DNA from: Mycobacteroides saopaulense
Lineage (GTDB): Bacteria; Actinomycetota; Actinomycetes; Mycobacteriales; Mycobacteriaceae
Reading direction: 5' to 3'
Assembly: GCF_001456355.1 (NCBI RefSeq)
Contig: NZ_CP010271.1
Location: forward strand, 2,666,001 to 2,730,000
DNA: 64,000 nt
Part shown: positions 1-64,000 of the stretch, in pieces
How positions within the stretch are numbered: the stretch's first letter is position 1
How the letters are laid out: every line of letters starts with the position of its first letter
Notes under the pieces: generated by a model
What the model saw: only the letters and a program-made list of their open reading frames with translations
Databases searched by the model: none
What the model was told of the DNA's origin: nothing
Program-made: the position numbers and the translations under genes

Positions 1-1417
1 ACTCCTCCCACACCTCGTCGGATCCAACGAATTTCGTCTCGTCCTTGGTGGAGAGTTCCAGGTAGAAATCGTCGAGCCCGTAGTCGGACAGCAGGTCGAG
101 CACGAACCTCAGCAGGGAGGTCAGCTCCTCGTGCATCTGCTCACGGGTGGTGTAGATGTGCGCATCGTCCTGGGTCATGCCGCGCACGCGGGTCAGGCCG
201 TGCACCACACCGGACTTCTCGTAGCGGTACACCGAGCCGAATTCGAACAGCCGCAGAGGCAATTCACGGTACGAACGGCCCCGGGCCCGATAGATCAGGT
301 GATGCATCGGGCAGTTCATGGGCTTGAGGTAGTAGTTCTGCCCCGGCTTGCGCACGGTGCCGTCCTCGTTGAGCTCGGCGTCGATGTGCATCGGGGGGAA
401 CATCCCGTCGGAGTACCAGTCCAGGTGCCCGGAGGTTTGGTACAGGTTCTCCTTGGTGATGTGCGGGGTGTTGACGAACTCATACCCCGCGGCAGTGTGC
501 TTGGCGCGCGAGTAGTCCTCCAACTCCTTGCGGACGATTCCGCCCTTCGGGTGGAAAACCGGTAAGCCGGAACCGATTTCGTCGGGAAAACTGAACAGGT
601 CGAGCTCCACGCCGAGCTTGCGGTGGTCGCGTCGCTGCGCCTCTTCCAGCAGTTCGAGGTGCTTGTCGAGGGCCTCCTGCGACTCCCAGGCGGTGCCGTA
701 GACGCGCTGCATGCTGGCGTTGGCCTGGTTGCCGCGCCAGTAGGCCGCCGAGCTGCGGGTGAGTCGGAACGCCGGAATGTGCTTGGTGGTCGGGATGTGC
801 GGGCCCCGGCACAGGTCGAACCATTCCCGTTCGCCGGTACGAGGATTCAGGTTGTCGTAGGCGGACAGCTCGTCGCCGCCGACCTCCATGACCTCTGGAT
901 CGAGGATCGGAGACTTGTCTGAGTCTCCAGCAACGAGCTCCAGCTTGAACGGCTCGTTCGCCAGCTCGGCCTGAGCCTCTTCCACCGATTCGTACACTCG
1001 GCGCGAAAAGCGTTGCCCCTCTTTGATGATCTGCTTCATCTTCTTCTCGAGGGCGGTCAGATCCTCGGGAGTGAAGGCGTGATCGATCCCGAAGTCGTAG
1101 TAGAAGCCATCGGTGATCGGCGGTCCGATGCCGAGCTTGGCCTGCGGGAAGAGGTCCTGCACGGCCTGCGCCAAGACGTGCGCGGCGGAGTGCCGGATGA
1201 CACTGCGGCCGTCCTCGGTGTTGGCCGCAACCGGCTCCACCTCGGTGTCGGCGTCCGGAGTCCAGGACAGATCCTTCAGCGCGCCGCCCACCCGCACGAC
1301 GACGATGGCGTCGTCTCCCTTGCCCGGCAGGCCGGCCTCGCGTACCGCGGTCCCTGCCGTCGTCCCGGCCGGCACCCGGATTGGGGCCACAAGGGAAGAC
1401 GGGTTGGGCGCAGTCAT
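1..1417 (-). CDS. thrS: Threonine--tRNA ligase, N-terminal part (cut by window edge)
   Basis: Charges tRNA-Thr with threonine in the cytoplasm. The minus-strand reading frame is open from the ATG at 1417 to the window edge, giving about 472 of the roughly 690 residues usual for the family. Visible parts in order are the N-terminal TGS-like region, the editing domain with HSAAH and the CRGPH segment, and the class II catalytic core containing MNCPMHH (a zinc-site Cys) and [11 protein letters not shown] (motif 2). The C-terminal anticodon-binding domain lies outside the window. Plus-strand open frames over this region are antisense shadows. The family is certain; only the missing end limits the entry. 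Confidence 0.96.
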
Positions 1418-1509
1418 CGGCAGTTCTCCAATTCAGGGACGGGGGGATTGCGAACTCATGCTATCGGTCCGCACCAGCGCCTTCCCAGCCTGATGGGCGC
1501 CATGAGCAC

Positions 1510-2487
1510 TTAGGCCGACTGCGCGCGGAATGTGTTCCGATATGCCAGCGGCGAGACCCCGGTGAGTCGGCGGAACTGCTCCCGGAAATTCGCAGGTGAA
1601 CCGAACCCCACCTCGCGGCCGATCCACTCCACCGGTTCCCCGGAACGTTCCAGCAGCTGCTGGGCGTGACGAACCCGCACCCCGGTCAGCCACTGCATGG
1701 GCGTCTGCCCCGTTTCCGCACGAAACCGCCGGTTGAGGCTGCGCACACTGGTGGACGCCCGAGCCGCGAGGTCGTCCAGGGACAGTTCCCGGTGGGCGTT
1801 GTGCTCGATCCACGCCAGGATCTCGCCGAGACCGGCCTCGGCGCGCTGACGGTTCCGGATGACGTACTGCGCCTGGCCGCCGTCACGGTGCAGTGGCGCC
1901 ACCGCCACCCGCGCCGCCTCCGAAGCCACCGCCGCGCCGTGATCGCGCGCGACGATGTGCAGACACAGGTCCAGCCCCGCCGCGGCGCCCGCGGAAGTCA
2001 GCACGTGCCCCTCGTCCACATACAGCACGTCGGCGTCCAGATGCACCGTGGGGAACATCTCCCGGAACAGGTCGGCGGCCAACCAATGCGTGGTGGCCCG
2101 CTTGCCGTCCAAAATCCCGGCTTCCGCGAGCGTGAAGGCTCCCGCACATATGGAGGCGATGCGCGCGCCGCGCCGGTAGGCGGCCTGCAGTGCCGCGATG
2201 ACGCCGTCGGGCGTGGGTGCGGTCGGATCATTGCGCGCCGGAACCACAATGGTGTCGGCGTCCGAAAGCGCTTCGAGCCCAAGATCTGTCGCGATGCCGA
2301 ACGGCCCCGCGGAGACGATCGGCTCGGTTCCGCACACCCGCACGCGGTAGGGCCGAGTGCCGTCGGGCAGATAGACGCGACGGAACACTTCGACCGCGGT
2401 GGCCAGGTCGAACCCGACGGTTTCGGGGAGCGCAAGCACCACCACGGAGTGAGGCTCGCCCGAACGACCCGATGACACGGAGTGCAT
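1510..2487 (-). CDS. GlxA-type AraC-family transcriptional regulator with DJ-1/PfpI domain
   Basis: A 325-residue protein with an N-terminal DJ-1/PfpI (class I amidotransferase-like) domain, about residues 14-180. The nucleophile-elbow Cys is at about 114 (ICAGAF). A C-terminal AraC HTH pair follows at about 225-320 (SLDDLAARASTSVRSLNRRF and GFGSPANFREQFRR). Such GlxA-type proteins are DNA-binding regulators; the ligand is unknown. It is divergent from another DJ-1-fold protein starting at 2572, with under 90 nt between the starts, so it may regulate that gene. The start is the ATG at 2487; the first few residues before the domain are poorly constrained. Confidence 0.88.
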   Translation of the reverse strand: MHSVSSGRSGEPHSVVVLALPETVGFDLATAVEVFRRVYLPDGTRPYRVRVCGTEPIVSAGPFGIATDLGLEALSDADTIVVPARNDPTAPTPDGVIAALQAAYRRGARIASICAGAFTLAEAGILDGKRATTHWLAADLFREMFPTVHLDADVLYVDEGHVLTSAGAAAGLDLCLHIVARDHGAAVASEAARVAVAPLHRDGGQAQYVIRNRQRAEAGLGEILAWIEHNAHRELSLDDLAARASTSVRSLNRRFRAETGQTPMQWLTGVRVRHAQQLLERSGEPVEWIGREVGFGSPANFREQFRRLTGVSPLAYRNTFRAQSA

Positions 2488-2571
2488 CCGGCCAGCCTAG
2501 CTCCGCGTTGGCAATATCTCGTCGGAGTATGGCTATCTGGCCACTTCTGTCCAGATTCCCGCTGCGTGAGC

Positions 2572-3315
2572 ATGACTTTCATGCAGATAGCGATCCTGGC
2601 CTACCCGGGCATGACGGCACTCGACGCGATTGGACCGTACGAAATGCTCCGGGGAATCCCCGACGCACAACTTCGGTTCGTCTGGCGCGAGCCGGGCCCG
2701 ATAGTGACCGACAGCGGCGTGCTGACGCTCGGTGCGACCCACTCATTCGACGAGACCCCGGCACCTAACGTCGTCCTTGTCGGCGGCTCGATACCCGCCA
2801 CCATGAGCACGGCCACCGACGAGAGCGTCCTGCGCTGGCTGCGGAACGCACATCGGACCTCGACGTGGACCGCGTCCGTCTGTAGCGGGTCGCTCATTCT
2901 CGGCGCCGCCGGAATCCTGCGCGGCAAGGACGCCACCTGCCACTGGGCCGGACAGCGAGTGCTCGCGACCTTCGGAGCGAATCCACAGCGGGACAAGAGG
3001 ATCGTCCGCGACGGCAAGGTGATCACCGCGGCCGGCGTATCGGCCGGGCTCGACCTCGGGCTCTGGCTCGTCGGCCAGATCGCCGGTCGGCCGCGCGCCG
3101 AGGCCACGCAACTGTGCATCGAATACGACCCGCAGCCACCATTCGATACCGGCCACATGAGCAAGGCTTCCACCCGCAACAAGGCGGATGCCGTGCGGAT
3201 GATGAAGAGCATGATCTCTGCGCGCGAGGCCGGTGCGGAATTCGCCGCCGGTTCAAAAGTGTTGTGGACGAGCGTTATCGACCGCGTACGGCGAACGTCA
3301 GCCGCCAATTCCTAG
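2572..3315 (+). CDS. DJ-1/PfpI family protein (isonitrile-hydratase-like)
   Basis: A 247-residue single-domain DJ-1/PfpI protein. The fold is visible in MQIAILAYPGMTALDAIGPYE at the N terminus and in SVCSGSLILGAAGIL around residue 104, where the Cys is the expected nucleophile. Isonitrile hydratases share this layout, but the substrate cannot be read from the sequence. The open frame extends upstream to 2482, overlapping the divergent regulator, so I chose the ATG at 2572; an in-frame GTG at 2566 and an ATG at 2581 are alternatives. Its place opposite a GlxA-type regulator suggests an inducible stress or detoxification function (inference). Confidence 0.8.
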   Translation: MTFMQIAILAYPGMTALDAIGPYEMLRGIPDAQLRFVWREPGPIVTDSGVLTLGATHSFDETPAPNVVLVGGSIPATMSTATDESVLRWLRNAHRTSTWTASVCSGSLILGAAGILRGKDATCHWAGQRVLATFGANPQRDKRIVRDGKVITAAGVSAGLDLGLWLVGQIAGRPRAEATQLCIEYDPQPPFDTGHMSKASTRNKADAVRMMKSMISAREAGAEFAAGSKVLWTSVIDRVRRTSAANS

Positions 3316-3711
3316 CGGACTCTTGAGCCAGGGCGTCTGGATCCCGAGCAATGCGGCGATCCAGCCGAGGGCTCCCAGTACCCAGAGCGTTGCCACCACC
3401 AGCGCAGCGGTGAAGAGCACCCCGATCCCCCGCAACCACTGGGGTTGCGGGGAGAACCAGGCCATGAATCGGTCGTAGCGGTCCCTGACCGCACGGAGAA
3501 GCTTTCTTGCCCAGGAGAACTCGGAGGCAAGGATCGCCAGGCCAAGAAACACGATCGCCCAGCCGGGCCCCGGGTACGGAATGGCGATGATGCCCGCACC
3601 CAGCACCACCAGGCCGATGACCGCGACCATCATGCGGTAGAGCAGGTCCAGCGCAGGCTTGTCCCGCACCCCGTCGCGCCATCGAGCCCACCGACGCGTG
3701 GCCCGGTTCAC
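3298..3711 (-). CDS. Small membrane protein, TIGR02611/PGPGW-like
   Basis: A 137-residue protein with two hydrophobic stretches (about residues 25-65 and 95-125). The first contains YPGPGW, the hallmark of a small actinobacterial transmembrane family. The GTG start at 3711 overlaps the stop of the upstream thioesterase gene as GTGA, so the pair is probably translationally coupled. A longer upstream reading frame exists but lies inside the thioesterase gene in another phase. The 3' end overlaps the end of the plus-strand DJ-1 gene by 18 nt. No function is known to me. Confidence 0.72.
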   Translation of the reverse strand: MNRATRRWARWRDGVRDKPALDLLYRMMVAVIGLVVLGAGIIAIPYPGPGWAIVFLGLAILASEFSWARKLLRAVRDRYDRFMAWFSPQPQWLRGIGVLFTAALVVATLWVLGALGWIAALLGIQTPWLKSPLGIGG

Positions 3712-4337
3712 GGCTGGCCGGGGTTGAGTTTCACGAACAGCGCGTCGGCCTCGGCGAGCACGTCGTCGCCGTCGAGCAATCTGCTGGTCAGGAACACCTT
3801 GCGGCCCTCCACCCGCTGCAGGGTGCAGTCGTACTGCAGCTCCTTCTCGATGGGGGTGATCTTGCGGTAGTTGATGTTCAGGTACGCAGTGCGCAGCTTG
3901 CGCAGATCGGTCAGCAGCATGGATCCGGTGCCGAAAATGGTGTCGAAGAGCAGCCCGAGGCATCCGCCGTGCACCGCCCCGTTGCGCCCCAGGTGGTAGC
4001 GGCCGAATGTGGCCGTACCCGCCAGAACCCCATTGTCGAAGCTGTCGATGGTCATCGGGACCAGCAAGATGTTTCCGCGCAACGGCAGATCGGTGCGCCG
4101 GCCCGAGGGCGAGTCCCATTCGGAGACCTCATAGGGAGCCAACAGCTCATTCATGGCATCGAGCTGGTTGGCCAGCTCGGTGACCACCTCGTCGGGAGGC
4201 AATGCGGCGCGAGCGCGGTCCTGCAGGGTGCGCAGCGCGTCGATGAAGCGGCCATAGTCGGGGCCGCCCTTGAGGGTGGGATCGGGAGGGTTGAACCCGC
4301 CGCCCTCGTGCGCAGTAACTGCTTCCTCTGTGGTCAT
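3708..4337 (-). CDS. PaaI/4HBT-type hotdog thioesterase
   Basis: A 209-residue hotdog-fold protein. The segment RNGAVHGGCLGLLFDTIFG (about residues 120-138) is the HGG-type catalytic helix of PaaI-family acyl-CoA thioesterases, followed by strand-rich sequence (NINYRKITP). The N-terminal 80 residues are an extra helical region typical of mycobacterial members. The acyl substrate is unknown. It is the first gene of a two-gene unit with the PGPGW membrane protein (4-nt overlap). Its start codon overlaps the putative upstream start of the divergent DUF1990 gene. Confidence 0.82.
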   Translation of the reverse strand: MTTEEAVTAHEGGGFNPPDPTLKGGPDYGRFIDALRTLQDRARAALPPDEVVTELANQLDAMNELLAPYEVSEWDSPSGRRTDLPLRGNILLVPMTIDSFDNGVLAGTATFGRYHLGRNGAVHGGCLGLLFDTIFGTGSMLLTDLRKLRTAYLNINYRKITPIEKELQYDCTLQRVEGRKVFLTSRLLDGDDVLAEADALFVKLNPGQP

Positions 4338-4356
4338 GCTCCCCTACGTTATTGGG

Positions 4357-4854
4357 GTGGATATTGAACGACTGAGCCAGCTCCCGTTCACCTACCCCGA
4401 GATCGGCGCGACGGCCGGTGAACTGCCCGCCGAATACCACCACGTGCGGGAATCTCGGCAGATCGGAACGGGTAGGGCACGGTTCGAGGAGGCCGCCGCC
4501 AGTCTCATGCGGTTCGGCATCCAGCGCGGGATCGGGCTGCGGGTGCTGACGTCGGCGCCCGCTGCTGCCGAAGGCGTGAACGTGGCGACACGGCTCTGGC
4601 CGTTCTGGGCCTTGTGCCGCGTGGTGTATCTGGTCGACGAGCCGAATCGGCGCGGTTTCGCGTACGGCACCTTGCAGGGGCATCCCGAGACCGGTGAAGA
4701 AGCGTTCATCGTGCGCTTCGATCCAGCTAATGATGTTGTTTCCGTGGAGATTACGGCCTTCTCGAAACCCTCGTTCTGGTGGGTCCGCGTGGGCAACTTG
4801 GTCGTGAAGCAACTGCAGCGGGCAGTAACTCAGCGGTACCTGCGCGCACTCTGA
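4357..4854 (+). CDS. DUF1990-like protein
   Basis: A protein of about 165 residues resembling the DUF1990 family: SQLPFTYPEIGATAG at the N terminus, then a G-rich RFGIQRGIGLRVLTSAP core, and PSFWWVRVGNLVVKQLQ near the C terminus. The GTG at 4357 is chosen because it puts the family N terminus (YPE) about 15 residues in; the ATG at 4336 would add seven residues but overlaps the divergent start. The biochemical role is unknown; relatives are cytoplasmic proteins that may bind lipids or small molecules. Confidence 0.7.
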   Translation: MDIERLSQLPFTYPEIGATAGELPAEYHHVRESRQIGTGRARFEEAAASLMRFGIQRGIGLRVLTSAPAAAEGVNVATRLWPFWALCRVVYLVDEPNRRGFAYGTLQGHPETGEEAFIVRFDPANDVVSVEITAFSKPSFWWVRVGNLVVKQLQRAVTQRYLRAL

Positions 4855-4935
4855 ACGCCGCGTCTCGGCGTCATCCACACATAACCCTCCCCCGGTAACC
4901 TACGGGTTAGCTGGGAATTCGATACTGCTACCCAT

Positions 4936-5124
4936 ATGGATAGCTGCCGGACCGCCTGCACGGGCGGCGCGCCACGTGTCGGCGGGGCCTGCACCCAGCC
5001 CGGCACCAACCTGTACGACCGCGGCTTCCACGAACCCACCCATGAGGGTGCCAACCCCCGTACCCCGCTGGGCACCAATCCGCAGGTGCCCTTCGGCACG
5101 AACACCACCACCGTTCTGCAGTAA
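4936..5124 (+). CDS. Small Cys-containing protein with Gly-Thr-Asn-Pro repeats, unknown
   Basis: A 62-residue open frame. The first 25 residues hold three Cys (SCRTACTGG and GGACTQ). The second half is a degenerate repeat with spaced GTN or GAN tripeptides, seen in EGANPRTPLGTNPQVPFGTN. The coding-level periodicity in this frame, preserved through codon changes, argues that it is translated. No strong ribosome-binding site is visible, and a 91-residue frame overlaps it on the other strand. It sits alone between a DUF1990-like gene and a PPOX-fold gene. Function is not recognised; it could be a small secreted or structural peptide, or a modified-peptide precursor without a nearby enzyme. Confidence 0.4.
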   Translation: MDSCRTACTGGAPRVGGACTQPGTNLYDRGFHEPTHEGANPRTPLGTNPQVPFGTNTTTVLQ

Positions 5125-5215
5125 GCCCATCACGACACGATGCCCGGTCGACGACGTTGTCGGCCGACCGCACACCCCGGGAATGAAACAGGGCGCCGCA
5201 GAGTAGAAATCTCAC

Positions 5216-5638
5216 ATGGAACTCAATGACGCCGCCCGCGCACTCATCGGCGCGGGTGCCGATGCCACGCTGGTGACCATCAACCCTGACGGCAGCCCGC
5301 AGGTATCCGTGGTGTGGGTTGCCCTGCAATCCACACCAGAAGGCGACGAGCTGGTGGCCGCGCATCTGTCGGGCAACTACAAGAAGCTGCGCAACATCCG
5401 ACGCGATTCCCACGTCGCCGTGACCATCCTTGCTCCCAGCCAGCCCGGGCAGCAGCGTGAATATCTGGCCGTCACCGGTTCGGCACGCGTGGTCGAGGGC
5501 GGCGCACCGGAGCTGCTCAGCCAGCTCGCCGTCGCGCTGCTGGGCTCGGACGAACACTTCCCGCCACCCAACTCCCCGGACGGCTACCTGACTCGAATCC
5601 GCATCGAATCGGTGGGTGGCCACGGCCCCTGGGTCTGA
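5216..5638 (+). CDS. PPOX-class (pyridoxamine 5'-phosphate oxidase-like) F420/FMN-binding protein
   Basis: A 140-residue split-barrel flavin/F420-binding protein. The N-terminal strand TLVTINPDGSPQVSVVWVAL, the central HLSGNYKKLRNIRRDSHVAVTIL (cofactor phosphate contacts) and YLAVTGSARVVEGG match actinobacterial PPOX-class proteins, many of which use F420. The substrate is unknown. The ATG at 5216 gives the normal family length. The gene is convergent with the acyl reductase gene at 5730, and a long DNA dyad lies between them. Confidence 0.85.
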   Translation: MELNDAARALIGAGADATLVTINPDGSPQVSVVWVALQSTPEGDELVAAHLSGNYKKLRNIRRDSHVAVTILAPSQPGQQREYLAVTGSARVVEGGAPELLSQLAVALLGSDEHFPPPNSPDGYLTRIRIESVGGHGPWV

Positions 5639-5655
5639 CTCGGTCTCGGTCCCTC

Positions 5656-5712
5656 CGAGATGACATCTACGCGGGTCAAGTACGTAGACACACTCGCGTG
5701 AATGTCATCTCG
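5656..5712. repeat. 57-bp intergenic inverted repeat between convergent genes
   Basis: The left arm at 5656-5666 (CGAGATGACAT) is the exact reverse complement of 5702-5712. With wobble pairs the stem continues inwards through ACGCG/CGCGT and beyond. No T-run follows, so it is not a textbook intrinsic terminator, although its place between two convergent stops fits a bidirectional transcript end. It could also be a dispersed intergenic repeat. Confidence 0.6.
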
Positions 5713-5729
5713 GCGCCGAGGATCTGACC

Positions 5730-7094
5730 TCAGTCGCGGATAACGCCCTTGGTGCGCATCAGGAAATCGGCGAGAAATCCGTCGTGCGGGATGTGGGGCG
5801 CGGCGTAGGAGGTCGGGTGTCTGCCGCTGTAGACGTTGGACACCGTCGGTTCGGCCACCAGGGCGTCGATGAGTTCCCCGTCGCTGGTGATCGCAGTGAT
5901 CACCAGCGAATGCCGCAGCGGGACAACGCCGTCGGCGCGGCTCCACGGCGCGATCCACACACACGGGAACGCCAGCTCGGTGTTGAGCTTGTCGACGTCG
6001 GCTCGCTGTAGCAGATGCACGGCCGGCCGCAACGCGGCCGAACCATCGCCGAGGTCGGCAACCACCTGCTGGGCACCGAGGAGCGCGGTCGCGCCCTGCG
6101 CCCTAGCGGCCAGATACTCGCCGACGCGGCGCGCGGCATCGAGTGGCTGGACCGGCAAGACCGCCCGTTCATCGGTGACGGGCAGCGGCGTGATCTGTGC
6201 AAGCCTGGCCGCGATCGCCTCCGCCAGGGGTCGCGGATCGCCCTCGAAGAGAACGGCCGTGGTGTTGGTACACGCCATGCCACCGTGTCCGCCGATCGAC
6301 TCGACGACGATGTCGAGGTAGTCACGCCAGTCGTGTTCGGCGGTGATCAGGATCTTGCTGCGCCCAGGACCATTCACCATCACCGTGGGGTCGCCGGCGT
6401 ATTTGCCCACGATGTCCTGCCCGCCGTAGACAACGGAAAGGTCTGCCGCGGAGATGATCTCGGCCGCGCCCGCATGGTCGGTGGGGAGATACAGAGCATC
6501 TTCGGGCCGAAATCCCGCGGTGCGTAACGCATTGACGAGCCGGTGCCCGGTGAAGGGCTCGCGCCGCGAGGGCCGGATGGCCACGCGATAGCCCAATGCC
6601 AGTGCCTGCGCCCACGCACCGTGCACACCGGGACTGTTCCCCGATGCGTGCACGGCCAGCACATCACCCCGGCGCACCCAGACTGAGCTCCCCTGACGAG
6701 TGCGTCCGTCGTGCCAGTGCAGGGCCGCTCCCGTGGGCCGGGCGGGTGCCACCGCGTCCATCGCACGGCGCACGGCCTCCGCGACGCCGTGCGCGCTGGA
6801 GCGTGCGACGGCGACGGGCAATCCCGCGACCCGGCTGACGGCGTCGACGTACTGATCGAAGCCCTGGCCCCCGATCTCCGTGTCGGTGAAGATCTCGGCG
6901 GCTTCGGCCAGCGCGGCGTCGCGCCGATTCGGCGCCAGGGGCCCGGCGGCGCGCTGCGCACCGATGCTGCGGCTCACATACAGCGAGGGCACCATGCTCA
7001 ACTCGGCGACCGGTTCCCCGGCCATGTCGGTGATCACCGCACGCGTGCGGGTGCGGTATTCGCCGGAGGGGCCTAGCGCGTCCACTGCGATCAC
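5730..7094 (-). CDS. LuxC/EhpG-like acyl reductase (aldehyde dehydrogenase fold)
   Basis: A 454-residue protein of the acyl-CoA reductase/LuxC-like branch of the aldehyde dehydrogenase superfamily. The likely catalytic Cys is at about 275 in GGHGGMACTNT, and the nucleotide-binding region is around GDVLAVHASGNSPGVHG (143-159). It starts with GTG two nucleotides after the stop of the adenylating-enzyme gene, so the two are coupled. Together they resemble the EhpF/EhpG pair of griseoluteic acid biosynthesis, proposed to activate a carboxylate and reduce it to an aldehyde. Here the pair ends a putative catabolic operon. The substrate is unknown; the family is fairly secure and the pathway is inference. 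Confidence 0.78.
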   Translation of the reverse strand: MIAVDALGPSGEYRTRTRAVITDMAGEPVAELSMVPSLYVSRSIGAQRAAGPLAPNRRDAALAEAAEIFTDTEIGGQGFDQYVDAVSRVAGLPVAVARSSAHGVAEAVRRAMDAVAPARPTGAALHWHDGRTRQGSSVWVRRGDVLAVHASGNSPGVHGAWAQALALGYRVAIRPSRREPFTGHRLVNALRTAGFRPEDALYLPTDHAGAAEIISAADLSVVYGGQDIVGKYAGDPTVMVNGPGRSKILITAEHDWRDYLDIVVESIGGHGGMACTNTTAVLFEGDPRPLAEAIAARLAQITPLPVTDERAVLPVQPLDAARRVGEYLAARAQGATALLGAQQVVADLGDGSAALRPAVHLLQRADVDKLNTELAFPCVWIAPWSRADGVVPLRHSLVITAITSDGELIDALVAEPTVSNVYSGRHPTSYAAPHIPHDGFLADFLMRTKGVIRD

Positions 7095-7096
7095 GA

Positions 7097-8188
7097 TCAG
7101 TAGACGCCTTCGACGACTGCCTCGCCCTCGAAGGTCGCGACGGGAACCACCTGACTGACGGAATCACCGATCTGGTCGTCGGGGCCGGGTATCCGGATCG
7201 CACTGTCGCGTTCGAGGTTGTTGGGGATGAACATGCCCTTGCTGATGTGGTTCATCACCACCTGGCCGCGCTGGCCGTGGGGCACCGGCTCGCCTGTCTG
7301 CGGATCGACGACCCAGAAGACGACATACGGCGAGCGGGGATCGAACACGAAAGCATCACCCACCACCCGAGTCTTGGCCTGCGACAGGATCATTGTGCTG
7401 CCGAACGCCATCGCGATCTGGGCCGACGGGAAGATCTCACGGAGCAGGTCCAGGGTGTCCAGATCCACGTGCGCCCCGCTGATCAGGATGTAGCGGATCT
7501 TCTGATTGACCAGCTCCACCATGGCGTCGTCGCGGGCGATCGCGCCCAGCAGCGGCGGGCTGGTGTGCAGGTTGGCCACATTCTGGGTCTGCAGCACGAA
7601 CCGCGCCTGCTCCAGCACGTGGGCCACGTACGCCGATACCTCGGCGGTGGCGCCCCGTGCGGCCAGCTTCTTGACCCAGCGTGGATCCAGGTCGACGGGA
7701 TAGAAGACCGATTCCAGCCGCTCGCTGACGGCGCGGGAGAAGTGGCCTACGCCGTGCGGGCCGCTGGGCATGAGAAACAGCAGGCCCGCGCCGGCCACGA
7801 ACCCCCCGGCGGTGAAGTCCTCGAGCTGCCACCGGGTGACCTGTTCGACCCAGTCGGGCAGCTGCGATGTGCGTTTGGGTGCGCCGGTGGTGCCACCCGA
7901 CTCGAAGACCTTGGGCAGCGGAGCGGGCGCTCCATAGCCGCGCGGAATGAGGTCCTCGACGGTTGCCTCCCGCAGCTCGTTGACCACGTTCGGAAACAGC
8001 CTCAGGTCATCGAAACCGTTCACGTCGGTCAGCGGGCGAAAATCCAGGGCCGCTGCGGTGCGCAACCAGAATGGAGAGCCGGTGTCTTCGCCGAAGTGCC
8101 AGGCGATGGCGGCCCGCAGATACGCCTCGGGGTCGGTCACCGGAACTGCCCTCGGAATGTCCAGTAGCGAGAAGTCGATCTCAGCCAT
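7097..8188 (-). CDS. EhpF-like adenylate-forming (ANL superfamily) enzyme
   Basis: A 363-residue acyl-adenylating enzyme lacking a large C-terminal lid. The ATP phosphate loop ESGGTTGAPKR is at about residues 96-106, and the adenine-binding area is near AMAFGSTMILSQ. Proteins of this size and motif set are often annotated as phenazine antibiotic biosynthesis proteins, after EhpF. They activate a carboxylic acid as acyl-adenylate for transfer or reduction. The ATG at 8188 has an AGGA element 8 nt upstream. It lies between a ketopantoate-reductase-like gene and the LuxC-like reductase, which suggests a carboxylate-to-aldehyde module. Confidence 0.75.
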   Translation of the reverse strand: MAEIDFSLLDIPRAVPVTDPEAYLRAAIAWHFGEDTGSPFWLRTAAALDFRPLTDVNGFDDLRLFPNVVNELREATVEDLIPRGYGAPAPLPKVFESGGTTGAPKRTSQLPDWVEQVTRWQLEDFTAGGFVAGAGLLFLMPSGPHGVGHFSRAVSERLESVFYPVDLDPRWVKKLAARGATAEVSAYVAHVLEQARFVLQTQNVANLHTSPPLLGAIARDDAMVELVNQKIRYILISGAHVDLDTLDLLREIFPSAQIAMAFGSTMILSQAKTRVVGDAFVFDPRSPYVVFWVVDPQTGEPVPHGQRGQVVMNHISKGMFIPNNLERDSAIRIPGPDDQIGDSVSQVVPVATFEGEAVVEGVY

Positions 8189-8249
8189 CTAGCAATCCTG
8201 GCGCAGGAAAGGCGATCCTAGAAGGAGTTTCACCGCCGTTCGCGGCGCG

Positions 8250-9266
8250 TTAACCGACTGGAGCTGCCGCCCGCTCCTCGATCTCTCGGCGCAGCTCCGT
8301 TCCCGACCACGTCTTCTGGCCGCGAGAGGTCAACTCGTGAACGAGGCTCACGAGTGCGGCGTTGACCGGTGCGCTCGTGCCGAGTTTCTTGGCGAGTTCG
8401 ACGACTTCACCGTTGATGTAGTCGATTTCGGTCGTCCTGCCGAGGGTGATGTCGTCGAGCATGGACGAACGGGCCTGAGGGTCGATCTCGACCATATGTC
8501 GCGCCAACCGGGCGAACAGCGCGTTCGGCATCCGCAGCACCCAGGGCATGAATGCCAAGGGTGCGGCCAGAGGGCTGACCACCGGTTGTTTGTTGCGGCG
8601 CAGAAGTGCCAGGGCCTCCCGCTGGGCGTCGGCCAGCACCAGGCGGTATTCCCGTTCTCCCAGCTCGGCTTTCAGGGGCAGACCCGAGAGGGCGTTGACC
8701 GCGTTGTTCAGGTTCACCACCAGCTTGCCCCACTGCACCGCGGACATGTCGTCGCGCACATCGGTGGGCAACCCGCACTGCGTAAGCGCCTGTGCCAGGG
8801 ATTCCGCCCCGGCAGAGACGGAGAGTTTTCCCTGTGTGCCCTGATGAAAGCGCGCCGGCCCAACCTGTGCGACATTGAAGCCGACCATTCCGGTGATCAC
8901 CTTGTGCTGCTTGACGTATCGCGAGATCTCGACCGGGTTACGTATCCCGTTCTGCAGGCTGACCACCACAGCTCCGGGGCGCAGTCGTTCGGCCAGCGAT
9001 TGGGCCATCCCCGCGGTCGCTGCGGACTTCACCGTCACAAGCACGACATCGACATCCCGCACCACGTCAACATCCTCGGAAAACACGCAATCCTGCCCGG
9101 GAATGGTGGCCGACCACCCCTGGTAGTCCGACAGAGCCAGACCGTGCTCCACGATCGACTGACCGAGGCTTGCCCGGCCGATGTACACGAGGTGATGCCC
9201 GGCGGTCTGCAGGCGGCCACCCACATAGCAGCCGATGCTTCCGGCTCCGGCGACGGCGATTCTCAT
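8250..9266 (-). CDS. Ketopantoate reductase family protein (PanE/ApbA-like)
   Basis: A 338-residue NADP-dependent 2-oxoacid reductase. The Rossmann glycine motif GAGSIGCYVGG is at residues 7-17, VVSLQNGIRNP at about 97-107, and the C-terminal domain begins with GKLVVNLNNAVNAL, with the catalytic Lys in the GK pair. PanE makes pantoate from ketopantoate, but the family also contains reductases of other 2-oxoacids. The operon context (RidA, M19 dipeptidase, class II aldolase) favours a catabolic 2-oxoacid substrate here rather than CoA synthesis (inference). Its start follows the RidA stop by 2 nt. Confidence 0.82.
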   Translation of the reverse strand: MRIAVAGAGSIGCYVGGRLQTAGHHLVYIGRASLGQSIVEHGLALSDYQGWSATIPGQDCVFSEDVDVVRDVDVVLVTVKSAATAGMAQSLAERLRPGAVVVSLQNGIRNPVEISRYVKQHKVITGMVGFNVAQVGPARFHQGTQGKLSVSAGAESLAQALTQCGLPTDVRDDMSAVQWGKLVVNLNNAVNALSGLPLKAELGEREYRLVLADAQREALALLRRNKQPVVSPLAAPLAFMPWVLRMPNALFARLARHMVEIDPQARSSMLDDITLGRTTEIDYINGEVVELAKKLGTSAPVNAALVSLVHELTSRGQKTWSGTELRREIEERAAAPVG

Positions 9267-9268
9267 GG

Positions 9269-9661
9269 CTACACCTCTGTCTCGGAAAGTTTTGCGAGCG
9301 CGTCGATCTCCACCAACAGCCCCGGCGGGAGACCGCCGAAAAGAGTGGTCCGGGCCGGATACGGCTTACAGAGGGTGTCTTCGAACGCCCTGTTGAGTTC
9401 GGCGAATCCTTCGGGGGCATGAAGATAGACCCGCAGCATCAGCACATCACCCAGGTCGGTACCCGCCGCGTGCAAGATCGCCTGGATGTTGCGCAATGCC
9501 TGGACGCTCTGCTCGTAGACCGTCTCACCCGCAAGGGAACCGGTTTGGGCGTTGATCCCCACTTGGCCGGACACCTGCAGGGTGTCGCCGATGCGCACCG
9601 CCTGCGAGTAGGGGCCAACCGGATGTGGCGCCAAATCGGTTTCGATCCAGGTCTTCACCAT
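9269..9661 (-). CDS. RidA/YjgF family enamine/imine deaminase
   Basis: A 130-residue RidA-family protein with family signatures GPYSQAVRIGDTLQVSGQVG (residues 17-36) and the C-terminal YPARTTLFGGLPPG, where the Arg contacts the substrate carboxylate. RidA members hydrolyse enamine or imine intermediates released by PLP enzymes or amine oxidation. Placed between a dipeptidase and a 2-oxoacid reductase, it may hydrolyse an imine to the 2-oxoacid the reductase uses (inference). Confidence 0.85.
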   Translation of the reverse strand: MVKTWIETDLAPHPVGPYSQAVRIGDTLQVSGQVGINAQTGSLAGETVYEQSVQALRNIQAILHAAGTDLGDVLMLRVYLHAPEGFAELNRAFEDTLCKPYPARTTLFGGLPPGLLVEIDALAKLSETEV

Positions 9662-9716
9662 CTGAACTCCTTTGTTACCACACGAATTGACCTTGTCCGG
9701 CCTTACGAAGCTGCCC

Positions 9717-10736
9717 TCATGAGCCGGACAGGGTTGCCTTCAGGACACGCAGCGCATTGTCGCCCAGAATCCCCGAGACCTCCGCGGCGTCGAAGCCCGC
9801 ACGCAGCAATGCCTCGATCAACGACGGGAATCCGGTGGGTCCGTCGAAACCCTGGGCGTATCCGGGAATGCCGTTCATGTCGGTGCCGATGCACAGGTGG
9901 CGTGGACCGACCAGTTCCGCCAGGTAGGAGGCGTGGCGGGCGAAGTCATCGACATCGCGCATGCCCAAACGGCGAAAACCCATTGGCCACAACCCGATCA
10001 GTCCGCCGGTGGCGGCTATCGCGCGCGCCTCCTCGTCGCCGATATAGCGCGGAAACTCCTGTACCGCCGATGCCCCGGTGTGCGAGCTGATCACCGGCAC
10101 CGATGTCTGCTCGCATGCCGTCAGGGTGGTCGCCGCGTCGGCATGCGCCAGGTCGATCAGCATGCCGAGCCGGTTGGCCTCTGCGACAACCTCTTTGCCG
10201 AGGGCGGTCAGGCCCGAGGAGTAGCGCCCGGCCCGAACCGCCCTACTGCCCCGGTTTCCCGACAACGAGGTACTGATGGTCCCGAGCCCGTTGTCCGCGT
10301 AGTGCACCAGGCCCAGCACCCGCACGCCCAGTCGGTGAAGCTCCACCAATCGGTCCGGTTGCGCACCCACGACATCGGCGCCCTCGACGCCGAGCATGAC
10401 CGCTGAGTCGCCCCCTGCCATCTGCTCGGCGGTGTCCACCACTGCCACACCCGCCGCACGGGCCTCGGCGCGTGCGAGGTCCAGCTGGGCCTTCACGCCA
10501 CTCCAGGGAGAGCGGAATCGCCACGCGGTGCCCAGTGCCGCGTCGCCGACGGCGGTGATGATCGCAAGGTTCACCTTGCCCCGCGCCAGTTTCGACAACG
10601 GCTCTGCCGGCATGTCTATTGCCTTGCCGCCCACCGCGCGTAGCCATCTCGGCATGATGCTGAGTCCGTGGGTGTGCATGTCCACGGTCAGTGCCGTGTC
10701 GTTGAGCCTCTGGGATTGCTCGGCCGTGGAGCTCAT
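9717..10736 (-). CDS. Membrane-dipeptidase family (peptidase M19) metallohydrolase
   Basis: A 339-residue TIM-barrel zinc dipeptidase of the renal dipeptidase family. Metal-ligand motifs are DMHTHG (about residues 19-24), the Glu in LGVEGAD (about 115), SHTGAS (His) and CIGTDMNG (Asp). The family cleaves dipeptides, including those with dehydro or D-residues at the C-terminal position; several members act in natural-product or xenobiotic catabolism. No signal peptide is visible, so it is probably cytoplasmic. It is the second gene of the minus-strand operon, 22 nt after the aldolase gene. Confidence 0.85.
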   Translation of the reverse strand: MSSTAEQSQRLNDTALTVDMHTHGLSIMPRWLRAVGGKAIDMPAEPLSKLARGKVNLAIITAVGDAALGTAWRFRSPWSGVKAQLDLARAEARAAGVAVVDTAEQMAGGDSAVMLGVEGADVVGAQPDRLVELHRLGVRVLGLVHYADNGLGTISTSLSGNRGSRAVRAGRYSSGLTALGKEVVAEANRLGMLIDLAHADAATTLTACEQTSVPVISSHTGASAVQEFPRYIGDEEARAIAATGGLIGLWPMGFRRLGMRDVDDFARHASYLAELVGPRHLCIGTDMNGIPGYAQGFDGPTGFPSLIEALLRAGFDAAEVSGILGDNALRVLKATLSGS

Positions 10737-10758
10737 CTCCGGGAATCCTCGATCCGGG

Positions 10759-11574
10759 TCAACGCAGGGCCTCGGGAGCGGTTCTGATCACGTCGTCCCA
10801 TAGCGGCTGGAACTGGAACCAGCCCGCGACCGGGGTGCCGATCTGGTTGTAGACCGAGACAGCCGTCTCGTGGTCGATCGTTCGGGGTTCTCCGGCGGCC
10901 ATGGCAAGCAATTGCGCCTGGCAAGAGCGCTCCATCGTGATGAACCACCAGGCGGCTTCGGCCACCGAATGGCCCACGGTGAGCAACCCGTGGTTCTGCA
11001 GGATCACCGCCTTGGCCGGCCCGAGCGCAGATCCGATGGCTCTGCCCTCTTCCAGATCGCTGACCACGCCGCGGTAGTCGGTGTACACCGCGTGGTCTTG
11101 GTAGAAGGCACAGGCATCCTGCGTGATGGGCAACAACGGCTGCCCCAGCGACGAGAACGCCTTGCCGTGTATCGAGTGCGCATGCGCCGCGGCGATCACG
11201 TCGGGCCGCGCCTTGTGGACCTCGGAGTGGATGCAGAACGCCGCCCTGTTCACCGGACGGGTCCCGGTGATCACATTGCCGTCGTGATCGACCTGGATGA
11301 GATCAGAGACCGTGATGTGTCGGAAGTTCATGCCGAAAGGATTGACCCAAAACGTGTCGGGGAACTCCGGATCGCGCACGGTGATGTGCCCGGCCACTCC
11401 TTCGGAGAAGCCGAACGCCCCGAAGATGCGGAACGCGGCCGCCAGTTCACGGAGCCGACGCTCGCGCTCCTCCCCGACTGTCGCCGGCGGCGCCGGACTC
11501 AAGAGATCGGCATCGGCGGAACCGACTATGTACGCCGACAACTCGTCACCCACCACAACATCCCCAGAGGTCAT
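10759..11574 (-). CDS. Class II aldolase/adducin family protein
   Basis: A 271-residue zinc-dependent class II aldolase-fold protein. The metal-binding HAH is in IAAAHAHSIHGKAF, QNHGLLTVG lies in the second half, and EGVAGHITVRDPEFPDTFWVNPFG near the start is typical of this branch. Members act as aldolases, epimerases or decarboxylases on hydroxylated acids. I place the start at the ATG at 11574, preceded by AAAGG; the longer frame to 11613 would run over a dyad that looks like a regulator site. It is the first gene of the operon ending at 5730 and faces the TetR gene at 11825. Confidence 0.83.
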   Translation of the reverse strand: MTSGDVVVGDELSAYIVGSADADLLSPAPPATVGEERERRLRELAAAFRIFGAFGFSEGVAGHITVRDPEFPDTFWVNPFGMNFRHITVSDLIQVDHDGNVITGTRPVNRAAFCIHSEVHKARPDVIAAAHAHSIHGKAFSSLGQPLLPITQDACAFYQDHAVYTDYRGVVSDLEEGRAIGSALGPAKAVILQNHGLLTVGHSVAEAAWWFITMERSCQAQLLAMAAGEPRTIDHETAVSVYNQIGTPVAGWFQFQPLWDDVIRTAPEALR

Positions 11575-11587
11575 GCGCCCACCTTTC

Positions 11588-11603
11588 AGTACGACTCTGT
11601 ATC
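11588..11603. promoter_or_regulatory. Operator-like dyad upstream of the aldolase operon
   Basis: This 16-nt site immediately upstream of the aldolase ribosome-binding site shares 11 of 16 positions with the perfect dyad at 11771-11786, including TCTGTATC. It is probably the second binding site for the divergent TetR regulator. Confidence 0.45.
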
Positions 11604-11769
11604 CAACGTCCACAAGCTACTCCCGTCCGGGAAAACCCGTCAAGAAAAACCGCCGCGATACGCCACGGTGAATATTCCTACATTTTCGGCCAATCAGGTG
11701 GCCGATAACCATGCGCCCTTATGGAGGCACCTGAGCGATTCAATGGGCCTCGGCCGCACGCAGGCATTA

Positions 11770-11787
11770 CGATACATATCTGTATCG
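11770..11787. promoter_or_regulatory. TetR-type operator palindrome
   Basis: A perfect 18-bp dyad, CGATACA-TATC-TGTATCG, lies 37 nt before the TetR start. Its position and symmetry fit an autoregulatory operator; a weaker copy lies before the divergent operon. Confidence 0.65.
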
Positions 11788-11824
11788 AAGTCGAGTATCA
11801 CTGAGCATCACCGGAAGGGCGCCC

Positions 11825-12454
11825 ATGTCGACTGGTTCCACTCGCCGGCGCGAACACACCCGTGCACGCCTGATGGAGGCCGCGCTGGATGTTTTCGCCG
11901 ACCGCGGATTCCATGGTGCGAGCATCGAAAACATCTGCGAGAAGGCAGGATTCACGCGAGGCGCGTTCTACTCGAACTTCGCGGGCAAGGATGAGCTCTT
12001 TTTCACCTTGTTCGACGCGAGCAGCGAGCAGCTGATCGCCCGGCTGCGGGCTGCGCTGGACGAATGCCGCACGAGCCCCGATCCCCTCAGCACCTTCATC
12101 CGCGCCATCGACGACAAAAGCCCCGCACAGCGCCGCTGGTATCTGATCAGCATGGAATTCACGCTGTATGCGATCCGGGAACCGAGCGCCGCCGTGGTGC
12201 TGGCCGAGCACGATGCACGGCTACGGCGCGAGGCCGCCGGGGTGATCAACGAACTGATGTCGATCGCTCACCGGGAACTGATCATCGACACCGAGCTGAT
12301 CGCCCGACTCGCGACCGCGTTGCGCGAAGGGGTGGCCGCGCAGTTCTACGTCGAACCCGACCTGGCCGAGACCCAGATGTTGGAACGGCTCGCCTTCCCT
12401 GCCATGCTGCGCGCGTTCTCCCAGCCTGCAGGGGCGGCCGGGAGCCACGACTAG
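11825..12454 (+). CDS. TetR/AcrR family transcriptional regulator
   Basis: A 209-residue TetR-family repressor. The N-terminal HTH (ARLMEAALDVFADRGFHGASIENICEKAGFTRGAFYSNFAGKDELF, about residues 14-58, in pieces) is canonical, followed by a divergent ligand-binding domain. It is transcribed away from the six-gene aldolase-to-acyl-reductase operon, and the 250-nt intergenic region holds two related dyads. The natural reading is that it represses that operon and itself until a pathway metabolite binds. The effector is unknown. Confidence 0.88.
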   Translation: MSTGSTRRREHTRARLMEAALDVFADRGFHGASIENICEKAGFTRGAFYSNFAGKDELFFTLFDASSEQLIARLRAALDECRTSPDPLSTFIRAIDDKSPAQRRWYLISMEFTLYAIREPSAAVVLAEHDARLRREAAGVINELMSIAHRELIIDTELIARLATALREGVAAQFYVEPDLAETQMLERLAFPAMLRAFSQPAGAAGSHD

Positions 12455-12670
12455 CTGCTATCGGATGTATTCGCGCCGCCTCGACAGGTCTTGATCCCCG
12501 CATGGGAGTAGAACGCTTCCCGACAACCTCTCCCCGGAGAGTGGTTGAGTTTTCACCGCTCTGATGACTCGTGGCCCCAATGGCTCATGCCGGTCATCAG
12601 GCGGAATCGCGCAGCATGTTCGTAACATCGTTGTTCCAGTAAGCAACTTTCCGATCGATACGGTCGCACG

Positions 12671-14155
12671 ATGATGTCCCCGGCAACATATGACACATCA
12701 GCTCCTGCCCCTGAGGAACACGGATACCACAAGGGGTTGAAGAACCGCCAAGTCCAAATGATCGGTATCGGGGGTGCCATCGGCACGGGGCTGTTCATGG
12801 GAGCCGGCGGCCGGTTGCACAGTGCGGGACCGGGCTTGTTCTTGGTTTATGCGGTCTGCGGCGTGTTCGTGTTCTTCATCCTGCGTGCGTTGGGCGAGCT
12901 GATCTTGCACCGGCCGTCCTCGGGGTCCTTCGTGTCGTACGCCCGCGAATTCCTCGGCGAGAAGGCAGCGTACGTCGCGGGCTGGATGTACTTCTTCAAC
13001 TGGGCCGCCACCGCCATCGTCGACGTCACCGCCATCGCGCTGTACATGCACTACTGGAGCGCCTTCAAGGCCATCCCCCAGTGGTCCATCGCACTCATCG
13101 CCTTGGTCATCGTGCTGACCATGAACACCATCAGCGTCAAACTGTTCGGTGAGATGGAATTCTGGGCCGCCCTGATCAAAGTGGTTGCCATCATGGGATT
13201 CCTGGTCATCGGAACCGTCTTCTTGGCGGGCCGCTTCACCATCGAGGGCGCCAGCACAGGGCCATCGGTGATCGCGAACAACGGCGGCCTGCTGCCCACC
13301 GGCCTGATGGCCCTGGTCATTGTCACCTCGGGAGTCGTCTTCGCGTACTCCGCTGTCGAACTGGTCGGCATCGCCGCCGGCGAGACCGAGAACCCGGAAA
13401 AGGTGATGCCCCGGGCCATCAACTCAGTGGTGTTCCGAGTCGCGGTCTTCTACGTGGGTTCGCTCATCTTGCTGGCACTGCTGCTGCCCTATGGGACCTA
13501 CAAAGCCGGCGAAAGCCCCTTCGTCACCTTCTTCTCCCGGATAGGCGTGCCGTACGCCGGCGATGCCATGAACTTTGTGGTGCTCACAGCCGCACTGTCC
13601 AGCCTGAACGCGGGCCTGTACAGCACGGGGCGGATTCTGCGATCGCTGGCGATGAATGGCAGTGCACCAAAAGTGTTGTCACGTATGACCTCTGGCGGAG
13701 TGCCCTTCATGGGCATCGCGGTCACCGGCGCCCTCACACTTGTCGGGATATTCATGAACCTGGTCATTCCCGCCGAAGCCTTCGAAACCGCTCTGGATCT
13801 GGCGGCGCTCGGAATCATCTCGTCGTGGGCCACCATCGTGATCTGCCAGATCCAGCTCTACCGCTGGTCGCAGCGAGGCATCCTGCAACGGGGCAGTTTC
13901 CGGATGCCCGGAGCCCCGTACACCGGGTACCTGACGCTGGCATTCCTAGCGGCCGTAGTGGTGCTCATGTGTTACGAGAACGCGTGGAACCTGATCGCGA
14001 TCGTGGTACTCATCCCCGTGCTGACCGCGGGCTGGTACCTATGCCGCGGCCGAGTACTGCAGCTCGCGCAGGAGCGTATCGGATACACCGGCGCCTACCC
14101 GGTGATAGCGCACACCCCCATGCTCGACGACCCGCCAGGCGGCCGGGACGGGTAG
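12671..14155 (+). CDS. APC-family amino acid permease, AnsP-like (asparagine-type)
   Basis: A 494-residue, about 12-TM amino acid/polyamine/organocation permease. The first TM carries [19 protein letters not shown], the consensus substrate/Na-site helix of amino acid transporters, and [20 protein letters not shown] follows TM2. The sequence style matches mycobacterial AnsP proteins that import asparagine; substrate assignment is by resemblance only. Two ATGs (12671 and 12674) are usable. The 216 nt upstream hold a short dyad at 12528-12541 (CTCTCC/GGAGAG) but no recognised operator. Confidence 0.83.
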
Positions 14156-14367
14156 GGATCGCCGTTCTAGCTTCTCCTGGGTATTTGGTTGAAGGGGCGC
14201 GGTTCCCGCGAGCCCAGGGCGTAGTTCTCAGCCTCGTCGCGCCATGTGATCCATCAACAGCTCCACCCGAACAGACACGGTGTAGGCCAATGGCCGCCCA
14301 CGTTCATAACCGACTCTAATCAGCGCGTGCGGGAAGCGTGGAAAGCATTCCCGCCTGCACGTCCTTG

Positions 14368-14413
14368 GTGGTCCCGGCTGGGTTCGAACCGGCGACCCCT
14401 CGCGTGTGAGGCG
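14368..14413 (-). repeat. Left attachment-site repeat (tRNA-Val 3' fragment)
   Basis: A copy of the tRNA-Val(CAC) sequence from the anticodon arm to the 3' end. It differs from the intact gene by one base (14391, G instead of A), which would break a T-stem pair. The 5' half of a tRNA is absent, so it is not a functional tRNA. Confidence 0.85.
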
Positions 14414-14736
14414 GCTTGCATGCACTCTACGCATTTCGATTCTGTATAGGGAAGTCCATCCAGCAGCATTCTTAGTCCAGGTCAAGCAGGTTCGTCTGTC
14501 CGCTGTGGGTCATCGGTGGGTCAACGAGGGATTTTACGGGTCCCGCCCCCTGTCGACCGTCTTCGGAACCGACGTCAACGCCGCGATAACGGCGTTCCCA
14601 CCTGGGGGCAACGCCAAGCTCCCACTAACACGTCCGCAGCACCCTTCATGGCAACCGTTGGAGCTTATCCAGAAGACCACAACAGCCGGAACCAACATCA
14701 CTACCGGCGGCGTCGCAGCAGATAAGAACAAGCTCA
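14414..14736. other. Island left end, no gene recognised
   Basis: Open frames exist here but show no recognisable domain, ribosome-binding site or family resemblance. This is where an integrase would be expected next to the attachment site; I see none in any frame. Confidence 0.5.
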
Positions 14737-15117
14737 GTGCCGGTCTCCTGTCGAGCGAAGCTCTACGTCGAGAAGGGCGAGACCGTCGTCGCCTGCCCGC
14801 GGTATCGAACGACTTACGGCGTCGATGAACTCCGCGACGACATGCGGACCCGCGCGTGGGATCAGCCCATGGCCGGAGCTGACGTACTGCGCACGATGAA
14901 GCTCGCCGGCAAGGCGCCACCGCCCTCGACGTTCTACAAGGTGCTCCGTCGCGTCGTGCCGCGCCTATATCTGCACGCGGACGGCCAGCGCAACCAGCAC
15001 CGGACGCCCGGCTGCAAGGAGCTGTACGCCTACGACGACGTTCTTGCCAAGCTAGTGGAGACACCAACCTGTCGATGGCGGGTGCACCGCAGACATTCGG
15101 ATACGACTCGTGCGTGA
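14737..15117 (+). pseudogene. Remnant of an actinophage-type DNA-binding protein (tentative)
   Basis: A 126-residue open frame. Its middle (AKLYVEKGETVVACPRYRTTYGVDELRDDM) looks like the C-terminal zinc-ribbon/helical part of small actinophage or plasmid proteins, which usually carry CPxC where this has CPRY. A helix-rich stretch follows (GADVLRTMKLAGKAPPPSTFYKVLRR), then an Arg/His tail that looks like frame run-off. There is no good start or ribosome-binding site, so I read it as a decayed fragment. Confidence in the family is low. Confidence 0.35.
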
Positions 15118-15160
15118 ACGAATCTGTGGGCGTTTTGGTGACCACGAACAAAGACTGTGG

Positions 15161-16807
15161 CTATTCGCAGAAGAGGTACCCAAGGGTTTCTCCTGTCGCG
15201 TCTCCAGCACGCTCGACTAGCTCCTTCTCGGCTTCCTTCACGGCAATCCGAGCGGCCTTTAATGTCATGCCCAGTGCCTTCCCAGAAGGGACGTAGTCCA
15301 CGAATGTGCATACGCCCACTCCCGCCGACTTCCAGAAATTATTCCAAACTTCACAATCTATGCCGTCTCTCGTGACCCCAAAGACGCATTTCGGCACCTC
15401 GACAGGCGGGTTAGGTAACGCAGTCGGAGATGGTAATTGTTCACAGCCATCGACTTGTCTGCACTCAGCCGGAGTCAATTGCCGCGGTATACCAGAATTC
15501 GCGTTATCCTTGACGAATTGTTCGATCTGTCGTCTGACTGAATCAGTTGCTCTCAGTTCCTGCTGGCACTCAAAGTCAGTTACGGTGAGTAGGTCCTTTT
15601 TATATTCGCTAAATAGTTGGTCGCCCTTGGAGAAATTTTCACGACCAGACAACAGAGTGAGATTGTCTGGAAGATTCGCAACCAGCACTTGCTGATCACG
15701 TGTCAGCTTCCAAAAATCGTCTATGTCTAAAAGTCTTCTGATCGGTATTATGTGCTCAACCGACCATCTATCCTCCCTGGGAAGCGCTTGGTTGTACGCA
15801 TGATTGTTCCAGTCCTGGGCCATCTCGTTCACCCGTTTCCAGCTGTCTAGCTGCTTGCCCTTCTGCCTGATATTGTCAGAAACGCCAGGGAACTTGCGAT
15901 TAGATTTTACTGGAATGTACTGGTTGCTAGGGCATTTTTTATCGCAATCAGGGTTGCCCTGGGTGCAGCCGGCCTCGCGAATCTGAGTTTGACCGTCAGT
16001 ACTTGTGTCATCTCCACTGGAAGGGGTAACTGAGCACTTCTTAGGGTCCAGCCGATTGGCGGCCAATGCCACTTTGACAGCATCGGCTATCTTGGCATCA
16101 AGATCGCTATCTCCAGTACTCATACCAAGGTATGTGGGAGCAATATTCAGCTGGCTGGCGACGCCCAGTAGTGTGTTCATACAACGCTGGTCATCGTCGT
16201 TCGAATCGTCTATATCCGTGTTGTCGGATGAGTCTTTATCGGCACGCTGATTTTGCTGCCCGGGCTGCTGTTGCTGTTCCTGCCCGCGCTGGTTGAGCTG
16301 ATCACTGAGCCGTTGCCAGTCGTTGTTGACTTGTTGGTTGTTAGGGGCGTTGTTGTAGTTGATGGGTTGTTGTTCGCCGTTGGCGGCGCGGTTGTAGCTG
16401 CCATCCCGGTTTTGGGCGGACACTTGGCCGGGTTGCGCTGCTTGGCTTGGTTGGGGTGCGGCGCTGTTGTAGATGGAGATGCCGTTGTTCTGGTCCAGGG
16501 GAGGCTGTCCACGGCCAGGTTCGTAGGGAGGCATGGCCGGCATGGAGGGTGGGACGAATTCGGTTCCGCCTCCCGGGGGACCGGATGGGGTTCCGCCTCC
16601 GGGGTTTCCGCCGCAGTCTGGTGGGCAGTCCGCCCGTGCGATTGCCAACACAGGGCTGGTGCCTGAGGCGGGCTGGGGGCTCATGACCGGGACACCGATG
16701 GCGGCCGCTAGAACCGCGAGAGCGGCGGCGGTACTAGACGCTCGGCGAAGCATCTTGCGTGTGGACTCCTTTGGAAACCAGTGGGGTTGGTCTGATTTGG
16801 TCTTCAT
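15161..16807 (-). CDS. Exported protein with C-terminal HNH-nuclease-like domain
   Basis: A 548-residue exported protein. An N-terminal basic region and hydrophobic helix (about residues 20-50, ending near ASGTS) form a signal peptide. A Pro/Gly/Gln/Asn-rich low-complexity linker follows (about 60-210). The C-terminal half holds Cys pairs and an HNH-like core: WSVEHIIPIRRLL (EH), LPDNLTLLSGREN and FSKGD, in the order expected for the His-Asn-His metal finger. This is the layout of a secreted nuclease effector, but activity is inference. It is the third gene of an operon with an MspA-like porin and an exported protein; the start at 16807 follows AGGGG at 7 nt. The nuclease half is clearly more AT-rich than its neighbours, indicating separate origin. 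No immunity gene is identified next to it. Confidence 0.72.
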   Translation of the reverse strand: MKTKSDQPHWFPKESTRKMLRRASSTAAALAVLAAAIGVPVMSPQPASGTSPVLAIARADCPPDCGGNPGGGTPSGPPGGGTEFVPPSMPAMPPYEPGRGQPPLDQNNGISIYNSAAPQPSQAAQPGQVSAQNRDGSYNRAANGEQQPINYNNAPNNQQVNNDWQRLSDQLNQRGQEQQQQPGQQNQRADKDSSDNTDIDDSNDDDQRCMNTLLGVASQLNIAPTYLGMSTGDSDLDAKIADAVKVALAANRLDPKKCSVTPSSGDDTSTDGQTQIREAGCTQGNPDCDKKCPSNQYIPVKSNRKFPGVSDNIRQKGKQLDSWKRVNEMAQDWNNHAYNQALPREDRWSVEHIIPIRRLLDIDDFWKLTRDQQVLVANLPDNLTLLSGRENFSKGDQLFSEYKKDLLTVTDFECQQELRATDSVRRQIEQFVKDNANSGIPRQLTPAECRQVDGCEQLPSPTALPNPPVEVPKCVFGVTRDGIDCEVWNNFWKSAGVGVCTFVDYVPSGKALGMTLKAARIAVKEAEKELVERAGDATGETLGYLFCE

Positions 16808-16816
16808 CGTGTGCCC

Positions 16817-18109
16817 CTAGTTCGTGCCGCAGTACGCGTTGTTGTTGGACGGCAGCCTGCGGGTGTTGGTGGCTGGTGTGATGGGTTGGCAGAGGGGTCC
16901 GGTGAGCATGTTGGCTTTGACCCAGGTGATTTCGTCGTTGGCGATCCGTAGGCAGGTGTCGTATTGGTCGCCTTGTTGTCCGAAGGTGGCGACGCAGTTG
17001 GTGGACATGTTGGCGAACAGGGTGTTGTTGCAGACGTCGACCGAGGTACCTCGCGGCGCGGCGTCCATGCACATTTGTTGACGCATGCAGGAGGGTGCGA
17101 AGTCCGCGGTGCGGCCGTCCGGTGATCGGTATTGGCTGGGGCCGCCCGGGCACATGCCTGAGTGTCGTTCGGCATAGAGCACCGGGTCGACGCCTGCGGG
17201 CCGGTACTTGCCGTCGATGTCGGTGACGTAGTCGGCAGGGACTGTGATGACTTGGGGTGCGCTGATGCCGTTGGGCATGCCGTCCCAGTCCGCGGTCAGA
17301 GCACCGCTAGTCGGAGTGTTCGAGGCGCGGTACGAGAGGGTGATCTCGATAGGGAAGGCGAAGATGTTGGCCTGGCCCAGGTTGATCAGGATGTTGGTTT
17401 GCCTGGGGAAACCTGGCCCGATACCCGGTGCCACGTTGATCGCGGCACCTTGTGTGTCGCGGGCCACCGGGATGGAGAATGTGCCGATGACTGTTGCGGG
17501 GCGACCTGGGTGAGGGTCTGTTTCCACTAGTACGACGTTGGTGCCCTGACGCAGGTGCGTGCCTTCCGGGATTCTGACGCCGACGGCCATATCCGAGGGC
17601 GAGAAGATGGTCTTGCGGCGGATGATGATGTCGCCGCCACCGCCGGAGAACGGGACCACCTGGTAATCCACATCATTCGAGGCATACGTTGCTCCCCCGT
17701 CGCCTGACCAAGCCGCGGCCTGCAGCGTCATCTCCCCTGGCAGATGGATCGCGATGTTCTTGCCGGCCCAGGTGGTCGGGAAAAAGATGCCGTCCTTGGC
17801 GAACATCGGCACCGTAAAGTTCGACAGCTCGCGCGCGGCCGCGAGCGGCTGACCCATACCGTTGCCCTCACCCTGGGGCGCTGACGACGAGACCTTTGCG
17901 CCGCCGATGTTATTGATGCGGGGTGCATCTTGGGGCATCTCCCGCGGCGCAGGCAGCGGCGGCGGAGTCGGAACCGCCGGGTCGGCCACTGCCATACCGA
18001 GGGTCGTCTTCGAACCAACAGTGGGCGGGACCACAAAAACGGCCGCCAGGAGCGTCAGGCCCACCAACATCAAACGTCGCAGCAGTGACGTCGCGGAGGT
18101 TTTTGTCAT
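16817..18109 (-). CDS. Exported protein of unknown function in the porin/nuclease operon
   Basis: A 430-residue protein with a signal peptide (KTSATSLLRRLMLVGLTLLA, then AVFVVPP) and a Pro-rich start to the mature part. The middle (about residues 75-290) is strand-rich with repeated Gly/Thr turns, suggesting a beta-sandwich-like body. The C-terminal 120 residues hold about ten Cys (CPGG, SCMRQQMCMD, DVCNNT, TNCVATF, YDTCLR, GPLCQP), so it is probably disulfide-bonded outside the membrane. The ATG at 18109 shares one base with the porin stop (TAATG). I know no family. Its position between a mycomembrane porin and an exported nuclease suggests an adaptor or partner (inference). Confidence 0.7.
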   Translation of the reverse strand: MTKTSATSLLRRLMLVGLTLLAAVFVVPPTVGSKTTLGMAVADPAVPTPPPLPAPREMPQDAPRINNIGGAKVSSSAPQGEGNGMGQPLAAARELSNFTVPMFAKDGIFFPTTWAGKNIAIHLPGEMTLQAAAWSGDGGATYASNDVDYQVVPFSGGGGDIIIRRKTIFSPSDMAVGVRIPEGTHLRQGTNVVLVETDPHPGRPATVIGTFSIPVARDTQGAAINVAPGIGPGFPRQTNILINLGQANIFAFPIEITLSYRASNTPTSGALTADWDGMPNGISAPQVITVPADYVTDIDGKYRPAGVDPVLYAERHSGMCPGGPSQYRSPDGRTADFAPSCMRQQMCMDAAPRGTSVDVCNNTLFANMSTNCVATFGQQGDQYDTCLRIANDEITWVKANMLTGPLCQPITPATNTRRLPSNNNAYCGTN

Positions 18110-18888
18110 TAGAGGTCTTTCGGTTCGCCGTAGACGGTTTGGGTGTCGTTGCCGTTCTCGGTGCGGATCCGGAAGGTCGCGAAGGACTGGATTTTGACCT
18201 GGCCGCCGCAACCGTCGGCTTCGACGTTCTGGTTACGCACCTGCGACACGGCATGCATATTCCGGAAGTTGATGCGGTCCATCGGCAACTGCGCCAAACC
18301 ACCCGGCTTGAGCAGCACCCGCATGTAACCACCGATGTGCTCTTGGGCCCCCACCGAGGCACCACCGGACACTCCACCGAAACCGCCGCCTTGGCCGCCG
18401 CCTCCGCCGGAGCCGCCTTGGCCGCCGCCGTAGGCTCCGCCGTAGGCCTGTCCGGAGAGCTGCTGGCTAAGCGTAAGACCAAGATCTCCGCCAAGTTCGA
18501 CACCGGAGGACGAGTCGGTGCGACAGCCCACGAAGTACCCCGTCTCCAGCTGCGCGTCCTGGATGACCGCAGAACCCGCCCCGGCGATCGTGGCCTCGGC
18601 ACGGTACGACACCCGGGCTTGCCAGGAGTTGCTCGCCCCGGCGATGTTGTCGATGTGATCGATCACCTCGTTAGTCATCGTCAACCCGACAGTCCAACCA
18701 TCATCGGTTACGAACTGCTGCTGCTGATCGGGCATCACCTGCGGGTCGGCGAAGGCATACGGAGCACCGGACAGGAGTGCCACTGCAACTGTGAGTGATG
18801 TTGCGACCGGCACGCGACGTCTTGGGCGCCTGCGTCGTAATGCAGTAGTCAACGGCATATCTCCCCGTCGGAGCACGAACCTGTGCAT
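18109..18888 (-). CDS. MspA-family porin-like protein
   Basis: A 259-residue exported protein. An Arg-rich n-region and hydrophobic core (PVATSLTVAVALLSGAPYAFA) form a signal peptide cleaved near ADPQ. The mature part follows the MspA pattern: FVTDDGWTVGLTMTNE, QLETGYFVGCRTDSSSGVEL, GGYMRVLLKPGG and the family ending TVYGEP. It has an unusual Gly-rich insertion (about residues 165-190, GGAYGGGQGGSGGGG-like) and two Cys absent from classical MspA. MspA proteins form octameric pores in the mycolate outer membrane. The ATG at 18888 is chosen because it lies downstream of a good promoter (-10 at 18920-18925) and has AAGGGG upstream; the ATG at 18933 would lie upstream of that promoter's -10. It is the first gene of a three-gene exported operon. 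Confidence 0.8.
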   Translation of the reverse strand: MHRFVLRRGDMPLTTALRRRRPRRRVPVATSLTVAVALLSGAPYAFADPQVMPDQQQQFVTDDGWTVGLTMTNEVIDHIDNIAGASNSWQARVSYRAEATIAGAGSAVIQDAQLETGYFVGCRTDSSSGVELGGDLGLTLSQQLSGQAYGGAYGGGQGGSGGGGGQGGGFGGVSGGASVGAQEHIGGYMRVLLKPGGLAQLPMDRINFRNMHAVSQVRNQNVEADGCGGQVKIQSFATFRIRTENGNDTQTVYGEPKDL

Positions 18889-18919
18889 GGGTGCCGTCCC
18901 CTTGGCTGGCACACGCAGA

Positions 18920-18963
18920 TTTATAGCAGTCAATGCTCGCTATAGCAACATTTACTAGCAAAA
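18920..18963 (-). promoter_or_regulatory. Promoter of porin/nuclease operon with block shared with the RiPP-like locus
   Basis: Reading the minus strand, a -35-like TTGCTA (18943-18948) and -10-like TATAAA (18920-18925) are 17 nt apart. The block 18921-18963 matches 23341-23383 without gaps at 30 of 43 positions, including CATTGACTG in the spacer and GTAAAT upstream of the -35. Conservation across the spacer suggests a common regulator. Confidence 0.7.
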
Positions 18964-19035
18964 CAATGCCTGTAGTGCGCTTACCGGTAAAGAATTGCGG
19001 TAGGGTGACCGGCGGGCGGGAAAGCCGAAGAACGG

Positions 19036-19512
19036 ATGGGGACAATGCCAAACAAGGGTCACGATCAACAGGTTGCTGAGGACATGCGCGCAGAGAGCCT
19101 GGCCGCTAAGCTCACCAAGTTGTACGAGGTGATGAGTCCTGCAGGCGAAGCTGTCTCCGACGCGACGGTCGCCGATGGAATCTTCGAGAAGACGGGGGTG
19201 CAGATGAGTGGGCCGTACTTGTGCCTGCTGCGCACCGGCAAGCGCACCAACCCGACCGTGCAGAACGTGCAGGCCATCGCCGAATACTTCGGAGTCCCGG
19301 CCTCCTACCTCATCGACGCCGGCGCCGACGCCGCGATCGAATCCGAGCTGCGCCTCGTCAAAGCCATGCGCGACAACGGCATCCGTGACATCGCCACAAG
19401 ATTGTCGGGGCTTACCCCCGAGTCGATCGGGAATCTGGCCGGCATCGTCGATCGCCTGCGTGAACTGGAGAACCTGCCACCGATCGGACCCACTGATGAA
19501 CCTTCGACGTAA
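19036..19512 (+). CDS. EspR-like XRE-family transcriptional regulator
   Basis: A 158-residue helix-turn-helix protein closely patterned on mycobacterial EspR: FEKTGVQMSGPYLCLLRTGKRTNPTVQNVQAIAEYFGVPASYL (residues 50-93, in pieces) is the XRE HTH, and the C-terminal AIESELRLVKAMRDNGIRDIATR region is the dimerisation part. EspR is a nucleoid-associated regulator of ESX-1 genes; this island-borne paralogue probably acts locally. It diverges from the porin operon and is the first gene of a unit with the ImmA-like and MAB_1171c-type genes (17-nt overlap with the next). The TTACCGGTAA palindrome upstream (about 18977-18986) could be a binding site. Confidence 0.83.
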   Translation: MGTMPNKGHDQQVAEDMRAESLAAKLTKLYEVMSPAGEAVSDATVADGIFEKTGVQMSGPYLCLLRTGKRTNPTVQNVQAIAEYFGVPASYLIDAGADAAIESELRLVKAMRDNGIRDIATRLSGLTPESIGNLAGIVDRLRELENLPPIGPTDEPST

Positions 19513-19999
19513 ACGCCCACAACACACAGGCTTACCCGAAACCGACATGCGTCAGCTCATCGGACAGCTTCCCGTACCCAGCCCCTTCGACCGGACCGCG
19601 TTCATCCACACCGTCGAACAGCTGCGCGGCCGCCGGATCACCCTCCTGCCCGTCGACGCCACGCTATTGGCGGGAAGTGCGTGCGGTCTGTGGCTAGTGC
19701 GCGAACACGACGACATCGTGCTGTATCAAGACGGAACCTCCCAGCTGCACGCCGACCAGATCATCCTGCACGAACTCGGCCACATGCTGCTCGGCCACGA
19801 CAAGAACGCGAAAACAGACACCGCGCAAATGGTCTCAGCGCTCACCCCAAACCTGGACCCCGGCACGGTCAAAGCAGCCCTCGGTCGCAGCGCCTACAAC
19901 ACCACCGCCGAACACGACGCCGAACTCTTCGCCAGCCTCATCCTTAGCCACTCCCCCAAAGACCGAACCCTCACCGACGTCCTCCTCGGGCGCCAGTGA
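19496..19999 (+). CDS. ImmA/IrrE-family metallopeptidase-like protein
   Basis: A 167-residue protein with a zinc-protease motif HELGHMLLGH at residues 92-101 and a downstream AEHDAELFASLIL helix that supplies the third ligand Glu, as in ImmA/IrrE proteins. ImmA cleaves a cognate XRE repressor in some mobile elements. Being encoded directly after an XRE protein suggests a repressor-protease relationship, but this is not shown. The ATG at 19496 lies inside the end of the regulator gene, so translation is coupled. The 3' end overlaps the next gene as GTGA. Confidence 0.8.
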   Translation: MNLRRKRPQHTGLPETDMRQLIGQLPVPSPFDRTAFIHTVEQLRGRRITLLPVDATLLAGSACGLWLVREHDDIVLYQDGTSQLHADQIILHELGHMLLGHDKNAKTDTAQMVSALTPNLDPGTVKAALGRSAYNTTAEHDAELFASLILSHSPKDRTLTDVLLGRQ

Positions 20000-21156
20000 C
20001 CAGCGCGGTACCCGGCTTCATCTCTTGGCCAGTCTTCGCCTGTTTCGTGTTGGTGCTGGCTTTTCGACGGCGTTGGCTGGGCGCCGGGCTCGCCGCCCGC
20101 CACCGCAATCGTGCACTGACTTACCTTGCCGCCACTCACCTGGCCAGCGAACCGCAGGTACAGCACCTGCTCGCCACCACTATCCCAACCACAGCCGGCA
20201 CCACCTCCCAAATCCCTCTGGCACTGCTACTACTAACGTGCCCTGAAGTCATCGGCATTATCGCGATGACCGATGGCCTCGACCCCGACACTCTGGTCCG
20301 CGGCTACCGCCACTACCGCACCGCGACCGTCGCCACCATTACCGTGCTCTACTTCGTCGCGATCACCCCCCGCAGGCAGGATCAACCCATCGCCCTGGCC
20401 AGCGACAACTCTGAAGTACTGGCCGCCGCCATCTGGTCAATCCTGTCGGTCACCGCAGCCACCATGATCCTGTGGCAGCTCACCAAGAACCTGCGCCAGA
20501 CACGCACAACCACCGCACAACGCCTCATCGCCGTCGAACTGGGCGCAATCGCCGCTTTGATCTGCTTACCCGGCTTGAGCATCTTCACCCTGGCCCTACT
20601 GGAACGCCTGGACCTGGCCTACACCTTGACTGTGCGCCAAGCCATCTACTCCTACGCCAGCTTCGGAGCCCTCCTGGCCGCCCTGCCCCTGGCGCTGGGA
20701 CCCTGCTTCGTCGCCGCACAAGCCCTCCTGCACCGCGACACCAACGGTCGCACCTGGCGCAAACTCCAACCCCTCTGGACCGACCTCACCACCGCCTACC
20801 CAGACACCGTCCTCAACCCGCCCCCACAACGATTCCAACCCGTCACCGACTTTCAACTGCACCGCATCATCATCGAAATACGTGACGCCCTACTACAACT
20901 GGCCCCCCACATCACCGCACTCACCGACACCGACCGACAACAACTCATTCACGTCTGCAGACCAACCGCCGGTGACCAACTGAGCGCACAACACGCGCTA
21001 CAGATAGCCAAAGCAATCGGCCGCACGACTACCGCCAACCCCTCACCCACCAGCATGACACCCCTGCCCACTGCCACCAGCCGCGAAGACGAACTCACCC
21101 AACTCATCGACCTCACCACCTGGTGGCCTGCGGCCAAAATGCTTGCGCGACAATAA
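19996..21156 (+). CDS. MAB_1171c-type putative transporter/membrane protein
   Basis: A 386-residue integral membrane protein with about seven hydrophobic segments in the first 250 residues (VPGFISWPVFACFVLVLAF onwards). A cytoplasmic C-terminal domain begins near RTWRKLQPLWTDLTTAYPD, the DUF6545-like segment. Triplets of EspR-like regulator, ImmA-like protein and this membrane family recur in actinobacterial accessory regions. The biochemical role is unknown. The GTG start overlaps the preceding stop. It is transcribed towards the HExxH enzyme gene, with a degraded short frame between. Confidence 0.75.
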   Translation: MTSAVPGFISWPVFACFVLVLAFRRRWLGAGLAARHRNRALTYLAATHLASEPQVQHLLATTIPTTAGTTSQIPLALLLLTCPEVIGIIAMTDGLDPDTLVRGYRHYRTATVATITVLYFVAITPRRQDQPIALASDNSEVLAAAIWSILSVTAATMILWQLTKNLRQTRTTTAQRLIAVELGAIAALICLPGLSIFTLALLERLDLAYTLTVRQAIYSYASFGALLAALPLALGPCFVAAQALLHRDTNGRTWRKLQPLWTDLTTAYPDTVLNPPPQRFQPVTDFQLHRIIIEIRDALLQLAPHITALTDTDRQQLIHVCRPTAGDQLSAQHALQIAKAIGRTTTANPSPTSMTPLPTATSREDELTQLIDLTTWWPAAKMLARQ

Positions 21157-21224
21157 TATTTCAAGATGACGGCGACACCACAGCGATCGCAGGACCGGTC
21201 GATATCCAATTTGTGAGGGCTCCG

Positions 21225-21407
21225 ATGTTTGTTATCGAAGACGACGAGCATGCCAAAGAACTCGGCAGGTACCGGCACAGGGCGGACGCAATCACGGAGC
21301 TGCGGCGCCTAGCCCAGTTGCCGTGGGATGTATCGCTACACTTTCAATGCGTGTTTACACAACGCCGTGGCGCGTCACTTGTAAAATCGCATCGCTTGAT
21401 TCATTAA
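21225..21407 (+). pseudogene. Truncated small conserved protein remnant
   Basis: The first 30 codons from the ATG at 21225 (VIEDDEHAKELGRYRHRADA, then ITELRRLAQLPWD) look like the start of a common actinobacterial small protein that normally continues with a Cys-containing, Tyr-rich C terminus. Here the reading changes to unrelated sequence after PWD and runs into the convergent HExxH gene. I read it as a 3'-truncated remnant; the family comparison is from memory. Confidence 0.45.
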
Positions 21408-22890
21408 TCATATTCCTGGCCATGGCATCTGCCGAAGGATGCGGCAACGTGTAGCCGCCGTCATTTGATAGCCGAATCAGGATGCCGTGAACGGCGTTTC
21501 GTGTTGCCGCAAAGCGAGACATCGGGTCAGGCAATGCACCGGCAGCCTGTAGTTGAGCCATATCGACTGTCGGCAGGTAGCTCGCCAAGGTGTGAGTCTT
21601 GTCGGACTCAATGCGGGCGAGATCACCTGCCAGAGCCGATATCTCGGCCGCACCGGCCATCTCACCTAGCGCTCGGGTCTCTCGCTGGTATCGAGTAAGC
21701 AGAAACGGAAAGGTTCGATCCCCTGGCGGCGGGCTGACATCGAGTGCCGACAGCACCGCCAATAGCCAGTGAGCCAACCGGATCCCTGCAGCACCCAAAT
21801 TGGGTTCGCACTCAGTGACAAGCTGGTGGCCAAGGTAATAGGCGCGGTCCAGAGCTGTTCTCGAATCCGTCCGCGGATTCAGATCCAGATTCGGACCGTA
21901 CGTGGACATGTAGCGACCTTCAAGTCGATCCGCCGCCAAGCCGAGTAGGCCCAAATGGGTGTAGACGTGGAATGCTGCGAAAACCCTGTGCGTGTCCCAT
22001 TGATTCTGTGTGCCACTTGCCCCCGCGATGTTCCACGGAGCGGTCACACGCAGTAACGCTCGGCCAGACAGATCAGCCTCACCGGGCAGTTCCGCCAGAA
22101 CCGAATGCGCATGTCGGAAATCATAAAATTTGTGATGTAGCGCTTCGTGTAAAAGATATTCTGCTGTGCGCCAAGGATTCCCGAAGGCAGACTCCCCGAT
22201 ATAGAACGTACCAGGGATGAGGACGGTGGAGCCTGAGGACATGCTCTTGCCCGAATCAGCTGGGCCGACTACTGCGATCTGGGTTGCGTGTTGCAGCGCC
22301 GAATACGCCAGATTCGGAGTGAGTGCCTCCAATAGCTCAAAGCCCTGTTGAAGCTGGCGGACTTGTTCGCATGTCGGTTCGCGCAAGTCGCTGTTTCGAA
22401 AGTAGAACCGAGAGGCCGCCCTAAACACTCGCGTACACGGATCTTGTCTACGCTCCTCGCGCCAGATCCGCGTCGGCACCTTTCCCGATAGCCCAAGTGT
22501 GCGACCTTCGGCGATAGCACTGGGCGGCCCGTGCTCTCCGCTTCGTAACTGTTCAGCGCATTGCTCGAACACCGCCTCCCTATCGCGGCCGCAGGTCGGC
22601 CCAACCTCGTCAACACCGCTGGTTCTAGCGTAAAACTCATCGAGGACCGCGATACGCACACTTGTGTCCTGCAGGTACGCGCGCGCTGTTGCCTGATCGA
22701 CCGTCTGAAGCTGCTCGTAGAAACCCCTTGCCGGCGCGGACGTCTCTGCGAGTCTCCCTAAACGCCGATCGATGACGGCGTACATGCTCGTCAGGATGTA
22801 CTCGCTGGCCCCGAACGGAAAATGATCGGCAACAAGATGATCAATCTCTTCATCCGAAACTACGGACCGTACGACATCTACAACGCTCAT
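21355..22890 (-). CDS. HExxH-type peptide beta-hydroxylase-like RiPP enzyme
   Basis: A 511-residue protein with a HEALHH metal motif at residues 248-253 (preceded by RTAEYLL). A conserved-looking APWN...WDTHRVFAAFHVYTHLG region follows (about 284-314) with His at 301, 308 and 312 as candidates for the third metal ligand. The size and arrangement match the HEXXH-motif family found beside ribosomal peptide precursors, now described as alpha-ketoglutarate-dependent peptide beta-hydroxylases. It is the last gene of a three-gene unit, starting 29 nt after a 67-residue precursor-like peptide. There is no signal peptide, so it acts in the cytoplasm. The substrate is probably the adjacent peptides (inference). 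Exact chemistry cannot be read from sequence. Confidence 0.72.
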   Translation of the reverse strand: MSVVDVVRSVVSDEEIDHLVADHFPFGASEYILTSMYAVIDRRLGRLAETSAPARGFYEQLQTVDQATARAYLQDTSVRIAVLDEFYARTSGVDEVGPTCGRDREAVFEQCAEQLRSGEHGPPSAIAEGRTLGLSGKVPTRIWREERRQDPCTRVFRAASRFYFRNSDLREPTCEQVRQLQQGFELLEALTPNLAYSALQHATQIAVVGPADSGKSMSSGSTVLIPGTFYIGESAFGNPWRTAEYLLHEALHHKFYDFRHAHSVLAELPGEADLSGRALLRVTAPWNIAGASGTQNQWDTHRVFAAFHVYTHLGLLGLAADRLEGRYMSTYGPNLDLNPRTDSRTALDRAYYLGHQLVTECEPNLGAAGIRLAHWLLAVLSALDVSPPPGDRTFPFLLTRYQRETRALGEMAGAAEISALAGDLARIESDKTHTLASYLPTVDMAQLQAAGALPDPMSRFAATRNAVHGILIRLSNDGGYTLPHPSADAMARNMINESSDAILQVTRHGVV

Positions 22891-22919
22891 GTACGCGCGT
22901 CCCCGTCTGCTAGCTGACT

Positions 22920-23123
22920 TTAGTGCTGGTGAACATGGTTGCCGGAGGCTGGATCATCGAGATCCACATGCCCTTGAGTCACCCGCGAAATCGGTGCATC
23001 TTCGTCGTGAAACTCCTCAACTTCGCCGGTCGGCAGATCAGACAAGGGGTCGTCCCGTAGGCGATGCGGCTCCTGTCTAATCGGTGGCGGCCATTTGTCC
23101 TGCCAATCTGGACCGTTCACCAT
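22920..23123 (-). CDS. Putative RiPP precursor peptide 2
   Basis: A 67-residue acidic peptide. The last 15 residues, VDLDDPASGNHVHQH, are near-identical to the end of the upstream 48-residue peptide, while the N-terminal 50 residues are unrelated. A conserved C terminus on variable leaders is the reverse of ordinary paralogy and points to the C terminus as a modified core or recognition element. The ATG at 23123 lies 2 nt after the stop of peptide 1, so the two are coupled; its own ribosome-binding site is poor. The HExxH enzyme gene follows by 29 nt. Confidence 0.7.
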   Translation of the reverse strand: MVNGPDWQDKWPPPIRQEPHRLRDDPLSDLPTGEVEEFHDEDAPISRVTQGHVDLDDPASGNHVHQH

Positions 23124-23125
23124 CG

Positions 23126-23272
23126 CTAGTGCGAGTGGACGTGGTTGCCGGTGCCCGGATCGTCGACATCGATGACACCGGGACCGCCACGGCCACGAGC
23201 CTGAACTTCCGATTCCTTCAGTGCCGCAGCATCTTCGGGGCTCAGATCCTCTGTGGATTTCTTGTCTGTCAT
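23126..23272 (-). CDS. Putative RiPP precursor peptide 1
   Basis: A 48-residue peptide with a charged helical leader-like part (MTDKKSTEDLSPEDAAALKE), then a Gly-rich turn (RGRGGPG) and the C terminus VIDVDDPGTGNHVHSH. It shares that end with peptide 2, also at the DNA level, so the ends probably arose by duplication. AGAGG 8 nt before the ATG at 23272 supports this start; the frame is open to 23353 but that part overlaps the promoter. It is the first gene of the putative RiPP operon, behind a promoter sharing a block with the porin operon. Confidence 0.72.
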   Translation of the reverse strand: MTDKKSTEDLSPEDAAALKESEVQARGRGGPGVIDVDDPGTGNHVHSH

Positions 23273-23339
23273 GGCAGTACCTCTCGTGTTGGGTGACGCG
23301 CTGCGGTTTCTTTGGCCCGTCGGCAAAGCCGACACCGAA

Positions 23340-23383
23340 GATATATCAGTCAATGATTATCGACGCAAGATTTACCAGAAAAA
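23340..23383 (-). promoter_or_regulatory. Promoter of the RiPP-like operon with shared conserved block
   Basis: On the minus strand a -35-like TTGCGT (23363-23368) and -10-like TATATC (23340-23345) are 17 nt apart, about 60 nt before the start of peptide 1. The block matches the promoter at 18921-18963 (30 of 43 positions, no gaps), including CATTGACTG and GTAAAT. Confidence 0.7.
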
Positions 23384-23468
23384 TTCTTGGGGTCTGAGTT
23401 GACCTAATATGAGACGGCCCTACTGGAATCAAGCCGACCATCCGGACCTCGCAAACACTGAAAATCCC

Positions 23469-23497
23469 GTTGACTGTGCCGTTGGGGCACGGTCAAC
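23469..23497. promoter_or_regulatory. 12-bp hairpin/operator before the CPBP protease gene
   Basis: Arms 23469-23480 (GTTGACTGTGCC) and 23486-23497 (GGCACGGTCAAC) pair fully except for one G-T wobble around a 5-nt loop. It ends 9 nt before the GTG start, so as RNA it would occlude initiation; as DNA it could be an operator. No Shine-Dalgarno sequence is visible between it and the GTG. Confidence 0.55.
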
Positions 23498-23506
23498 ACT
23501 GATTGC

Positions 23507-24199
23507 GTGAACCCCGCAGACAATCGTTACCAGGATCACCGCCTGCCCGGCTGGCCCGAAGTGAGTGTGGCCGTCCTGGCCGCCGCAGTGCTCTATATGG
23601 TCGGTGCGGTGACTGCTCTCCGGCTCCCACCTGGCTGTCCAATCTCGCCCGGTCAGGCCAACTTCCTCGTTTCAGGTCTTGCCCCCTTGGGGGCTTTCGC
23701 TCTGGCTGCACTTGTCCGGTTCCGAGATGTGCGCCCCTTCGGGGTGCGGCGCGTGCACGCCGGTTGGTTGGTCGTGGCCATGGGAGTCGGCTTGGCATGC
23801 TTCGTGTTGAGCTGGCCGGTCTCGGCGCTGTTCGATCCGTTTTTTCCCGGCTCGGAAAGTGTCCAGCAAGGTTATCGGGACGCGGCCAGCGCTGGCTTGT
23901 CCTCACTCGTGGTGACCTTTGCGCTCGGCGGGCTGCTCACGCCCCTGGGTGAAGAGGCGCTGTTTCGCGGCGTCTTGGCACAGTTCCTCTCACGTTGGGG
24001 CACTTGGATCGGTCTGTTGGTCAGCGCAGCCGTCTTCGCGCTCGCTCATGGCATTAACGCTGTCATGCCACTGGCATTCGTCATCGGGCTCAGCACCGGA
24101 CTGCTGCTACAGCTTTCCGGCTCTATCTGGCCAGGAGTGCTGGTCCATGCCGTCTACAACAGTTTGGGTATCTTTTACCACGCCGTCGCCGGCGGCTGA
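23507..24199 (+). CDS. CPBP-family intramembrane metalloprotease
   Basis: A 230-residue membrane protein of the CAAX-prenyl-protease/bacteriocin-processing (Abi) family. Catalytic motifs are EEALFRG (Glu149, Glu150, Arg154), FALAHG (His181) and HAVYN (His214, Asn218), in helices typical of the family. Members process peptides or provide self-immunity in bacteriocin loci. It diverges from the two precursor-like peptides and the HExxH enzyme, so leader removal or immunity for that peptide is a reasonable guess. The GTG start directly follows a strong hairpin. Confidence 0.83.
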   Translation: MNPADNRYQDHRLPGWPEVSVAVLAAAVLYMVGAVTALRLPPGCPISPGQANFLVSGLAPLGAFALAALVRFRDVRPFGVRRVHAGWLVVAMGVGLACFVLSWPVSALFDPFFPGSESVQQGYRDAASAGLSSLVVTFALGGLLTPLGEEALFRGVLAQFLSRWGTWIGLLVSAAVFALAHGINAVMPLAFVIGLSTGLLLQLSGSIWPGVLVHAVYNSLGIFYHAVAGG

Positions 24200-24478
24200 C
24201 TCGAATCAGCATCTCAGGCAACTTGCTAACCAAACGCCATATCCCAGAGGCCTTTTAGCCAAGATTGGCTCGGAGCCAACGTCCCGCCAACTTTCGCATG
24301 AGTCGATGGCTCAGGCCCCCTAGAAACAGATCAACCCCGGCGCGCCGTAGCCATCTATCGGGTCAGACGGATCGTGGGGCCTAAGCCGCAGAACCCGTAC
24401 CTTGCTCACCGAAAAGTAGGCGCTAGAAGGCGAATTAGCATCTGACGGCGCACCCTCGCCCGTCACCGCTCGACGGCA

Positions 24479-24715
24479 CTAGAGCTTGTACCGCAGGTAC
24501 ATCATGGCCAGGAAGAGGAGCACGAACGCGCCAAGCCCCAATCCGGCAAGCACGCTCTTGAGAGCCAACGAGATGCATACGACCGCGACCGTAGGAGCGA
24601 CCACCCAGTAAACCCACTTCTGGACAGTACTTTCACGGGGCTCAGCCAAAAGGCCGATGCCTCCACACACCGCAGCCATCAAGGCGATGTAAAAGTCTGG
24701 TTCCGGGGCTCTCAT
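24479..24715 (-). CDS. Small membrane protein, unknown
   Basis: A 78-residue protein, mostly two to three hydrophobic segments (DFYIALMAAVCGGIGLLA, WVYWVVAPTVAVVCISLAL, GAFVLLFLAMMYL). The ATG at 24715 has GGAG 8 nt upstream and is preferred over an upstream start at 24757. It follows another small membrane protein and a secreted protein on the same strand within the island. No family recognised. Confidence 0.55.
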   Translation of the reverse strand: MRAPEPDFYIALMAAVCGGIGLLAEPRESTVQKWVYWVVAPTVAVVCISLALKSVLAGLGLGAFVLLFLAMMYLRYKL

Positions 24716-24803
24716 CGCCTGACTCCATGTGTGAACCACACCGAGGCACCACCACAAGACATTTCAGCAATGCGATTGCTGGGCAACATGATTCTGCCGA
24801 CGC

Positions 24804-25109
24804 TCAACGGTGCGGGGTCTGCAGGCCGTACTCCACGGCCGCATCGATTGCCACCAACCATGTGAGGGAACACAGGCCGACCAAGACAGCGTGCCAGTAG
24901 CAGAGCCGTTCGTTGAACCGGACCCTGCGAGCCACCGCCACGATCGCAAATATCACGCTGATACCGAAGGTGATCCAGAATCCCAAGTACAAGCCTGCGG
25001 ACCAGAAGAACTGGAACAGCACCACCGATAGCGTGAAACACAGCAGCATGCTCAACCCGAGGCCCGCCGCGAACGACAAGACTGTGAGGACGGCAGTTCT
25101 GGTGCTCAA
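24804..25109 (-). CDS. Small membrane protein, unknown
   Basis: A protein of about 101 residues with three hydrophobic segments (LTVLSFAAGLGLSMLLCFTL, YLGFWITFGISVIFAIVAVA, HAVLVGLCSLTWLVA). I place the start at the TTG at 25109, which overlaps the stop of the upstream secreted-protein gene as TTGA; a TTG at 25118 is an alternative. The arrangement implies translational coupling with that gene. Function is unknown; it may anchor or export its secreted neighbour. Confidence 0.55.
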   Translation of the reverse strand: MSTRTAVLTVLSFAAGLGLSMLLCFTLSVVLFQFFWSAGLYLGFWITFGISVIFAIVAVARRVRFNERLCYWHAVLVGLCSLTWLVAIDAAVEYGLQTPHR

Positions 25110-25714
25110 AATGTCCAACTGCCAGAAGGTTTGAGAACGAATCCATGCTCGTCACTGGCAGTGTCGAGGCAAGCCACGATCGTATTGGTATCAACCACAC
25201 ACGTGACGTGGCCGTACGAGACCTTCTGCCCCACTGCGAGTAGGGATCCCCTGTTGATCGGTCCCGGCGACTTACCATCGCAGCCTCCGTAGAAGTAATG
25301 CGACAGTTGATACGGCGCCCCGGCACTGTCGTCGCCGGGCCCCACCGAGCCGACCACACAATCGCCAGATTTCGGAGTCGCCACCTCGCGTTTCATGAGA
25401 TCCGTGGTGGGGATGTTGTCGACCCCCACAGGAGCACCTCCACACCTGACGCCTTGCCCAGAATCCGCAAGCTCCTTTGGGGCACCAAATCTGCAGCCGA
25501 TGTCGTAGGGAGTGACAAAGGCCAGAAAACTCATGTCCGTGGCGCCCTTAGACCACCGCGTGATGTAAGGCTCTGGCGATACGGCGGTGAACTTACTGAG
25601 ATCGGGGAACCCGCCCGGCTGCGCCTGAGCCGGAACCGCGAAGACACTCATCGCCGCGCCACACAGCACGACAGCGGCGAACACAAGCTTCGCCCCACCG
25701 TCAACAATTCGCAT
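25106..25714 (-). CDS. Secreted protein, unknown
   Basis: A 202-residue protein with a clear signal peptide (KLVFAAVVLCGAAMSVFA, cleavage near VPAQAQ). The mature domain has six Cys, in pairs (IGCRF, VRCGG, GDCVVG, YGGCDG, VTCVV, VACLD), probably disulfide-linked. GGAGGGG lies upstream of the ATG at 25714. Small Cys-paired secreted proteins of this type are common in mycobacteria and unassigned. It heads a three-gene unit with two small membrane proteins. Confidence 0.65.
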   Translation of the reverse strand: MRIVDGGAKLVFAAVVLCGAAMSVFAVPAQAQPGGFPDLSKFTAVSPEPYITRWSKGATDMSFLAFVTPYDIGCRFGAPKELADSGQGVRCGGAPVGVDNIPTTDLMKREVATPKSGDCVVGSVGPGDDSAGAPYQLSHYFYGGCDGKSPGPINRGSLLAVGQKVSYGHVTCVVDTNTIVACLDTASDEHGFVLKPSGSWTF

Positions 25715-25842
25715 CTGAAATCCCCTCCACGTAAATCACCCAACCTTCGGTTCATCCTCCCACACCGTATGGTTTGCTGTTTGCTTACACTGTGCTGGTG
25801 TGAATCAGACTCGCGCTTGCCCAATGGTGGATACAATGGCCC

Positions 25843-26403
25843 GTGTATACAGCCCTAATCTTCACCACAGCGGGCATCCCGGTGGCAGTCATCAACCGCA
25901 ACGAACAGGGCCAATGGCTCGGCTGGTGGACCGGCATCGCGGTCGTGGCGCTCGTCGTCGGGCTGGTATGGGCATTGGCCGCGCGGTCCAGGGCGCCGCA
26001 GCTGCGCCAGCTGCTCGACGGCCTGACACCGGCCCAGTATCGGCAGGCCGCCAAGGCGGTTCTGTCGGGGCCGATACCTGCCGAGCCGGCGGTCCGACGC
26101 GCCGCCGCACGCTTAGCCCAGAACACGATTGAGCGTCAGCTGCGCATGATGACACCCGCAGTGCGCAAGCTCTTGATCGGAATCATGGCCGTCAATGTCC
26201 TTATCCAGGTGGGCATCTCAGCCACCGGGGCGATAACCAGCTTTACAACCATCTGCAACGCCGCCGTGTTTGCAGGGTTGGCAGTGTTTTGGTGGCTCTA
26301 TCCCCCGCTGCTCGAGGCCCGAGCAGAACTATTGGCAGGGCCCGTGCACGCACCGTTGCCTGAATCCGGCGAGTATCGCGCCGCCATGGAGAATCGCCCG
26401 TGA
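25843..26403 (+). CDS. Membrane protein, unknown
   Basis: A 186-residue protein with an N-terminal TM segment (GWWTGIAVVALVVGLVWALAA), a cytoplasmic helical region (LRQLLDGLTPAQYRQAAKAV) and two further TM segments (LLIGIMAVNVLIQVGIS and NAAVFAGLAVFWWLYPP). The start is GTG. The 3' end overlaps a short downstream gene as GTGA. A decayed copy of its 5' end and upstream DNA lies at about 28200-28345. No function recognised. Confidence 0.6.
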   Translation: MYTALIFTTAGIPVAVINRNEQGQWLGWWTGIAVVALVVGLVWALAARSRAPQLRQLLDGLTPAQYRQAAKAVLSGPIPAEPAVRRAAARLAQNTIERQLRMMTPAVRKLLIGIMAVNVLIQVGISATGAITSFTTICNAAVFAGLAVFWWLYPPLLEARAELLAGPVHAPLPESGEYRAAMENRP

Positions 26404-26555
26404 GCCCGCGGATCGCCGGGGCGGCACCCACCGCCGGCCTGGAGATGTACGTGCCCGTCGCACACCGCAGGCGACTACGCCCCGTCGTGGTGCCATGGGC
26501 ACGCATCGCCGATCAACTCCGTCCCGGAATGCTGGAGCGACTGCGCGCCGACTGA
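26400..26555 (+). CDS. Small basic protein, coupled to the upstream membrane protein
   Basis: A 51-residue frame from the GTG at 26400, overlapping the upstream stop as GTGA, ending at TGA 26553-26555. It is Arg-rich with a central AHRRRLRPVVVPWARIADQL and ends in LERLRAD, which could form an amphipathic helix. The exact stop/start overlap is the main support. No family recognised. Confidence 0.42.
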   Translation: MSPRIAGAAPTAGLEMYVPVAHRRRLRPVVVPWARIADQLRPGMLERLRAD

Positions 26556-26648
26556 ACAGTTACAAGAACCGACTCCCGTAACCCGACCGGCCAGTCAGCT
26601 ACTCTCATACATGTTCTGAACAGGTGGGATGAAAACGGGGGTTACACG

Positions 26649-27317
26649 GTGCAAAACAATGATCCGGGTTCTCCCGGGCAGCCAGAACCACCGTCACATC
26701 CCGGCGGGTATCCCTGGGGCGCTCCACCACCACCTGCGCATTGGCCCGCACCCCCTCCCGCCACACCACACCGGCCGACACCGCGCTACTGGTACATCGT
26801 CGGCGCGGCACTGATAGCGGTTGGCCTGATCGGGGGCATCAGCCTATTCGTCGCAGGACTGGTCTACGCCCTCAAAGGACCCACCAGCCAGTTCGACGCA
26901 AATGGCTCTGCCACATCACAATTCGCTTCAGGCGAACAGATGATCATCTACGTCGCCGATGTCGAATCCGTACCGAAACTGACCCAGAACACCCGCTGCG
27001 TGGCCCGCGATGAGAACAACAACGATGCCACCGTCAGCCGCTACAACGGCTCCCTGAGCATCAACCAATGGAACGCGCTCTACGTGGTGACCGCCCACCA
27101 AGGCGGCACCTACACCGTCAGCTGCGCCGGCTACTTAGACATCACCTACGGACTCGGGCCCCGCGCCGGGACCGGCGCCATCACAGCGGCTTTCGCAGGT
27201 CCCATCGGTGGCATCACACTCACAGGAGCAGGAATCACCATCCTCATCGTCACCGCATCACGACGACGCAAAACAACACCACCGCAGCACCCGTACGGCA
27301 ATCCGTGGCCGCAGTGA
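26649..27317 (+). CDS. Pro-rich membrane protein with extracytoplasmic domain
   Basis: A 222-residue protein. The N-terminal 45 residues are Pro/His/Gly-rich (QPEPPSHPGGYPWGAPPPPA). A TM segment follows (YIVGAALIAVGLIGGISLFVAGLVYAL, in pieces), then an extracytoplasmic strand-rich domain (about 80-175) with two Cys (NTRCVARD and VSCAGYLD) likely bridged. A second TM (GPIGGITLTGAGITILIV) and a basic tail complete it. This layout recurs among mycobacterial proteins with Pro-rich cytoplasmic tails. The start is GTG; the stop overlaps the next start as TGATG. Confidence 0.62.
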   Translation: MQNNDPGSPGQPEPPSHPGGYPWGAPPPPAHWPAPPPATPHRPTPRYWYIVGAALIAVGLIGGISLFVAGLVYALKGPTSQFDANGSATSQFASGEQMIIYVADVESVPKLTQNTRCVARDENNNDATVSRYNGSLSINQWNALYVVTAHQGGTYTVSCAGYLDITYGLGPRAGTGAITAAFAGPIGGITLTGAGITILIVTASRRRKTTPPQHPYGNPWPQ

Positions 27318-27703
27318 TGGTTGGGAAACGTACCGAAGACAGCAGCAGACCGTCGCGGCCGCGGACAAAGAATCCGTACGCGCACTGGCGCTTGGTGATC
27401 GCGGTACCCGTGTGCACACTGTTTCTGGTAGCCGCGGTGCCCATCGTGATCCGTCCAGCGATCTGCGATCACAAACCCATGAGCCAGTGGGATCGCTGTC
27501 ACCACACCGGAAGAACGCAAGAGCAACTGGTCACAGGTAGCCCGGATCATGTCCCCGACGGCGGGTACGACATACACAAACAGAGCCTCTACAACCGGAT
27601 CATCGCCGGTGCGGCAACCGGTTTAGGGACAGCCGGGTGGGTAATCGTCATCGCCTGGGCCCGGCACGAGTACCTCCGCCGAAAAAGCCCCTCCTCGCTG
27701 TAG
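27317..27703 (+). CDS. Small membrane protein, unknown
   Basis: A 128-residue protein whose ATG shares one base with the preceding stop (TGATG), so the two are coupled. It has a basic N terminus, one TM segment (WRLVIAVPVCTLFLVAAVPIVI), an extracytoplasmic loop with two Cys (AICDHKP and DRCHHTG) and a second TM near the end (IIAGAATGLGTAGWVIVIAW). It may work with the Pro-rich neighbour. No family recognised. Confidence 0.55.
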   Translation: MVGKRTEDSSRPSRPRTKNPYAHWRLVIAVPVCTLFLVAAVPIVIRPAICDHKPMSQWDRCHHTGRTQEQLVTGSPDHVPDGGYDIHKQSLYNRIIAGAATGLGTAGWVIVIAWARHEYLRRKSPSSL

Positions 27704-27717
27704 ACCGTTACGCCGGG

Positions 27718-28002
27718 CGACGTATTCTCGGGTTCACCCGATCGCGGGTGTTCGAGTCTCCAGACCGGACAGCGATCTTCCTGAGACTCGGCGATGTGTA
27801 CCTCGAACTATTCGGCGGGGCACCAGTTGATACCCGAGGCGCTTCGAGTGGATCGGCAGACAGCCCTGAGTACCCTGGGTCCTTGCGGCACATCGCATTC
27901 CAGGTGGATTTCGATCAATACGCTCCCGGTTGGCGGAGTATGTGGCTATCCGATCCGGACGGTGCCATCGTTGAGGTAGGTCAGGGATACCGAGACGCTG
28001 AG
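27718..28002 (+). pseudogene. Decayed VOC/glyoxalase-fold gene fragment
   Basis: The translation VFESPDRTAIFLRLGDVYLE, then LFGGAP, LRHIAFQVDF and WLSDPDGAIVEVGQGY reads as the second half of a VOC-superfamily domain. The usual N-terminal betaalphabetabeta half is missing, and the middle carries a short deletion. The frame then runs into a 7-bp tandem repeat and unrelated sequence. I treat it as a remnant rather than a gene. Confidence 0.55.
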
Positions 28003-28035
28003 ATCGGGCACGTAGACAAACAGCCTGACTGCGAC

Positions 28036-28075
28036 GCACGGGGCACGGGGCACGGGGCACGGGGCACGGGGCACG
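28036..28075. repeat. 7-bp tandem repeat (GCACGGG), about 5.6 copies
   Basis: Five perfect GCACGGG units plus a partial sixth, inside the reading frame trailing the VOC fragment. The period of 7 is not a multiple of three, so copy-number change would shift frame. Confidence 0.9.
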
Positions 28076-28199
28076 ATCCAAGGGACTCCAAAGATGCTGC
28101 TTTGTATAGCATTTCATTAGTCGATATCCGGAATCGGATGTGCCGCCGCAGCATCCGATGGAAATCCGAGTTGTAGCAGCGAGACTGGTTTGATATCCG

Positions 28200-28345
28200 C
28201 TCTTACACTGCGCTGGCGTGGATAAGACTTGCACTTGCTCCCCGGTGGGTAACAGTGGCTTGTGTATTCAGCCCTGATCTCACCGCAGCGGGCCTCCCGG
28301 CGGCGATCGCCAAGCGCAATGAGCCTGGCCAATGGTTGGGTCAGC
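28200..28345 (+). pseudogene. Degenerate duplicate of the 5' end of the membrane-protein gene at 25843
   Basis: The DNA from about 28200 tracks 25785-25920 in order, including the upstream CTTACACTG block. In translation it gives AAGLPAAIAKRNEPGQWLG, matching TAGIPVAVINRNEQGQWLG of the intact gene. The start region is frameshifted and the copy stops after about 140 bp. From 28346 to 28565 I see no gene. Confidence 0.6.
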
Positions 28346-28565
28346 CAGACGAGGTCTCCCACGATGTCACTGCCGATCCCATAGGGAAGATTCTCGGCCA
28401 GCTGGACCTATCGACCTCACAGCCTTGCGCGGCTCGCACGCAGAACTGGGCCGAGTGATATCTCAACCCCTTGATGGACACGGTACGCGGGATTTTTCGA
28501 CAAGAACCTAGGTAACACCCCGGTCGTCGACATCCCGGCGCAGCCGTCCCCAGGTAGGCAATCCT

Positions 28566-28835
28566 TCAAGACCTGCTCTGCTTCTGTTGGTTGCCCATGG
28601 CTTCCAGCGTGGAAGGTGGTGGGGCCGCTGGGCCGACAAACCAGGTGAACCATGCAACTGCCTTGAGTAATCGATGCCACCACGGTGTCGTGCCCGACTG
28701 CATCGGCACATAAGGAACCGTCTGCGGCGCTGACGCCGCATGTATTTGTGCGGCGGAGAACCGTTTGGGCGGCGCATTCCTTGGGCTCTTGGTATCGCTC
28801 AGGCTCTGTTCGTGATCGCCGGGTGGATCGTCCAT
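28566..28835 (-). CDS. Hypothetical small protein at the island right end
   Basis: An 89-residue frame beginning with an acidic stretch (MDDPPGDHEQSLSDTKS), with a hydrophobic Trp-rich helix near the C terminus (WWHRLLKAVAWFTWFVGP) and a polar tail. AAGGA lies about 11 nt before the ATG at 28835. It is immediately inside the right attachment repeat. It does not resemble an excisionase. Function is unknown and the call is tentative. Confidence 0.4.
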   Translation of the reverse strand: MDDPPGDHEQSLSDTKSPRNAPPKRFSAAQIHAASAPQTVPYVPMQSGTTPWWHRLLKAVAWFTWFVGPAAPPPSTLEAMGNQQKQSRS

Positions 28836-28865
28836 GGGCGTGCCGTCCTTCTACCTGCAAATTCT

Positions 28866-28911
28866 GTGGTCCCGGCTGGGTTCGAACCAGCGACCCCTCG
28901 CGTGTGAGGCG
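28866..28911 (-). repeat. Right attachment-site repeat within tRNA-Val
   Basis: A 46-bp segment repeated at 14368-14413 with one mismatch. It spans the tRNA from the anticodon arm to the 3' end. Confidence 0.85.
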
Positions 28912-28938
28912 AGTGCTCTTCCGCTGAGCTACGAGACC
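28867..28938 (-). tRNA. tRNA-Val (CAC)
   Basis: A 72-nt cloverleaf. Acceptor GGTCTCG pairs with CGGGACC, the D-arm is GCTC/GAGC, the anticodon loop is CTCACAC (anticodon CAC), the T-arm is GCTGG TTCGAAC CCAGC and the discriminator base is A. No encoded CCA. Its 3' 45 nt form the right attachment repeat of the island. Confidence 0.95.
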
Positions 28939-29106
28939 GCATGTTGATCGTTGATGGCTGATCAACCGAGGTGAAAGGCTAGCACGAGACGCCGGAAAGA
29001 CCGAAGTCCGGCAGCCTACGGGCCCCGCACGCAAGGGATTTGTGATTAAACCTCTCGTTCGACTACTGTTTCACTTCGCACCGGGTGACGATCTCATCCG
29101 TTGCGC

Positions 29107-29179
29107 GCGGATGTAGCGCAGTTGGTAGCGCATCACCTTGCCAAGGTGAGGGTCGCGGGTTCGAATCCCGTCATCCGCT
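29107..29179 (+). tRNA. tRNA-Gly (GCC)
   Basis: A 73-nt cloverleaf. Acceptor GCGGATG pairs with CATCCGC, the anticodon loop is CTTGCCA (anticodon GCC) and the T-loop is TTCGAAT. First of three plus-strand tRNAs. Confidence 0.95.
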
Positions 29180-29205
29180 CGAAGGGGTAGACAGGCATCC
29201 CTAGC

Positions 29206-29276
29206 GGTGGAGTGGCCGAGTGGTGAGGCAACGGCCTGCAAAGCCGTGCACACGGGTTCGATTCCCGTCTCCACCT
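29206..29276 (+). tRNA. tRNA-Cys (GCA)
   Basis: A 71-nt cloverleaf. Acceptor GGTGGAG pairs with CTCCACC, the anticodon loop is CTGCAAA (anticodon GCA) and the T-loop is TTCGATT. Confidence 0.94.
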
Positions 29277-29288
29277 CCATAAAGACCC

Positions 29289-29360
29289 GCGCGATTAGCT
29301 CAGCGGGAGAGCGCTTCCCTGACACGGAAGAGGTCACTGGTTCAATCCCAGTATCGCGCA
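29289..29360 (+). tRNA. tRNA-Val (GAC)
   Basis: A 72-nt cloverleaf. Acceptor GCGCGAT pairs with ATCGCGC, the anticodon loop is CTGACAC (anticodon GAC) and the T-loop is TTCAATC. CCA follows directly in the DNA (29361-29363). Confidence 0.94.
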
Positions 29361-29421
29361 CCACAGTTCTTGCAGCTAGTTGGCGGTTTTCCACCCCGGA
29401 ATCGGGGCTGTGTCACGCTGA

Positions 29422-30240
29422 TCACACGACGCGCGAGTCCCTGGTCACGAGGGCCGCATTCAGTTCGGGACGAGTATCGGTGAGATAAGGGTTGGCGCGC
29501 TGCGCTGAGCGGACCGCTTCCGTGTCGATCTCGGCGATGATCGTGCCGCTCCCCGATTCGATACGGTCCAGCACACCCCCATCGGGACCGACGATGCTGC
29601 TCCGGCCGACGTAGGTCGTCGTGTTCTCGACACCGTCGTGATTGATGTAGGCCAGATAGATCTGGTTCTCCCAGGCACGCGCCCGGATCACGACATCGGC
29701 GACGATCTCGAAAGGCGTCATCTGTGCCGTCGGCACCGCGAGCAGGTGCGCACCGGCGAGGGCACTCATCCGGGCGTTCTCCGGGAACTCGATGTCGTAA
29801 CAAATCATCATGCCGATGTTGACGTCTCGATACGGCACCACGGTCACCGCCTGGCTCCCCGGCGTGAAGTACGCACGGTCGATCTCACCGAACAAATGCG
29901 TCTTGTGATGGCGACCACGCACGGCGCCACGCTCGTCGATGAAGACGGCGCTGTTGTACAGCGCCCCCGCAGCGCCACTTTCGGCCAGCCCCACGATGAT
30001 CGCGATCTCGTTCCGTTCCGCGATGGCGCGGACCGTGTCGAGATGATCTGCGCTCACCAATTCCGGTAGACGATCCCCGATGTCGTATCCGGTCACGAAA
30101 AGCTCTGGCGTGATGAGTAGATCTGCTTGTCCGGCTACCCATTTGGCAGCCTGGTCGAGTTCGGCAAGGTTAGCCTCCGGGTCCGCTGGGCTCCCGGCCG
30201 ACTGCAGGCCCGCGACTCTCAGTTTCGTGGAAATCAACAA
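29422..30240 (-). CDS. Carbon-nitrogen hydrolase (nitrilase superfamily)
   Basis: A 272-residue amidase/nitrilase-fold hydrolase with the full catalytic set: Glu46 in TPELF, Lys113 in HHKTHLF and Cys147 in MMICYDIEFPE. These enzymes hydrolyse amides, nitriles or carbamoyl groups; the substrate is not evident. The start is uncertain: GGAGG at 30242-30246 is followed by in-frame TTG codons at 30240 and 30237, the second having the better spacing. The gene stands alone, convergent with the tRNA cluster. Confidence 0.85.
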   Translation of the reverse strand: MLISTKLRVAGLQSAGSPADPEANLAELDQAAKWVAGQADLLITPELFVTGYDIGDRLPELVSADHLDTVRAIAERNEIAIIVGLAESGAAGALYNSAVFIDERGAVRGRHHKTHLFGEIDRAYFTPGSQAVTVVPYRDVNIGMMICYDIEFPENARMSALAGAHLLAVPTAQMTPFEIVADVVIRARAWENQIYLAYINHDGVENTTTYVGRSSIVGPDGGVLDRIESGSGTIIAEIDTEAVRSAQRANPYLTDTRPELNAALVTRDSRVV

Positions 30241-30365
30241 ACCTCCGGTGTCACAACGTTCTTATTACTCTGAGGCACACGGAGCTCTCACGCATCCGAG
30301 ACACCGAGATCCCGGTGCGGGAACGTGCACACGCCAGCCCCTCCGGCGATTGTGATGATGGCGTT

Positions 30366-31787
30366 CTAGTCGACCAGGACGCCTCGGTTGGACAGCTCGG
30401 CGAGTGTGACTGCCGGTAGTTGGAGCCGCCGTGCCTCCGCAGCGGATACCGAGACTGGGATCGCCTGTGCAAAGTTAAAGGCGCTGCTCGGGTCGTAGCG
30501 ATGTTTGATCTCAACTAATCTGGCGTAACTGTCGCGGTACAACCGGTGCGGCCGCGATTCGACGTCGGTATTGGTCCAGTTGAGGTAAGCGCCACAGGCG
30601 TAAGGCTGCACCAGACTGTAAAGACCACTGACCCACGAGACGCAGGCGTCGTCCTGGCGTACGTCGCTCCAGTCGGACCGGATGAGCATCAGCTGCTGCA
30701 TTTGACCGTGAGCGAAGGAGTGGATTCCCCTGCCAGCGGCGGCGGCTAGTTCTGCACCACCGGGCAGGCACCATACAAATGAGTTGCCGGGTGCTTTGGT
30801 ATGCCAATCGCGAAGTATGCGCATGAGGTTCCTGTCCAGCGGTTGGTCGAAGAATGGTGACGCGGTCGCCGCGCGGGTACCGACGTCAAAGGACTCGCCG
30901 CCGACCTTCTGCAGTAGCGCCGCCATGGCGGCAACGAATGTGGTTGGTGTTATTTGCTTTTCACTCGGAGGTGGTACATCCCTGAGTAGATGTGTCAACA
31001 AATCATCGAGCTCTTCGGGCGTGCCCGGAAAGATGCCGGCCACATCAATCCGGTTGGCTGACGTTGTCGGCCACATCACCAGCAGTGGCGTCAGCCGACT
31101 ATCGGTGTCCGGTGCCCACCGCTGCCACGCCTCGTAGACGTCCTCGAACTGACTCCACGGCCATGACAGTCGATACCACACGGCGGCAGACAGCGGCGTT
31201 AGCCGTAGCGTGAAGGCGGTGATGATGCCGAAATTGCCTCCGCCAGCGCCAAGACAGGCCCAATACAAGTCCGGATGGCTGTCCGGTGTCACACAGTGGA
31301 TCTGTCCTTGGGCATCAACCAGGTCGAATGAGATTACGTTGTGAGCCAGCGCACCCAGCCAGCGAGTCAATCCGCCCAGCCCTCCGCCGGTGATCAAACC
31401 ACCCATACCCACCGAGCGGCCAACCCCGCCCGGTATTACCCGGTCGATCTGGCCTAGTGCTTCATAGACATCGTGCAGATGAGCGCCAGCCCCCACCTTG
31501 GCTCGCGTGCAATCAGAGGCGACACCAACGGCATTGAGATCTCTCAGGTCAATGACGATGCCATCCGCAACGCCCGAGAAGCCGTCTACCGAGTGTCCAC
31601 CCGAGCGGATCCGAAACGGTATTTGCCGCCGCTGCGCATCCAGCAGAGCCACGGCCACCTCGTCTGTGCTGGCCGGAAACACAACCTCCAGGGGGTCCGC
31701 GTGAAATCGCCGGTTCCATCCACGACACAAGGTTTCGAACTCATGATCGGACCGAGTGATGCGTCTAAGAGCAGGAGCAGCTCGCAT
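30366..31787 (-). CDS. FAD-linked oxidoreductase (berberine-bridge/PCMH type)
   Basis: A 473-residue flavoprotein. The N-terminal PCMH FAD domain has RSGGHSVDGFS with His65 as the covalent FAD site, GVGRSVGMGGLITGGGLGGL follows, and the C-terminal berberine-bridge segment ends YDPSSAFNFAQAIP. The second cysteinyl attachment of bicovalent members is not visible (the site reads GGLTRWLG), so attachment is probably single. A C-terminal tail of about 25 residues is extra. The substrate, often a carbohydrate or alkaloid-like alcohol in this family, is unknown. Confidence 0.85.
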   Translation of the reverse strand: MRAAPALRRITRSDHEFETLCRGWNRRFHADPLEVVFPASTDEVAVALLDAQRRQIPFRIRSGGHSVDGFSGVADGIVIDLRDLNAVGVASDCTRAKVGAGAHLHDVYEALGQIDRVIPGGVGRSVGMGGLITGGGLGGLTRWLGALAHNVISFDLVDAQGQIHCVTPDSHPDLYWACLGAGGGNFGIITAFTLRLTPLSAAVWYRLSWPWSQFEDVYEAWQRWAPDTDSRLTPLLVMWPTTSANRIDVAGIFPGTPEELDDLLTHLLRDVPPPSEKQITPTTFVAAMAALLQKVGGESFDVGTRAATASPFFDQPLDRNLMRILRDWHTKAPGNSFVWCLPGGAELAAAAGRGIHSFAHGQMQQLMLIRSDWSDVRQDDACVSWVSGLYSLVQPYACGAYLNWTNTDVESRPHRLYRDSYARLVEIKHRYDPSSAFNFAQAIPVSVSAAEARRLQLPAVTLAELSNRGVLVD

Positions 31788-31923
31788 CTGACTTCCTCAC
31801 CCAATTTGAAACTGTATAGAACACAACGAGTATGACAGGCCATCGAGTTTCACATGACAAAATCGGCACCGCGCTGTTGCGCCGGACTCCGTTCAGACAT
31901 GCCTTCAGGTACACCGCAGCCCC

Positions 31924-32997
31924 CTACCGGTGGATGGGCCCGTCGGTGTCACTCAAAGCCCGCCCGGAGCCTCCCGAGGTTTCGGCGATGATCTGTGCCG
32001 CAATGGATATCGCGGTCTCCTCGGGGGTGCGGGCATTGAGATCCAGGCCCAGTGGGCTGCGCAGCCTACGCAGCTGATCGTCGGTGACGCCCTCCTCGCG
32101 CAGGCGCGCCACCCGATCGGTGTGCGTGCGCCGCGAGCCCAGCGCACCGACAAAGGCCACCGGTGCCACGGTCAGCGCCGCCGCCAGCATCGGCACGTCG
32201 AACTTGGGATCGTGCGTCAGGACGCACACCACGGTGCGCCCGTCGACCCGCCCGGCATCCACCTCCGCCCGCAGGTACCGGTGCGGCCAGTCGACCACCA
32301 CCTCATGGGCATGCGGGAACTGCGCCGGCGTCGCGAACACCTCGCGGGCATCGACCACCGTCACCCGGTAGCCCAGCTGGCTGCCGGTGCGGCTCAAGGC
32401 CCGGACAAACGCGTTGGCCCCCGCCAAGATCATGCGCGGGGGCGCCGCGAATGCTTGCACGAACACCCGGTGCAGACCGGACTGGTCGGGTTCACAGCGA
32501 TCGGCACCGGCCACCGCACTGCTGCCCGCACGTATCAGCGCTGCGACGTCGCCATCGATCTGCGGCCACGGCACCGACTCCCCTGGCCGCACCAGGGCCC
32601 AGTCAGGAATCCCCGACAGAGTGCTCACCAAGCCCACCGACTCCCCCGCGCCGAGTGCAGACTGCAGCTCTCGAAGCAGCGGCAGCCGCTCGGCGCCAAC
32701 ACATTCAGTGACGACTTCAATCTCACCACCACAGGTGAGACCAGGTGCGATCCCGTCGTCGACACCGAATCGCTCACTGACACACAGCCCCGTGGCCAGC
32801 ACCTCGCGTGCCGTCTCGATGACCGCCGCTTCCACGCATCCACCGGACAGTGACCCGATGACCATCCCGTCGGCCGGCACGATCATCGTCGCGCCCGGCT
32901 CACGCGGAACTGCGCCACTGACCTCCACCACGCGTGCCAACGCGACGGCGCCACCATCTTCCAGCAGGGCGATCAGATCCCCGAGCACATCCTTCAT
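31924..32997 (-). CDS. xdhC: XdhC/CoxI-family xanthine dehydrogenase maturation protein
   Basis: A 357-residue protein. The N-terminal XdhC/CoxI domain (VSGAVPREPGATMIVPADG, SLSGGCVEAAV) is followed by a C-terminal Rossmann domain (MILAGANAFVRAL, FVGALGSRRTH). XdhC binds and sulfurates the molybdenum cofactor and inserts it into xanthine dehydrogenase. The ATG at 32997 overlaps the stop of the upstream Mo-subunit gene as ATGA, so the two are made together. It is the last gene of the deaminase-xdh-xdhC operon. Confidence 0.88.
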   Translation of the reverse strand: MKDVLGDLIALLEDGGAVALARVVEVSGAVPREPGATMIVPADGMVIGSLSGGCVEAAVIETAREVLATGLCVSERFGVDDGIAPGLTCGGEIEVVTECVGAERLPLLRELQSALGAGESVGLVSTLSGIPDWALVRPGESVPWPQIDGDVAALIRAGSSAVAGADRCEPDQSGLHRVFVQAFAAPPRMILAGANAFVRALSRTGSQLGYRVTVVDAREVFATPAQFPHAHEVVVDWPHRYLRAEVDAGRVDGRTVVCVLTHDPKFDVPMLAAALTVAPVAFVGALGSRRTHTDRVARLREEGVTDDQLRRLRSPLGLDLNARTPEETAISIAAQIIAETSGGSGRALSDTDGPIHR

Positions 32998-35702
32998 GCG
33001 GGCTCCCCTGCCCCGGACTCGTCGATGGCCTGCCACACGCGCGCCGCGTTCATCGGCAGGCGGTACATCCTGACGCCGACCGCGTCGCGGATGGCGTTGG
33101 CCAGGGCGGGCGCCACCGGGTTGTACGGGGACTCACTCATCGACTTGGCACCGAGCGGCCCGAGGGTGTCGTAGGTGTCGGCGAAGTAGACCTCGGTATC
33201 GGGTAGATCCACCAGCCGCGGAATGTGGTAGTTGCGCAACGCGATGGTGCTGACGTAGCCGTCCTGTACCAGGATCTCCTCGTAGAGCGCCGACCCGATG
33301 GCCTGTGCGACACCGCCCTCCACCTGGCCACGGCACTGCTGCGGGTTGATGACCACACCGGCATCGGCGGTCTGTATCGACTGCAGAATGCGCACGGTGC
33401 CGGTCGCCGGATGCACCCCCACACGGAATGCCTGGACGTTGAAGGCAACCGAGCGTGGTGTGCCCTCGTGGCGTCCCAGCGCCGTCAGTGGTTGCGGCGC
33501 TGCGGCCGCGATATCGGCCAGGCACAACAGCTCCACACCGATCCGCACCCCGTCCCGGCCCAGCACGCACTGGGATTCCGGCACGGCCAGTTTTGCCGCG
33601 GCGAACCGGATGATCTTGTCTCGTAACAGCTCTGCCGCCCTGTGCACGGCCAGCCCCGCGACGGTGGTGCCGGCCGAACCGAACGCCCCGGTGTCATGGC
33701 CCACTTCGTCGGTATCGGCCTGGTGAATATCGATCTGGTCTGGGGCGCAGCCCAGCACGGCCGCGGCCAGTTGCGCGTGCACGGTGGTGGTGCCGTTGCC
33801 GAACTCGGCTGACCCCACGGAGATCCGATAGCGGCCCCGCGCGTCCAGTTCGGCGCGGGCGTCGGCCACGTGACCGCGTGGGGGCACAGTCGCGATCATG
33901 GCGATGGCCGTGCCCTCACCGACCTTCCAGCCAGCGGGCAGCGCCGTCCCGTTACGCGCCGGGTCCGTGGCGCCCTGCGCCAACGCCTCCTGTGCGAGGT
34001 CCAGGCATTGGTCCAGTCCGTAGCTGCCGAACTCCAGGTCGTCTTCTTCCACTTCCCAACTGACGAACCGGTCCCCCGGGACGATGGCGTTGCGGCGCCG
34101 GAACTCGAACGGGTCGATGCCCAGTTCGCGTGCCAGGTCGTCGAGGGCCGATTCGATACCGAACAGCACCTGCCCCAGCCCGTAGCCGCGGAACGCACCG
34201 GACGGGAGGTTGTTGGTGTAGACCGCCTGTGCATCGACTCTCTTATTCGCACAGCGGTATTGGGCCATCGATTCGTTGCAGCCGTGGAACATCACGCCCA
34301 CGCTGTGGTTTGCGTAGGCCCCGGCGTCGGAGAGCACGTCGACGGCCAACGCGGTCAGCTCACCGTCCGGGCTCGCCGCGGCGGTCACGTTGACGCGCAT
34401 GGGGTGGCGACACGGCGCGATGGTGAACTGGTCGCTGCGCGTGAACTCGTAGACAGCGGGCGCCCCGGTCACACGCACCGCCAGCAGCACCAGGTCTTCG
34501 GTGAGCATCTCCTGTTTGGCGCCGAATCCGCCGCCCACCCGCGGCGCGAACACCCGAACCTGCTCGCGCGCCAGGCCAAAGACGTGACAGAGCTCGTCAC
34601 GGACCAGAAACGGCACCTGGCTGCTGGTGCGCAGGACATAGCGGCCGTGCTCGTCGCGCCATCCCACCGACCCGTGTGTCTCCAGGTGGACATGCTGTAC
34701 CCGCGCGGTCTGCCAGCTGTCGCTGACCACCGCGCCTGCCTCCCGCGCCCGCGCCACCGCCGCCTCGACATCACCGACCTCGCCGTGCACCTCGGCCACC
34801 AGATTGCGTGCGGGATCGGCGATCCTGGCGCCCGGCCCCTTGTCACCGTGCACCAGGTGCACTCCGGGACGCTGCGCCAGCTCCGGATCGAACACCGCGG
34901 GCAGCACCTCGTACTCGACGTCGATGTGCTCCAGCGCCCGGTGTGCGATGGTGGGCGAGTCCGCCACCACCGCCGCGACACGTTGCCCCGCGAACCGCAG
35001 CACACGATCGAAAATCAATGTGTCGTCGGGATCGTCGGTGCGCTCGTGGTGACGGGCGGTGGAGAAGGGCACCCCCGGATCGTCGCGGTAGCAGAGCACC
35101 GCCCGTACCCCCGGCAGGCCGCGGGCCTTCTCGGTGTCGAGCCGCGTGATGCGGGCCGACGGGTACGGGCTACCCAGTACCGCAACATGTCCCACGCCGG
35201 CCGGCAACTGGTCCATGGTGTACAGCTCGGTGCCGGTGACCACGCGTGCGGCGGCGGGCGCGCTGACGGTGTCCTGCGGTGCTGTGGCGCCGCCGATAGC
35301 GGCGCGGATGGGCCGGTAGCCGGTGCACCGGCACAGATTGCCCTTCAGCGCATTGCCCAGATCCTCGGTCTGGTCGCCGGTGAGGGTGGCCGCCGTCAAC
35401 ACCATGCCGGCGGTGCAGAATCCGCACTGGAACCCGGCATGATCGATGAATCCGCGCTGCACGGGATGCAGGTCGTGCTCGTCCCCGAGGCTTCGGACGG
35501 TGAGGATCTCGGCATCCGTGGCACGGTGCGCGGGCACGATGCAGGAGTGCTGGGATGCCCCGTCGACCAGCACCGTGCAGGCACCGCAATCGCCTGCGTC
35601 GCAACCCTTCTTGACCTCGCTGTGGCCATGCTCGCGCAGGAAGGTGCGTAGGCACTGCCCGGGGCGCGGGCTGGTGTCGATGATCTGGCCGTTGACCTTC
35701 AT
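32994..35702 (-). CDS. Xanthine dehydrogenase-type oxidoreductase, fused [2Fe-2S] and molybdopterin subunits
   Basis: A 902-residue fusion. Residues 1-150 hold the two [2Fe-2S] clusters: KKGCDAGDCGACTVLVDG with Cys34, 39, 42 and 54, then CGFCTAGM and CRCTGYRP. From about 160 on comes the xanthine dehydrogenase molybdenum domain, with RVGGGFGAKQEMLTE, SGAFRGYGLGQ and, near the end, GAKSMSESPYNP with the catalytic Glu. In many bacteria these are separate polypeptides; here only the FAD subunit is separate (next gene upstream). It oxidises hypoxanthine/xanthine towards urate, consistent with uricase, HIU hydrolase and OHCU decarboxylase nearby. The ATG at 35702 overlaps the FAD-subunit stop as ATGA. 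Confidence 0.88.
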   Translation of the reverse strand: MKVNGQIIDTSPRPGQCLRTFLREHGHSEVKKGCDAGDCGACTVLVDGASQHSCIVPAHRATDAEILTVRSLGDEHDLHPVQRGFIDHAGFQCGFCTAGMVLTAATLTGDQTEDLGNALKGNLCRCTGYRPIRAAIGGATAPQDTVSAPAAARVVTGTELYTMDQLPAGVGHVAVLGSPYPSARITRLDTEKARGLPGVRAVLCYRDDPGVPFSTARHHERTDDPDDTLIFDRVLRFAGQRVAAVVADSPTIAHRALEHIDVEYEVLPAVFDPELAQRPGVHLVHGDKGPGARIADPARNLVAEVHGEVGDVEAAVARAREAGAVVSDSWQTARVQHVHLETHGSVGWRDEHGRYVLRTSSQVPFLVRDELCHVFGLAREQVRVFAPRVGGGFGAKQEMLTEDLVLLAVRVTGAPAVYEFTRSDQFTIAPCRHPMRVNVTAAASPDGELTALAVDVLSDAGAYANHSVGVMFHGCNESMAQYRCANKRVDAQAVYTNNLPSGAFRGYGLGQVLFGIESALDDLARELGIDPFEFRRRNAIVPGDRFVSWEVEEDDLEFGSYGLDQCLDLAQEALAQGATDPARNGTALPAGWKVGEGTAIAMIATVPPRGHVADARAELDARGRYRISVGSAEFGNGTTTVHAQLAAAVLGCAPDQIDIHQADTDEVGHDTGAFGSAGTTVAGLAVHRAAELLRDKIIRFAAAKLAVPESQCVLGRDGVRIGVELLCLADIAAAAPQPLTALGRHEGTPRSVAFNVQAFRVGVHPATGTVRILQSIQTADAGVVINPQQCRGQVEGGVAQAIGSALYEEILVQDGYVSTIALRNYHIPRLVDLPDTEVYFADTYDTLGPLGAKSMSESPYNPVAPALANAIRDAVGVRMYRLPMNAARVWQAIDESGAGEPA

Positions 35703-36511
35703 GGGCGCCCGCTCGTGAGTTCCTCGGCGACCTCGCGGGCCAGTTGCGCGGTGACCGCACGGCGCCACGCGGCGGTCCCATGGGCGTCGGTGTGGAACTG
35801 CGCGGCGGGAATCGCCGCTGCGGCCTCGTGCACCCGCTCCGGTTCGGCGGGCACCCGCAACACGACCGGTCTGCGCGTGCCCGCGGTGACCCCCAGCACG
35901 ATGTCGGCGCCGTCGAGTCGCCCGGTGACCAGTGCACCGGATCGGCCCAGCGCCGAATAGGCGATCTTGCGCAGCGCCGTCGGCTGCGACAACGCACGGG
36001 AGGGAAAGGTGATGGCGCGCAACACATCACCGGGGCGCAATATCGTCACGTTGATGTCGGTCACGAATTCGGTGATGGCGCAATGCTCGTCGGTGCCATC
36101 GCGGCGCCAGATGAGCAGTTCGGCATCGAGGGCCGCACACAACGAGATCATCGCCCCGGCGGGCAGGCCCAGGCAGATGTTGCCGCCGACCGTCGCGGTG
36201 CGCCAGATCTTGAACGAGGCCAGCAGTGCCCGGGCGCACTGCCCGAAGAGGTTCACGGCCTGCCACTCGGGCGGATACGAGGCGTTGACGAACCGTTCGA
36301 TGCTGCAGGTGGCACCCACCTGCAGACCATCGCCGTCGACCGCCAAATCCGGCCAGCGCATACCGGCCAGATCCACCAACCGCCGCAGCCCCGGCTGCGG
36401 CTGGCTCATCAGCCAGGTACCGCCCGCCAGCACTCCGTCGTGCTCACCGAGACCGCTGAGGTCAGCCCGGTCCCGTGGAATCATCACCGACTCGATGGTG
36501 TGCAGATCCAT
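35699..36511 (-). CDS. Xanthine dehydrogenase FAD-binding subunit
   Basis: A 270-residue CoxM/XdhB-type FAD subunit: HDGVLAGGTWLMSQP and TATVGGNICLGLPAGAMI are the two FAD-binding glycine motifs, and IAYSALGRSGALVTGRL lies in the C-terminal domain. It passes electrons from the iron-sulfur/Mo subunit to NAD or another acceptor. The ATG at 36511 shares one base with the stop of the upstream deaminase gene; upstream codons in the same frame belong to that gene's territory. Part of the tightly overlapped four-gene operon. Confidence 0.86.
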   Translation of the reverse strand: MDLHTIESVMIPRDRADLSGLGEHDGVLAGGTWLMSQPQPGLRRLVDLAGMRWPDLAVDGDGLQVGATCSIERFVNASYPPEWQAVNLFGQCARALLASFKIWRTATVGGNICLGLPAGAMISLCAALDAELLIWRRDGTDEHCAITEFVTDINVTILRPGDVLRAITFPSRALSQPTALRKIAYSALGRSGALVTGRLDGADIVLGVTAGTRRPVVLRVPAEPERVHEAAAAIPAAQFHTDAHGTAAWRRAVTAQLAREVAEELTSGRP

Positions 36512-37881
36512 CAGCGCAACCTGCTCATCAATCCATGATGCGCCGCGCGCACCGCGGCGGCGACCCGGTCGGTGTCGACCGTGAGCATTTCCCCATTCCG
36601 GACGATCGATTTGCCGCCGACCCACGAACACCTGATGGGCGGCACCTCGCCCAAGATCAGCGCGGCCACCGGGTCGTCGATTCCACTATGGGCCAGCGTG
36701 CTCAGGTCCCACAGCACCAGGTCGGCGCACTTGCCGACCTCGATCGAGCCGATCTCTTCGGCGCGGCCCAGCAGCCGGGCACCGCCCAGCGTCGCCAGCT
36801 CCAGTGCGGTGCGGGTGCTCAGCGCCGTGGGCCCGCCGACGGCGCGTGCCAATAACAGCGCCTGGTGCGCCTCCTCCAGAAGACGCCCCGACTCGTTGGA
36901 GGCCGCACCGTCCACACCCAGGCCCACCGGCACCCCCGCCGCCACCAGCTCCCGGGTACGGGCGATACCGGCGCCCAGGCGCCCGTTCGAGGTCGGGCAG
37001 TGCGCGATGCCGGTGCCCGCACCGGCCAGCCGGGCGATGGAGGCGTCGTCGAAGTGGATGCCATGCGCGAACCACACATCGGGCCCCAGCCAGCCCAGCC
37101 CTTCCATGTAGTCGAGGGGGCTGCAGCCGAACCGCTGCGCGCAGTAGGCGGTTTCGTCCTCGGTTTCCGCCAGGTGGGTGTGCAGCCGCACGCCGTGCTC
37201 GCGGGCCAGCAGCGCCGACTGCCGCAGCAGCTCACCGCTCACCGAGAAGGGCGAGCACGGCGCCACACCGATGCGCACCATCGAGCCGGGCGCCGGGTCA
37301 TGCCAGCGCGCGATGGCCGCGGCGCTGGCCTCCAGCGCGGTGTCGATCGACTCCACCAGATTGTCCGGCGGCAACCCGCCGTCCGATTCGCCCAGGTCCA
37401 TCGAACCTCGGGTGGGGTCGAACCGCAGTCCGACCTCGCGGGCTGCCTCGATCTCGGCCTCCAGCAGATCGCCTGCACCCGAAGGAAATACATAGTGGTG
37501 GTCGGTGGTCGTGGTGCAGCCGGACAGCGCCAGCCAGCTCAACGCACCCTGCGCCGCCACGTGCAGGCCGTCCGCGTCAATACCCTCCCACACCGGGTAC
37601 AGGGCGGTAAGCCATTGAAACAGCGTGTGATCGGCGGCCAACCCACGGGTGATCCACTGGTATAGGTGGTGGTGTGTGTTGACCAAGCCCGGTGTGAGCA
37701 GACAGCCACGGCCATCCACTCGCACTACATCCGGCAATGCCCGCCAGGGGTTGGGTTCCCCGGCCATCAGTACCGCGGCAATCCGGCCGTCCTCGACAAC
37801 CACCGTCGCATCGTCGATTTCCCGGCGTTGCTGATCTACGGTGGCGGCGAATACATTCTCGATCAACGTTATTGGACTCAT
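36511..37881 (-). CDS. 8-oxoguanine deaminase-like amidohydrolase
   Basis: A 456-residue amidohydrolase of the ATZ/TRZ-like subtype. Metal and catalytic motifs are LVNTHHHLYQW, VRLHTHLAETEDE, WFAHGIHFDD and GLGVDGAASNE, with TTTTDHHYVFP also typical. The whole pattern, including GSMDLGESDGGLPPD, matches 8-oxoguanine deaminases, which turn 8-oxoguanine into urate, feeding the uricase gene nearby. The ATG at 37881 is preferred to one 12 codons upstream. It is the first gene of the operon with the xanthine dehydrogenase subunits and divergent from guanine deaminase. Confidence 0.84.
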   Translation of the reverse strand: MSPITLIENVFAATVDQQRREIDDATVVVEDGRIAAVLMAGEPNPWRALPDVVRVDGRGCLLTPGLVNTHHHLYQWITRGLAADHTLFQWLTALYPVWEGIDADGLHVAAQGALSWLALSGCTTTTDHHYVFPSGAGDLLEAEIEAAREVGLRFDPTRGSMDLGESDGGLPPDNLVESIDTALEASAAAIARWHDPAPGSMVRIGVAPCSPFSVSGELLRQSALLAREHGVRLHTHLAETEDETAYCAQRFGCSPLDYMEGLGWLGPDVWFAHGIHFDDASIARLAGAGTGIAHCPTSNGRLGAGIARTRELVAAGVPVGLGVDGAASNESGRLLEEAHQALLLARAVGGPTALSTRTALELATLGGARLLGRAEEIGSIEVGKCADLVLWDLSTLAHSGIDDPVAALILGEVPPIRCSWVGGKSIVRNGEMLTVDTDRVAAAVRAAHHGLMSRLR

Positions 37882-37943
37882 CGAGGCACCCCGCTGTGGT
37901 GCTTTGTGCTGCGCCACCGAGGTGCACTGTGCACTATGGTGGC

Positions 37944-39353
37944 ATGGACCCGATCGCCGCTGCCGTCTATCGCGGGCACATCTTCCACATCACCGGCTCC
38001 CCCACGGTGGCCGATGCGCCCGCACATCTGCAGTCGATTCCCGACGGCGCCCTGGCGGTCGGCGTCGACGGCGCGATCGCCTATTGCGGCCCGTATTCCC
38101 AACTGCCCCGGGAATTCACCGCATGGTCCGTGCGCGACCATCGCGGGAGCTTCCTGCTGCCCGGGTTCGTCGACACGCATATGCATTTTCCGCAGGTGTA
38201 CTGCACCGACTCCTATGGCGGTGGCCAATTGTTGGAGTGGCTGGAGCACTGCATCTTTCCGGCCGAGGCGCGCCTGTCCGATCCCGCGCTGGCGCGGCGC
38301 GCGGCCGTCGCGTTCTGCCGCCGCCGGATCGCCGCCGGAACCACCGCCGCGATGGTGATGGGCTCGGCCTTTCCGCAGGCGCAGGAGGCCTTGTTCACCA
38401 CGACGCGCGCCGCAGGCCTGCGCATGGTCAGCGGGCGCGGCGTGCAGACCACCGGGCCGGACAGCGCCGGGCCGCTGCTGACCACGACGGAACGCGCAAT
38501 CGAGCTGTGTGCCCATGAAATCAGCAGCTGGCACGGGGGCGATCTCACCGATGTGGCGTTGGCCCCGCGGTTCTCGTTGTCGGTCACCGCGGACACCCTC
38601 GCGGCGCTGGGCGAGCTGTACGACACCGTGCGCGGCGACGGTGTCTACTTCCATTCCCACCTCAACGAGAACGCCCGGCCCAACACCGGTGAGGTGGATG
38701 CCACGCTGTCGGCGTACGGGGTGGCGAGTTACCTGGATACCTATGACGGTCATTTTCTGCCCGGCTCCCGTAAGGGCGGCGCAACTCTGCTGGGCCGCAG
38801 GAGCATCCTGGCGCACGCCGTGCACTGCCAGGACGCCGAACTGGCCCGGCTCGCCGAGACGGGCAGCTCCATCGCGCATTGCCCCACCTCCCAGCTGTTC
38901 CTGGGTTCGGGCACCATGCCCTGGCGCAGAACCGTCGCCAGCGGAGTCAACGTCGCGCTGGGCAGCGACGTGGGCGCCGGCGACGAATGGCTGTTGAGCC
39001 GCGTGCTGAACGACTGCTTCAAGGTCCACATGTCCGAACCGGCTTCGGCCGCGGTATCCCTGCATCCTGCCGAGCTGCTGTTCACCGCCACGCTGGCTGG
39101 AGCACGGGCACTGGACCGCGAAGACACCTTTGGCAATCTGGATTCGGGCAAGGACGCCGACTTTCTGATCGTCGATCCGGACCGGTGGCACCCCCTGGCC
39201 GACACTCTCTCCCACGGCGTCCGATCCGACGACGGGCAGGTGGCCGCCGAGCAGACACTGTTTGGCCTGCTGATGGGGCTGCGCGAGCCTGCCATCAGCG
39301 CTGTGTTGGTGCGGGGGCGCGATATCACCGGCTACCTCGACGGCGACCGCTAG
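37944..39353 (+). CDS. guaD: Guanine deaminase
   Basis: A 469-residue zinc amidohydrolase converting guanine to xanthine, the substrate of the adjacent xanthine dehydrogenase. Motifs are PGFVDTHMHFPQVYC, YFHSHLNENARP, ILAHAVHCQD and GSDVGAGDEWLLSR, all in family order. The ATG at 37944 gives the usual family length; the frame is open further upstream but overlaps the divergent deaminase. Its end overlaps the convergent uricase gene by 4 bp. Confidence 0.9.
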   Translation: MDPIAAAVYRGHIFHITGSPTVADAPAHLQSIPDGALAVGVDGAIAYCGPYSQLPREFTAWSVRDHRGSFLLPGFVDTHMHFPQVYCTDSYGGGQLLEWLEHCIFPAEARLSDPALARRAAVAFCRRRIAAGTTAAMVMGSAFPQAQEALFTTTRAAGLRMVSGRGVQTTGPDSAGPLLTTTERAIELCAHEISSWHGGDLTDVALAPRFSLSVTADTLAALGELYDTVRGDGVYFHSHLNENARPNTGEVDATLSAYGVASYLDTYDGHFLPGSRKGGATLLGRRSILAHAVHCQDAELARLAETGSSIAHCPTSQLFLGSGTMPWRRTVASGVNVALGSDVGAGDEWLLSRVLNDCFKVHMSEPASAAVSLHPAELLFTATLAGARALDREDTFGNLDSGKDADFLIVDPDRWHPLADTLSHGVRSDDGQVAAEQTLFGLLMGLREPAISAVLVRGRDITGYLDGDR

Positions 39354-40258
39354 ACCAACCAAGACAGATGCGGGTACCACGCCGGCCCGGCATCCGGGGC
39401 GTCGTCGCGGGCGACGATGGCCTGAATCAACCCGTACGGACGATCGTCGGCATGGAAGACCTCGTTGGGATTATCCAACCCGAAAGGCGATAAGTCGTAG
39501 ACGAAGTGGTGCTTGTTCGGCGCCGAGAGCCGGACCTCCGCGATCGACGGGTATGCCGCCAGAACGGCCTTGCCGATCTCGTACAGCGTCTGCTGCAGGG
39601 CCAGCGAGTGCACGGTGGCGAACCTCTCCAGGATGATCGCCTTGACCCCGGCATACGTTGCGTCCCAGTCGATATCGGTACCCACGAAGCGCCACTTGGC
39701 CACCAGCGAGGTGGCCATCACCCGATCAGTCGTCGGCTGCAGGACCGTGTACTTGTCTTCCAGGAAGTCGTGGAACTCCGAACCCGTCGACTTCAGTACG
39801 ACGAGATCCTTGAGGCCGCCGACCACCCAGGTCTGCTGCTGCGTGCCGACACCGTCGACGGTGATCTCGGCGGTGCGCACCTCCTGACCCTTGCGGACCC
39901 AGGTGTGGTCATGCTCGCGCCCATCGACAACGACACGCTCCCAGGCATATTCGTCGATCTCGATACGTGCCCCGGTCACCGGCTCGTATTCGTCCACGAA
40001 GTGGTACGCCAGGTCCAGACCGTACCGCTCGATGGTCTCGATGCCCTTCTCCTTGGCGTAGGCGTAGATGGTCTGCTTTTGGCTATCGGTGGGCAGCACC
40101 TTGCGCTGATCACCGTCGGTGTAGGCGGCCGCGAAATCTCCGCGCAGCGCGCTGCCGACATTCAGGTCCTTGATCTCGTGGCGCGGAGCGTCGCGGTAGA
40201 TCCGGACCACCCGATTCTCGGCCTTGCCGTACTGGTTGCCTCCCAGGACGATTCCCAT
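39350..40258 (-). CDS. uox: Uricase (urate oxidase, cofactor-free)
   Basis: A 302-residue T-fold urate oxidase that converts urate to 5-hydroxyisourate. Signatures include LGGNQYGKAENRVVRIYRD at the N terminus (catalytic Lys/Thr area), ALRGDFAAAYTDGDQRKVLPTDSQKQ, VLKSTGSEFHDFLEDKYT and NKHHFVYDLSPFGLDNPNEVF. The frame continues upstream but the ATG at 40258 fits the family start. It follows the HIU hydrolase gene by 14 nt in the operon from the permease. Confidence 0.95.
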   Translation of the reverse strand: MGIVLGGNQYGKAENRVVRIYRDAPRHEIKDLNVGSALRGDFAAAYTDGDQRKVLPTDSQKQTIYAYAKEKGIETIERYGLDLAYHFVDEYEPVTGARIEIDEYAWERVVVDGREHDHTWVRKGQEVRTAEITVDGVGTQQQTWVVGGLKDLVVLKSTGSEFHDFLEDKYTVLQPTTDRVMATSLVAKWRFVGTDIDWDATYAGVKAIILERFATVHSLALQQTLYEIGKAVLAAYPSIAEVRLSAPNKHHFVYDLSPFGLDNPNEVFHADDRPYGLIQAIVARDDAPDAGPAWYPHLSWLV

Positions 40259-40272
40259 TGATGCTTCCTTTC

Positions 40273-40596
40273 TCAGCTGCCGCGGTAGGTCGAGTAGGCG
40301 TAGGGGCTCAGCAACAGAGGGACATGCAGGTGTGCGCCGCCGTCCGCGTGAAAGCTGACGATCACCTCCGGGTAGAAACCCTCGATCCCGTTGTCGGCGA
40401 ACCAGGTTCCGGTGTCGAACACCAACCGGTACGGCCCGGATGCCAACACCGTACCGGTGAGGTCCGCGATCCTTCCGTCGGAATCGGTGGCGCCGCCCGC
40501 TACCTGAGATCCCGTGGCGTCCAGCAGCATCACCCGGACACCCTGTGCCGGTCGCCCGGTCACCGCGTCCAGGACATGGGTACTCAGACCCGTCAC
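40273..40596 (-). CDS. uraH: 5-hydroxyisourate hydrolase (transthyretin-like)
   Basis: A 107-residue HIU hydrolase. The N-terminal LSTHVLDAVTGRPAQGV (catalytic His), PYRLVFDTGTWF and the diagnostic C-terminal YRGS are all present. It hydrolyses 5-hydroxyisourate from uricase to OHCU. The GTG start overlaps the uraD stop as GTGA. Confidence 0.95.
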   Translation of the reverse strand: MTGLSTHVLDAVTGRPAQGVRVMLLDATGSQVAGGATDSDGRIADLTGTVLASGPYRLVFDTGTWFADNGIEGFYPEVIVSFHADGGAHLHVPLLLSPYAYSTYRGS

Positions 40597-41135
40597 AATT
40601 CATCCTCCGTCTCGATCTCGTCGGCATGCCTGCCCGCGGGCCCCAGCATCCGCACCAGTCGGCTGCGATTGATCTTGCCCAACTCCATTCTCATGACCCG
40701 GCGTTCGTTCTGTGGATCGTTCTTGAGCCGCTCTTCCAGGATCGTCAGTAGCTCCTCGGCAGGTCTACCGTTCGCGAACACCAGGTATACGTAGCCGAAT
40801 CGCTTCTCGTACTCGGCATTGGCTTCCCTGAGCCGGGCCAGGACCGCGGCGTCGGCACCGGCCACACCCGACTGCTCACGCTGGGAGGCCGCGCTCTCGG
40901 AGCGCTCCCCGATCCTCGGGTGCCCGTCGAGCGCCTCGTCCAGGTCCGTCTCCGTGAGCTCGGCCAGGATCAGGTCCGCACGGTTGTACAGCGCCTGCTC
41001 GTCGCGGAACGGCCTCCCGGCCGCCACCCGCACCGCCCATATCCGCGAGGCGCAACACTCGTAGAGCCAGTGGATCGCCTGGTTGTCGGACAGCTCGTTG
41101 AAGCTCTCGATTCCCCGCCAGTCAACGCGCCGCAT
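40593..41135 (-). CDS. uraD: OHCU decarboxylase
   Basis: A 180-residue decarboxylase making (S)-allantoin from OHCU. Catalytic residues are intact: His72 in GHPRIGER, Glu87 in SQREQSG, and YLVFANGRPAEELL in the C-terminal helices. The ATG at 41135 lies inside the end of the permease-fusion gene (14-nt overlap), so it is translated with it. It is interesting that the permease carries a second, degenerate copy of this domain. Confidence 0.92.
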   Translation of the reverse strand: MRRVDWRGIESFNELSDNQAIHWLYECCASRIWAVRVAAGRPFRDEQALYNRADLILAELTETDLDEALDGHPRIGERSESAASQREQSGVAGADAAVLARLREANAEYEKRFGYVYLVFANGRPAEELLTILEERLKNDPQNERRVMRMELGKINRSRLVRMLGPAGRHADEIETEDEL

Positions 41136-43116
41136 GGAAATCCTCGAAGCGACCGAAACGAGCGGCCGTGATGGGGTTGGCGTCGGCCACCAGATCATCG
41201 AACCGGTAATTGGCGATCTTCGCGATCTCGATGAGCGCGAAGGCACGCTCGCTGGTGGTGGAATTCTCCATCCGGCTCCACCCGTTACGCAGCAGACGCT
41301 CGTAACGCTCGGTCTCGCGTGCGCAGATCACCAGCGGAAAGCCGAAATGCTCGCGATAGGCGTTGGCCAGGCTCACCACGTTGTTCAGTTCGCTCTCGTC
41401 CAGCGTCTGCAAGATGGTGTGGTCGACGGCTGCCATCTCACCAGCTTCGTCCTCGGCGCCCAGATCGGGGAACGATCTGATGAGTTCGAGCTGCTCCTCG
41501 TCGCCGCCGGTGAGCATCGCCTCCTGGAAGGCGCTGCGCAGGTCATGGGTGTCGGCGAACGGCCGCTGCCGGTAGGCGCGGTCCACCACCCAGTGCACGT
41601 CCTGCACCAGGCCGCCGAAGGTGCGGCGAAACTCCTCCAGGGTCATCTCGTTGACCTGCGCGAGCCGAATGGCACCGCCCCCGGCCACCGCCACGCCCCG
41701 GCTGCCGGTGTGGAAGAACAGCAGGTTCAAGACGATCGCGGTGATGGCGCCCATGGTGATGCCGGTGCTGAACGGGATCTGCAGCAGCCCCGGGACCGCC
41801 TGGTCGATTCCCGGAAGCGCCGGAACGGCGATATCGCGCCCGTGGTCCAGGACCGTCGACGGGCCCGAGGACTGAGAGAACTGCACGTACATCCCCATCG
41901 CCAGCGACGTACTGGCGATGATCAGGTTGCGGTGGTCGTTGAAATCGACCTTGCCGAGTGTCTGAATACCGACCACCGCCACCGTCGCGAACAGCGTCAT
42001 GGCGGCCCCGCCCAACACCGGGGCCGGAATCGACTCCACGATCTTGGCGGTCTTGGGCAACACACCCAACCCCATCATGATCACCCCGGCGGCCGCTACC
42101 ACCCAACGGCTCTTGACACCGGTCAGGCGCACCAGCCCGACGTTCTCCGAGAACGCCGTATACGGGAACGAGTTGAAGGTGCCGCCGATCATCGTGGCGA
42201 TGCCGTCGGCCCGCACCGTGGCAGCGATATCGGCTCCGCGCACCCGCTTTCCGACGATCTCGCCGGTGGCGAAGACCGCACCGGTGGATTCGACGGCGGT
42301 CACCAGCAGCACCACGATCAGCGACACCACTGCGATCACATCGAAACGCGGTGCTCCGAACGCGAACGGCGAGGTGAACCCGATCCAGTCCGCCTCGCCG
42401 ACGCGGGTGAAGTCGGTGTCCCCGGCCAACCACGCGATGGCGGTACCGGCGACCAACCCCAGCAGCACGGCGATGGTGCTCCAGAAGCCCCGGAAGAACC
42501 TCTGCATCAACACGATCGCCGCGATGGTGCCCACCGCATACACGAGCCATCGCCCGTTTCCGGGATCGTGGGCGGCCACCGGGCTGTGCGGGTTGCGGAC
42601 AGCGTCTCCGATGCCCACCGGCAACAGCGATACCCCGATGATCGTGATGACCGAGCCGGTGACGATCGGTGGGAAGAAGCGGATCAGCCGGGCGAAGAAC
42701 GGGGCGATGAGGAAGGTGAACGCGCCCGCGGCGATCACGGCGCCGTAAACCGTGAGCAGCCCTACCCTGCCGCCGCCGTGGTCATTGGCGATTTTGATCA
42801 CCGGGGCGAGGGTGGCGAAGGTGACCCCTTGTAGCAGCGGCAGCCGCACGCCGATCTTCCAGAACCCGACGGCCTGCAGAATCGAGGCGATACCGCAGGT
42901 GAACAGGTCAGCCGTGATCAACATGGTCAGCGCCTCGGCGTCCAGGTCGATAGCCCGCGCGATCAGCAGCGGCACCAGTACGGCGCCCGCGTAGAACGCG
43001 ATCACGTGCTGGACGCCCAGGGTGACGAGTTTGCCTGCGGAGGGCACCTCGTCCACCGGGTGGATCCTCTTGCGTGCGGCCCCGGGCGCGGCCGGTCGCG
43101 TCGTGTCGGCGCTCAT
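41122..43116 (-). CDS. Urate/xanthine-type NCS2 permease fused to a degenerate OHCU decarboxylase domain
   Basis: A 664-residue fusion. Residues about 35-480 form a 14-TM nucleobase:cation symporter-2 transporter (QHVIAFYAGAVLVPLLIA, LLQGVTFATLAPVI, the family signature region TGSVITIIGVSLLPVGIGD, GGTFNSFPYTAFSENVGLV). Residues about 488-660 are an OHCU-decarboxylase-like domain (NEMTLEEFRRTFGGLVQDVH, AYREHFGFPLVICARE, ERAFALIEIAKIANYRFDDL). The catalytic His is Phe here (RSFPDLG versus GHPRIG in uraD), and the EQxG motif is lost. The ATG at 43116 follows GGGAGG. It imports urate or xanthine and may organise or sense the downstream pathway (inference). Confidence 0.85.
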   Translation of the reverse strand: MSADTTRPAAPGAARKRIHPVDEVPSAGKLVTLGVQHVIAFYAGAVLVPLLIARAIDLDAEALTMLITADLFTCGIASILQAVGFWKIGVRLPLLQGVTFATLAPVIKIANDHGGGRVGLLTVYGAVIAAGAFTFLIAPFFARLIRFFPPIVTGSVITIIGVSLLPVGIGDAVRNPHSPVAAHDPGNGRWLVYAVGTIAAIVLMQRFFRGFWSTIAVLLGLVAGTAIAWLAGDTDFTRVGEADWIGFTSPFAFGAPRFDVIAVVSLIVVLLVTAVESTGAVFATGEIVGKRVRGADIAATVRADGIATMIGGTFNSFPYTAFSENVGLVRLTGVKSRWVVAAAGVIMMGLGVLPKTAKIVESIPAPVLGGAAMTLFATVAVVGIQTLGKVDFNDHRNLIIASTSLAMGMYVQFSQSSGPSTVLDHGRDIAVPALPGIDQAVPGLLQIPFSTGITMGAITAIVLNLLFFHTGSRGVAVAGGGAIRLAQVNEMTLEEFRRTFGGLVQDVHWVVDRAYRQRPFADTHDLRSAFQEAMLTGGDEEQLELIRSFPDLGAEDEAGEMAAVDHTILQTLDESELNNVVSLANAYREHFGFPLVICARETERYERLLRNGWSRMENSTTSERAFALIEIAKIANYRFDDLVADANPITAARFGRFEDFHAAR

Positions 43117-43197
43117 CGCGGAACCTCCCTGCCTCGGTGTGCCGACGCATACCCGCCGGACGCGCAAGCGACGCTAGATCGAACGTGTTGCGGCCAG

Positions 43198-43223
43198 GTT
43201 GCCGGGTGTCTATATTTTCCCGG
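43198..43223 (-). promoter_or_regulatory. Motif shared by the two purine permease promoters
   Basis: On the minus strand this begins CCGGGAAAATATAG and ends CCCGGCAAC, about 80-105 nt before the permease start. It matches 45833-45858 at 20 of 26 positions, with the first 12 identical. AATATA could also serve as a -10 element. Confidence 0.55.
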
Positions 43224-43237
43224 CGGGCCGCACCCGG

Positions 43238-43948
43238 CTACGCCTCGGCGGCCACATCCAATTGTCCTGCGGCAGCGACTATCACCGACTCCAAACGGTC
43301 GTGATGGGTGGCCGCAACGGTCAGCAGGGCCTCGGTGTCACGCCTTGCCACCGCTGTGATCATCGCCTCATGATCGGCGTGCAGTTGCAGTTGATCCGAC
43401 GCCGAGACCGTCCGCATCACCTGGAACGGCTCGGTCAGATTCCACGTGGCCTCGAACATGTGCAGCAGGCGGTGCATGCCGCAGGGCAGCACCAAGGCAC
43501 GGTGAAAACGACGGGAATGCTGGTGGAAAGCGCGGGCATCGCCCTCGACGGTCGCCTGCTGCAACAGCTGATGTTCGGCCACTGCGCGATCTAGGTCTTC
43601 CGGGGTTGCCAGCGCCACGGCCTGCGCCAGTGCGGCACGCTCCAGAACGCCTCGGGTGAAATAGATCTCACGAAGCTCCGGCAAGGTGAGCTGCGCGACG
43701 CGGTATCCCCCGTTGGCCCGGTGGTCCACAAGTCCTTCCGCGACAAGGGTCTTGAGCGCCTCCCGGACCGGAATGGGGCTGATTTGGTACGTGTCGGCCA
43801 CCTCACCGATGGGGATCATCGAACCCGGCGGTGCGGCACCGTCCAGGATGGCCCGCCGCAACCCGTCGAGCACACTGGTCTGATCGTGACCAGACCTGGT
43901 GGCGCGCAACTCGTTGATCAGCCTCCGATAGCGGAACGTACGTGACAC
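43238..43948 (-). CDS. GntR/FadR-family (FCD) transcriptional regulator
   Basis: A 236-residue regulator. The N-terminal winged HTH is visible in IGEVADTYQISPIPVREALK and GLVDHRANGGYRV; the C-terminal FCD ligand domain has the metal-site pattern R...E (FTRGVLERAAL), HxxxHxxF-like HQHSRRFHRAL and a later HADHEAM. The GTG at 43948 is preceded by GGAGG and is preferred to an upstream TTG. It precedes the urate permease operon on the same strand and probably controls the purine genes in response to a pathway intermediate such as allantoin (inference). Confidence 0.85.
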   Translation of the reverse strand: MSRTFRYRRLINELRATRSGHDQTSVLDGLRRAILDGAAPPGSMIPIGEVADTYQISPIPVREALKTLVAEGLVDHRANGGYRVAQLTLPELREIYFTRGVLERAALAQAVALATPEDLDRAVAEHQLLQQATVEGDARAFHQHSRRFHRALVLPCGMHRLLHMFEATWNLTEPFQVMRTVSASDQLQLHADHEAMITAVARRDTEALLTVAATHHDRLESVIVAAAGQLDVAAEA

Positions 43949-44105
43949 TCGCCCTCCATCGCCGTCGGCCAAAACACGATTTTGCCAGTGCAGGCGCCCC
44001 GCTGCCCTTGCTGGCGACGCAGAGTTAACGCGAACGTTTCATGACCGGCTGCCCGCCGACCTCAGCACCGCCCGCGCCGTGCGCGGCCGACGTACCCTGT
44101 CGGCC

Positions 44106-44846
44106 ATGCGCATACGCGTGATCAACCCCAACACCACCGAGACCATGACGAAGTCCATCGGCGCGGTGGCCGAATCGGCGGCCTGGCCGGGAACCAGCAT
44201 CACCACCGTCAACCCGGACATGGGACCGGTGTCGATCGAAAGTCACTACGACGAGGCACTGAGCGTGCCCGGTGTGCTGGCCGAAATACGCCGCGCCGAG
44301 TCCGAAGGAGCCGACGGGTATGTGCTCGCCTGCTTCGGTGATCCCGGCCTCGACGCGGCCCGCGAGTTGGCCACTGGCCCGGTACTCGGTATCGCCGAGG
44401 CGGCCATGCACATGGCCAGCCATCTGGGCCGCGGATTCAGTGTGGTCACCACCTTGGAACGCACCGCCGGGCGCGCCTGGGATCTGGCCGAACGCTATGG
44501 GATGTCGCGCTTCTGCCGAGGAGTGCACGGCTGCGATATCGCGGTTCTGGAATTGGACCAGAACCCCAGAACCAAGAACATTCTCATCGAGCATTGCCGC
44601 CGCGCCGCCCTCGACGACGGCAGCGACGTGATCGTGCTGGGCTGTGCCGGAATGGCCGAACTGTGCTGGGACATCTCGTCCGAGATCAGGCTACCGGTGA
44701 TCGACGGTGTGGCCGCCGCCGTGAATCTGGTGCAGTCGCTGGTGTCGATGGGCCTGCGCAAATCGGGGCGGGGCGAGTTCGCCCCACCACCGGCCAAACC
44801 CTATGTGGGACTACTAGATTCGTTCGGTTCGAGCGCCACGGGGTGA
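44106..44846 (+). CDS. hpxA: Asp/Glu/hydantoin racemase family, likely allantoin racemase
   Basis: A 246-residue two-Cys racemase: MRIRVINPNTTETMTKSI at the N terminus, Cys in VLACFGDPGLDAA, and Cys in VIVLGCAGMAEL. In purine-catabolic clusters this family (HpxA) interconverts allantoin enantiomers for allantoinase. Location next to allantoinase and allantoin permease supports this. The ATG at 44106 gives the family start; an upstream ATG at 44079 is less likely. The 3' end overlaps the convergent allantoinase gene by 46 bp. Confidence 0.83.
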   Translation: MRIRVINPNTTETMTKSIGAVAESAAWPGTSITTVNPDMGPVSIESHYDEALSVPGVLAEIRRAESEGADGYVLACFGDPGLDAARELATGPVLGIAEAAMHMASHLGRGFSVVTTLERTAGRAWDLAERYGMSRFCRGVHGCDIAVLELDQNPRTKNILIEHCRRAALDDGSDVIVLGCAGMAELCWDISSEIRLPVIDGVAAAVNLVQSLVSMGLRKSGRGEFAPPPAKPYVGLLDSFGSSATG

Positions 44847-45766
44847 ACCCGGCGCCAATGCTCGGCGATGTCGATGCGTTTGGCGATCCACACACCCTCG
44901 TGAGCTTGCACATGGTCGAGGAACCGTTCGAGCGCGACGGTGCGCGCCGGGCGGCCCACCAGCCGACAGTGCAGTCCCACAGACAACATCTTCGGGCTGC
45001 CCGCCTGTCCCTCGGCGTACAGACAGTCGAACGCGTCCCGCAGATGCGTGAAAAACTGCTCCCCGCTAGGGAATCCGGCCGGCGATGCGAATCGCATATC
45101 GTTGGTGTCCAGGGTGTAGGGCACAACCAGGTGCTCAGCCACACCACCGTGGGCAGGTACCCGCACCCAGTACGGCAGATCGTCGGCGTACGAATCGGAG
45201 TCGTAGGAAAACCCCCCGTGCTCGACCACCAGCTGTCGCGTCTGCGGTGAATCGCGACCGGTGTACCAGCCCAGCGGGGCCGCACCGGTCAGGTCACGCA
45301 CGATCTGGATCGCCTGCGCCATGTGCTCACGCTCCACATCCGGCGACACCAGCTGATAGGACTGCCAGCGCAGCCCATGACAGGCAATTTCGTGCCCGAG
45401 TTCCCCAAACGCGGCTACCGCCTCTGGGTTGTGTTGCAACGCCCGCGCCACCGCGAAGATCGTCAGGGGCAGGCCACGGCGCTCGAACACCCTCAAGACC
45501 CGCCAGAGCCCGGCACGTGATCCGTATTCATACAGCGATTCCATGCTCATGTGCCGGTTGGGGAATGCCTCGGCCGGGACCATCTCCGACAGAAATGTCT
45601 CCGAAGCCGCCGAGCCATCCAGAACGTTGTTCTCGGCGCCCTCTTCGTAATTGAGCACGAACTGCACCGCGATCCGGGCCTGGCCGGGCCACCGCGGATG
45701 CGGCGGCGTGCGCCCGTAACCCACCATGTCGCGGGATGTCGCGTATCCAGCCTCGTCATGAGCCAT
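44801..45766 (-). CDS. puuE: Allantoinase, PuuE type (polysaccharide-deacetylase fold)
   Basis: A 321-residue cofactor-independent allantoinase of the NodB-like fold: RDMVGYGRTPPHPRWPGQAR, VLNYEEGAENNVLDG, GHEIACHGLRWQSY, GAAPLGWYTGRDSPQTRQL and DSDSYADDLPYWV are signature segments of PuuE. It opens allantoin to allantoate, the substrate of the allantoicase at 50764. The ATG at 45766 is chosen; the open frame beyond lacks family sequence. It diverges from the allantoin permease. Confidence 0.92.
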   Translation of the reverse strand: MAHDEAGYATSRDMVGYGRTPPHPRWPGQARIAVQFVLNYEEGAENNVLDGSAASETFLSEMVPAEAFPNRHMSMESLYEYGSRAGLWRVLRVFERRGLPLTIFAVARALQHNPEAVAAFGELGHEIACHGLRWQSYQLVSPDVEREHMAQAIQIVRDLTGAAPLGWYTGRDSPQTRQLVVEHGGFSYDSDSYADDLPYWVRVPAHGGVAEHLVVPYTLDTNDMRFASPAGFPSGEQFFTHLRDAFDCLYAEGQAGSPKMLSVGLHCRLVGRPARTVALERFLDHVQAHEGVWIAKRIDIAEHWRRVHPVALEPNESSSPT

Positions 45767-45832
45767 CGTGGGCACGATAGTAGGCCGCCCGATTCGCCGC
45801 ATCGAATCACGTTCCCGGGGAGGAATTCCGAC

Positions 45833-45858
45833 CCGGGAAAATATTGTTTCCGCGCAAC
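45833..45858 (+). promoter_or_regulatory. Motif shared by the two purine permease promoters
   Basis: It begins CCGGGAAAATATTG and ends CGCGCAAC, 78-103 nt upstream of the allantoin permease start and in the divergent allantoinase/permease interval. It is 20/26 identical to 43198-43223 and contains a GGAAA/TTTCC dyad. A candidate GntR-regulator site or promoter. Confidence 0.55.
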
Positions 45859-45935
45859 ACGACGGCAACACCGACCGCTTAGCTTCGAGTGTCACCAGCT
45901 TTTCCGCCGCTGGTCGACGATCCGAAGGAGGTCAG

Positions 45936-47453
45936 GTGACCGGCGTACTCACGGCCGATGCCATCGCCCCGGCAACCGGGCACAGCGCCGCCGGAGACAG
46001 CGTGATCAAGCCCGGGTACGACCCGGCGTTGACCAACGGCGATCTGGCACCGCTGCGGACACAGACCTGGACCAGCTACAATTTCTTCGCGTTCTGGATG
46101 TCCGACGTCCACAGCGTCGGCGGCTATGTCTTCGCGGGAAGTCTTTTCGCGCTGGGAATCTCGGCCTGGCAGGTACTACTGGCACTGGTGATCGGGATCG
46201 TGGCGGTCTATGGGCTGTGTAACCTGGTGGCCCGGCCTTCCCAACAGGCCGGCGTGCCATACCCGGTGACCACCCGGATCGCATTCGGTGTGCGCGGGGC
46301 CAATCTGCCCGCCGTGATTCGCGGTCTTATCGCCGTCGCCTGGTACGGAATTCAAACTTATTTGGCCTCAGTGGCATTCGTGCTCTTGGCGGTGAAGTTC
46401 GAGCCCTCGCTGAGCCGTTACGGCAACGCCGACGAGTACGGATTCCTGGGCTTGTCGCTGCTCGGCTGGGGCGGATTCCTGCTGATGTGGGTGCTACAGG
46501 CCGCCGTCTTCTGGAACGGCATGAACGCGATCCGCCGGTTCATCGACTTCTGCGGGCCCGCCGTATACGTCGTGATGCTGGCACTGGCCGCCTACCTTGT
46601 CGCCGAGGCCGGCTGGCAGAACGTGCATTTCAGCCTCGCAGAAGGTGCGCCCAAGAGCGGCATGGCCGCCGCGACGGCCATGCTCAGTGCGATAGCGCTG
46701 GTGATTTCCTACTTCTCGGGACCGATGCTCAACTTCGGCGACTTCTCGCGATACGGCAGCAGCTTCGAGGAGGTCAAGCGTGGCAACTTCCTCGGATTAC
46801 CGCTGAACTTCGTCTTCTTCGCAGTGCTGGTGGTGTGCACGGTGTCGGCGGGGGCAGCGGTGATCGGCCGCTCCCCGGACGGCGCGGTCATCACCGACCC
46901 GGTGCTGATCGTGGACAAGATCGACAACACCACCGCAGCGGTGCTGGGTGTACTCACCTTCGCGATCGCCACCATCGGGATCAACATCGTGGCCAACTTC
47001 GTCTCGCCGGCTTTCGATTTCTCCAATCTCGCCCCGACCCGGATCAGCTGGCGCGCCGGTGGAATGATCGCGGCGACCGGGTCGATCCTGATCACCCCTT
47101 GGAACCTCTACAACAATCCGAGCACCATCCACTACACACTGGACACCCTGGGCGCGGTGATCGGCCCGCTCTTCGGCATCCTCATCGCCGACTTCTACCT
47201 GGTGCGCAATCGCAGCATCACGGTGGACGACCTGTTCACCCTCTCCCCTTCGGGCGCGTACCACTACCGCGGCGGCATCAACCCGGTCGCGGTCGCCGCC
47301 ACCGTCGCGGGCGCGCTGGTGGCCATCGCGACAGTGGTCTGGGGCAGTGCCTACGTGGCGAGCTTCACGTGGTTCGTCGGCGCGGGAATCGGCTTCGGCG
47401 TCTATCTGCTGGGCATGCGGCACACCCCGACACATCTGATCTACGGCCGGTAA
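45936..47453 (+). CDS. NCS1-family permease, probably allantoin permease
   Basis: A 505-residue, 12-TM nucleobase:cation symporter-1 protein: TWTSYNFFAFWMSDVHSVGG in TM1, RPSQQAGVPYPVTTRIAFGV between TM2 and TM3, FWNGMNAIRRFIDFCGPAVY, and ITPWNLYNNPSTIHYTL in the second half. Genomic position beside allantoinase and allantoin racemase indicates allantoin or a related hydantoin as substrate. The GTG at 45936 is preceded by AAGGAGG and fixes the start. Confidence 0.87.
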   Translation: MTGVLTADAIAPATGHSAAGDSVIKPGYDPALTNGDLAPLRTQTWTSYNFFAFWMSDVHSVGGYVFAGSLFALGISAWQVLLALVIGIVAVYGLCNLVARPSQQAGVPYPVTTRIAFGVRGANLPAVIRGLIAVAWYGIQTYLASVAFVLLAVKFEPSLSRYGNADEYGFLGLSLLGWGGFLLMWVLQAAVFWNGMNAIRRFIDFCGPAVYVVMLALAAYLVAEAGWQNVHFSLAEGAPKSGMAAATAMLSAIALVISYFSGPMLNFGDFSRYGSSFEEVKRGNFLGLPLNFVFFAVLVVCTVSAGAAVIGRSPDGAVITDPVLIVDKIDNTTAAVLGVLTFAIATIGINIVANFVSPAFDFSNLAPTRISWRAGGMIAATGSILITPWNLYNNPSTIHYTLDTLGAVIGPLFGILIADFYLVRNRSITVDDLFTLSPSGAYHYRGGINPVAVAATVAGALVAIATVVWGSAYVASFTWFVGAGIGFGVYLLGMRHTPTHLIYGR

Positions 47454-48007
47454 TCACCATCGACACCGTCGCCCAGATGCCCACACGGCACCTCGATCAC
47501 ATCGGCGCGCACGGCCAGGTAGGGGCCGGCTCCCCGGTCGCCCGCCAGCACGCTGAGCACCGGATCGACGTGTTCGGAACCGAGATACACCGGATGCCCG
47601 GGCCGCCCCGCATACGTCGCGCGGACAAGTGCCGAACGGCAGCGCCCGCTGGCACGCAGCACCGCCGCCACCACATCCGGCCCGATGGACGGCAGATCCA
47701 CCAAATGGATGAGCACCCCGGCCACATCCGTGCGCAAGCGCACAAGTTCCAGTACCGACCGCACCGACTCCGACACGCCGTCCCGCCATCGCACGACCTC
47801 GACACCCCGTGCGGGCGAAGGTATCTGGGCCGATGCCGCCCCGTGTGTCACATAGACCTCGTCGCATCCGCCCCGGTCCAGCGCGGTGACGGCCAGCTCG
47901 AGCCACCGTCCGTTCTCGGCGAGGATCTTCGGCATGCCGTAACGATTGCCGGCGCCCGCCGCCAGCACCGCACCGACAACGACACCTGCCGCGGGGTCAG
48001 GTTCCAT
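47441..48007 (-). CDS. MobA-like NTP transferase (MocA-type molybdenum cofactor nucleotidyltransferase)
   Basis: A protein of about 188 residues with the nucleotidyltransferase signature AVLAAGAGNRYGMPKIL near the N terminus, VLIHLVDLPSIGPDVVAAVL, and YAGRPGHPVYLGSEH. This pattern matches MocA/MobA enzymes that convert molybdopterin to its cytosine form. Such genes accompany xanthine dehydrogenase and XdhC-type enzymes, both present in this cluster. The ATG at 48007 is preferred to one 8 codons upstream. The end overlaps the convergent permease gene by 13 bp. Confidence 0.8.
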   Translation of the reverse strand: MEPDPAAGVVVGAVLAAGAGNRYGMPKILAENGRWLELAVTALDRGGCDEVYVTHGAASAQIPSPARGVEVVRWRDGVSESVRSVLELVRLRTDVAGVLIHLVDLPSIGPDVVAAVLRASGRCRSALVRATYAGRPGHPVYLGSEHVDPVLSVLAGDRGAGPYLAVRADVIEVPCGHLGDGVDGDYRP

Positions 48008-48057
48008 ACTCCTATCGAACCGCACGCCCATGTCGTGCGTAATACGGGCTGAATCCG

Positions 48058-49461
<1,404 letters not shown>

Positions 49462-49486
49462 GCACCGCCACAACGAGTCTGCGAGC

Positions 49487-50767
49487 ATGGGACCCGTGGC
49501 AGCGGCATCCTCACCGAACCCATCAGATGCCGGTAGCCCCGGCTGGCTGGCTCCCATCGCGGAGCTGCTGGCTGCCGCCGACGCCGATCTCGCCACCGCC
49601 TACCCCGAAGGCCGCGACGAACCGCAACCCATCCACACCGTGTACGTCAGCGCGGCCCTGGCCGACGTCGAGATGCCCGGGAAATGGGGAGCATCCGCAC
49701 TGGCGCTGACCGCGCGTCACGAACCGTCGCTGGCGGCGCTCGACGCCCAGGGCGTCCTGCCCCGCGTCAAGGAACGCCTCGCCGCCGACCCCATCCAGGA
49801 CCTGCGGCTGGACTTCGAGGACGGCTACGGCTGGCGCGAGGACAGCACCGAGGACACCGACGCGCGCAAGGCGGGACGCACGTTGCGCGCACTGTCGATA
49901 GCGGCGAATCCTCCTGCGGTACTGGGCATCCGAATCAAGGGCCTCACCTCACTACACCTGCGGCGCAGCGTACGCACCCTGGAGCTGGTGCTGGACGGCG
50001 CGTCGGGAGTGCCGCGGGGCTTCGTGACGACCATCCCGAAATTCCGCACGGTGACTCAGGTCGAGGCGGCACTGCGCCTGTTCGACGAACTCGAGCGCGT
50101 ACACGGATTGCCCAGCGGTTCACTGCGTTTCGAGCTACAGATCGAGAGTCCGCAAGCGGTGCTGGGTGCCGACGGCACCGCCACCCTGGCCAAGGCAATC
50201 CACCTGGCGCAGGGGCGCCTGACCGCATTGCATTACGGCACGTACGACTACAGTGCGGCCTGCGGGATCGCCGCCGAACAACAATCCCTGGAGCATCCGG
50301 TGGCCGACCATGCCAAGGCGGTGATGCTGGCGGCCGCGGCACAGACGGGTGTGTGGGTATGCGACGGCTCCACGCAGGTGAACCCCGACGGCTCCCCCGA
50401 CCAGCAGACCGCGGCGCTCACCCGCCACCACCGGCTGGTCACCCGCGCACTTGAGCGCGGCTACTGGCAGGGATGGGACATGCACCCGGGACACCTGGTG
50501 ACCCGGTGGCTGGCCACCTACGGATTTCACCGGCGCGCGCTGGCGGTGGCCGGTCCGCGCATCGTCGCTTACCTGCAGCGCCAGGGTGGCGGTGTGGTCG
50601 ACGAACCGGCGACGGCCCAAGCCCTGGCGACCGGGATCCTGCGTGGCCTGGACTGCGGCGCCTATACCGACAGCGCGCTACCGCCGGGATGCGACCGGGC
50701 GGTGCTGAATCAACTCGTGCAACGCACCACAGCGGGCGCTGCGACAGGAGGAACCGACCAGCGATGA
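49487..50767 (+). CDS. DUF6986/aldolase-like protein of the purine cluster
   Basis: A 426-residue protein with a TIM-barrel, HpcH/CitE-like look: DLRLDFEDGYGWRE (acidic metal-site motif) at about 100-113, RIKGLTSLHLRRSVRTLELVL, LRFELQIESPQAV (Gln-x-Glu motif), and LHYGTYDYSAACGI near the substrate pocket. CitE-like enzymes bind Mg and act on glyoxylate/CoA-type substrates. It overlaps the allantoicase start as ATGA, so it is co-translated. No ureidoglycolate lyase is evident nearby, so this enzyme may act on ureidoglycolate or its glyoxylate product (inference). The ATG at 49487 is chosen. Confidence 0.75.
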   Translation: MGPVAAASSPNPSDAGSPGWLAPIAELLAAADADLATAYPEGRDEPQPIHTVYVSAALADVEMPGKWGASALALTARHEPSLAALDAQGVLPRVKERLAADPIQDLRLDFEDGYGWREDSTEDTDARKAGRTLRALSIAANPPAVLGIRIKGLTSLHLRRSVRTLELVLDGASGVPRGFVTTIPKFRTVTQVEAALRLFDELERVHGLPSGSLRFELQIESPQAVLGADGTATLAKAIHLAQGRLTALHYGTYDYSAACGIAAEQQSLEHPVADHAKAVMLAAAAQTGVWVCDGSTQVNPDGSPDQQTAALTRHHRLVTRALERGYWQGWDMHPGHLVTRWLATYGFHRRALAVAGPRIVAYLQRQGGGVVDEPATAQALATGILRGLDCGAYTDSALPPGCDRAVLNQLVQRTTAGAATGGTDQR

Positions 50768-51780
50768 CCGGCAACACACCCGCGGGACTGCCCGACTTCA
50801 CGATGTTGCCCGACCTGGCGCTGCGACCCCTGGGCGGAGCAGTGATCTGGGCCAACGACGATCTGTTCGCCGAGAAGGAGAACCTGATCAAACCCGGGCC
50901 GGCCGACTACCGGCCCGCAACCTTCGGGCACAAGGGGCAGGTTTACGACGGATGGGAGACCCGACGCAGGCGTGACCCGGCGGGCGAGCCCGGCCACGAC
51001 GCCGCCATCGTCCGGCTGGGCGTCCCCGGCGTGATCGCGGGTGTCGTCGTCGACACCGCGTGGTTCAAGGGCAACTATCCGCCGGAGATATCGGTCGACG
51101 CGGCAGAGATCGAGGGGTATCCGCCCGCGGACGACATCGCCCGGGACACCGCCTGGCAGAGCATCATCGGCCGCACGAAGGTCTATGGAGACAGCCGCAA
51201 CGTCTTCGACGTCGATTCGTCGCGGCGGTGGACGCACGTGCGGCTGACCATGTACCCCGACGGCGGCGTCGCCCGGCTGCGCGTGCACGGTCACGGACGG
51301 CCCGACCCACGGTTCCTCGACGCCGGGCAGTTCGATCTGGCCGCCATCGAGAACGGCGGCCTGGTCACCGATTGCTCCAACCGCTTCTACAGCTCACCGC
51401 AGAATCTGCTGTTCCCCGGTGTCGCGCGGGTCATGGGCGACGGCTGGGAGACCGCCCGCCGCCGCGACGACGCCAACGACTGGGTACAGGTGCGGCTCGC
51501 CGGCGAGGGAGTGCTGCGCCTTGCCGAGATCGACACGTCCTATTTCGTGGGCAACAGCCCCGGTGCGGCGGGCCTGCAGGGCCTGACCGCGCAGGGCCAC
51601 TGGGTACCGCTGCTGCCGCGCACGCCGCTGCAGCCCGACACCCGGCACCGTTTTCTGGTGGAGAGCCAACAGCCCGTCACGGACGTGCGTCTGGACATAT
51701 ACCCCGACGGTGGGCTCGCCCGCCTGCGCCTCTTCGGCGACCTCACGAGCGCGGGACGGGCCTCCCTGCAGGGCCCGTGA
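50764..51780 (+). CDS. alc: Allantoicase
   Basis: A 338-residue allantoicase hydrolysing allantoate to ureidoglycolate and urea. It consists of two similar beta-jellyroll repeats: GQVYDGWETRRRRDPAGEPG...AIVRLGVPG...DTAWFKGNYP in the first, and MGDGWETARRRDDANDWVQV...IDTSYFVGNSPG in the second, each ending with a YPDGGxARLR segment. The ATG at 50764 overlaps the preceding stop (ATGA). It completes the urate-to-ureidoglycolate route encoded from 39350 on. Confidence 0.93.
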   Translation: MTGNTPAGLPDFTMLPDLALRPLGGAVIWANDDLFAEKENLIKPGPADYRPATFGHKGQVYDGWETRRRRDPAGEPGHDAAIVRLGVPGVIAGVVVDTAWFKGNYPPEISVDAAEIEGYPPADDIARDTAWQSIIGRTKVYGDSRNVFDVDSSRRWTHVRLTMYPDGGVARLRVHGHGRPDPRFLDAGQFDLAAIENGGLVTDCSNRFYSSPQNLLFPGVARVMGDGWETARRRDDANDWVQVRLAGEGVLRLAEIDTSYFVGNSPGAAGLQGLTAQGHWVPLLPRTPLQPDTRHRFLVESQQPVTDVRLDIYPDGGLARLRLFGDLTSAGRASLQGP

Positions 51781-51830
51781 TCGGTCCGCGCCTGGCACAG
51801 CTCTAGCGGACGTCAATAGACTCCTTCGAC

Positions 51831-52769
51831 GTGACCGAACCAGAGAAGACGGATTCCGCACCCACCAAGGACGCGGGGGCCGCCCTCGACGTGGAAGGCT
51901 CCGGTGTCCAACCCCCCGTGTCCGACCGGATACGCAGGGCTTTCTGGTGGCTGGAGCGCTTCGCACCGGCCATCGGGTCGCGCTGGGCGGTCGAGCTGTG
52001 GTGCACCCCGCCGGTCATCGAGTCGAGCCTTCGCATGCCACCCGGTGTGCCCCCCGGCGAGCCGCTGGAAGCCCACTGGGACGGGCATCGGATTGCCGGT
52101 GAGTCGTGGGGTGAGGGGCCGACGGTCTATCTGGTCCACGGCTGGGGCGGTCAACGCACGCACCTCGGGATCTTCATCAAGCCGCTGTTGCAGGCCGGTT
52201 ACCGAGTCATCGCCTTCGACCTGCCCAGCCATAACGAGTCGGCGGCGGGCGCGCTCGCGCCGGGGCGCACCACGCTGATCGAGTGCGCGCACGCAGTGGC
52301 GGCCGTCATCAAGGAGCACGGGCCTGCCCACGCGGTGGTGGCCCACTCCCTGGGAGCCAACGCGACCACCTTCGCGGCCTCCTATGGCGCATCGGTGGGC
52401 CGCCTGGTGTACCTGGCGCCGATGGGCGACTTCCCCCTCTACCTCGACCTGTTCGCCGCGCGCCATGGCTTCGGCAAGCGGATACGCGCCGGACTGCAGC
52501 GCCAGCTCGAGCGCCGCATCGAGATGACGCTGCCCGAAACCGAATTGGTCCGCGTCGCTGCGGCCGCCGGGCATCCCCCGCTGCTGCTGATCCACGACCC
52601 CGACGACCCGGACACGCCGTACGCGTCGAGCGAGCGTCTGGCGCAGTCATGGCCCGGTGCACGTTTCCTCGCGACGAAGGGACTCGGGCGCCTGGCGCAC
52701 TTCCGAATCCTGCGGCACCGCCCCGCGATCAACGCCGGTCTCGAATTCATCGGCCCCGCTTCGGATTAG
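51831..52769 (+). CDS. Alpha/beta hydrolase
   Basis: A 312-residue alpha/beta hydrolase: oxyanion segment YLVHGWGGQRTHL, nucleophile elbow VAHSLGAN (Ser), and an acid/His pair late in the sequence (HDPDDPDTPY and RLAHFRIL). The first 50 residues are variable. The substrate is unknown. It starts with GTG and its end overlaps the convergent SDR gene by 23 bp. Confidence 0.83.
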   Translation: MTEPEKTDSAPTKDAGAALDVEGSGVQPPVSDRIRRAFWWLERFAPAIGSRWAVELWCTPPVIESSLRMPPGVPPGEPLEAHWDGHRIAGESWGEGPTVYLVHGWGGQRTHLGIFIKPLLQAGYRVIAFDLPSHNESAAGALAPGRTTLIECAHAVAAVIKEHGPAHAVVAHSLGANATTFAASYGASVGRLVYLAPMGDFPLYLDLFAARHGFGKRIRAGLQRQLERRIEMTLPETELVRVAAAAGHPPLLLIHDPDDPDTPYASSERLAQSWPGARFLATKGLGRLAHFRILRHRPAINAGLEFIGPASD

Positions 52770-53658
52770 CCGATAAATGGACCGGCGCCGACTCCGCCCT
52801 CCGACCACGTGACGAATACCAACGGTAGTAATCGTTCTGCACCCGGCTGACGATCCCTGGTGCAACCCGGTACGAGTCGCGGTACAGAACGCCCAAGGGA
52901 TTGTTCACCTCACGACATTGGCGTCGGATCCCGTCGACAACCATGTCGACGCCCTCCTCCAGGGTGAGCGACGCGTACTGGCTCCAATCCGTCGGGGCGA
53001 TCATGTCGGTCGAGACCAACGGAAGGTGGATGTTGGTGACACGCACCCCATCGGCACGGCTCTCGATGCCGGCGATGCGTAGCACCGCATCCATGGCCGC
53101 CTTCGATCCGACGTACGCCGAGAAATCCGGCAGGTTGCCCAACACCCCGATCGACGAACTGTGCACGATGTGCCCCGAACCCCGGGCACGCATCCCCGGC
53201 AGCAACCGCAGCACCAGGCCCACTCCGCCGAGATAGTTGATGGCGACCGTCCGCTCGTAATCGTGCAGCCGATGCTCCGAATCGGCCAACGACCGCATGA
53301 TCGAGCGGCCCGCATTGAGCACCAGAATGTCCGGCGCCCCAAAACGTTCGAGCACCTCCTCGGCGACGGCGCCGGCACCCTCACCCGTCGACAGGTCTCC
53401 CCGCACGGCGTGCGCGGCACCGCCACACGCAGCGATCCCGCGAACCACCTCATCGAGCTCGTCGGCGCGGCGCGCGGTCACGACGACGATGGCCCCGGCC
53501 TCGGCGATGCGCTCGGCCAACCGTCGGCCGATACCACTCGACGCACCGGTGATCACTACGGTGCGGCCGCGCACGCGGTCGGCAAGTGTCGGCGTCCACG
53601 GATAGCGCACGCCGACGGGCTTGGTAAGGACGTTGATCAGGTGCCTGACGGCCCGCAT
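52747..53658 (-). CDS. Short-chain dehydrogenase/reductase
   Basis: A protein of about 303 residues with the classical SDR Rossmann motif TGASSGIGRRLAERI, LVLNAGRSI, and the catalytic set Ser (VHSSSIGV), Tyr and Lys (YVGSKAAMD). The C-terminal extension (DSYRVAPGIVSRVQNDYYRW) is typical of mycobacterial lipid-acting SDRs. The start is placed at the ATG at 53658, behind GGAGAG; ATGs at 53670 and 53679 are also in frame. The substrate is unknown. Confidence 0.85.
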   Translation of the reverse strand: MRAVRHLINVLTKPVGVRYPWTPTLADRVRGRTVVITGASSGIGRRLAERIAEAGAIVVVTARRADELDEVVRGIAACGGAAHAVRGDLSTGEGAGAVAEEVLERFGAPDILVLNAGRSIMRSLADSEHRLHDYERTVAINYLGGVGLVLRLLPGMRARGSGHIVHSSSIGVLGNLPDFSAYVGSKAAMDAVLRIAGIESRADGVRVTNIHLPLVSTDMIAPTDWSQYASLTLEEGVDMVVDGIRRQCREVNNPLGVLYRDSYRVAPGIVSRVQNDYYRWYSSRGRRAESAPVHLSANPKRGR

Positions 53659-53824
53659 CCGCTCTCCCATGATTCGCATCGCAGTAGCTGACAGCGGTCA
53701 ACTCCGGGCCAATGATCATGTTGGCAGCACTGGTTGTCAAGATGGCCTGGGGCTTCCCCGTTTACCCCTCACGTCTCGCTGTTGTTTGCTATCGTTGCCG
53801 GTAGGTGCGAGTTCTGGGAGTCGT

Positions 53825-54430
53825 ATGCGATTCGGCGCGATAGTTTTTCTCATCGCCACACTGACTTGCGCGTGCGTATCCCCTAGTAGCTCAGCGCGGC
53901 ATGACGAATGGTCCTCGCTCGTGTCGATGCTGGCCGACCAACAGAAGGCGCTGCACGAAAAGGACCCTCTCTACGACCTTCCCGGCACTCCGAGACCGAC
54001 GACACGCAACGACATCCGCGTCAAAGAGCGTCAGTGGGGGCACTATCTCGACGCCGATCATCGGGAGCTGCTCCAGGTCTCCGACGGTCTGCACGCCTTC
54101 TGCGGTTTCGAGGACTTGTTCTCGCTCGCCGAATCTGCGCCCGGCTCGAAGAACTGGGAAGGCATGAAGGCGTACATCGAAGGTGCATCCCTGGGCCCCG
54201 AATACTTCGGCGCTCATTCCTTCGACCAACTGCGTCCCGTCTTCGGCGACCCGGACTACTACGGCGTGACCGTCACCGTCTCGCACTCGTACTTCAGCGA
54301 TGAGCCGGGTGTGGTCTACGAGCTTGCCGGTGACGGACCCAACGGGATCGGCACCTACCCCACGCTGATGGACGCGGTACGGGCCTGCGCGGAGCGGCAT
54401 GCCAAGGAACTGCGGAACGTGGCGACGTAG
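53825..54430 (+). CDS. Exported SMI1/KNR4 (SUKH)-like protein
   Basis: A 201-residue protein. The N terminus (MRFGAIVFLIATLTCACVSP) is a short signal peptide with two Cys that could be a lipobox, though not a perfect one. The mature part has a SUKH-like pattern: WGHYLDADHRELLQVSDGLHAF, then DLFSLAE and a late TVTVSHSYFSDEPGVVYEL strand region. SUKH proteins are often immunity proteins of polymorphic toxins, but mycobacterial copies also occur alone. No toxin gene is adjacent. Confidence 0.6.
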   Translation: MRFGAIVFLIATLTCACVSPSSSARHDEWSSLVSMLADQQKALHEKDPLYDLPGTPRPTTRNDIRVKERQWGHYLDADHRELLQVSDGLHAFCGFEDLFSLAESAPGSKNWEGMKAYIEGASLGPEYFGAHSFDQLRPVFGDPDYYGVTVTVSHSYFSDEPGVVYELAGDGPNGIGTYPTLMDAVRACAERHAKELRNVAT

Positions 54431-54599
54431 CCGGGAACCAAAACGCAGGCGTGGTCGTCTGACCTAACAAGAAGCACTTCCGGGGGATACATGGCATGGG
54501 CACGGGGAGCCGCGGGAACAACACCCGCTAACACTGGCCACTGTCCACATTCTCGCCGGCCAGCCATATTTCACACCGTAACCAGATAGGTTGAATGCC

Positions 54600-55682
54600 A
54601 TGCCCGATCTGCCTACTCGCACCTACACCGAGTTTCCCGGAATCAGCACGCGAGCCTGGGAGCACCCTGCCGATCGGGCCGCACTGCAAACACTGCGCAG
54701 CCTGAAGGGCTTCGACACCGTTCTCAAGGCGCTGGCCGCGCTGCTGCGCGAGCGTCAGCATCGGCTGATGTACCTGGCAACTGCCATTCGCGTGGACGAT
54801 CGGCAGTTCACCACGCTGAACGACACCCTTCACGACTGCGCGCGCGTGCTCGATGCTCCCGAAATCCCGGAGCTGTACGTCATCCAGGGGCCGTATGCCA
54901 ACGCCTTCACCATCGGCATGGACCGTCCGTTCATCGTGCTCACCTCAGGCCTGCTGGACCTCATGAACGAGCAAGAGCTGCGGTTCATCGTGGGCCACGA
55001 GCTCGGGCATGCCCTGTCCGGACATGCGGTCTACCGCACCATGCTGATGCACCTGATGCGGCTAGCCGGAAATCTCGGCTGGATGCCGATCGGTGGGTGG
55101 GCGTTGCACGCCGTCGTCGCCGCACTCATGGAGTGGCAGCGTAAGTCGGAGCTTTCCGGCGACCGCGCCGGAATGCTGTGCGGACAAGATGTGGATACCG
55201 CCATCCGGGTGGAGATGAAGCTGGCGGGCGGGTCTCGACTGGACGAGATGGATACCCAGCGGTTCCTGGCGCAGGCCGCCGAATACGAGCGCACCGGCGA
55301 CATGCGTGACGGCGTGCTCAAATTGCTCAACCTCGAACTGCAGTCGCACCCCTTCTCGGTGCTTCGTGCCGCCGAACTCAGCAAGTGGATCGATCGCGGC
55401 GAGTACGGCGCGATCCTCGGCGGAAACTATCCGCGACGCGAGGACGACGAACGCGCCGACCTCGGAGCCGACTTCCGTTCCGCGGCCAAGTCATACAAGG
55501 AGAACTTCGATTCCTCGACAGACCCACTGATCTCGGCGCTGCGCAATTTCGGGTCCACCCTCGATGGCGTCGTGAACGTCGTCGGGCAGGGTGTCACGGA
55601 TGTCGCCACCGACGTACGGCGCCGATTCTCTGAGTGGCGCACCAACTCCGAGCGCGACGAACCCCGCGACGCCGACGCCTAG
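54600..55682 (+). CDS. M48-family metallopeptidase
   Basis: A 360-residue protein. The zinc motif HELGHALSGH follows FIVG at about residues 125-138, and a second Glu-containing helix (RKSELSGDRAGMLC) supplies the third ligand, as in HtpX/M48 proteases. VIQGPYANAFTIGMDRPFIVL is the conserved segment before the motif. Only one hydrophobic helix (LAGNLGWMPIGGWALHAVVAAL) is seen, so it is at most weakly membrane-associated. The ATG at 54600 is preferred over a TTG nine bases upstream. Confidence 0.85.
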   Translation: MPDLPTRTYTEFPGISTRAWEHPADRAALQTLRSLKGFDTVLKALAALLRERQHRLMYLATAIRVDDRQFTTLNDTLHDCARVLDAPEIPELYVIQGPYANAFTIGMDRPFIVLTSGLLDLMNEQELRFIVGHELGHALSGHAVYRTMLMHLMRLAGNLGWMPIGGWALHAVVAALMEWQRKSELSGDRAGMLCGQDVDTAIRVEMKLAGGSRLDEMDTQRFLAQAAEYERTGDMRDGVLKLLNLELQSHPFSVLRAAELSKWIDRGEYGAILGGNYPRREDDERADLGADFRSAAKSYKENFDSSTDPLISALRNFGSTLDGVVNVVGQGVTDVATDVRRRFSEWRTNSERDEPRDADA

Positions 55683-55696
55683 CAGCGACCGCGGCC

Positions 55697-56089
55697 ATGG
55701 ACGATCAGAACTACATGAACTTCTTCGTGGAGCGACCGGCGTCCGACGCGGCGGTAGTCGGAGCCTGCGCCCGGGCCTGTGGCATCGCCCTGGAGTCCGA
55801 CAAACATCCGGACGAGGACGCGCACGGCTACGTCCAGATCACCCAGTACACGGACGGATTCGCGATGGGACTGTGCATCATCTGGCCGCCCACCTCGCCG
55901 GTTACGCGTCCCCAGGAATCCGTGGCACGGTCCATGGCCCATGAGCTGCGCCAGCGGGTGCTCTATGACGTCGAGGACCCCAGCGCGGATACGGGCGAAC
56001 GATGGATTCTCGCGACACCTGGCGGCGCGATCGCCACGGTCGATGTCACGGAATACGAGGACGGTGTCGGCCTGCGGGGAGCTCCGTGA
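55697..56089 (+). CDS. Hypothetical protein
   Basis: A 130-residue acidic protein beginning MDDQNYMNFFVERPASDAA; the middle reads HGYVQITQYTDGFAMGLCII, and the end GERWILATPGGAIATVDVTEYE. It looks like a small cytoplasmic alpha/beta domain. Not recognised. It follows the M48 peptidase by 14 nt and may be co-transcribed with it and the YqeY-like gene. Confidence 0.55.
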   Translation: MDDQNYMNFFVERPASDAAVVGACARACGIALESDKHPDEDAHGYVQITQYTDGFAMGLCIIWPPTSPVTRPQESVARSMAHELRQRVLYDVEDPSADTGERWILATPGGAIATVDVTEYEDGVGLRGAP

Positions 56090-56144
56090 CATCCCCGGAT
56101 ATTCGGTGGTCGGCGCCGGCCCGCGCCGATACGCTCGCCACACC

Positions 56145-56513
56145 ATGACCTCGACTCACGACCCGCACGCACTGCGCGCCACCATGCGTGTGGACCTCGC
56201 GGCGGCGCTGAAGGCTCGCAACAGCCAGGCCGTCAGCGCGCTACGGACGACAATCGCCGCGATCGATAACGCCGAGTCGGTGGACGACACCACGGAAACC
56301 ACGCCGGGCAGCACTCATATCGCCGGAGCGGCAATGGGTCTCGGTGCGGCCGAAGCGCCCAGAAGAGTGCTCTCCCCCGCCGACGTGCGCGCCGTGGTGC
56401 GGGCGCAGATCGAAGACCGCACCGCGCAAGCGGATCGCTACGAGGCTCTCGGCCAGGCGCAGGCCGCGGCCCAGCTGCGCGGCGAGGCGCAGATTCTGGC
56501 CGACTACCTATAG
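56145..56513 (+). CDS. GatB/YqeY-domain protein
   Basis: A 122-residue helical protein with the YqeY pattern: LRATMRVDLAAALKARNSQAV, SALRTTIAAIDNAE (the conserved R..LR...AAI), and a C-terminal VRAQIEDRTAQADRYEALG. YqeY domains resemble the tRNA-binding tail of GatB; cellular role is unclear. Its stop overlaps the convergent TetR gene by 6 bp. Confidence 0.8.
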   Translation: MTSTHDPHALRATMRVDLAAALKARNSQAVSALRTTIAAIDNAESVDDTTETTPGSTHIAGAAMGLGAAEAPRRVLSPADVRAVVRAQIEDRTAQADRYEALGQAQAAAQLRGEAQILADYL

Positions 56514-57176
56514 CTGCCGGTAGCGCCGCGCGATGCCATCACAGAGGATCTCCACACCCTTGACGATCACCTCACGCGGATTGGTCACCTGCGGCAGATC
56601 GCCCACCCCCACCAGCGCGGCCAGCCGTGGCGATTTCGGCACGCCGGCATTGCCGGAGATCAGCTCGGACAAGCCCGAAAAGTCGGTGCGCGCACCCGGA
56701 GATACCAGCTGTCCGCCGACCGCCCCGAGACCGACACCCTGCGAGTAGCTCCAAACCTGGAAGGCCAACTCGGCCGCCTCCGGCACCGACACTCCGAGAT
56801 GACCGAAGGCCTCCAGCATCCAGTCGAAGCACACCAGGGTGTCCGGCTGCATCCCGTTACGTGGCACCGCGTACGCCAACAGCACCCAGGGATGCGTGCT
56901 GTACAGATTGAAGTCGTACTCGACGGCGACACGCACTCGGGCGCGCCAATCCGGGTCGCCCACCATGTCAGCGGGGTAGGCGAATCGCCGGGTGACCTCC
57001 GCGGTCATCTCGACCAGCAGCGCGTCCTTGTCGGCCACGTGGCGATACAGCGACATGGCGCCCACCCCGAGTCCGTCGGCGATCTTGCGCATCGACACTC
57101 CGGACAGGCCGTCCGAATCCGCAATCTCGATGGCCTTGGCAACAATCGACTCCAGCGTCAGGCGCGGATCCGTCAC
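56508..57176 (-). CDS. TetR/AcrR family regulator of the adjacent MFS pump
   Basis: A 222-residue TetR protein: HTH in LSGVSMRKIADGLGVGAMSLYRHVADKDALL (residues 24-54, in pieces), followed by a TetR_C-type ligand domain (DFNLYSTHPWVLLAYAV, CFDWMLEAFGHLGVS). It is divergent from an MFS exporter gene with two GTAC-type dyads between, the usual arrangement of a drug-efflux repressor. The inducer is unknown. Confidence 0.87.
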   Translation of the reverse strand: MTDPRLTLESIVAKAIEIADSDGLSGVSMRKIADGLGVGAMSLYRHVADKDALLVEMTAEVTRRFAYPADMVGDPDWRARVRVAVEYDFNLYSTHPWVLLAYAVPRNGMQPDTLVCFDWMLEAFGHLGVSVPEAAELAFQVWSYSQGVGLGAVGGQLVSPGARTDFSGLSELISGNAGVPKSPRLAALVGVGDLPQVTNPREVIVKGVEILCDGIARRYRQL

Positions 57177-57216
57177 GACGCTTCCTCCAAACTCGATTGA
57201 CCAGCTCAGCCAATTT

Positions 57217-57254
57217 GCGTACAGTGTACCCAGTCTACTGCGTACGCCGTACGC
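57217..57254. promoter_or_regulatory. Tandem operator-like dyads between TetR and MFS genes
   Basis: GCGTACGCCGTACGC (57240-57254) is a perfect 15-bp dyad. A related imperfect dyad, GCGTACAGTGTACC, lies at 57217-57230, 23 bp away (about two helical turns). Their place between the divergent starts fits cooperative TetR binding. Confidence 0.65.
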
Positions 57255-57281
57255 GCCACAACATCACCGGAGCGATACCCC

Positions 57282-58787
57282 ATGACCAGCTGTAAGTCCA
57301 CTGCGCCAGAAAACGCGACCACCCCCGAGGGTGCCCGCGCTGGACGCCGCGCGTGGTTCGGGTTGGCCAGCCTGTTGCTGCCCGTCTTCCTGGTGTCGAT
57401 GGACGTCTCGGTGCTTTTCCTGGCGATGCCACGACTGTCCGAGTCGCTCAACCCCTCGGCGGCCGAGCAGCTTTGGATTCTTGACGTCTACGGATTCCTG
57501 CTCGCGGGCCTGCTCATCACCATGGGCAATCTGGGCGACCGCTGGGGACGGCGCCGCCTGATGCTGTGGGGCGCCACCCTTTTCGGCGCCGCCTCGGTGC
57601 TCGCCGCCTTCGCGCCCACACCACTGGCGCTTATCGCGGCCCGTGCGCTCATGGGCATCGGCGGGGCAACTCTGCTGCCCGCCAGCCTGGCGCTGATCGG
57701 GGTCATGTTTCCCAACGCCCGCCAGAAGGCACTCGCGGTCGGCATCTGGGCAGCGGCCTTCTCCTTCGGTGCGGCCGTCGGGCCGGTCATCGGTGGTCTG
57801 CTGCTGCACCACTTCTGGTGGGGCTCGGTATTCCTCATCAACGTTCCGGTGCTGATCGTGCTGCTCCTCACCGCGAACGCGCTCATCCCCGAATACCGCA
57901 ACCCGGTGCGGGAGCCCTTCGACCTCGCCGGCGTCGCGCTATCCATGATCGGCATCATGACGCTGGTCTATGCCATCAAAGCCGCTGCAACACACGGGTT
58001 CTCGCCTTCAGTCGCGATCACCGGAGTGATCGGCGTGGTCACGCTCGCGATGTTCGTCCGCCAGCAGATGCGTAACCCACATCCGCTGCTGGCGCTCGAT
58101 CTGTTCCGCAACCGGACTTTCACCGTGGCAATCGTCGGCACCGTCGCCGCGATGGCCACCTTCGGTGCCACGACGTACCTCACCGGGCTCTACGTGCAGT
58201 CGGTGCTCGGGTTCGATGTGCTGTCCGCGGCGTTCCTGGGGCTGCCGATGGCGGTGACCGTCGCCTACTTCTCGATGGACGCGGCGCGTATCGAACGCCT
58301 GCTCGGCGAACGCTGGACGTTCGTCGTGTCGCTGCTGTCCATGGCCGTCGGCAACGCGGTACTGCTCGCGCTGGGCCCGCACGGACCGGTCGGGGTGTAC
58401 ATCGCGGCAACGGTGATCGTCGGTGCCGGGGCGGGGGTCATGTTCACCTTCGTCTCAGCCGTCGCGCTGGGCGCGGCCCCCAACGAACGGGCCGGTCAGG
58501 CCACAGGCATCTCGGAGATGAGCTTTGAGCTCGGCACAGCCTTCGGGCTGGCGCTGTTCGGTGCGCTCGCCTCCGCGATCTTCACCGCACGCACCCATGT
58601 GCACGAGACGCTGGGGCAGGCCATGGCCCGCGCCAAGGACATGGGCGGCGAAGCGGGTGCCACCGCGGCCGATCTGGCCCGGATCGGATGGACCGACGGC
58701 ATCCATGCCGTGGCTGGGACCTCGACGCTGCTCCTGGTGGCCACCGCCATCGCGGCCGCCGTGGTGATGCGGCCCCCGAAGGAGTAA
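57282..58787 (+). CDS. MFS drug-efflux transporter, DHA2 (14-TM) family
   Basis: A 501-residue transporter with motif D1-like LVSMDVSVLFLAMPRLSESL in TM1, motif A GNLGDRWGRRRLMLWG between TM2 and TM3, and motif C AAAFSFGAAVGPVIGGLLL in TM5. Fourteen hydrophobic segments are visible, as in LfrA/EmrB-type proton-driven efflux of cationic drugs. It is probably controlled by the divergent TetR. The ATG is at 57282. Confidence 0.9.
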   Translation: MTSCKSTAPENATTPEGARAGRRAWFGLASLLLPVFLVSMDVSVLFLAMPRLSESLNPSAAEQLWILDVYGFLLAGLLITMGNLGDRWGRRRLMLWGATLFGAASVLAAFAPTPLALIAARALMGIGGATLLPASLALIGVMFPNARQKALAVGIWAAAFSFGAAVGPVIGGLLLHHFWWGSVFLINVPVLIVLLLTANALIPEYRNPVREPFDLAGVALSMIGIMTLVYAIKAAATHGFSPSVAITGVIGVVTLAMFVRQQMRNPHPLLALDLFRNRTFTVAIVGTVAAMATFGATTYLTGLYVQSVLGFDVLSAAFLGLPMAVTVAYFSMDAARIERLLGERWTFVVSLLSMAVGNAVLLALGPHGPVGVYIAATVIVGAGAGVMFTFVSAVALGAAPNERAGQATGISEMSFELGTAFGLALFGALASAIFTARTHVHETLGQAMARAKDMGGEAGATAADLARIGWTDGIHAVAGTSTLLLVATAIAAAVVMRPPKE

Positions 58788-58834
58788 CCCGGCCCTGTCG
58801 GGAACCTTCGGCGCCCCGGGCTCGTAGAACACGT

Positions 58835-59404
58835 ATGACCCGCGAGATCCGAGACATCGACTCCACCAATGAGGCCGTTGCCCACCGCGTGATCGCCACG
58901 GCATTCGCCCAGGACCCCGTGGTCCGGTGGGTGAACGCCGATCCACGCCGTGACGTCGCGATATTCCGTGGGATATCACTGGCCCTGCACGGCTCCGGCC
59001 AAGGCGAGTACCTGCTCTACGAAGACGGTGTGGCGGTCGGAGCCGCACATTGGGATCCCCCGAGCTGGGAGCCGCCGGCCGCACAAAAGATGCGGGCCAT
59101 CCCGCTGCTGCTCGGCGCGCTACGGCTGGGCGTCGTGCGCGGAGTCGCCCTGGCACGCGCCGCCGCGGCAGTTCGCCCTACCCACCCGCACTGGTATCTG
59201 GCGACCATCGGCGCCGCGGTTCCCGGCACGGGCATCGGTTCCGAACTCCTCAAGCACCAGATCGATCAGATCGAGGGGCCCGCGTACCTGGAGAGCTCCA
59301 ACATTCGCAACAACCCGCTCTACGAACGCTTCGGGTTCAAGGTTGTCGACGAGATCAGACCCTTGTCCGACGGTCCCACGCTGTGGGCGATGTACCGGGA
59401 CTGA
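58835..59404 (+). CDS. GNAT-family N-acetyltransferase
   Basis: A 189-residue acetyltransferase: AIATAFAQDPVVRWVNADP-like N terminus, a central beta strand (YLLYEDGVAVGAAHWDPP), the acetyl-CoA site IGAAVPGTGIGSELLKHQI (Q/RxxGxG/A variant) and LESSNIRNNPLYERFGFKVV. Mycobacteria carry many such proteins; the substrate is unknown. The ATG at 58835 follows the MFS gene by 47 nt. Confidence 0.83.
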   Translation: MTREIRDIDSTNEAVAHRVIATAFAQDPVVRWVNADPRRDVAIFRGISLALHGSGQGEYLLYEDGVAVGAAHWDPPSWEPPAAQKMRAIPLLLGALRLGVVRGVALARAAAAVRPTHPHWYLATIGAAVPGTGIGSELLKHQIDQIEGPAYLESSNIRNNPLYERFGFKVVDEIRPLSDGPTLWAMYRD

Positions 59405-59564
59405 TTGCGCCGCAACGTCGCTGATGGCAGACCTGCCGGATTGCCGAGAATCGGTAACGACCGCGACTACGCTGGCGATGGAATACCTAGAGTTCGGTGT
59501 GTATTAGTGCTGATAGTTGTTCCCGCCCGGCATGGCGGGAGCGCCGGTAGTACAGAAGGTTGAG

Positions 59565-61601
59565 ATGACGACTGTTCCGCCTCCCGTCGACGAGGACACG
59601 GCGATGCGGATTTGGGAGCTTCCCGAGGAGAATCCCGAACCGCCCGCACGGTGGAGCAAGTACGTGCCCGGCGAGTCACAGCTGCGTGCAGCGGCCTTCG
59701 GCACGCTGGTCGGCCTCCTGGTCGCGGTGATTCTCGGCGCGGCCTATGGCGCACAGCCCGGCGGCTCGCTGTGGGCATTGGATCGCACAGTCTTCCCCAC
59801 CCACGCCCAAGACGTGGCGGTGCGTGCGGTGGTCTCTCAGCTCAAGAAGGCTCAGGACATCCTGGGCAACGGTAAGCAGCCCACACCCGATCAGCTCACC
59901 GAGGCCAGGACCTCACTCAACGAGGCCAAGCGAGGACTGGAATTCGTCTCAGCCTCCGACGAGCGCACCTCGCTGCAGAATCTTTATCTGCAACTTACCC
60001 AGCAGCTGCGTCAATACACTCCCGAGCAGGCCCAGCAGCTGCCCGCGCTGCCCGCTCCCGCGGGGGTGAACACCGACGCGAATCTGGCCGCCAACGTCGG
60101 ACCCGCCGCACCGGCATCGACGCCGCCGAGCTGGGGTTATGCCGCCGCGGCCAGTGCGCCGGTCCCCCAACCCCAGTCGTACTCGGTGCCCCCGCCGCCC
60201 GGCATTCCGGTCGACCCGGTCGCCGACTGGCCTGCTCCCGTCGCGCCACCGCTGACACCCAACCTGCTCGACCTGGGCGGGTATGACCCTTCGTGGTCGC
60301 TGCTCTATGGGTACAACGTCCTGGACTGGTTCAACTGGGGGCTCTCCGGTTTCAACCGGTACGGATACGACTTCATGGGCTTCGACCGCTGGGGCTACGA
60401 CCGCTGGGGCTACGACCGCTGGGGCTACGATCGCTGGGGCTACAACTGGGATGGCTACAACTGGTCCGGATACAACCGCGACGGCCGGGATCGCGATGGC
60501 CGCAACGAGTGGGGCCAGTTCCGCGACGAAGATCCCCGCGACCAGGGTTGGTACGACCGGTATCACCCGTACCGGCAGTACTACGAGTGGAAGTTCCAGA
60601 ACACCAACCCGGTGTTCAGCCGAAGCCTCTGGGACCAAACGCACGGAATCGATCCGGCCCAGTACCGCGACTGGAACCTGAATCGCAACTGGGACAACCC
60701 TTTAGAGCGCGACTGGTCACCCGTGGTCCGCGTTGCCGACCGCCCGGCCCTGGCCGAGCCCGTCGTGAACCTGGACGCATCTCTGGCTCAGTTCATCGCC
60801 GCCGACAAGTCGGCCCGCCCCGCGGACGACCTCATCAAGGACCTGTCGACCAAGTCCGTCCGAAACTTCAGCAAGGAACTCGCAACTCCGGACCCGGCAC
60901 CCGAAAAGCTTCCCGCGCCGGGATCTCCCGTCGACGTAAAGCCTTCCGCACCACCGGTGTTGACGGTGCCGGCCCCGACGGTGCCGCCCAAGCAAGTACC
61001 CGAGGATTTCACGCCTCCGTCGCTGCCCACCGTCCCGCCGCTGACGCCGTCTCCTTCCACAGAGCCGCGCGCGACGTCCAGCACCTCAAGTCCGGTTCCG
61101 TCCACAGAGCCGTCGCACGTGCCGGCGCCGACGTCCGGGCCTCCGACCAATGCCACCACGAGCGCTCCCGCACCCGAGCCCACCTCGGTCGCCCCGGCAC
61201 CCACGCCGAAGGACGAGACATCCGCGCCGGTGACGACACCGTCGGCACCGACTCACGAGACCCCGGTGACGCCTACTCCACGGCAGACGATCACCACGCC
61301 ACCGTCGGAGACCGTCGAGCCCTCCGCCGCGCCCGAACCGACCAAACAGCGGAGCACACCGACGTACGAGGCCCCGACCTCCGAAGCACCCGCGCCGCGC
61401 GCGACAGTGGAGCCGGCCCCCGCCGAGACGCCGGCGAAGCAGGCGCCCGTGGAGCGTGAGACAGCCCCGTCACGTGCCTCGGCGCCGGAGCCGACTCGTG
61501 AAGCGCCGGCGCGGGAAGCGCCTACCTACAGCACTCCCGTCCAGGCGCCGAGCATGGGCGGTGGCAACAGCGGCGGAAGCGGCGGTGGGGGCCGTCACTA
61601 G
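59565..61601 (+). CDS. Large membrane-anchored Pro/Thr-rich protein with GYDRW repeats
   Basis: A 678-residue protein. The first 40 residues are cytoplasmic (DTAMRIWELPEENPEPPARW), then one TM helix (AAFGTLVGLLVAVILGAAYGA). An extracytoplasmic helical domain follows (about 70-160; SLWALDRTVFP, AVVSQLKKAQDIL), similar in style to domains attached to actinobacterial anti-sigma factors. Next come a linker, an aromatic tandem repeat (WGYDRWGYDRWGYDRWGYN, about 270-310) and a Pro/Thr/Ser-rich C terminus of about 250 residues ending GGGGRH. AGAAGG before the ATG at 59565 sets the start. It is probably a cell-wall-spanning protein; whether it is an anti-sigma factor is uncertain. Confidence 0.65.
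   Translation: MTTVPPPVDEDTAMRIWELPEENPEPPARWSKYVPGESQLRAAAFGTLVGLLVAVILGAAYGAQPGGSLWALDRTVFPTHAQDVAVRAVVSQLKKAQDILGNGKQPTPDQLTEARTSLNEAKRGLEFVSASDERTSLQNLYLQLTQQLRQYTPEQAQQLPALPAPAGVNTDANLAANVGPAAPASTPPSWGYAAAASAPVPQPQSYSVPPPPGIPVDPVADWPAPVAPPLTPNLLDLGGYDPSWSLLYGYNVLDWFNWGLSGFNRYGYDFMGFDRWGYDRWGYDRWGYDRWGYNWDGYNWSGYNRDGRDRDGRNEWGQFRDEDPRDQGWYDRYHPYRQYYEWKFQNTNPVFSRSLWDQTHGIDPAQYRDWNLNRNWDNPLERDWSPVVRVADRPALAEPVVNLDASLAQFIAADKSARPADDLIKDLSTKSVRNFSKELATPDPAPEKLPAPGSPVDVKPSAPPVLTVPAPTVPPKQVPEDFTPPSLPTVPPLTPSPSTEPRATSSTSSPVPSTEPSHVPAPTSGPPTNATTSAPAPEPTSVAPAPTPKDETSAPVTTPSAPTHETPVTPTPRQTITTPPSETVEPSAAPEPTKQRSTPTYEAPTSEAPAPRATVEPAPAETPAKQAPVERETAPSRASAPEPTREAPAREAPTYSTPVQAPSMGGGNSGGSGGGGRH
60381..60470 (+). 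repeat. 15-bp tandem repeats encoding Tyr/Trp-rich pentapeptides
   Basis: Six in-frame 15-bp units; units 2 and 3 are identical (TACGACCGCTGGGGC) and units 1, 4-6 diverge progressively. They encode the GYDRW/GYNWD-type repeat of the membrane protein. Slippage could change copy number without frameshift. Confidence 0.9.
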
Positions 61602-61642
61602 CGAGGACCCCACCGCACGGTCGGTAAGGGTAGCCTTAGTTC

Positions 61643-62248
61643 ATGCCTACGACATGGATGGACACCGTGGTACACCAGGTGCGTCGGGTCGGCGACTTTC
61701 CGTTTCCGCACCAGGCGGCATTCGTTCTCGACAATCCGATTCATCGAAAGTTCGTCAATCCCGCCGGCGTTGCCGAGCGGCTGGCCCTGCGAGGCGACGA
61801 GCGCGTATTGGAAATCGGCCCCGGCCCGGGAATCTTCAGCGCACAGATCGCGCCGCGGATACCGTCCGGACACCTGGACCTGTTCGACGTGCAGCCGGAG
61901 ATGCTCGAGAAGGTAAAACGTAAGCTGGACCGGGCCGGGTATCGCAACGCCGGATTTCATTCGGGTGATGCCAGCAATGGACTCCCGTTCCCGGATAACA
62001 CCTTTGATGTCGCATTTCTCGCCAGCGTGATCGGCGAGGTGCCCGACAAGGCGGCGTGCATCAGGTCGCTGGGACAGGTGCTCAAACCCGGCGGGCGGCT
62101 GATCTTCCAGGAGATCTTCCTGGATCCGGATCGTCTGGGAGTCTCCGAACTGCGCGCCCTCGTCGAACCGGAGGGTTTCGTGTTCGCATCGGCGACCGGC
62201 AGCCGCTGGCGCGACATCGTGGAGTTCACCCGAGCCGACACGAACTAG
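61643..62248 (+). CDS. Class I SAM-dependent methyltransferase
   Basis: A 201-residue methyltransferase: motif I RVLEIGPGPGIFSAQIA, acidic post-motif HLDLFDVQPEML, then GDASNGLPFPDNTFDVAFLAS and LGQVLKPGGRLIFQE (motifs II-III). The sequence style is that of Methyltransf_11 enzymes acting on small molecules or lipids. Substrate unknown. The ATG at 61643 gives a normal N-terminal helix. Confidence 0.87.
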   Translation: MPTTWMDTVVHQVRRVGDFPFPHQAAFVLDNPIHRKFVNPAGVAERLALRGDERVLEIGPGPGIFSAQIAPRIPSGHLDLFDVQPEMLEKVKRKLDRAGYRNAGFHSGDASNGLPFPDNTFDVAFLASVIGEVPDKAACIRSLGQVLKPGGRLIFQEIFLDPDRLGVSELRALVEPEGFVFASATGSRWRDIVEFTRADTN

Positions 62249-62330
62249 GGTTGCCCCTCGGGTCAACCGAGGAACAACTTCACCTCCCTTCACGGTTGAG
62301 AGAATCATCCACAGAGGGAGGCATTCGGTC

Positions 62331-62888
62331 ATGCGCGAGTACACAACTGTCGCCAGCGCCATTGCCGGACAAGGGTCGTCGTACTCACCAGACCTGCTTG
62401 GCGCTGGGCTCGATGTGGTCTTCTGCGGAATCAATCCCGCCGCCACCGCCGCCGTGGACGGCCACAATTTTTCGAATCCCAGCAACCGCTTCTGGGAAGT
62501 GCTGTACAGGTCGGGCTTCACCACTGTGCGTTTGCGGCCCGAAGACGAACGCCAGCTGTTGACCTACGGCTGCGGGATCACCGCCGTCGTGATGCGCCCG
62601 ACAGCCCGCGCCACCGACATACCGACCACCGAGTTCCGGTTGTCTCGCGAAGGCTTCGAACGCAAGATCCGTCAGTTCGAACCCCGCGTGGTCGCGTTTC
62701 TGGGCAAGCGCGCGCTAGCCGCGATGCTCGATGACCCACACATCGCGTTTGGACGGCAGGCCGCCGGCTTCGCCGGGGCAACCAGTTGGGTGCTACCCAA
62801 CCCCAGTGGACTCAACCGGCGCTTCACGCTCGATGCGCTCGTGTCCTCGTATTCGCAGTTGCGCGAGAGCCTGGTCGACGGCCGTTGA
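62331..62888 (+). CDS. mug: G/U mismatch-specific DNA glycosylase Mug
   Basis: A 185-residue uracil-DNA glycosylase superfamily 2 protein. Active-site motif FCGINPAATAA (about residues 31-41) and the C-terminal intercalation motif LPNPSGLNRRF (about 154-164) are both present, with NRFWEVLYRSGF between them. It excises uracil or ethenocytosine opposite G. The ATG at 62331 is the only good start. Confidence 0.93.
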   Translation: MREYTTVASAIAGQGSSYSPDLLGAGLDVVFCGINPAATAAVDGHNFSNPSNRFWEVLYRSGFTTVRLRPEDERQLLTYGCGITAVVMRPTARATDIPTTEFRLSREGFERKIRQFEPRVVAFLGKRALAAMLDDPHIAFGRQAAGFAGATSWVLPNPSGLNRRFTLDALVSSYSQLRESLVDGR

Positions 62889-63036
62889 CGGCGGCCGTGA
62901 TCAGCGCAATTCTTGAATTTGCATCCCAAATAACGGGAGGTCGATTGTGAGGAATACCATATCGGGATATATCGTTAGTTTAGGTAATCTACTTTTCAGA
63001 CTTCCTGAGAACACCCCTGTTGATTCGAGGCTGCCC

Positions 63037-64000
63037 ATGACCGTGACCCATGACATCGACCCGCAGCAAGAGCAGCTGGCCCGTCGTATCGAGAACCTCC
63101 GCGACAGCGATCCCCAATTCCGCGCGACCCAACCCGATCCCGCGGTAGCCGAACAGGTCTTGCGCCCCGGCCTGCATCTTTCCGAAGCCATCGCGACGTT
63201 GATGACCGGATACGCCGAGCGCCCCGCGCTGGGAGAACGTGCGCGCGAGTTGGTCACCGACCACGACGGTCGCACCGTCCTGCGACTGCTCCCCCGTTTC
63301 GACACCGTCACATACGGCGAATTATGGTCCCGCACAACATCTGTTGCCGCATCCTGGCACCACGACCCGGCCCATCCCGTCAAGAGCGGCGACTTGGTCG
63401 CGACCCTGGGATTCACCAGCATCGACTACACCGTGCTGGATCTTGCGATCATGATCCTCGGGGGCGTCGCGGTGCCGTTGCAGACCAGTGCACCCGCCTC
63501 CCAGTGGACCACCATTCTCGCCGAGGCCGAACCCAACACCCTGGCGGTCAGCATCGAATTGATTGGCACCGCACTGGAATCCGTGCTTGCCACCCCAACG
63601 GTCAAGCAGGTCGTCGTATTCGACTACACCCCCGAGGTAGATGAGCAGCGCGAGGCGTTCGAGGCCGCCGGTGCACGGCTCGCGGGAACCGGAATCGCCA
63701 TCGAGACACTCGATTCCGTCGTCACCCGCGGCGCGGAGCTTCCCGCCGCACCGCTCTACGCACCGTCCGCGGGCGATGATCCGCTGGCGCTGCTCATTTA
63801 CACCTCGGGCAGCACCGGTGCGCCGAAGGGCGCGATGCACAGCGAAAACATCGTGCGCCGCTGGTGGATTCGCGAAGACGTCATGGCCGGAACCGAGAAC
63901 CTACCCATGATCGGCCTGAACTTCATGCCGATGAGCCACATCATGGGTCGCGGCACCCTCACCGCCACCCTGTCCACCGGTGGACTCGGGTACTTCGCCG
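63037..64000 (+). CDS. car: Carboxylic acid reductase, N-terminal part (cut by window edge)
   Basis: The first 321 residues of a CAR/FadD9-type enzyme, which adenylates a carboxylic acid, loads it on a phosphopantetheine arm and reduces it to the aldehyde with NADPH. Seen here are the family N terminus (QQEQLARRIENLRDSDPQF, LMTGYAERPALGERA), YGELWSRT and the ATP loop LLIYTSGSTGAPKGAM. The carrier and reductase domains lie beyond the window. GAGG lies 6 nt before the ATG at 63037. An in-frame GTG at 62947 has a stronger GGGAGG upstream and would add 30 residues that do not look like the family. Confidence 0.9.
   Translation, partial: MTVTHDIDPQQEQLARRIENLRDSDPQFRATQPDPAVAEQVLRPGLHLSEAIATLMTGYAERPALGERARELVTDHDGRTVLRLLPRFDTVTYGELWSRTTSVAASWHHDPAHPVKSGDLVATLGFTSIDYTVLDLAIMILGGVAVPLQTSAPASQWTTILAEAEPNTLAVSIELIGTALESVLATPTVKQVVVFDYTPEVDEQREAFEAAGARLAGTGIAIETLDSVVTRGAELPAAPLYAPSAGDDPLALLIYTSGSTGAPKGAMHSENIVRRWWIREDVMAGTENLPMIGLNFMPMSHIMGRGTLTATLSTGGLGYFA

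Follow-up and report, generated by a model that had tools for sequence, protein, structure and literature searches.

Organisation of the locus

The window analysed (a stretch of 64,000 nucleotides from Mycobacteroides saopaulense) was found to contain two short genes, A1 and A2, followed by the gene of an HExxH enzyme and flanked by a divergent membrane protease gene (Table 1). The first-pass annotation had described two adjacent short genes with a common tail, separated from each other by 2 nt and from the enzyme gene by 29 nt, and this was borne out by the ORFs and the sequence, the latter distance running from the A2 stop to the enzyme ATG. Moreover, the Shine-Dalgarno-like motif ends 6 nt 5′ of the A1 ATG. 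No structured RNA was found near the locus at Rfam gathering scores (positions 18000–28000), and the promoter and terminator scans gave a signal no higher than in shuffles.

Table 1. Coordinates of the features in the window
Feature	Position	Strand	Basis
Putative precursor peptide A1, 48 aa	23126..23272	-	ORF and RBS-like GAGAGGT
Putative precursor peptide A2, 67 aa	22920..23123	-	ORF and tail in common with A1
A1 C-terminal 17 codons and stop (putative modified core)	23126..23179	-	Tail match to A2
A2 C-terminal 17 codons and stop (putative modified core)	22920..22973	-	Tail match to A1
511-aa HExxH enzyme, putative alpha-ketoglutarate/Fe(II) peptide beta-hydroxylase	21355..22890	-	
CPBP (Rce1-like) membrane protease, divergent neighbour	23507..24199	+	PF02517, E 1.1e-18

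The C terminus of A1 is IDVDDPGTGNHVHSH and that of A2 is VDLDDPASGNHVHQH. In A1, the leader motif EDLSPEDAAALKESE is followed by the tail GVIDVDDPGTGNHVHSH, while A2 combines an N terminus unlike that of A1 with a tail of the same type (GHVDLDDPASGNHVHQH). A total of 11 out of 17 tail residues were identical (blastp of A1 against A2, E of about 1e-8), and because the codon was identical for just 6 of those 11, the tail is taken to be conserved at the protein level rather than to be a fresh DNA copy. Both tails end right at the His motif (HVHSH and HVHQH, respectively), and the shared motif holds only three His, fewer than most tails of the family. The N terminus of A1 was akin to a precursor from Streptomyces sp. 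YS415, with a score reached by none of 2000 shuffles, while for the N terminus and leader of A2 kinship to the family precursors went undetected, the tail alone being recognisable. Furthermore, a 48-aa peptide (P0099), taken to represent a cluster that includes A1 as well, differed from A1 at three of 48 positions, all of them upstream of an identical tail. The predicted structure of A1 comprised a helix at residues 12–28 and an unstructured tail, at low confidence (pLDDT 60). When a precursor profile built without the window rows was run against the 784 window ORFs, the A1 frame ranked third with a non-significant E of 0.25, and A2 was not listed. Further GGNAACCACGTNCA sites were observed elsewhere in the genome.

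The HExxH enzyme and its neighbours

The HEALHH motif announced for the downstream 511-aa protein is present in its ORF, and residues H248, E249 and H252 were invariant across 23 aligned rows, while H308, invariant too, may supply the third ligand. The enzyme was predicted to adopt the ChlB-HExxH fold, that is, the fold of HExxH oxygenases. Its TIGR04267 score, the only match to this model in the whole genome, was 33.2 bits by hmmscan or 35.3 in the genome search and thus under the curated cutoff of 40, so that it is regarded as a structural relative of the TIGR04267 hydroxylases and not as a curated member. An enzyme from Mycobacteroides salmoniphilum (P0001) was 92% identical to it.

HExxH is the classical zinc-protease motif, and the protein could accordingly be a metallopeptidase of the zincin type, cutting the peptides without any modification of their tails. 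An older FxSxx account names the enzyme a peptidase (PMC7159879), and PflC is described in the accessible text as hydrolysing a leaderless substrate (PMC12636437). Nevertheless, a metallopeptidase is considered quite unlikely here.

The neighbouring CPBP protease had been proposed to remove leaders or give immunity. However, none of 32 related loci yielded a homologue (tblastn E ≤ 0.01), while relatives with up to 49% identity occurred in 12 other genomes out of 61 searched, and for these reasons a role in the system is rejected as unsupported. The suggestion of a hydroxylation-only class fitted the window as regards YcaO, radical SAM and MNIO enzymes, to which it had no match. In the whole genome, YcaO had no match, radical SAM had 11 (PF04055) and MNIO a single one (PF05114, 2783453–2784244), located about 53 kb past the window end. 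For the family, in contrast, the term is too narrow, because a methyltransferase domain was carried by 40 of 85 homologues and one cluster included a caspase-family protein.

Recurrence of the peptide–enzyme pair

The pairing of the precursors with the HExxH enzyme, proposed from this one locus, was encountered again in distant bacteria with His/Asp-tailed peptides. In particular, the same pairing and gene order were present in ten lineages with a leader type in common, the family precursors presenting an LSxEELxxLQ-type leader and then a His/Asp tail. This points to a family of modified peptides that has apparently not been described before and whose members may bind metal. Such recurrence argues strongly against the short genes being small metal-binding proteins that lie beside the enzyme by coincidence, a reading that the low-GC, patchy character of the region might favour but that is very improbable. 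On the other hand, no such peptide was found near three close enzyme relatives (L009, L023 and L036, two of them mycobacterial) or near nine more distant enzyme rows, and neither a transporter nor a dedicated protease recurred across the compared loci.

The leader and tail were also found on a caspase-family protein in Streptomyces sp. YS415 and on two metagenome proteins. Together with the conflict systems that FxSxx peptide/HExxH pairs accompany according to the available part of one account (PMC7159879), this would fit a conflict or cell-death module in which the modified tail acts on proteases or as a signal. However, no partner of such kind recurred across the compared loci, PADLOC found nothing in the four window proteins scanned, and the window genome had no PF00656 match, which leaves a module of this type unlikely.

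Relatives were observed on plasmids of Streptomyces, Nonomuraea and, distantly, Mycobacteroides chelonae. A plasmid origin of the window locus was unsupported, and a viral origin was discarded, with no related locus confirmed in viral_contigs. Moreover, when 60 other genomes were searched with both flanks for an empty site, none held the flanks at length.

Comparison with known systems

The HExxH domain of ChlB (PDB 8s5f) is fused to a radical SAM domain and beta-hydroxylates Asp and His with alpha-ketoglutarate. The window enzyme is predicted to share its fold, but it lacks the radical SAM domain, has an extra C-terminal helical part past residue 384 and lies beside a different precursor, the sequence-profile match being just E 0.7. 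Furthermore, ChlB requires a preinstalled cyclophane, and nothing found at the window locus would make one.

PflC and PosC of Pseudomonas are stand-alone HExxH oxygenases beside a precursor, as the window enzyme would be, and the Os17 protein matched TIGR04267 at a similarly weak E-value. However, none of the other features of their cluster (NHLP-type leader, poly-Gln and ARMD core, MNIO-nitroreductase, GNAT and transporters) was recognised at the window. According to the accessible text, these enzymes perform both cleavage and hydroxylation (PMC12636437), and the window enzyme might likewise catalyse oxidative backbone cleavage, as at ARMD, or another alpha-ketoglutarate reaction that frees the His tail or an amidated peptide, hydroxylation being secondary. 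Family tails that extend beyond the His core, in Nocardia and Paraburkholderia, would agree with this. In contrast, the window peptides stop at that motif and an alignment of 13 precursors contained no ARMD-like follower, which makes such a cleavage rather unlikely.

PesO (nitrilobacillin) and BipH (biphenomycin) are also alpha-ketoglutarate-HExxH hydroxylases of RiPPs, but in the available portions of their descriptions the clusters additionally hold MNIO enzymes, the PesO substrate is Pro and a His/Asp-rich core is not mentioned. Bufferins and bulbicupramide are ribosomal peptides that bind metal, as proposed for the window peptides, although their chemistry is of the MNIO type, with thiooxazole named in the available descriptions. 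This chemistry is Cys-derived, whereas A1 and A2 are free of Cys and MNIO enzymes went unmatched in the window. The FxSxx-COOH (VMAP-associated) systems similarly combine a short diverging precursor, a conserved C terminus and a zincin-like neighbour, and the motif classes in the part of the account available are FxSxx, RxD, acidic and FtsH-associated (PMC7159879). However, the window tails lack FxSxx, and the radical SAM and AP-ATPase partners were not found at the window. Finally, non-ribosomal metallophores contain, in the accessible text, beta-hydroxy-Asp and beta-hydroxy-His (PMC12971057), the same two chelating units expected in the window peptides, with the difference that they are made by NRPSs while the window tail is gene-encoded.

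Proposed mechanism and significance

The gene layout, the predicted enzyme fold, the recurrence of the pair, the His/Asp tails of the family and the common leader type were all computed, and the locus is read, with a probability of roughly 0.7, as a minimal RiPP operon with leader-guided HExxH beta-hydroxylation of the tail, cleavage and metal binding. From here on we infer the reaction, the modified residues, the cleavage and the metal binding. The two short genes would encode precursor peptides, whose helical LSPE(D/E) leader, recognisable in A1, would present the tail at the C terminus to the HExxH enzyme. Acting as a leader-guided Fe(II)/alpha-ketoglutarate oxygenase, the latter would beta-hydroxylate Asp and/or His (perhaps Asn) in the D-x-D-D-P-x-x-G-N-H-V-H-x-H tail. 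A cut after the Arg that precedes (I/V)D(V/L)DD in A1 and A2, with five residues in between, would then release two 20-aa cores, and the hydroxylated Asp/His tail would most likely bind a metal ion, A1 and A2 being putative ribosomal metallophores by their His/Asp content.

More tentatively, the family might be a ribosomal counterpart of the beta-hydroxy-Asp/His siderophores, in which an HExxH oxygenase, sometimes methyltransferase-fused, would turn the gene-encoded His/Asp-rich tail into a series of beta-hydroxylated chelating residues serving as a metallophore or a metal-sensing tag. The module would also have been appended to the caspase-family protease, which the hydroxylase might itself modify and which may cut at PN(P)R before the core.

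Such a family would add to the RiPPs one in which the only recurring tailoring enzyme is an HExxH oxygenase, whether or not joined by a methyltransferase, and the core consists of His and Asp, offering simple two-gene systems where this young class of enzymes could be studied free of radical SAM and MNIO partners. Should the tails chelate metal, ribosomal peptides would be linked to the beta-hydroxy-Asp/His chemistry of non-ribosomal siderophores. Moreover, the caspase–tail fusion would be unusual in placing a RiPP precursor domain on a full-size enzyme.

The precursor-enzyme locus

The positions claimed by the first-pass annotation for the two putative RiPP precursors A1 and A2 and for the adjacent HExxH enzyme, a putative alpha-ketoglutarate/Fe(II) peptide beta-hydroxylase, were all borne out; 2 nt separate A1 from A2, and 29 nt separate A2 from the enzyme. 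The tails of A1 and A2 were identical at 11 of 17 residues, with identical codons at 6 of those 11, and their nucleotide differences were most frequent at third codon positions (7 vs. 5 and 3), so the tail peptide has been kept more than the DNA. Moreover, P0099, taken as the Mycobacteroides salmoniphilum orthologue of A1, differed from it in just three residues (6, 23 and 25), all outside the tail, and the enzyme of that species (P0001) was 92% identical to that of the window. The G+C content of the locus was 58% vs. 64.6% for the window, a value equally low in 5 of 124 sliding windows. Both precursors presented an Arg with five residues between it and the (I/V)D(V/L)DDP stretch, and we infer that cleavage there would yield two 20-residue cores.

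Coordinates of the precursors, the enzyme and the fusion proteins
Feature	Position	Strand	Basis
Precursor A1, 48 aa	window 23126-23272	-	ORF in sequence
Precursor A2, 67 aa	window 22920-23123	-	ORF in sequence
HExxH enzyme, 511 aa	window 21355-22890	-	ORF in sequence
Caspase-family Peptidase_C14 protein, 353 aa, Streptomyces sp. YS415	L005 3622-4683		Pfam, E 1.9e-21
Aldo/keto reductase adjoining the Nocardia enzyme, leader-like start	L004 9512-10723		Pfam (L004)
Methylobacter MAG counterpart of the aldo/keto reductase, leader-like start, split over two frames	L024 9490-10709

Pairing of peptide and enzyme across genomes

A scan of GTDB representative genomes for the enzyme returned 26 loci. 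The small ORFs located 5′ of it were first read directly and then counted by a fixed rule (a His-dense short ORF ≤600 nt upstream of the match), which was set only after the peptides were known. By this rule 17 of 29 loci were positive, ten of which were Janthinobacterium near-copies, the other loci accounting for 7 positives out of 19; counted per ORF, His-dense frames amounted to 20 of 122 near the enzyme vs. 29 of 4411 elsewhere. A recount confirmed the figures of 17 of 29 loci and 29 of 4411 ORFs. Two loci missed by the rule were added by hand, namely the window (3 His) and L007, whose frame extends upstream past the length limit, and in L021 and L022 both the precursor frame and an overlapping frame satisfied it. 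With near-copies merged, the pair appeared in ten lineages: the window with M. salmoniphilum, Nocardia arizonensis with a Methylobacter MAG, Janthinobacterium (10 loci), Streptomyces sp. YS415, S. olivoverticillatus, Actinomadura montaniterrae, a Sphingomonadaceae MAG, Paraburkholderia kirstenboschensis, a Streptosporangiaceae strain and a Streptomyces xanthophaeus plasmid. The co-conservation for which a joint search had been proposed held in these lineages. In the mycobacterial relatives L023 and L036 the enzyme was present without a visible peptide. In the Methylobacter MAG (L024 8001-9484), the enzyme reading frame was broken at 8705 and the precursor frame was open.

No His-dense peptide was found 5′ of the enzyme in L009, L020, L023, L025-L029, L036 or L042, and none was noticed in L037 and L038 among the enzyme-adjacent frames listed. 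An enzyme tree built by a quick method, with several long branches, placed L020, L025-L029, L038 and L042 on a separate peptide-less branch, left L037 on a very long branch of unsure placement, and set L009, L023 and L036 among the peptide-bearing rows. Counting the window's own genome, the enzyme occurred in 5 of 401 sampled genomes of the family (full-length only in its own, partial in the others), in 2 of 119 relatives and in 3 of 394 genomes of the class, a rare and patchy distribution in keeping with horizontal spread. His/Asp-tailed precursors paired with an HExxH enzyme were not found in print among the matches listed for titles and abstract starts in open-licence PMC, which does not prove their absence.

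Leader and tails of the precursor family

In alignments of 13 and 14 precursors, the leader (LSxEELxxLQxxxDxxE) was helix-like and the tails took forms such as GHHDHDHP, SHDHDHMDDHDHT, TPNHDTHTSPGGHFTHHHP and GGSHVHTHPV, being loosely conserved with no invariant columns. When 2032 candidates were searched with a profile of these precursors, 23 proteins scored at E ≤ 0.01, including four that are or contain a seed (P0086, P0087, P0089 and P0099) and a near-copy of a seed (P0090); the 20 inspected by eye all had the same two-part form. A1 and A2 were unmatched in Pfam and NCBIfam, where one of two and one of six other precursors, respectively, gave weak matches, below the cutoff in the former and far below it in the latter. 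A1 aligned with the YS415 precursor at 39% over 38 aa, with equally good scores in 0 of 2000 shuffles, and in 1 of 2000 once the last eight residues were removed; judged by these alignments, A1 is kin to that precursor. Scores against the L016 and L018 precursors were unremarkable, being matched by 124 and 1079 of 2000 shuffles, respectively. A2 was tied to the family through its tail only, and when the window rows were left out of the training set, the resulting profile singled out neither A1 nor A2.

Caspase and aldo/keto reductase fusions

The Peptidase_C14 gene of YS415 directly precedes the stand-alone precursor gene, and the final 68 residues of its product are precursor-like (KLYQIVELSPEELEDLKL ... 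HHDHDYGGAHHDHDHTNPGGQHTHSHPQ). The same combination of caspase and precursor-like tail was found in the metagenome proteins P0110 and P0111, the latter probably being a neighbour of precursor P0095, since the longest contig of each measures 3,291 bp. Among nine mutually related precursors with the YS415-type leader, picked by eye, eight carried a PN(P/A/L)R or PSPR site immediately ahead of the His-rich stretch, P0107 being the one without it. Arg and Lys are the residues preferred by bacterial caspase-family proteins of this type, and if this preference holds, the PN(P)R-type site would offer a natural boundary between leader and core. The window's genome gave no C14 match, and cleavage there would thus need a different protease. 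As for the aldo/keto reductases of L004 and L024, their starts were equalled by 2 and 0 of 2000 shuffles, respectively, against the Nocardia leader; with the Paraburkholderia leader, 350 and 268 of 2000 did as well.

Possible chemistry and function

According to excerpts of the respective papers, Asp and His are beta-hydroxylated by the HExxH oxygenase ChlB, PflC/PosC hydroxylate Gln and may also cut the backbone (both PMC12636437), and PesO hydroxylates Pro (PMC13060819). As the Asp/His/Asn tail adjoins an enzyme of this kind, the first hypothesis is that the latter would beta-hydroxylate the Asp, His and Asn of the precursor tails. An excerpt of PMC12971057 lists beta-hydroxy-Asp and beta-hydroxy-His, next to catechol, hydroxamate and others, as the chelating moieties used by almost all non-ribosomal metallophores; by analogy with the first two, we propose that the modified tails may bind metal. 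No transporter was found to recur across the compared loci. This speaks against a siderophore that is secreted and leaves room for a buffer or tag inside the cell.

Surroundings and distant relatives

At lower window coordinates than the enzyme, 19036-21156 (+) holds in a row a regulator-like HTH frame (weak Pfam match), a HELGH-motif frame that we take to be ImmA/IrrE-like, and a MAB_1171c/DUF6545 protein, and 16817-18933 (-) holds two secreted porin-like frames, presumably MspA-like, with further genome copies (82% DNA identity, ~650 bases). The CPBP protease of the window had no homologue in 32 related loci (tblastn, E ≤ 0.01), a comparison that was run twice. One MNIO (PF05114) match was present in the same genome, ~53 kb past the window end (G000:C1:2783453-2784244).

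Distant HExxH relatives appeared in other contexts. The Mycobacteroides chelonae plasmid pMchErm55 (L054 4683-8170) encodes one together with a YcaO-like protein and an MFS transporter, a different, peptide-modification-like cluster, and L037, whose genome belongs to the same genus as the window, combines one with a transporter-like frame (by eye). In L038 (5437-7938) the distant HExxH protein is followed by what we assume, partly by eye, to be a radical SAM-like and a short PqqD-like protein, and L025 and L026 have genes similar to this set. Fused radical SAM and HExxH proteins are reportedly, by its title, the topic of a 2024 paper in Nature Chemistry. In the cyanobacterial L020 (6464-9548), a CHAT/caspase-like protein directly precedes the HExxH relative, with a radical SAM-like gene downstream (both partners by eye).
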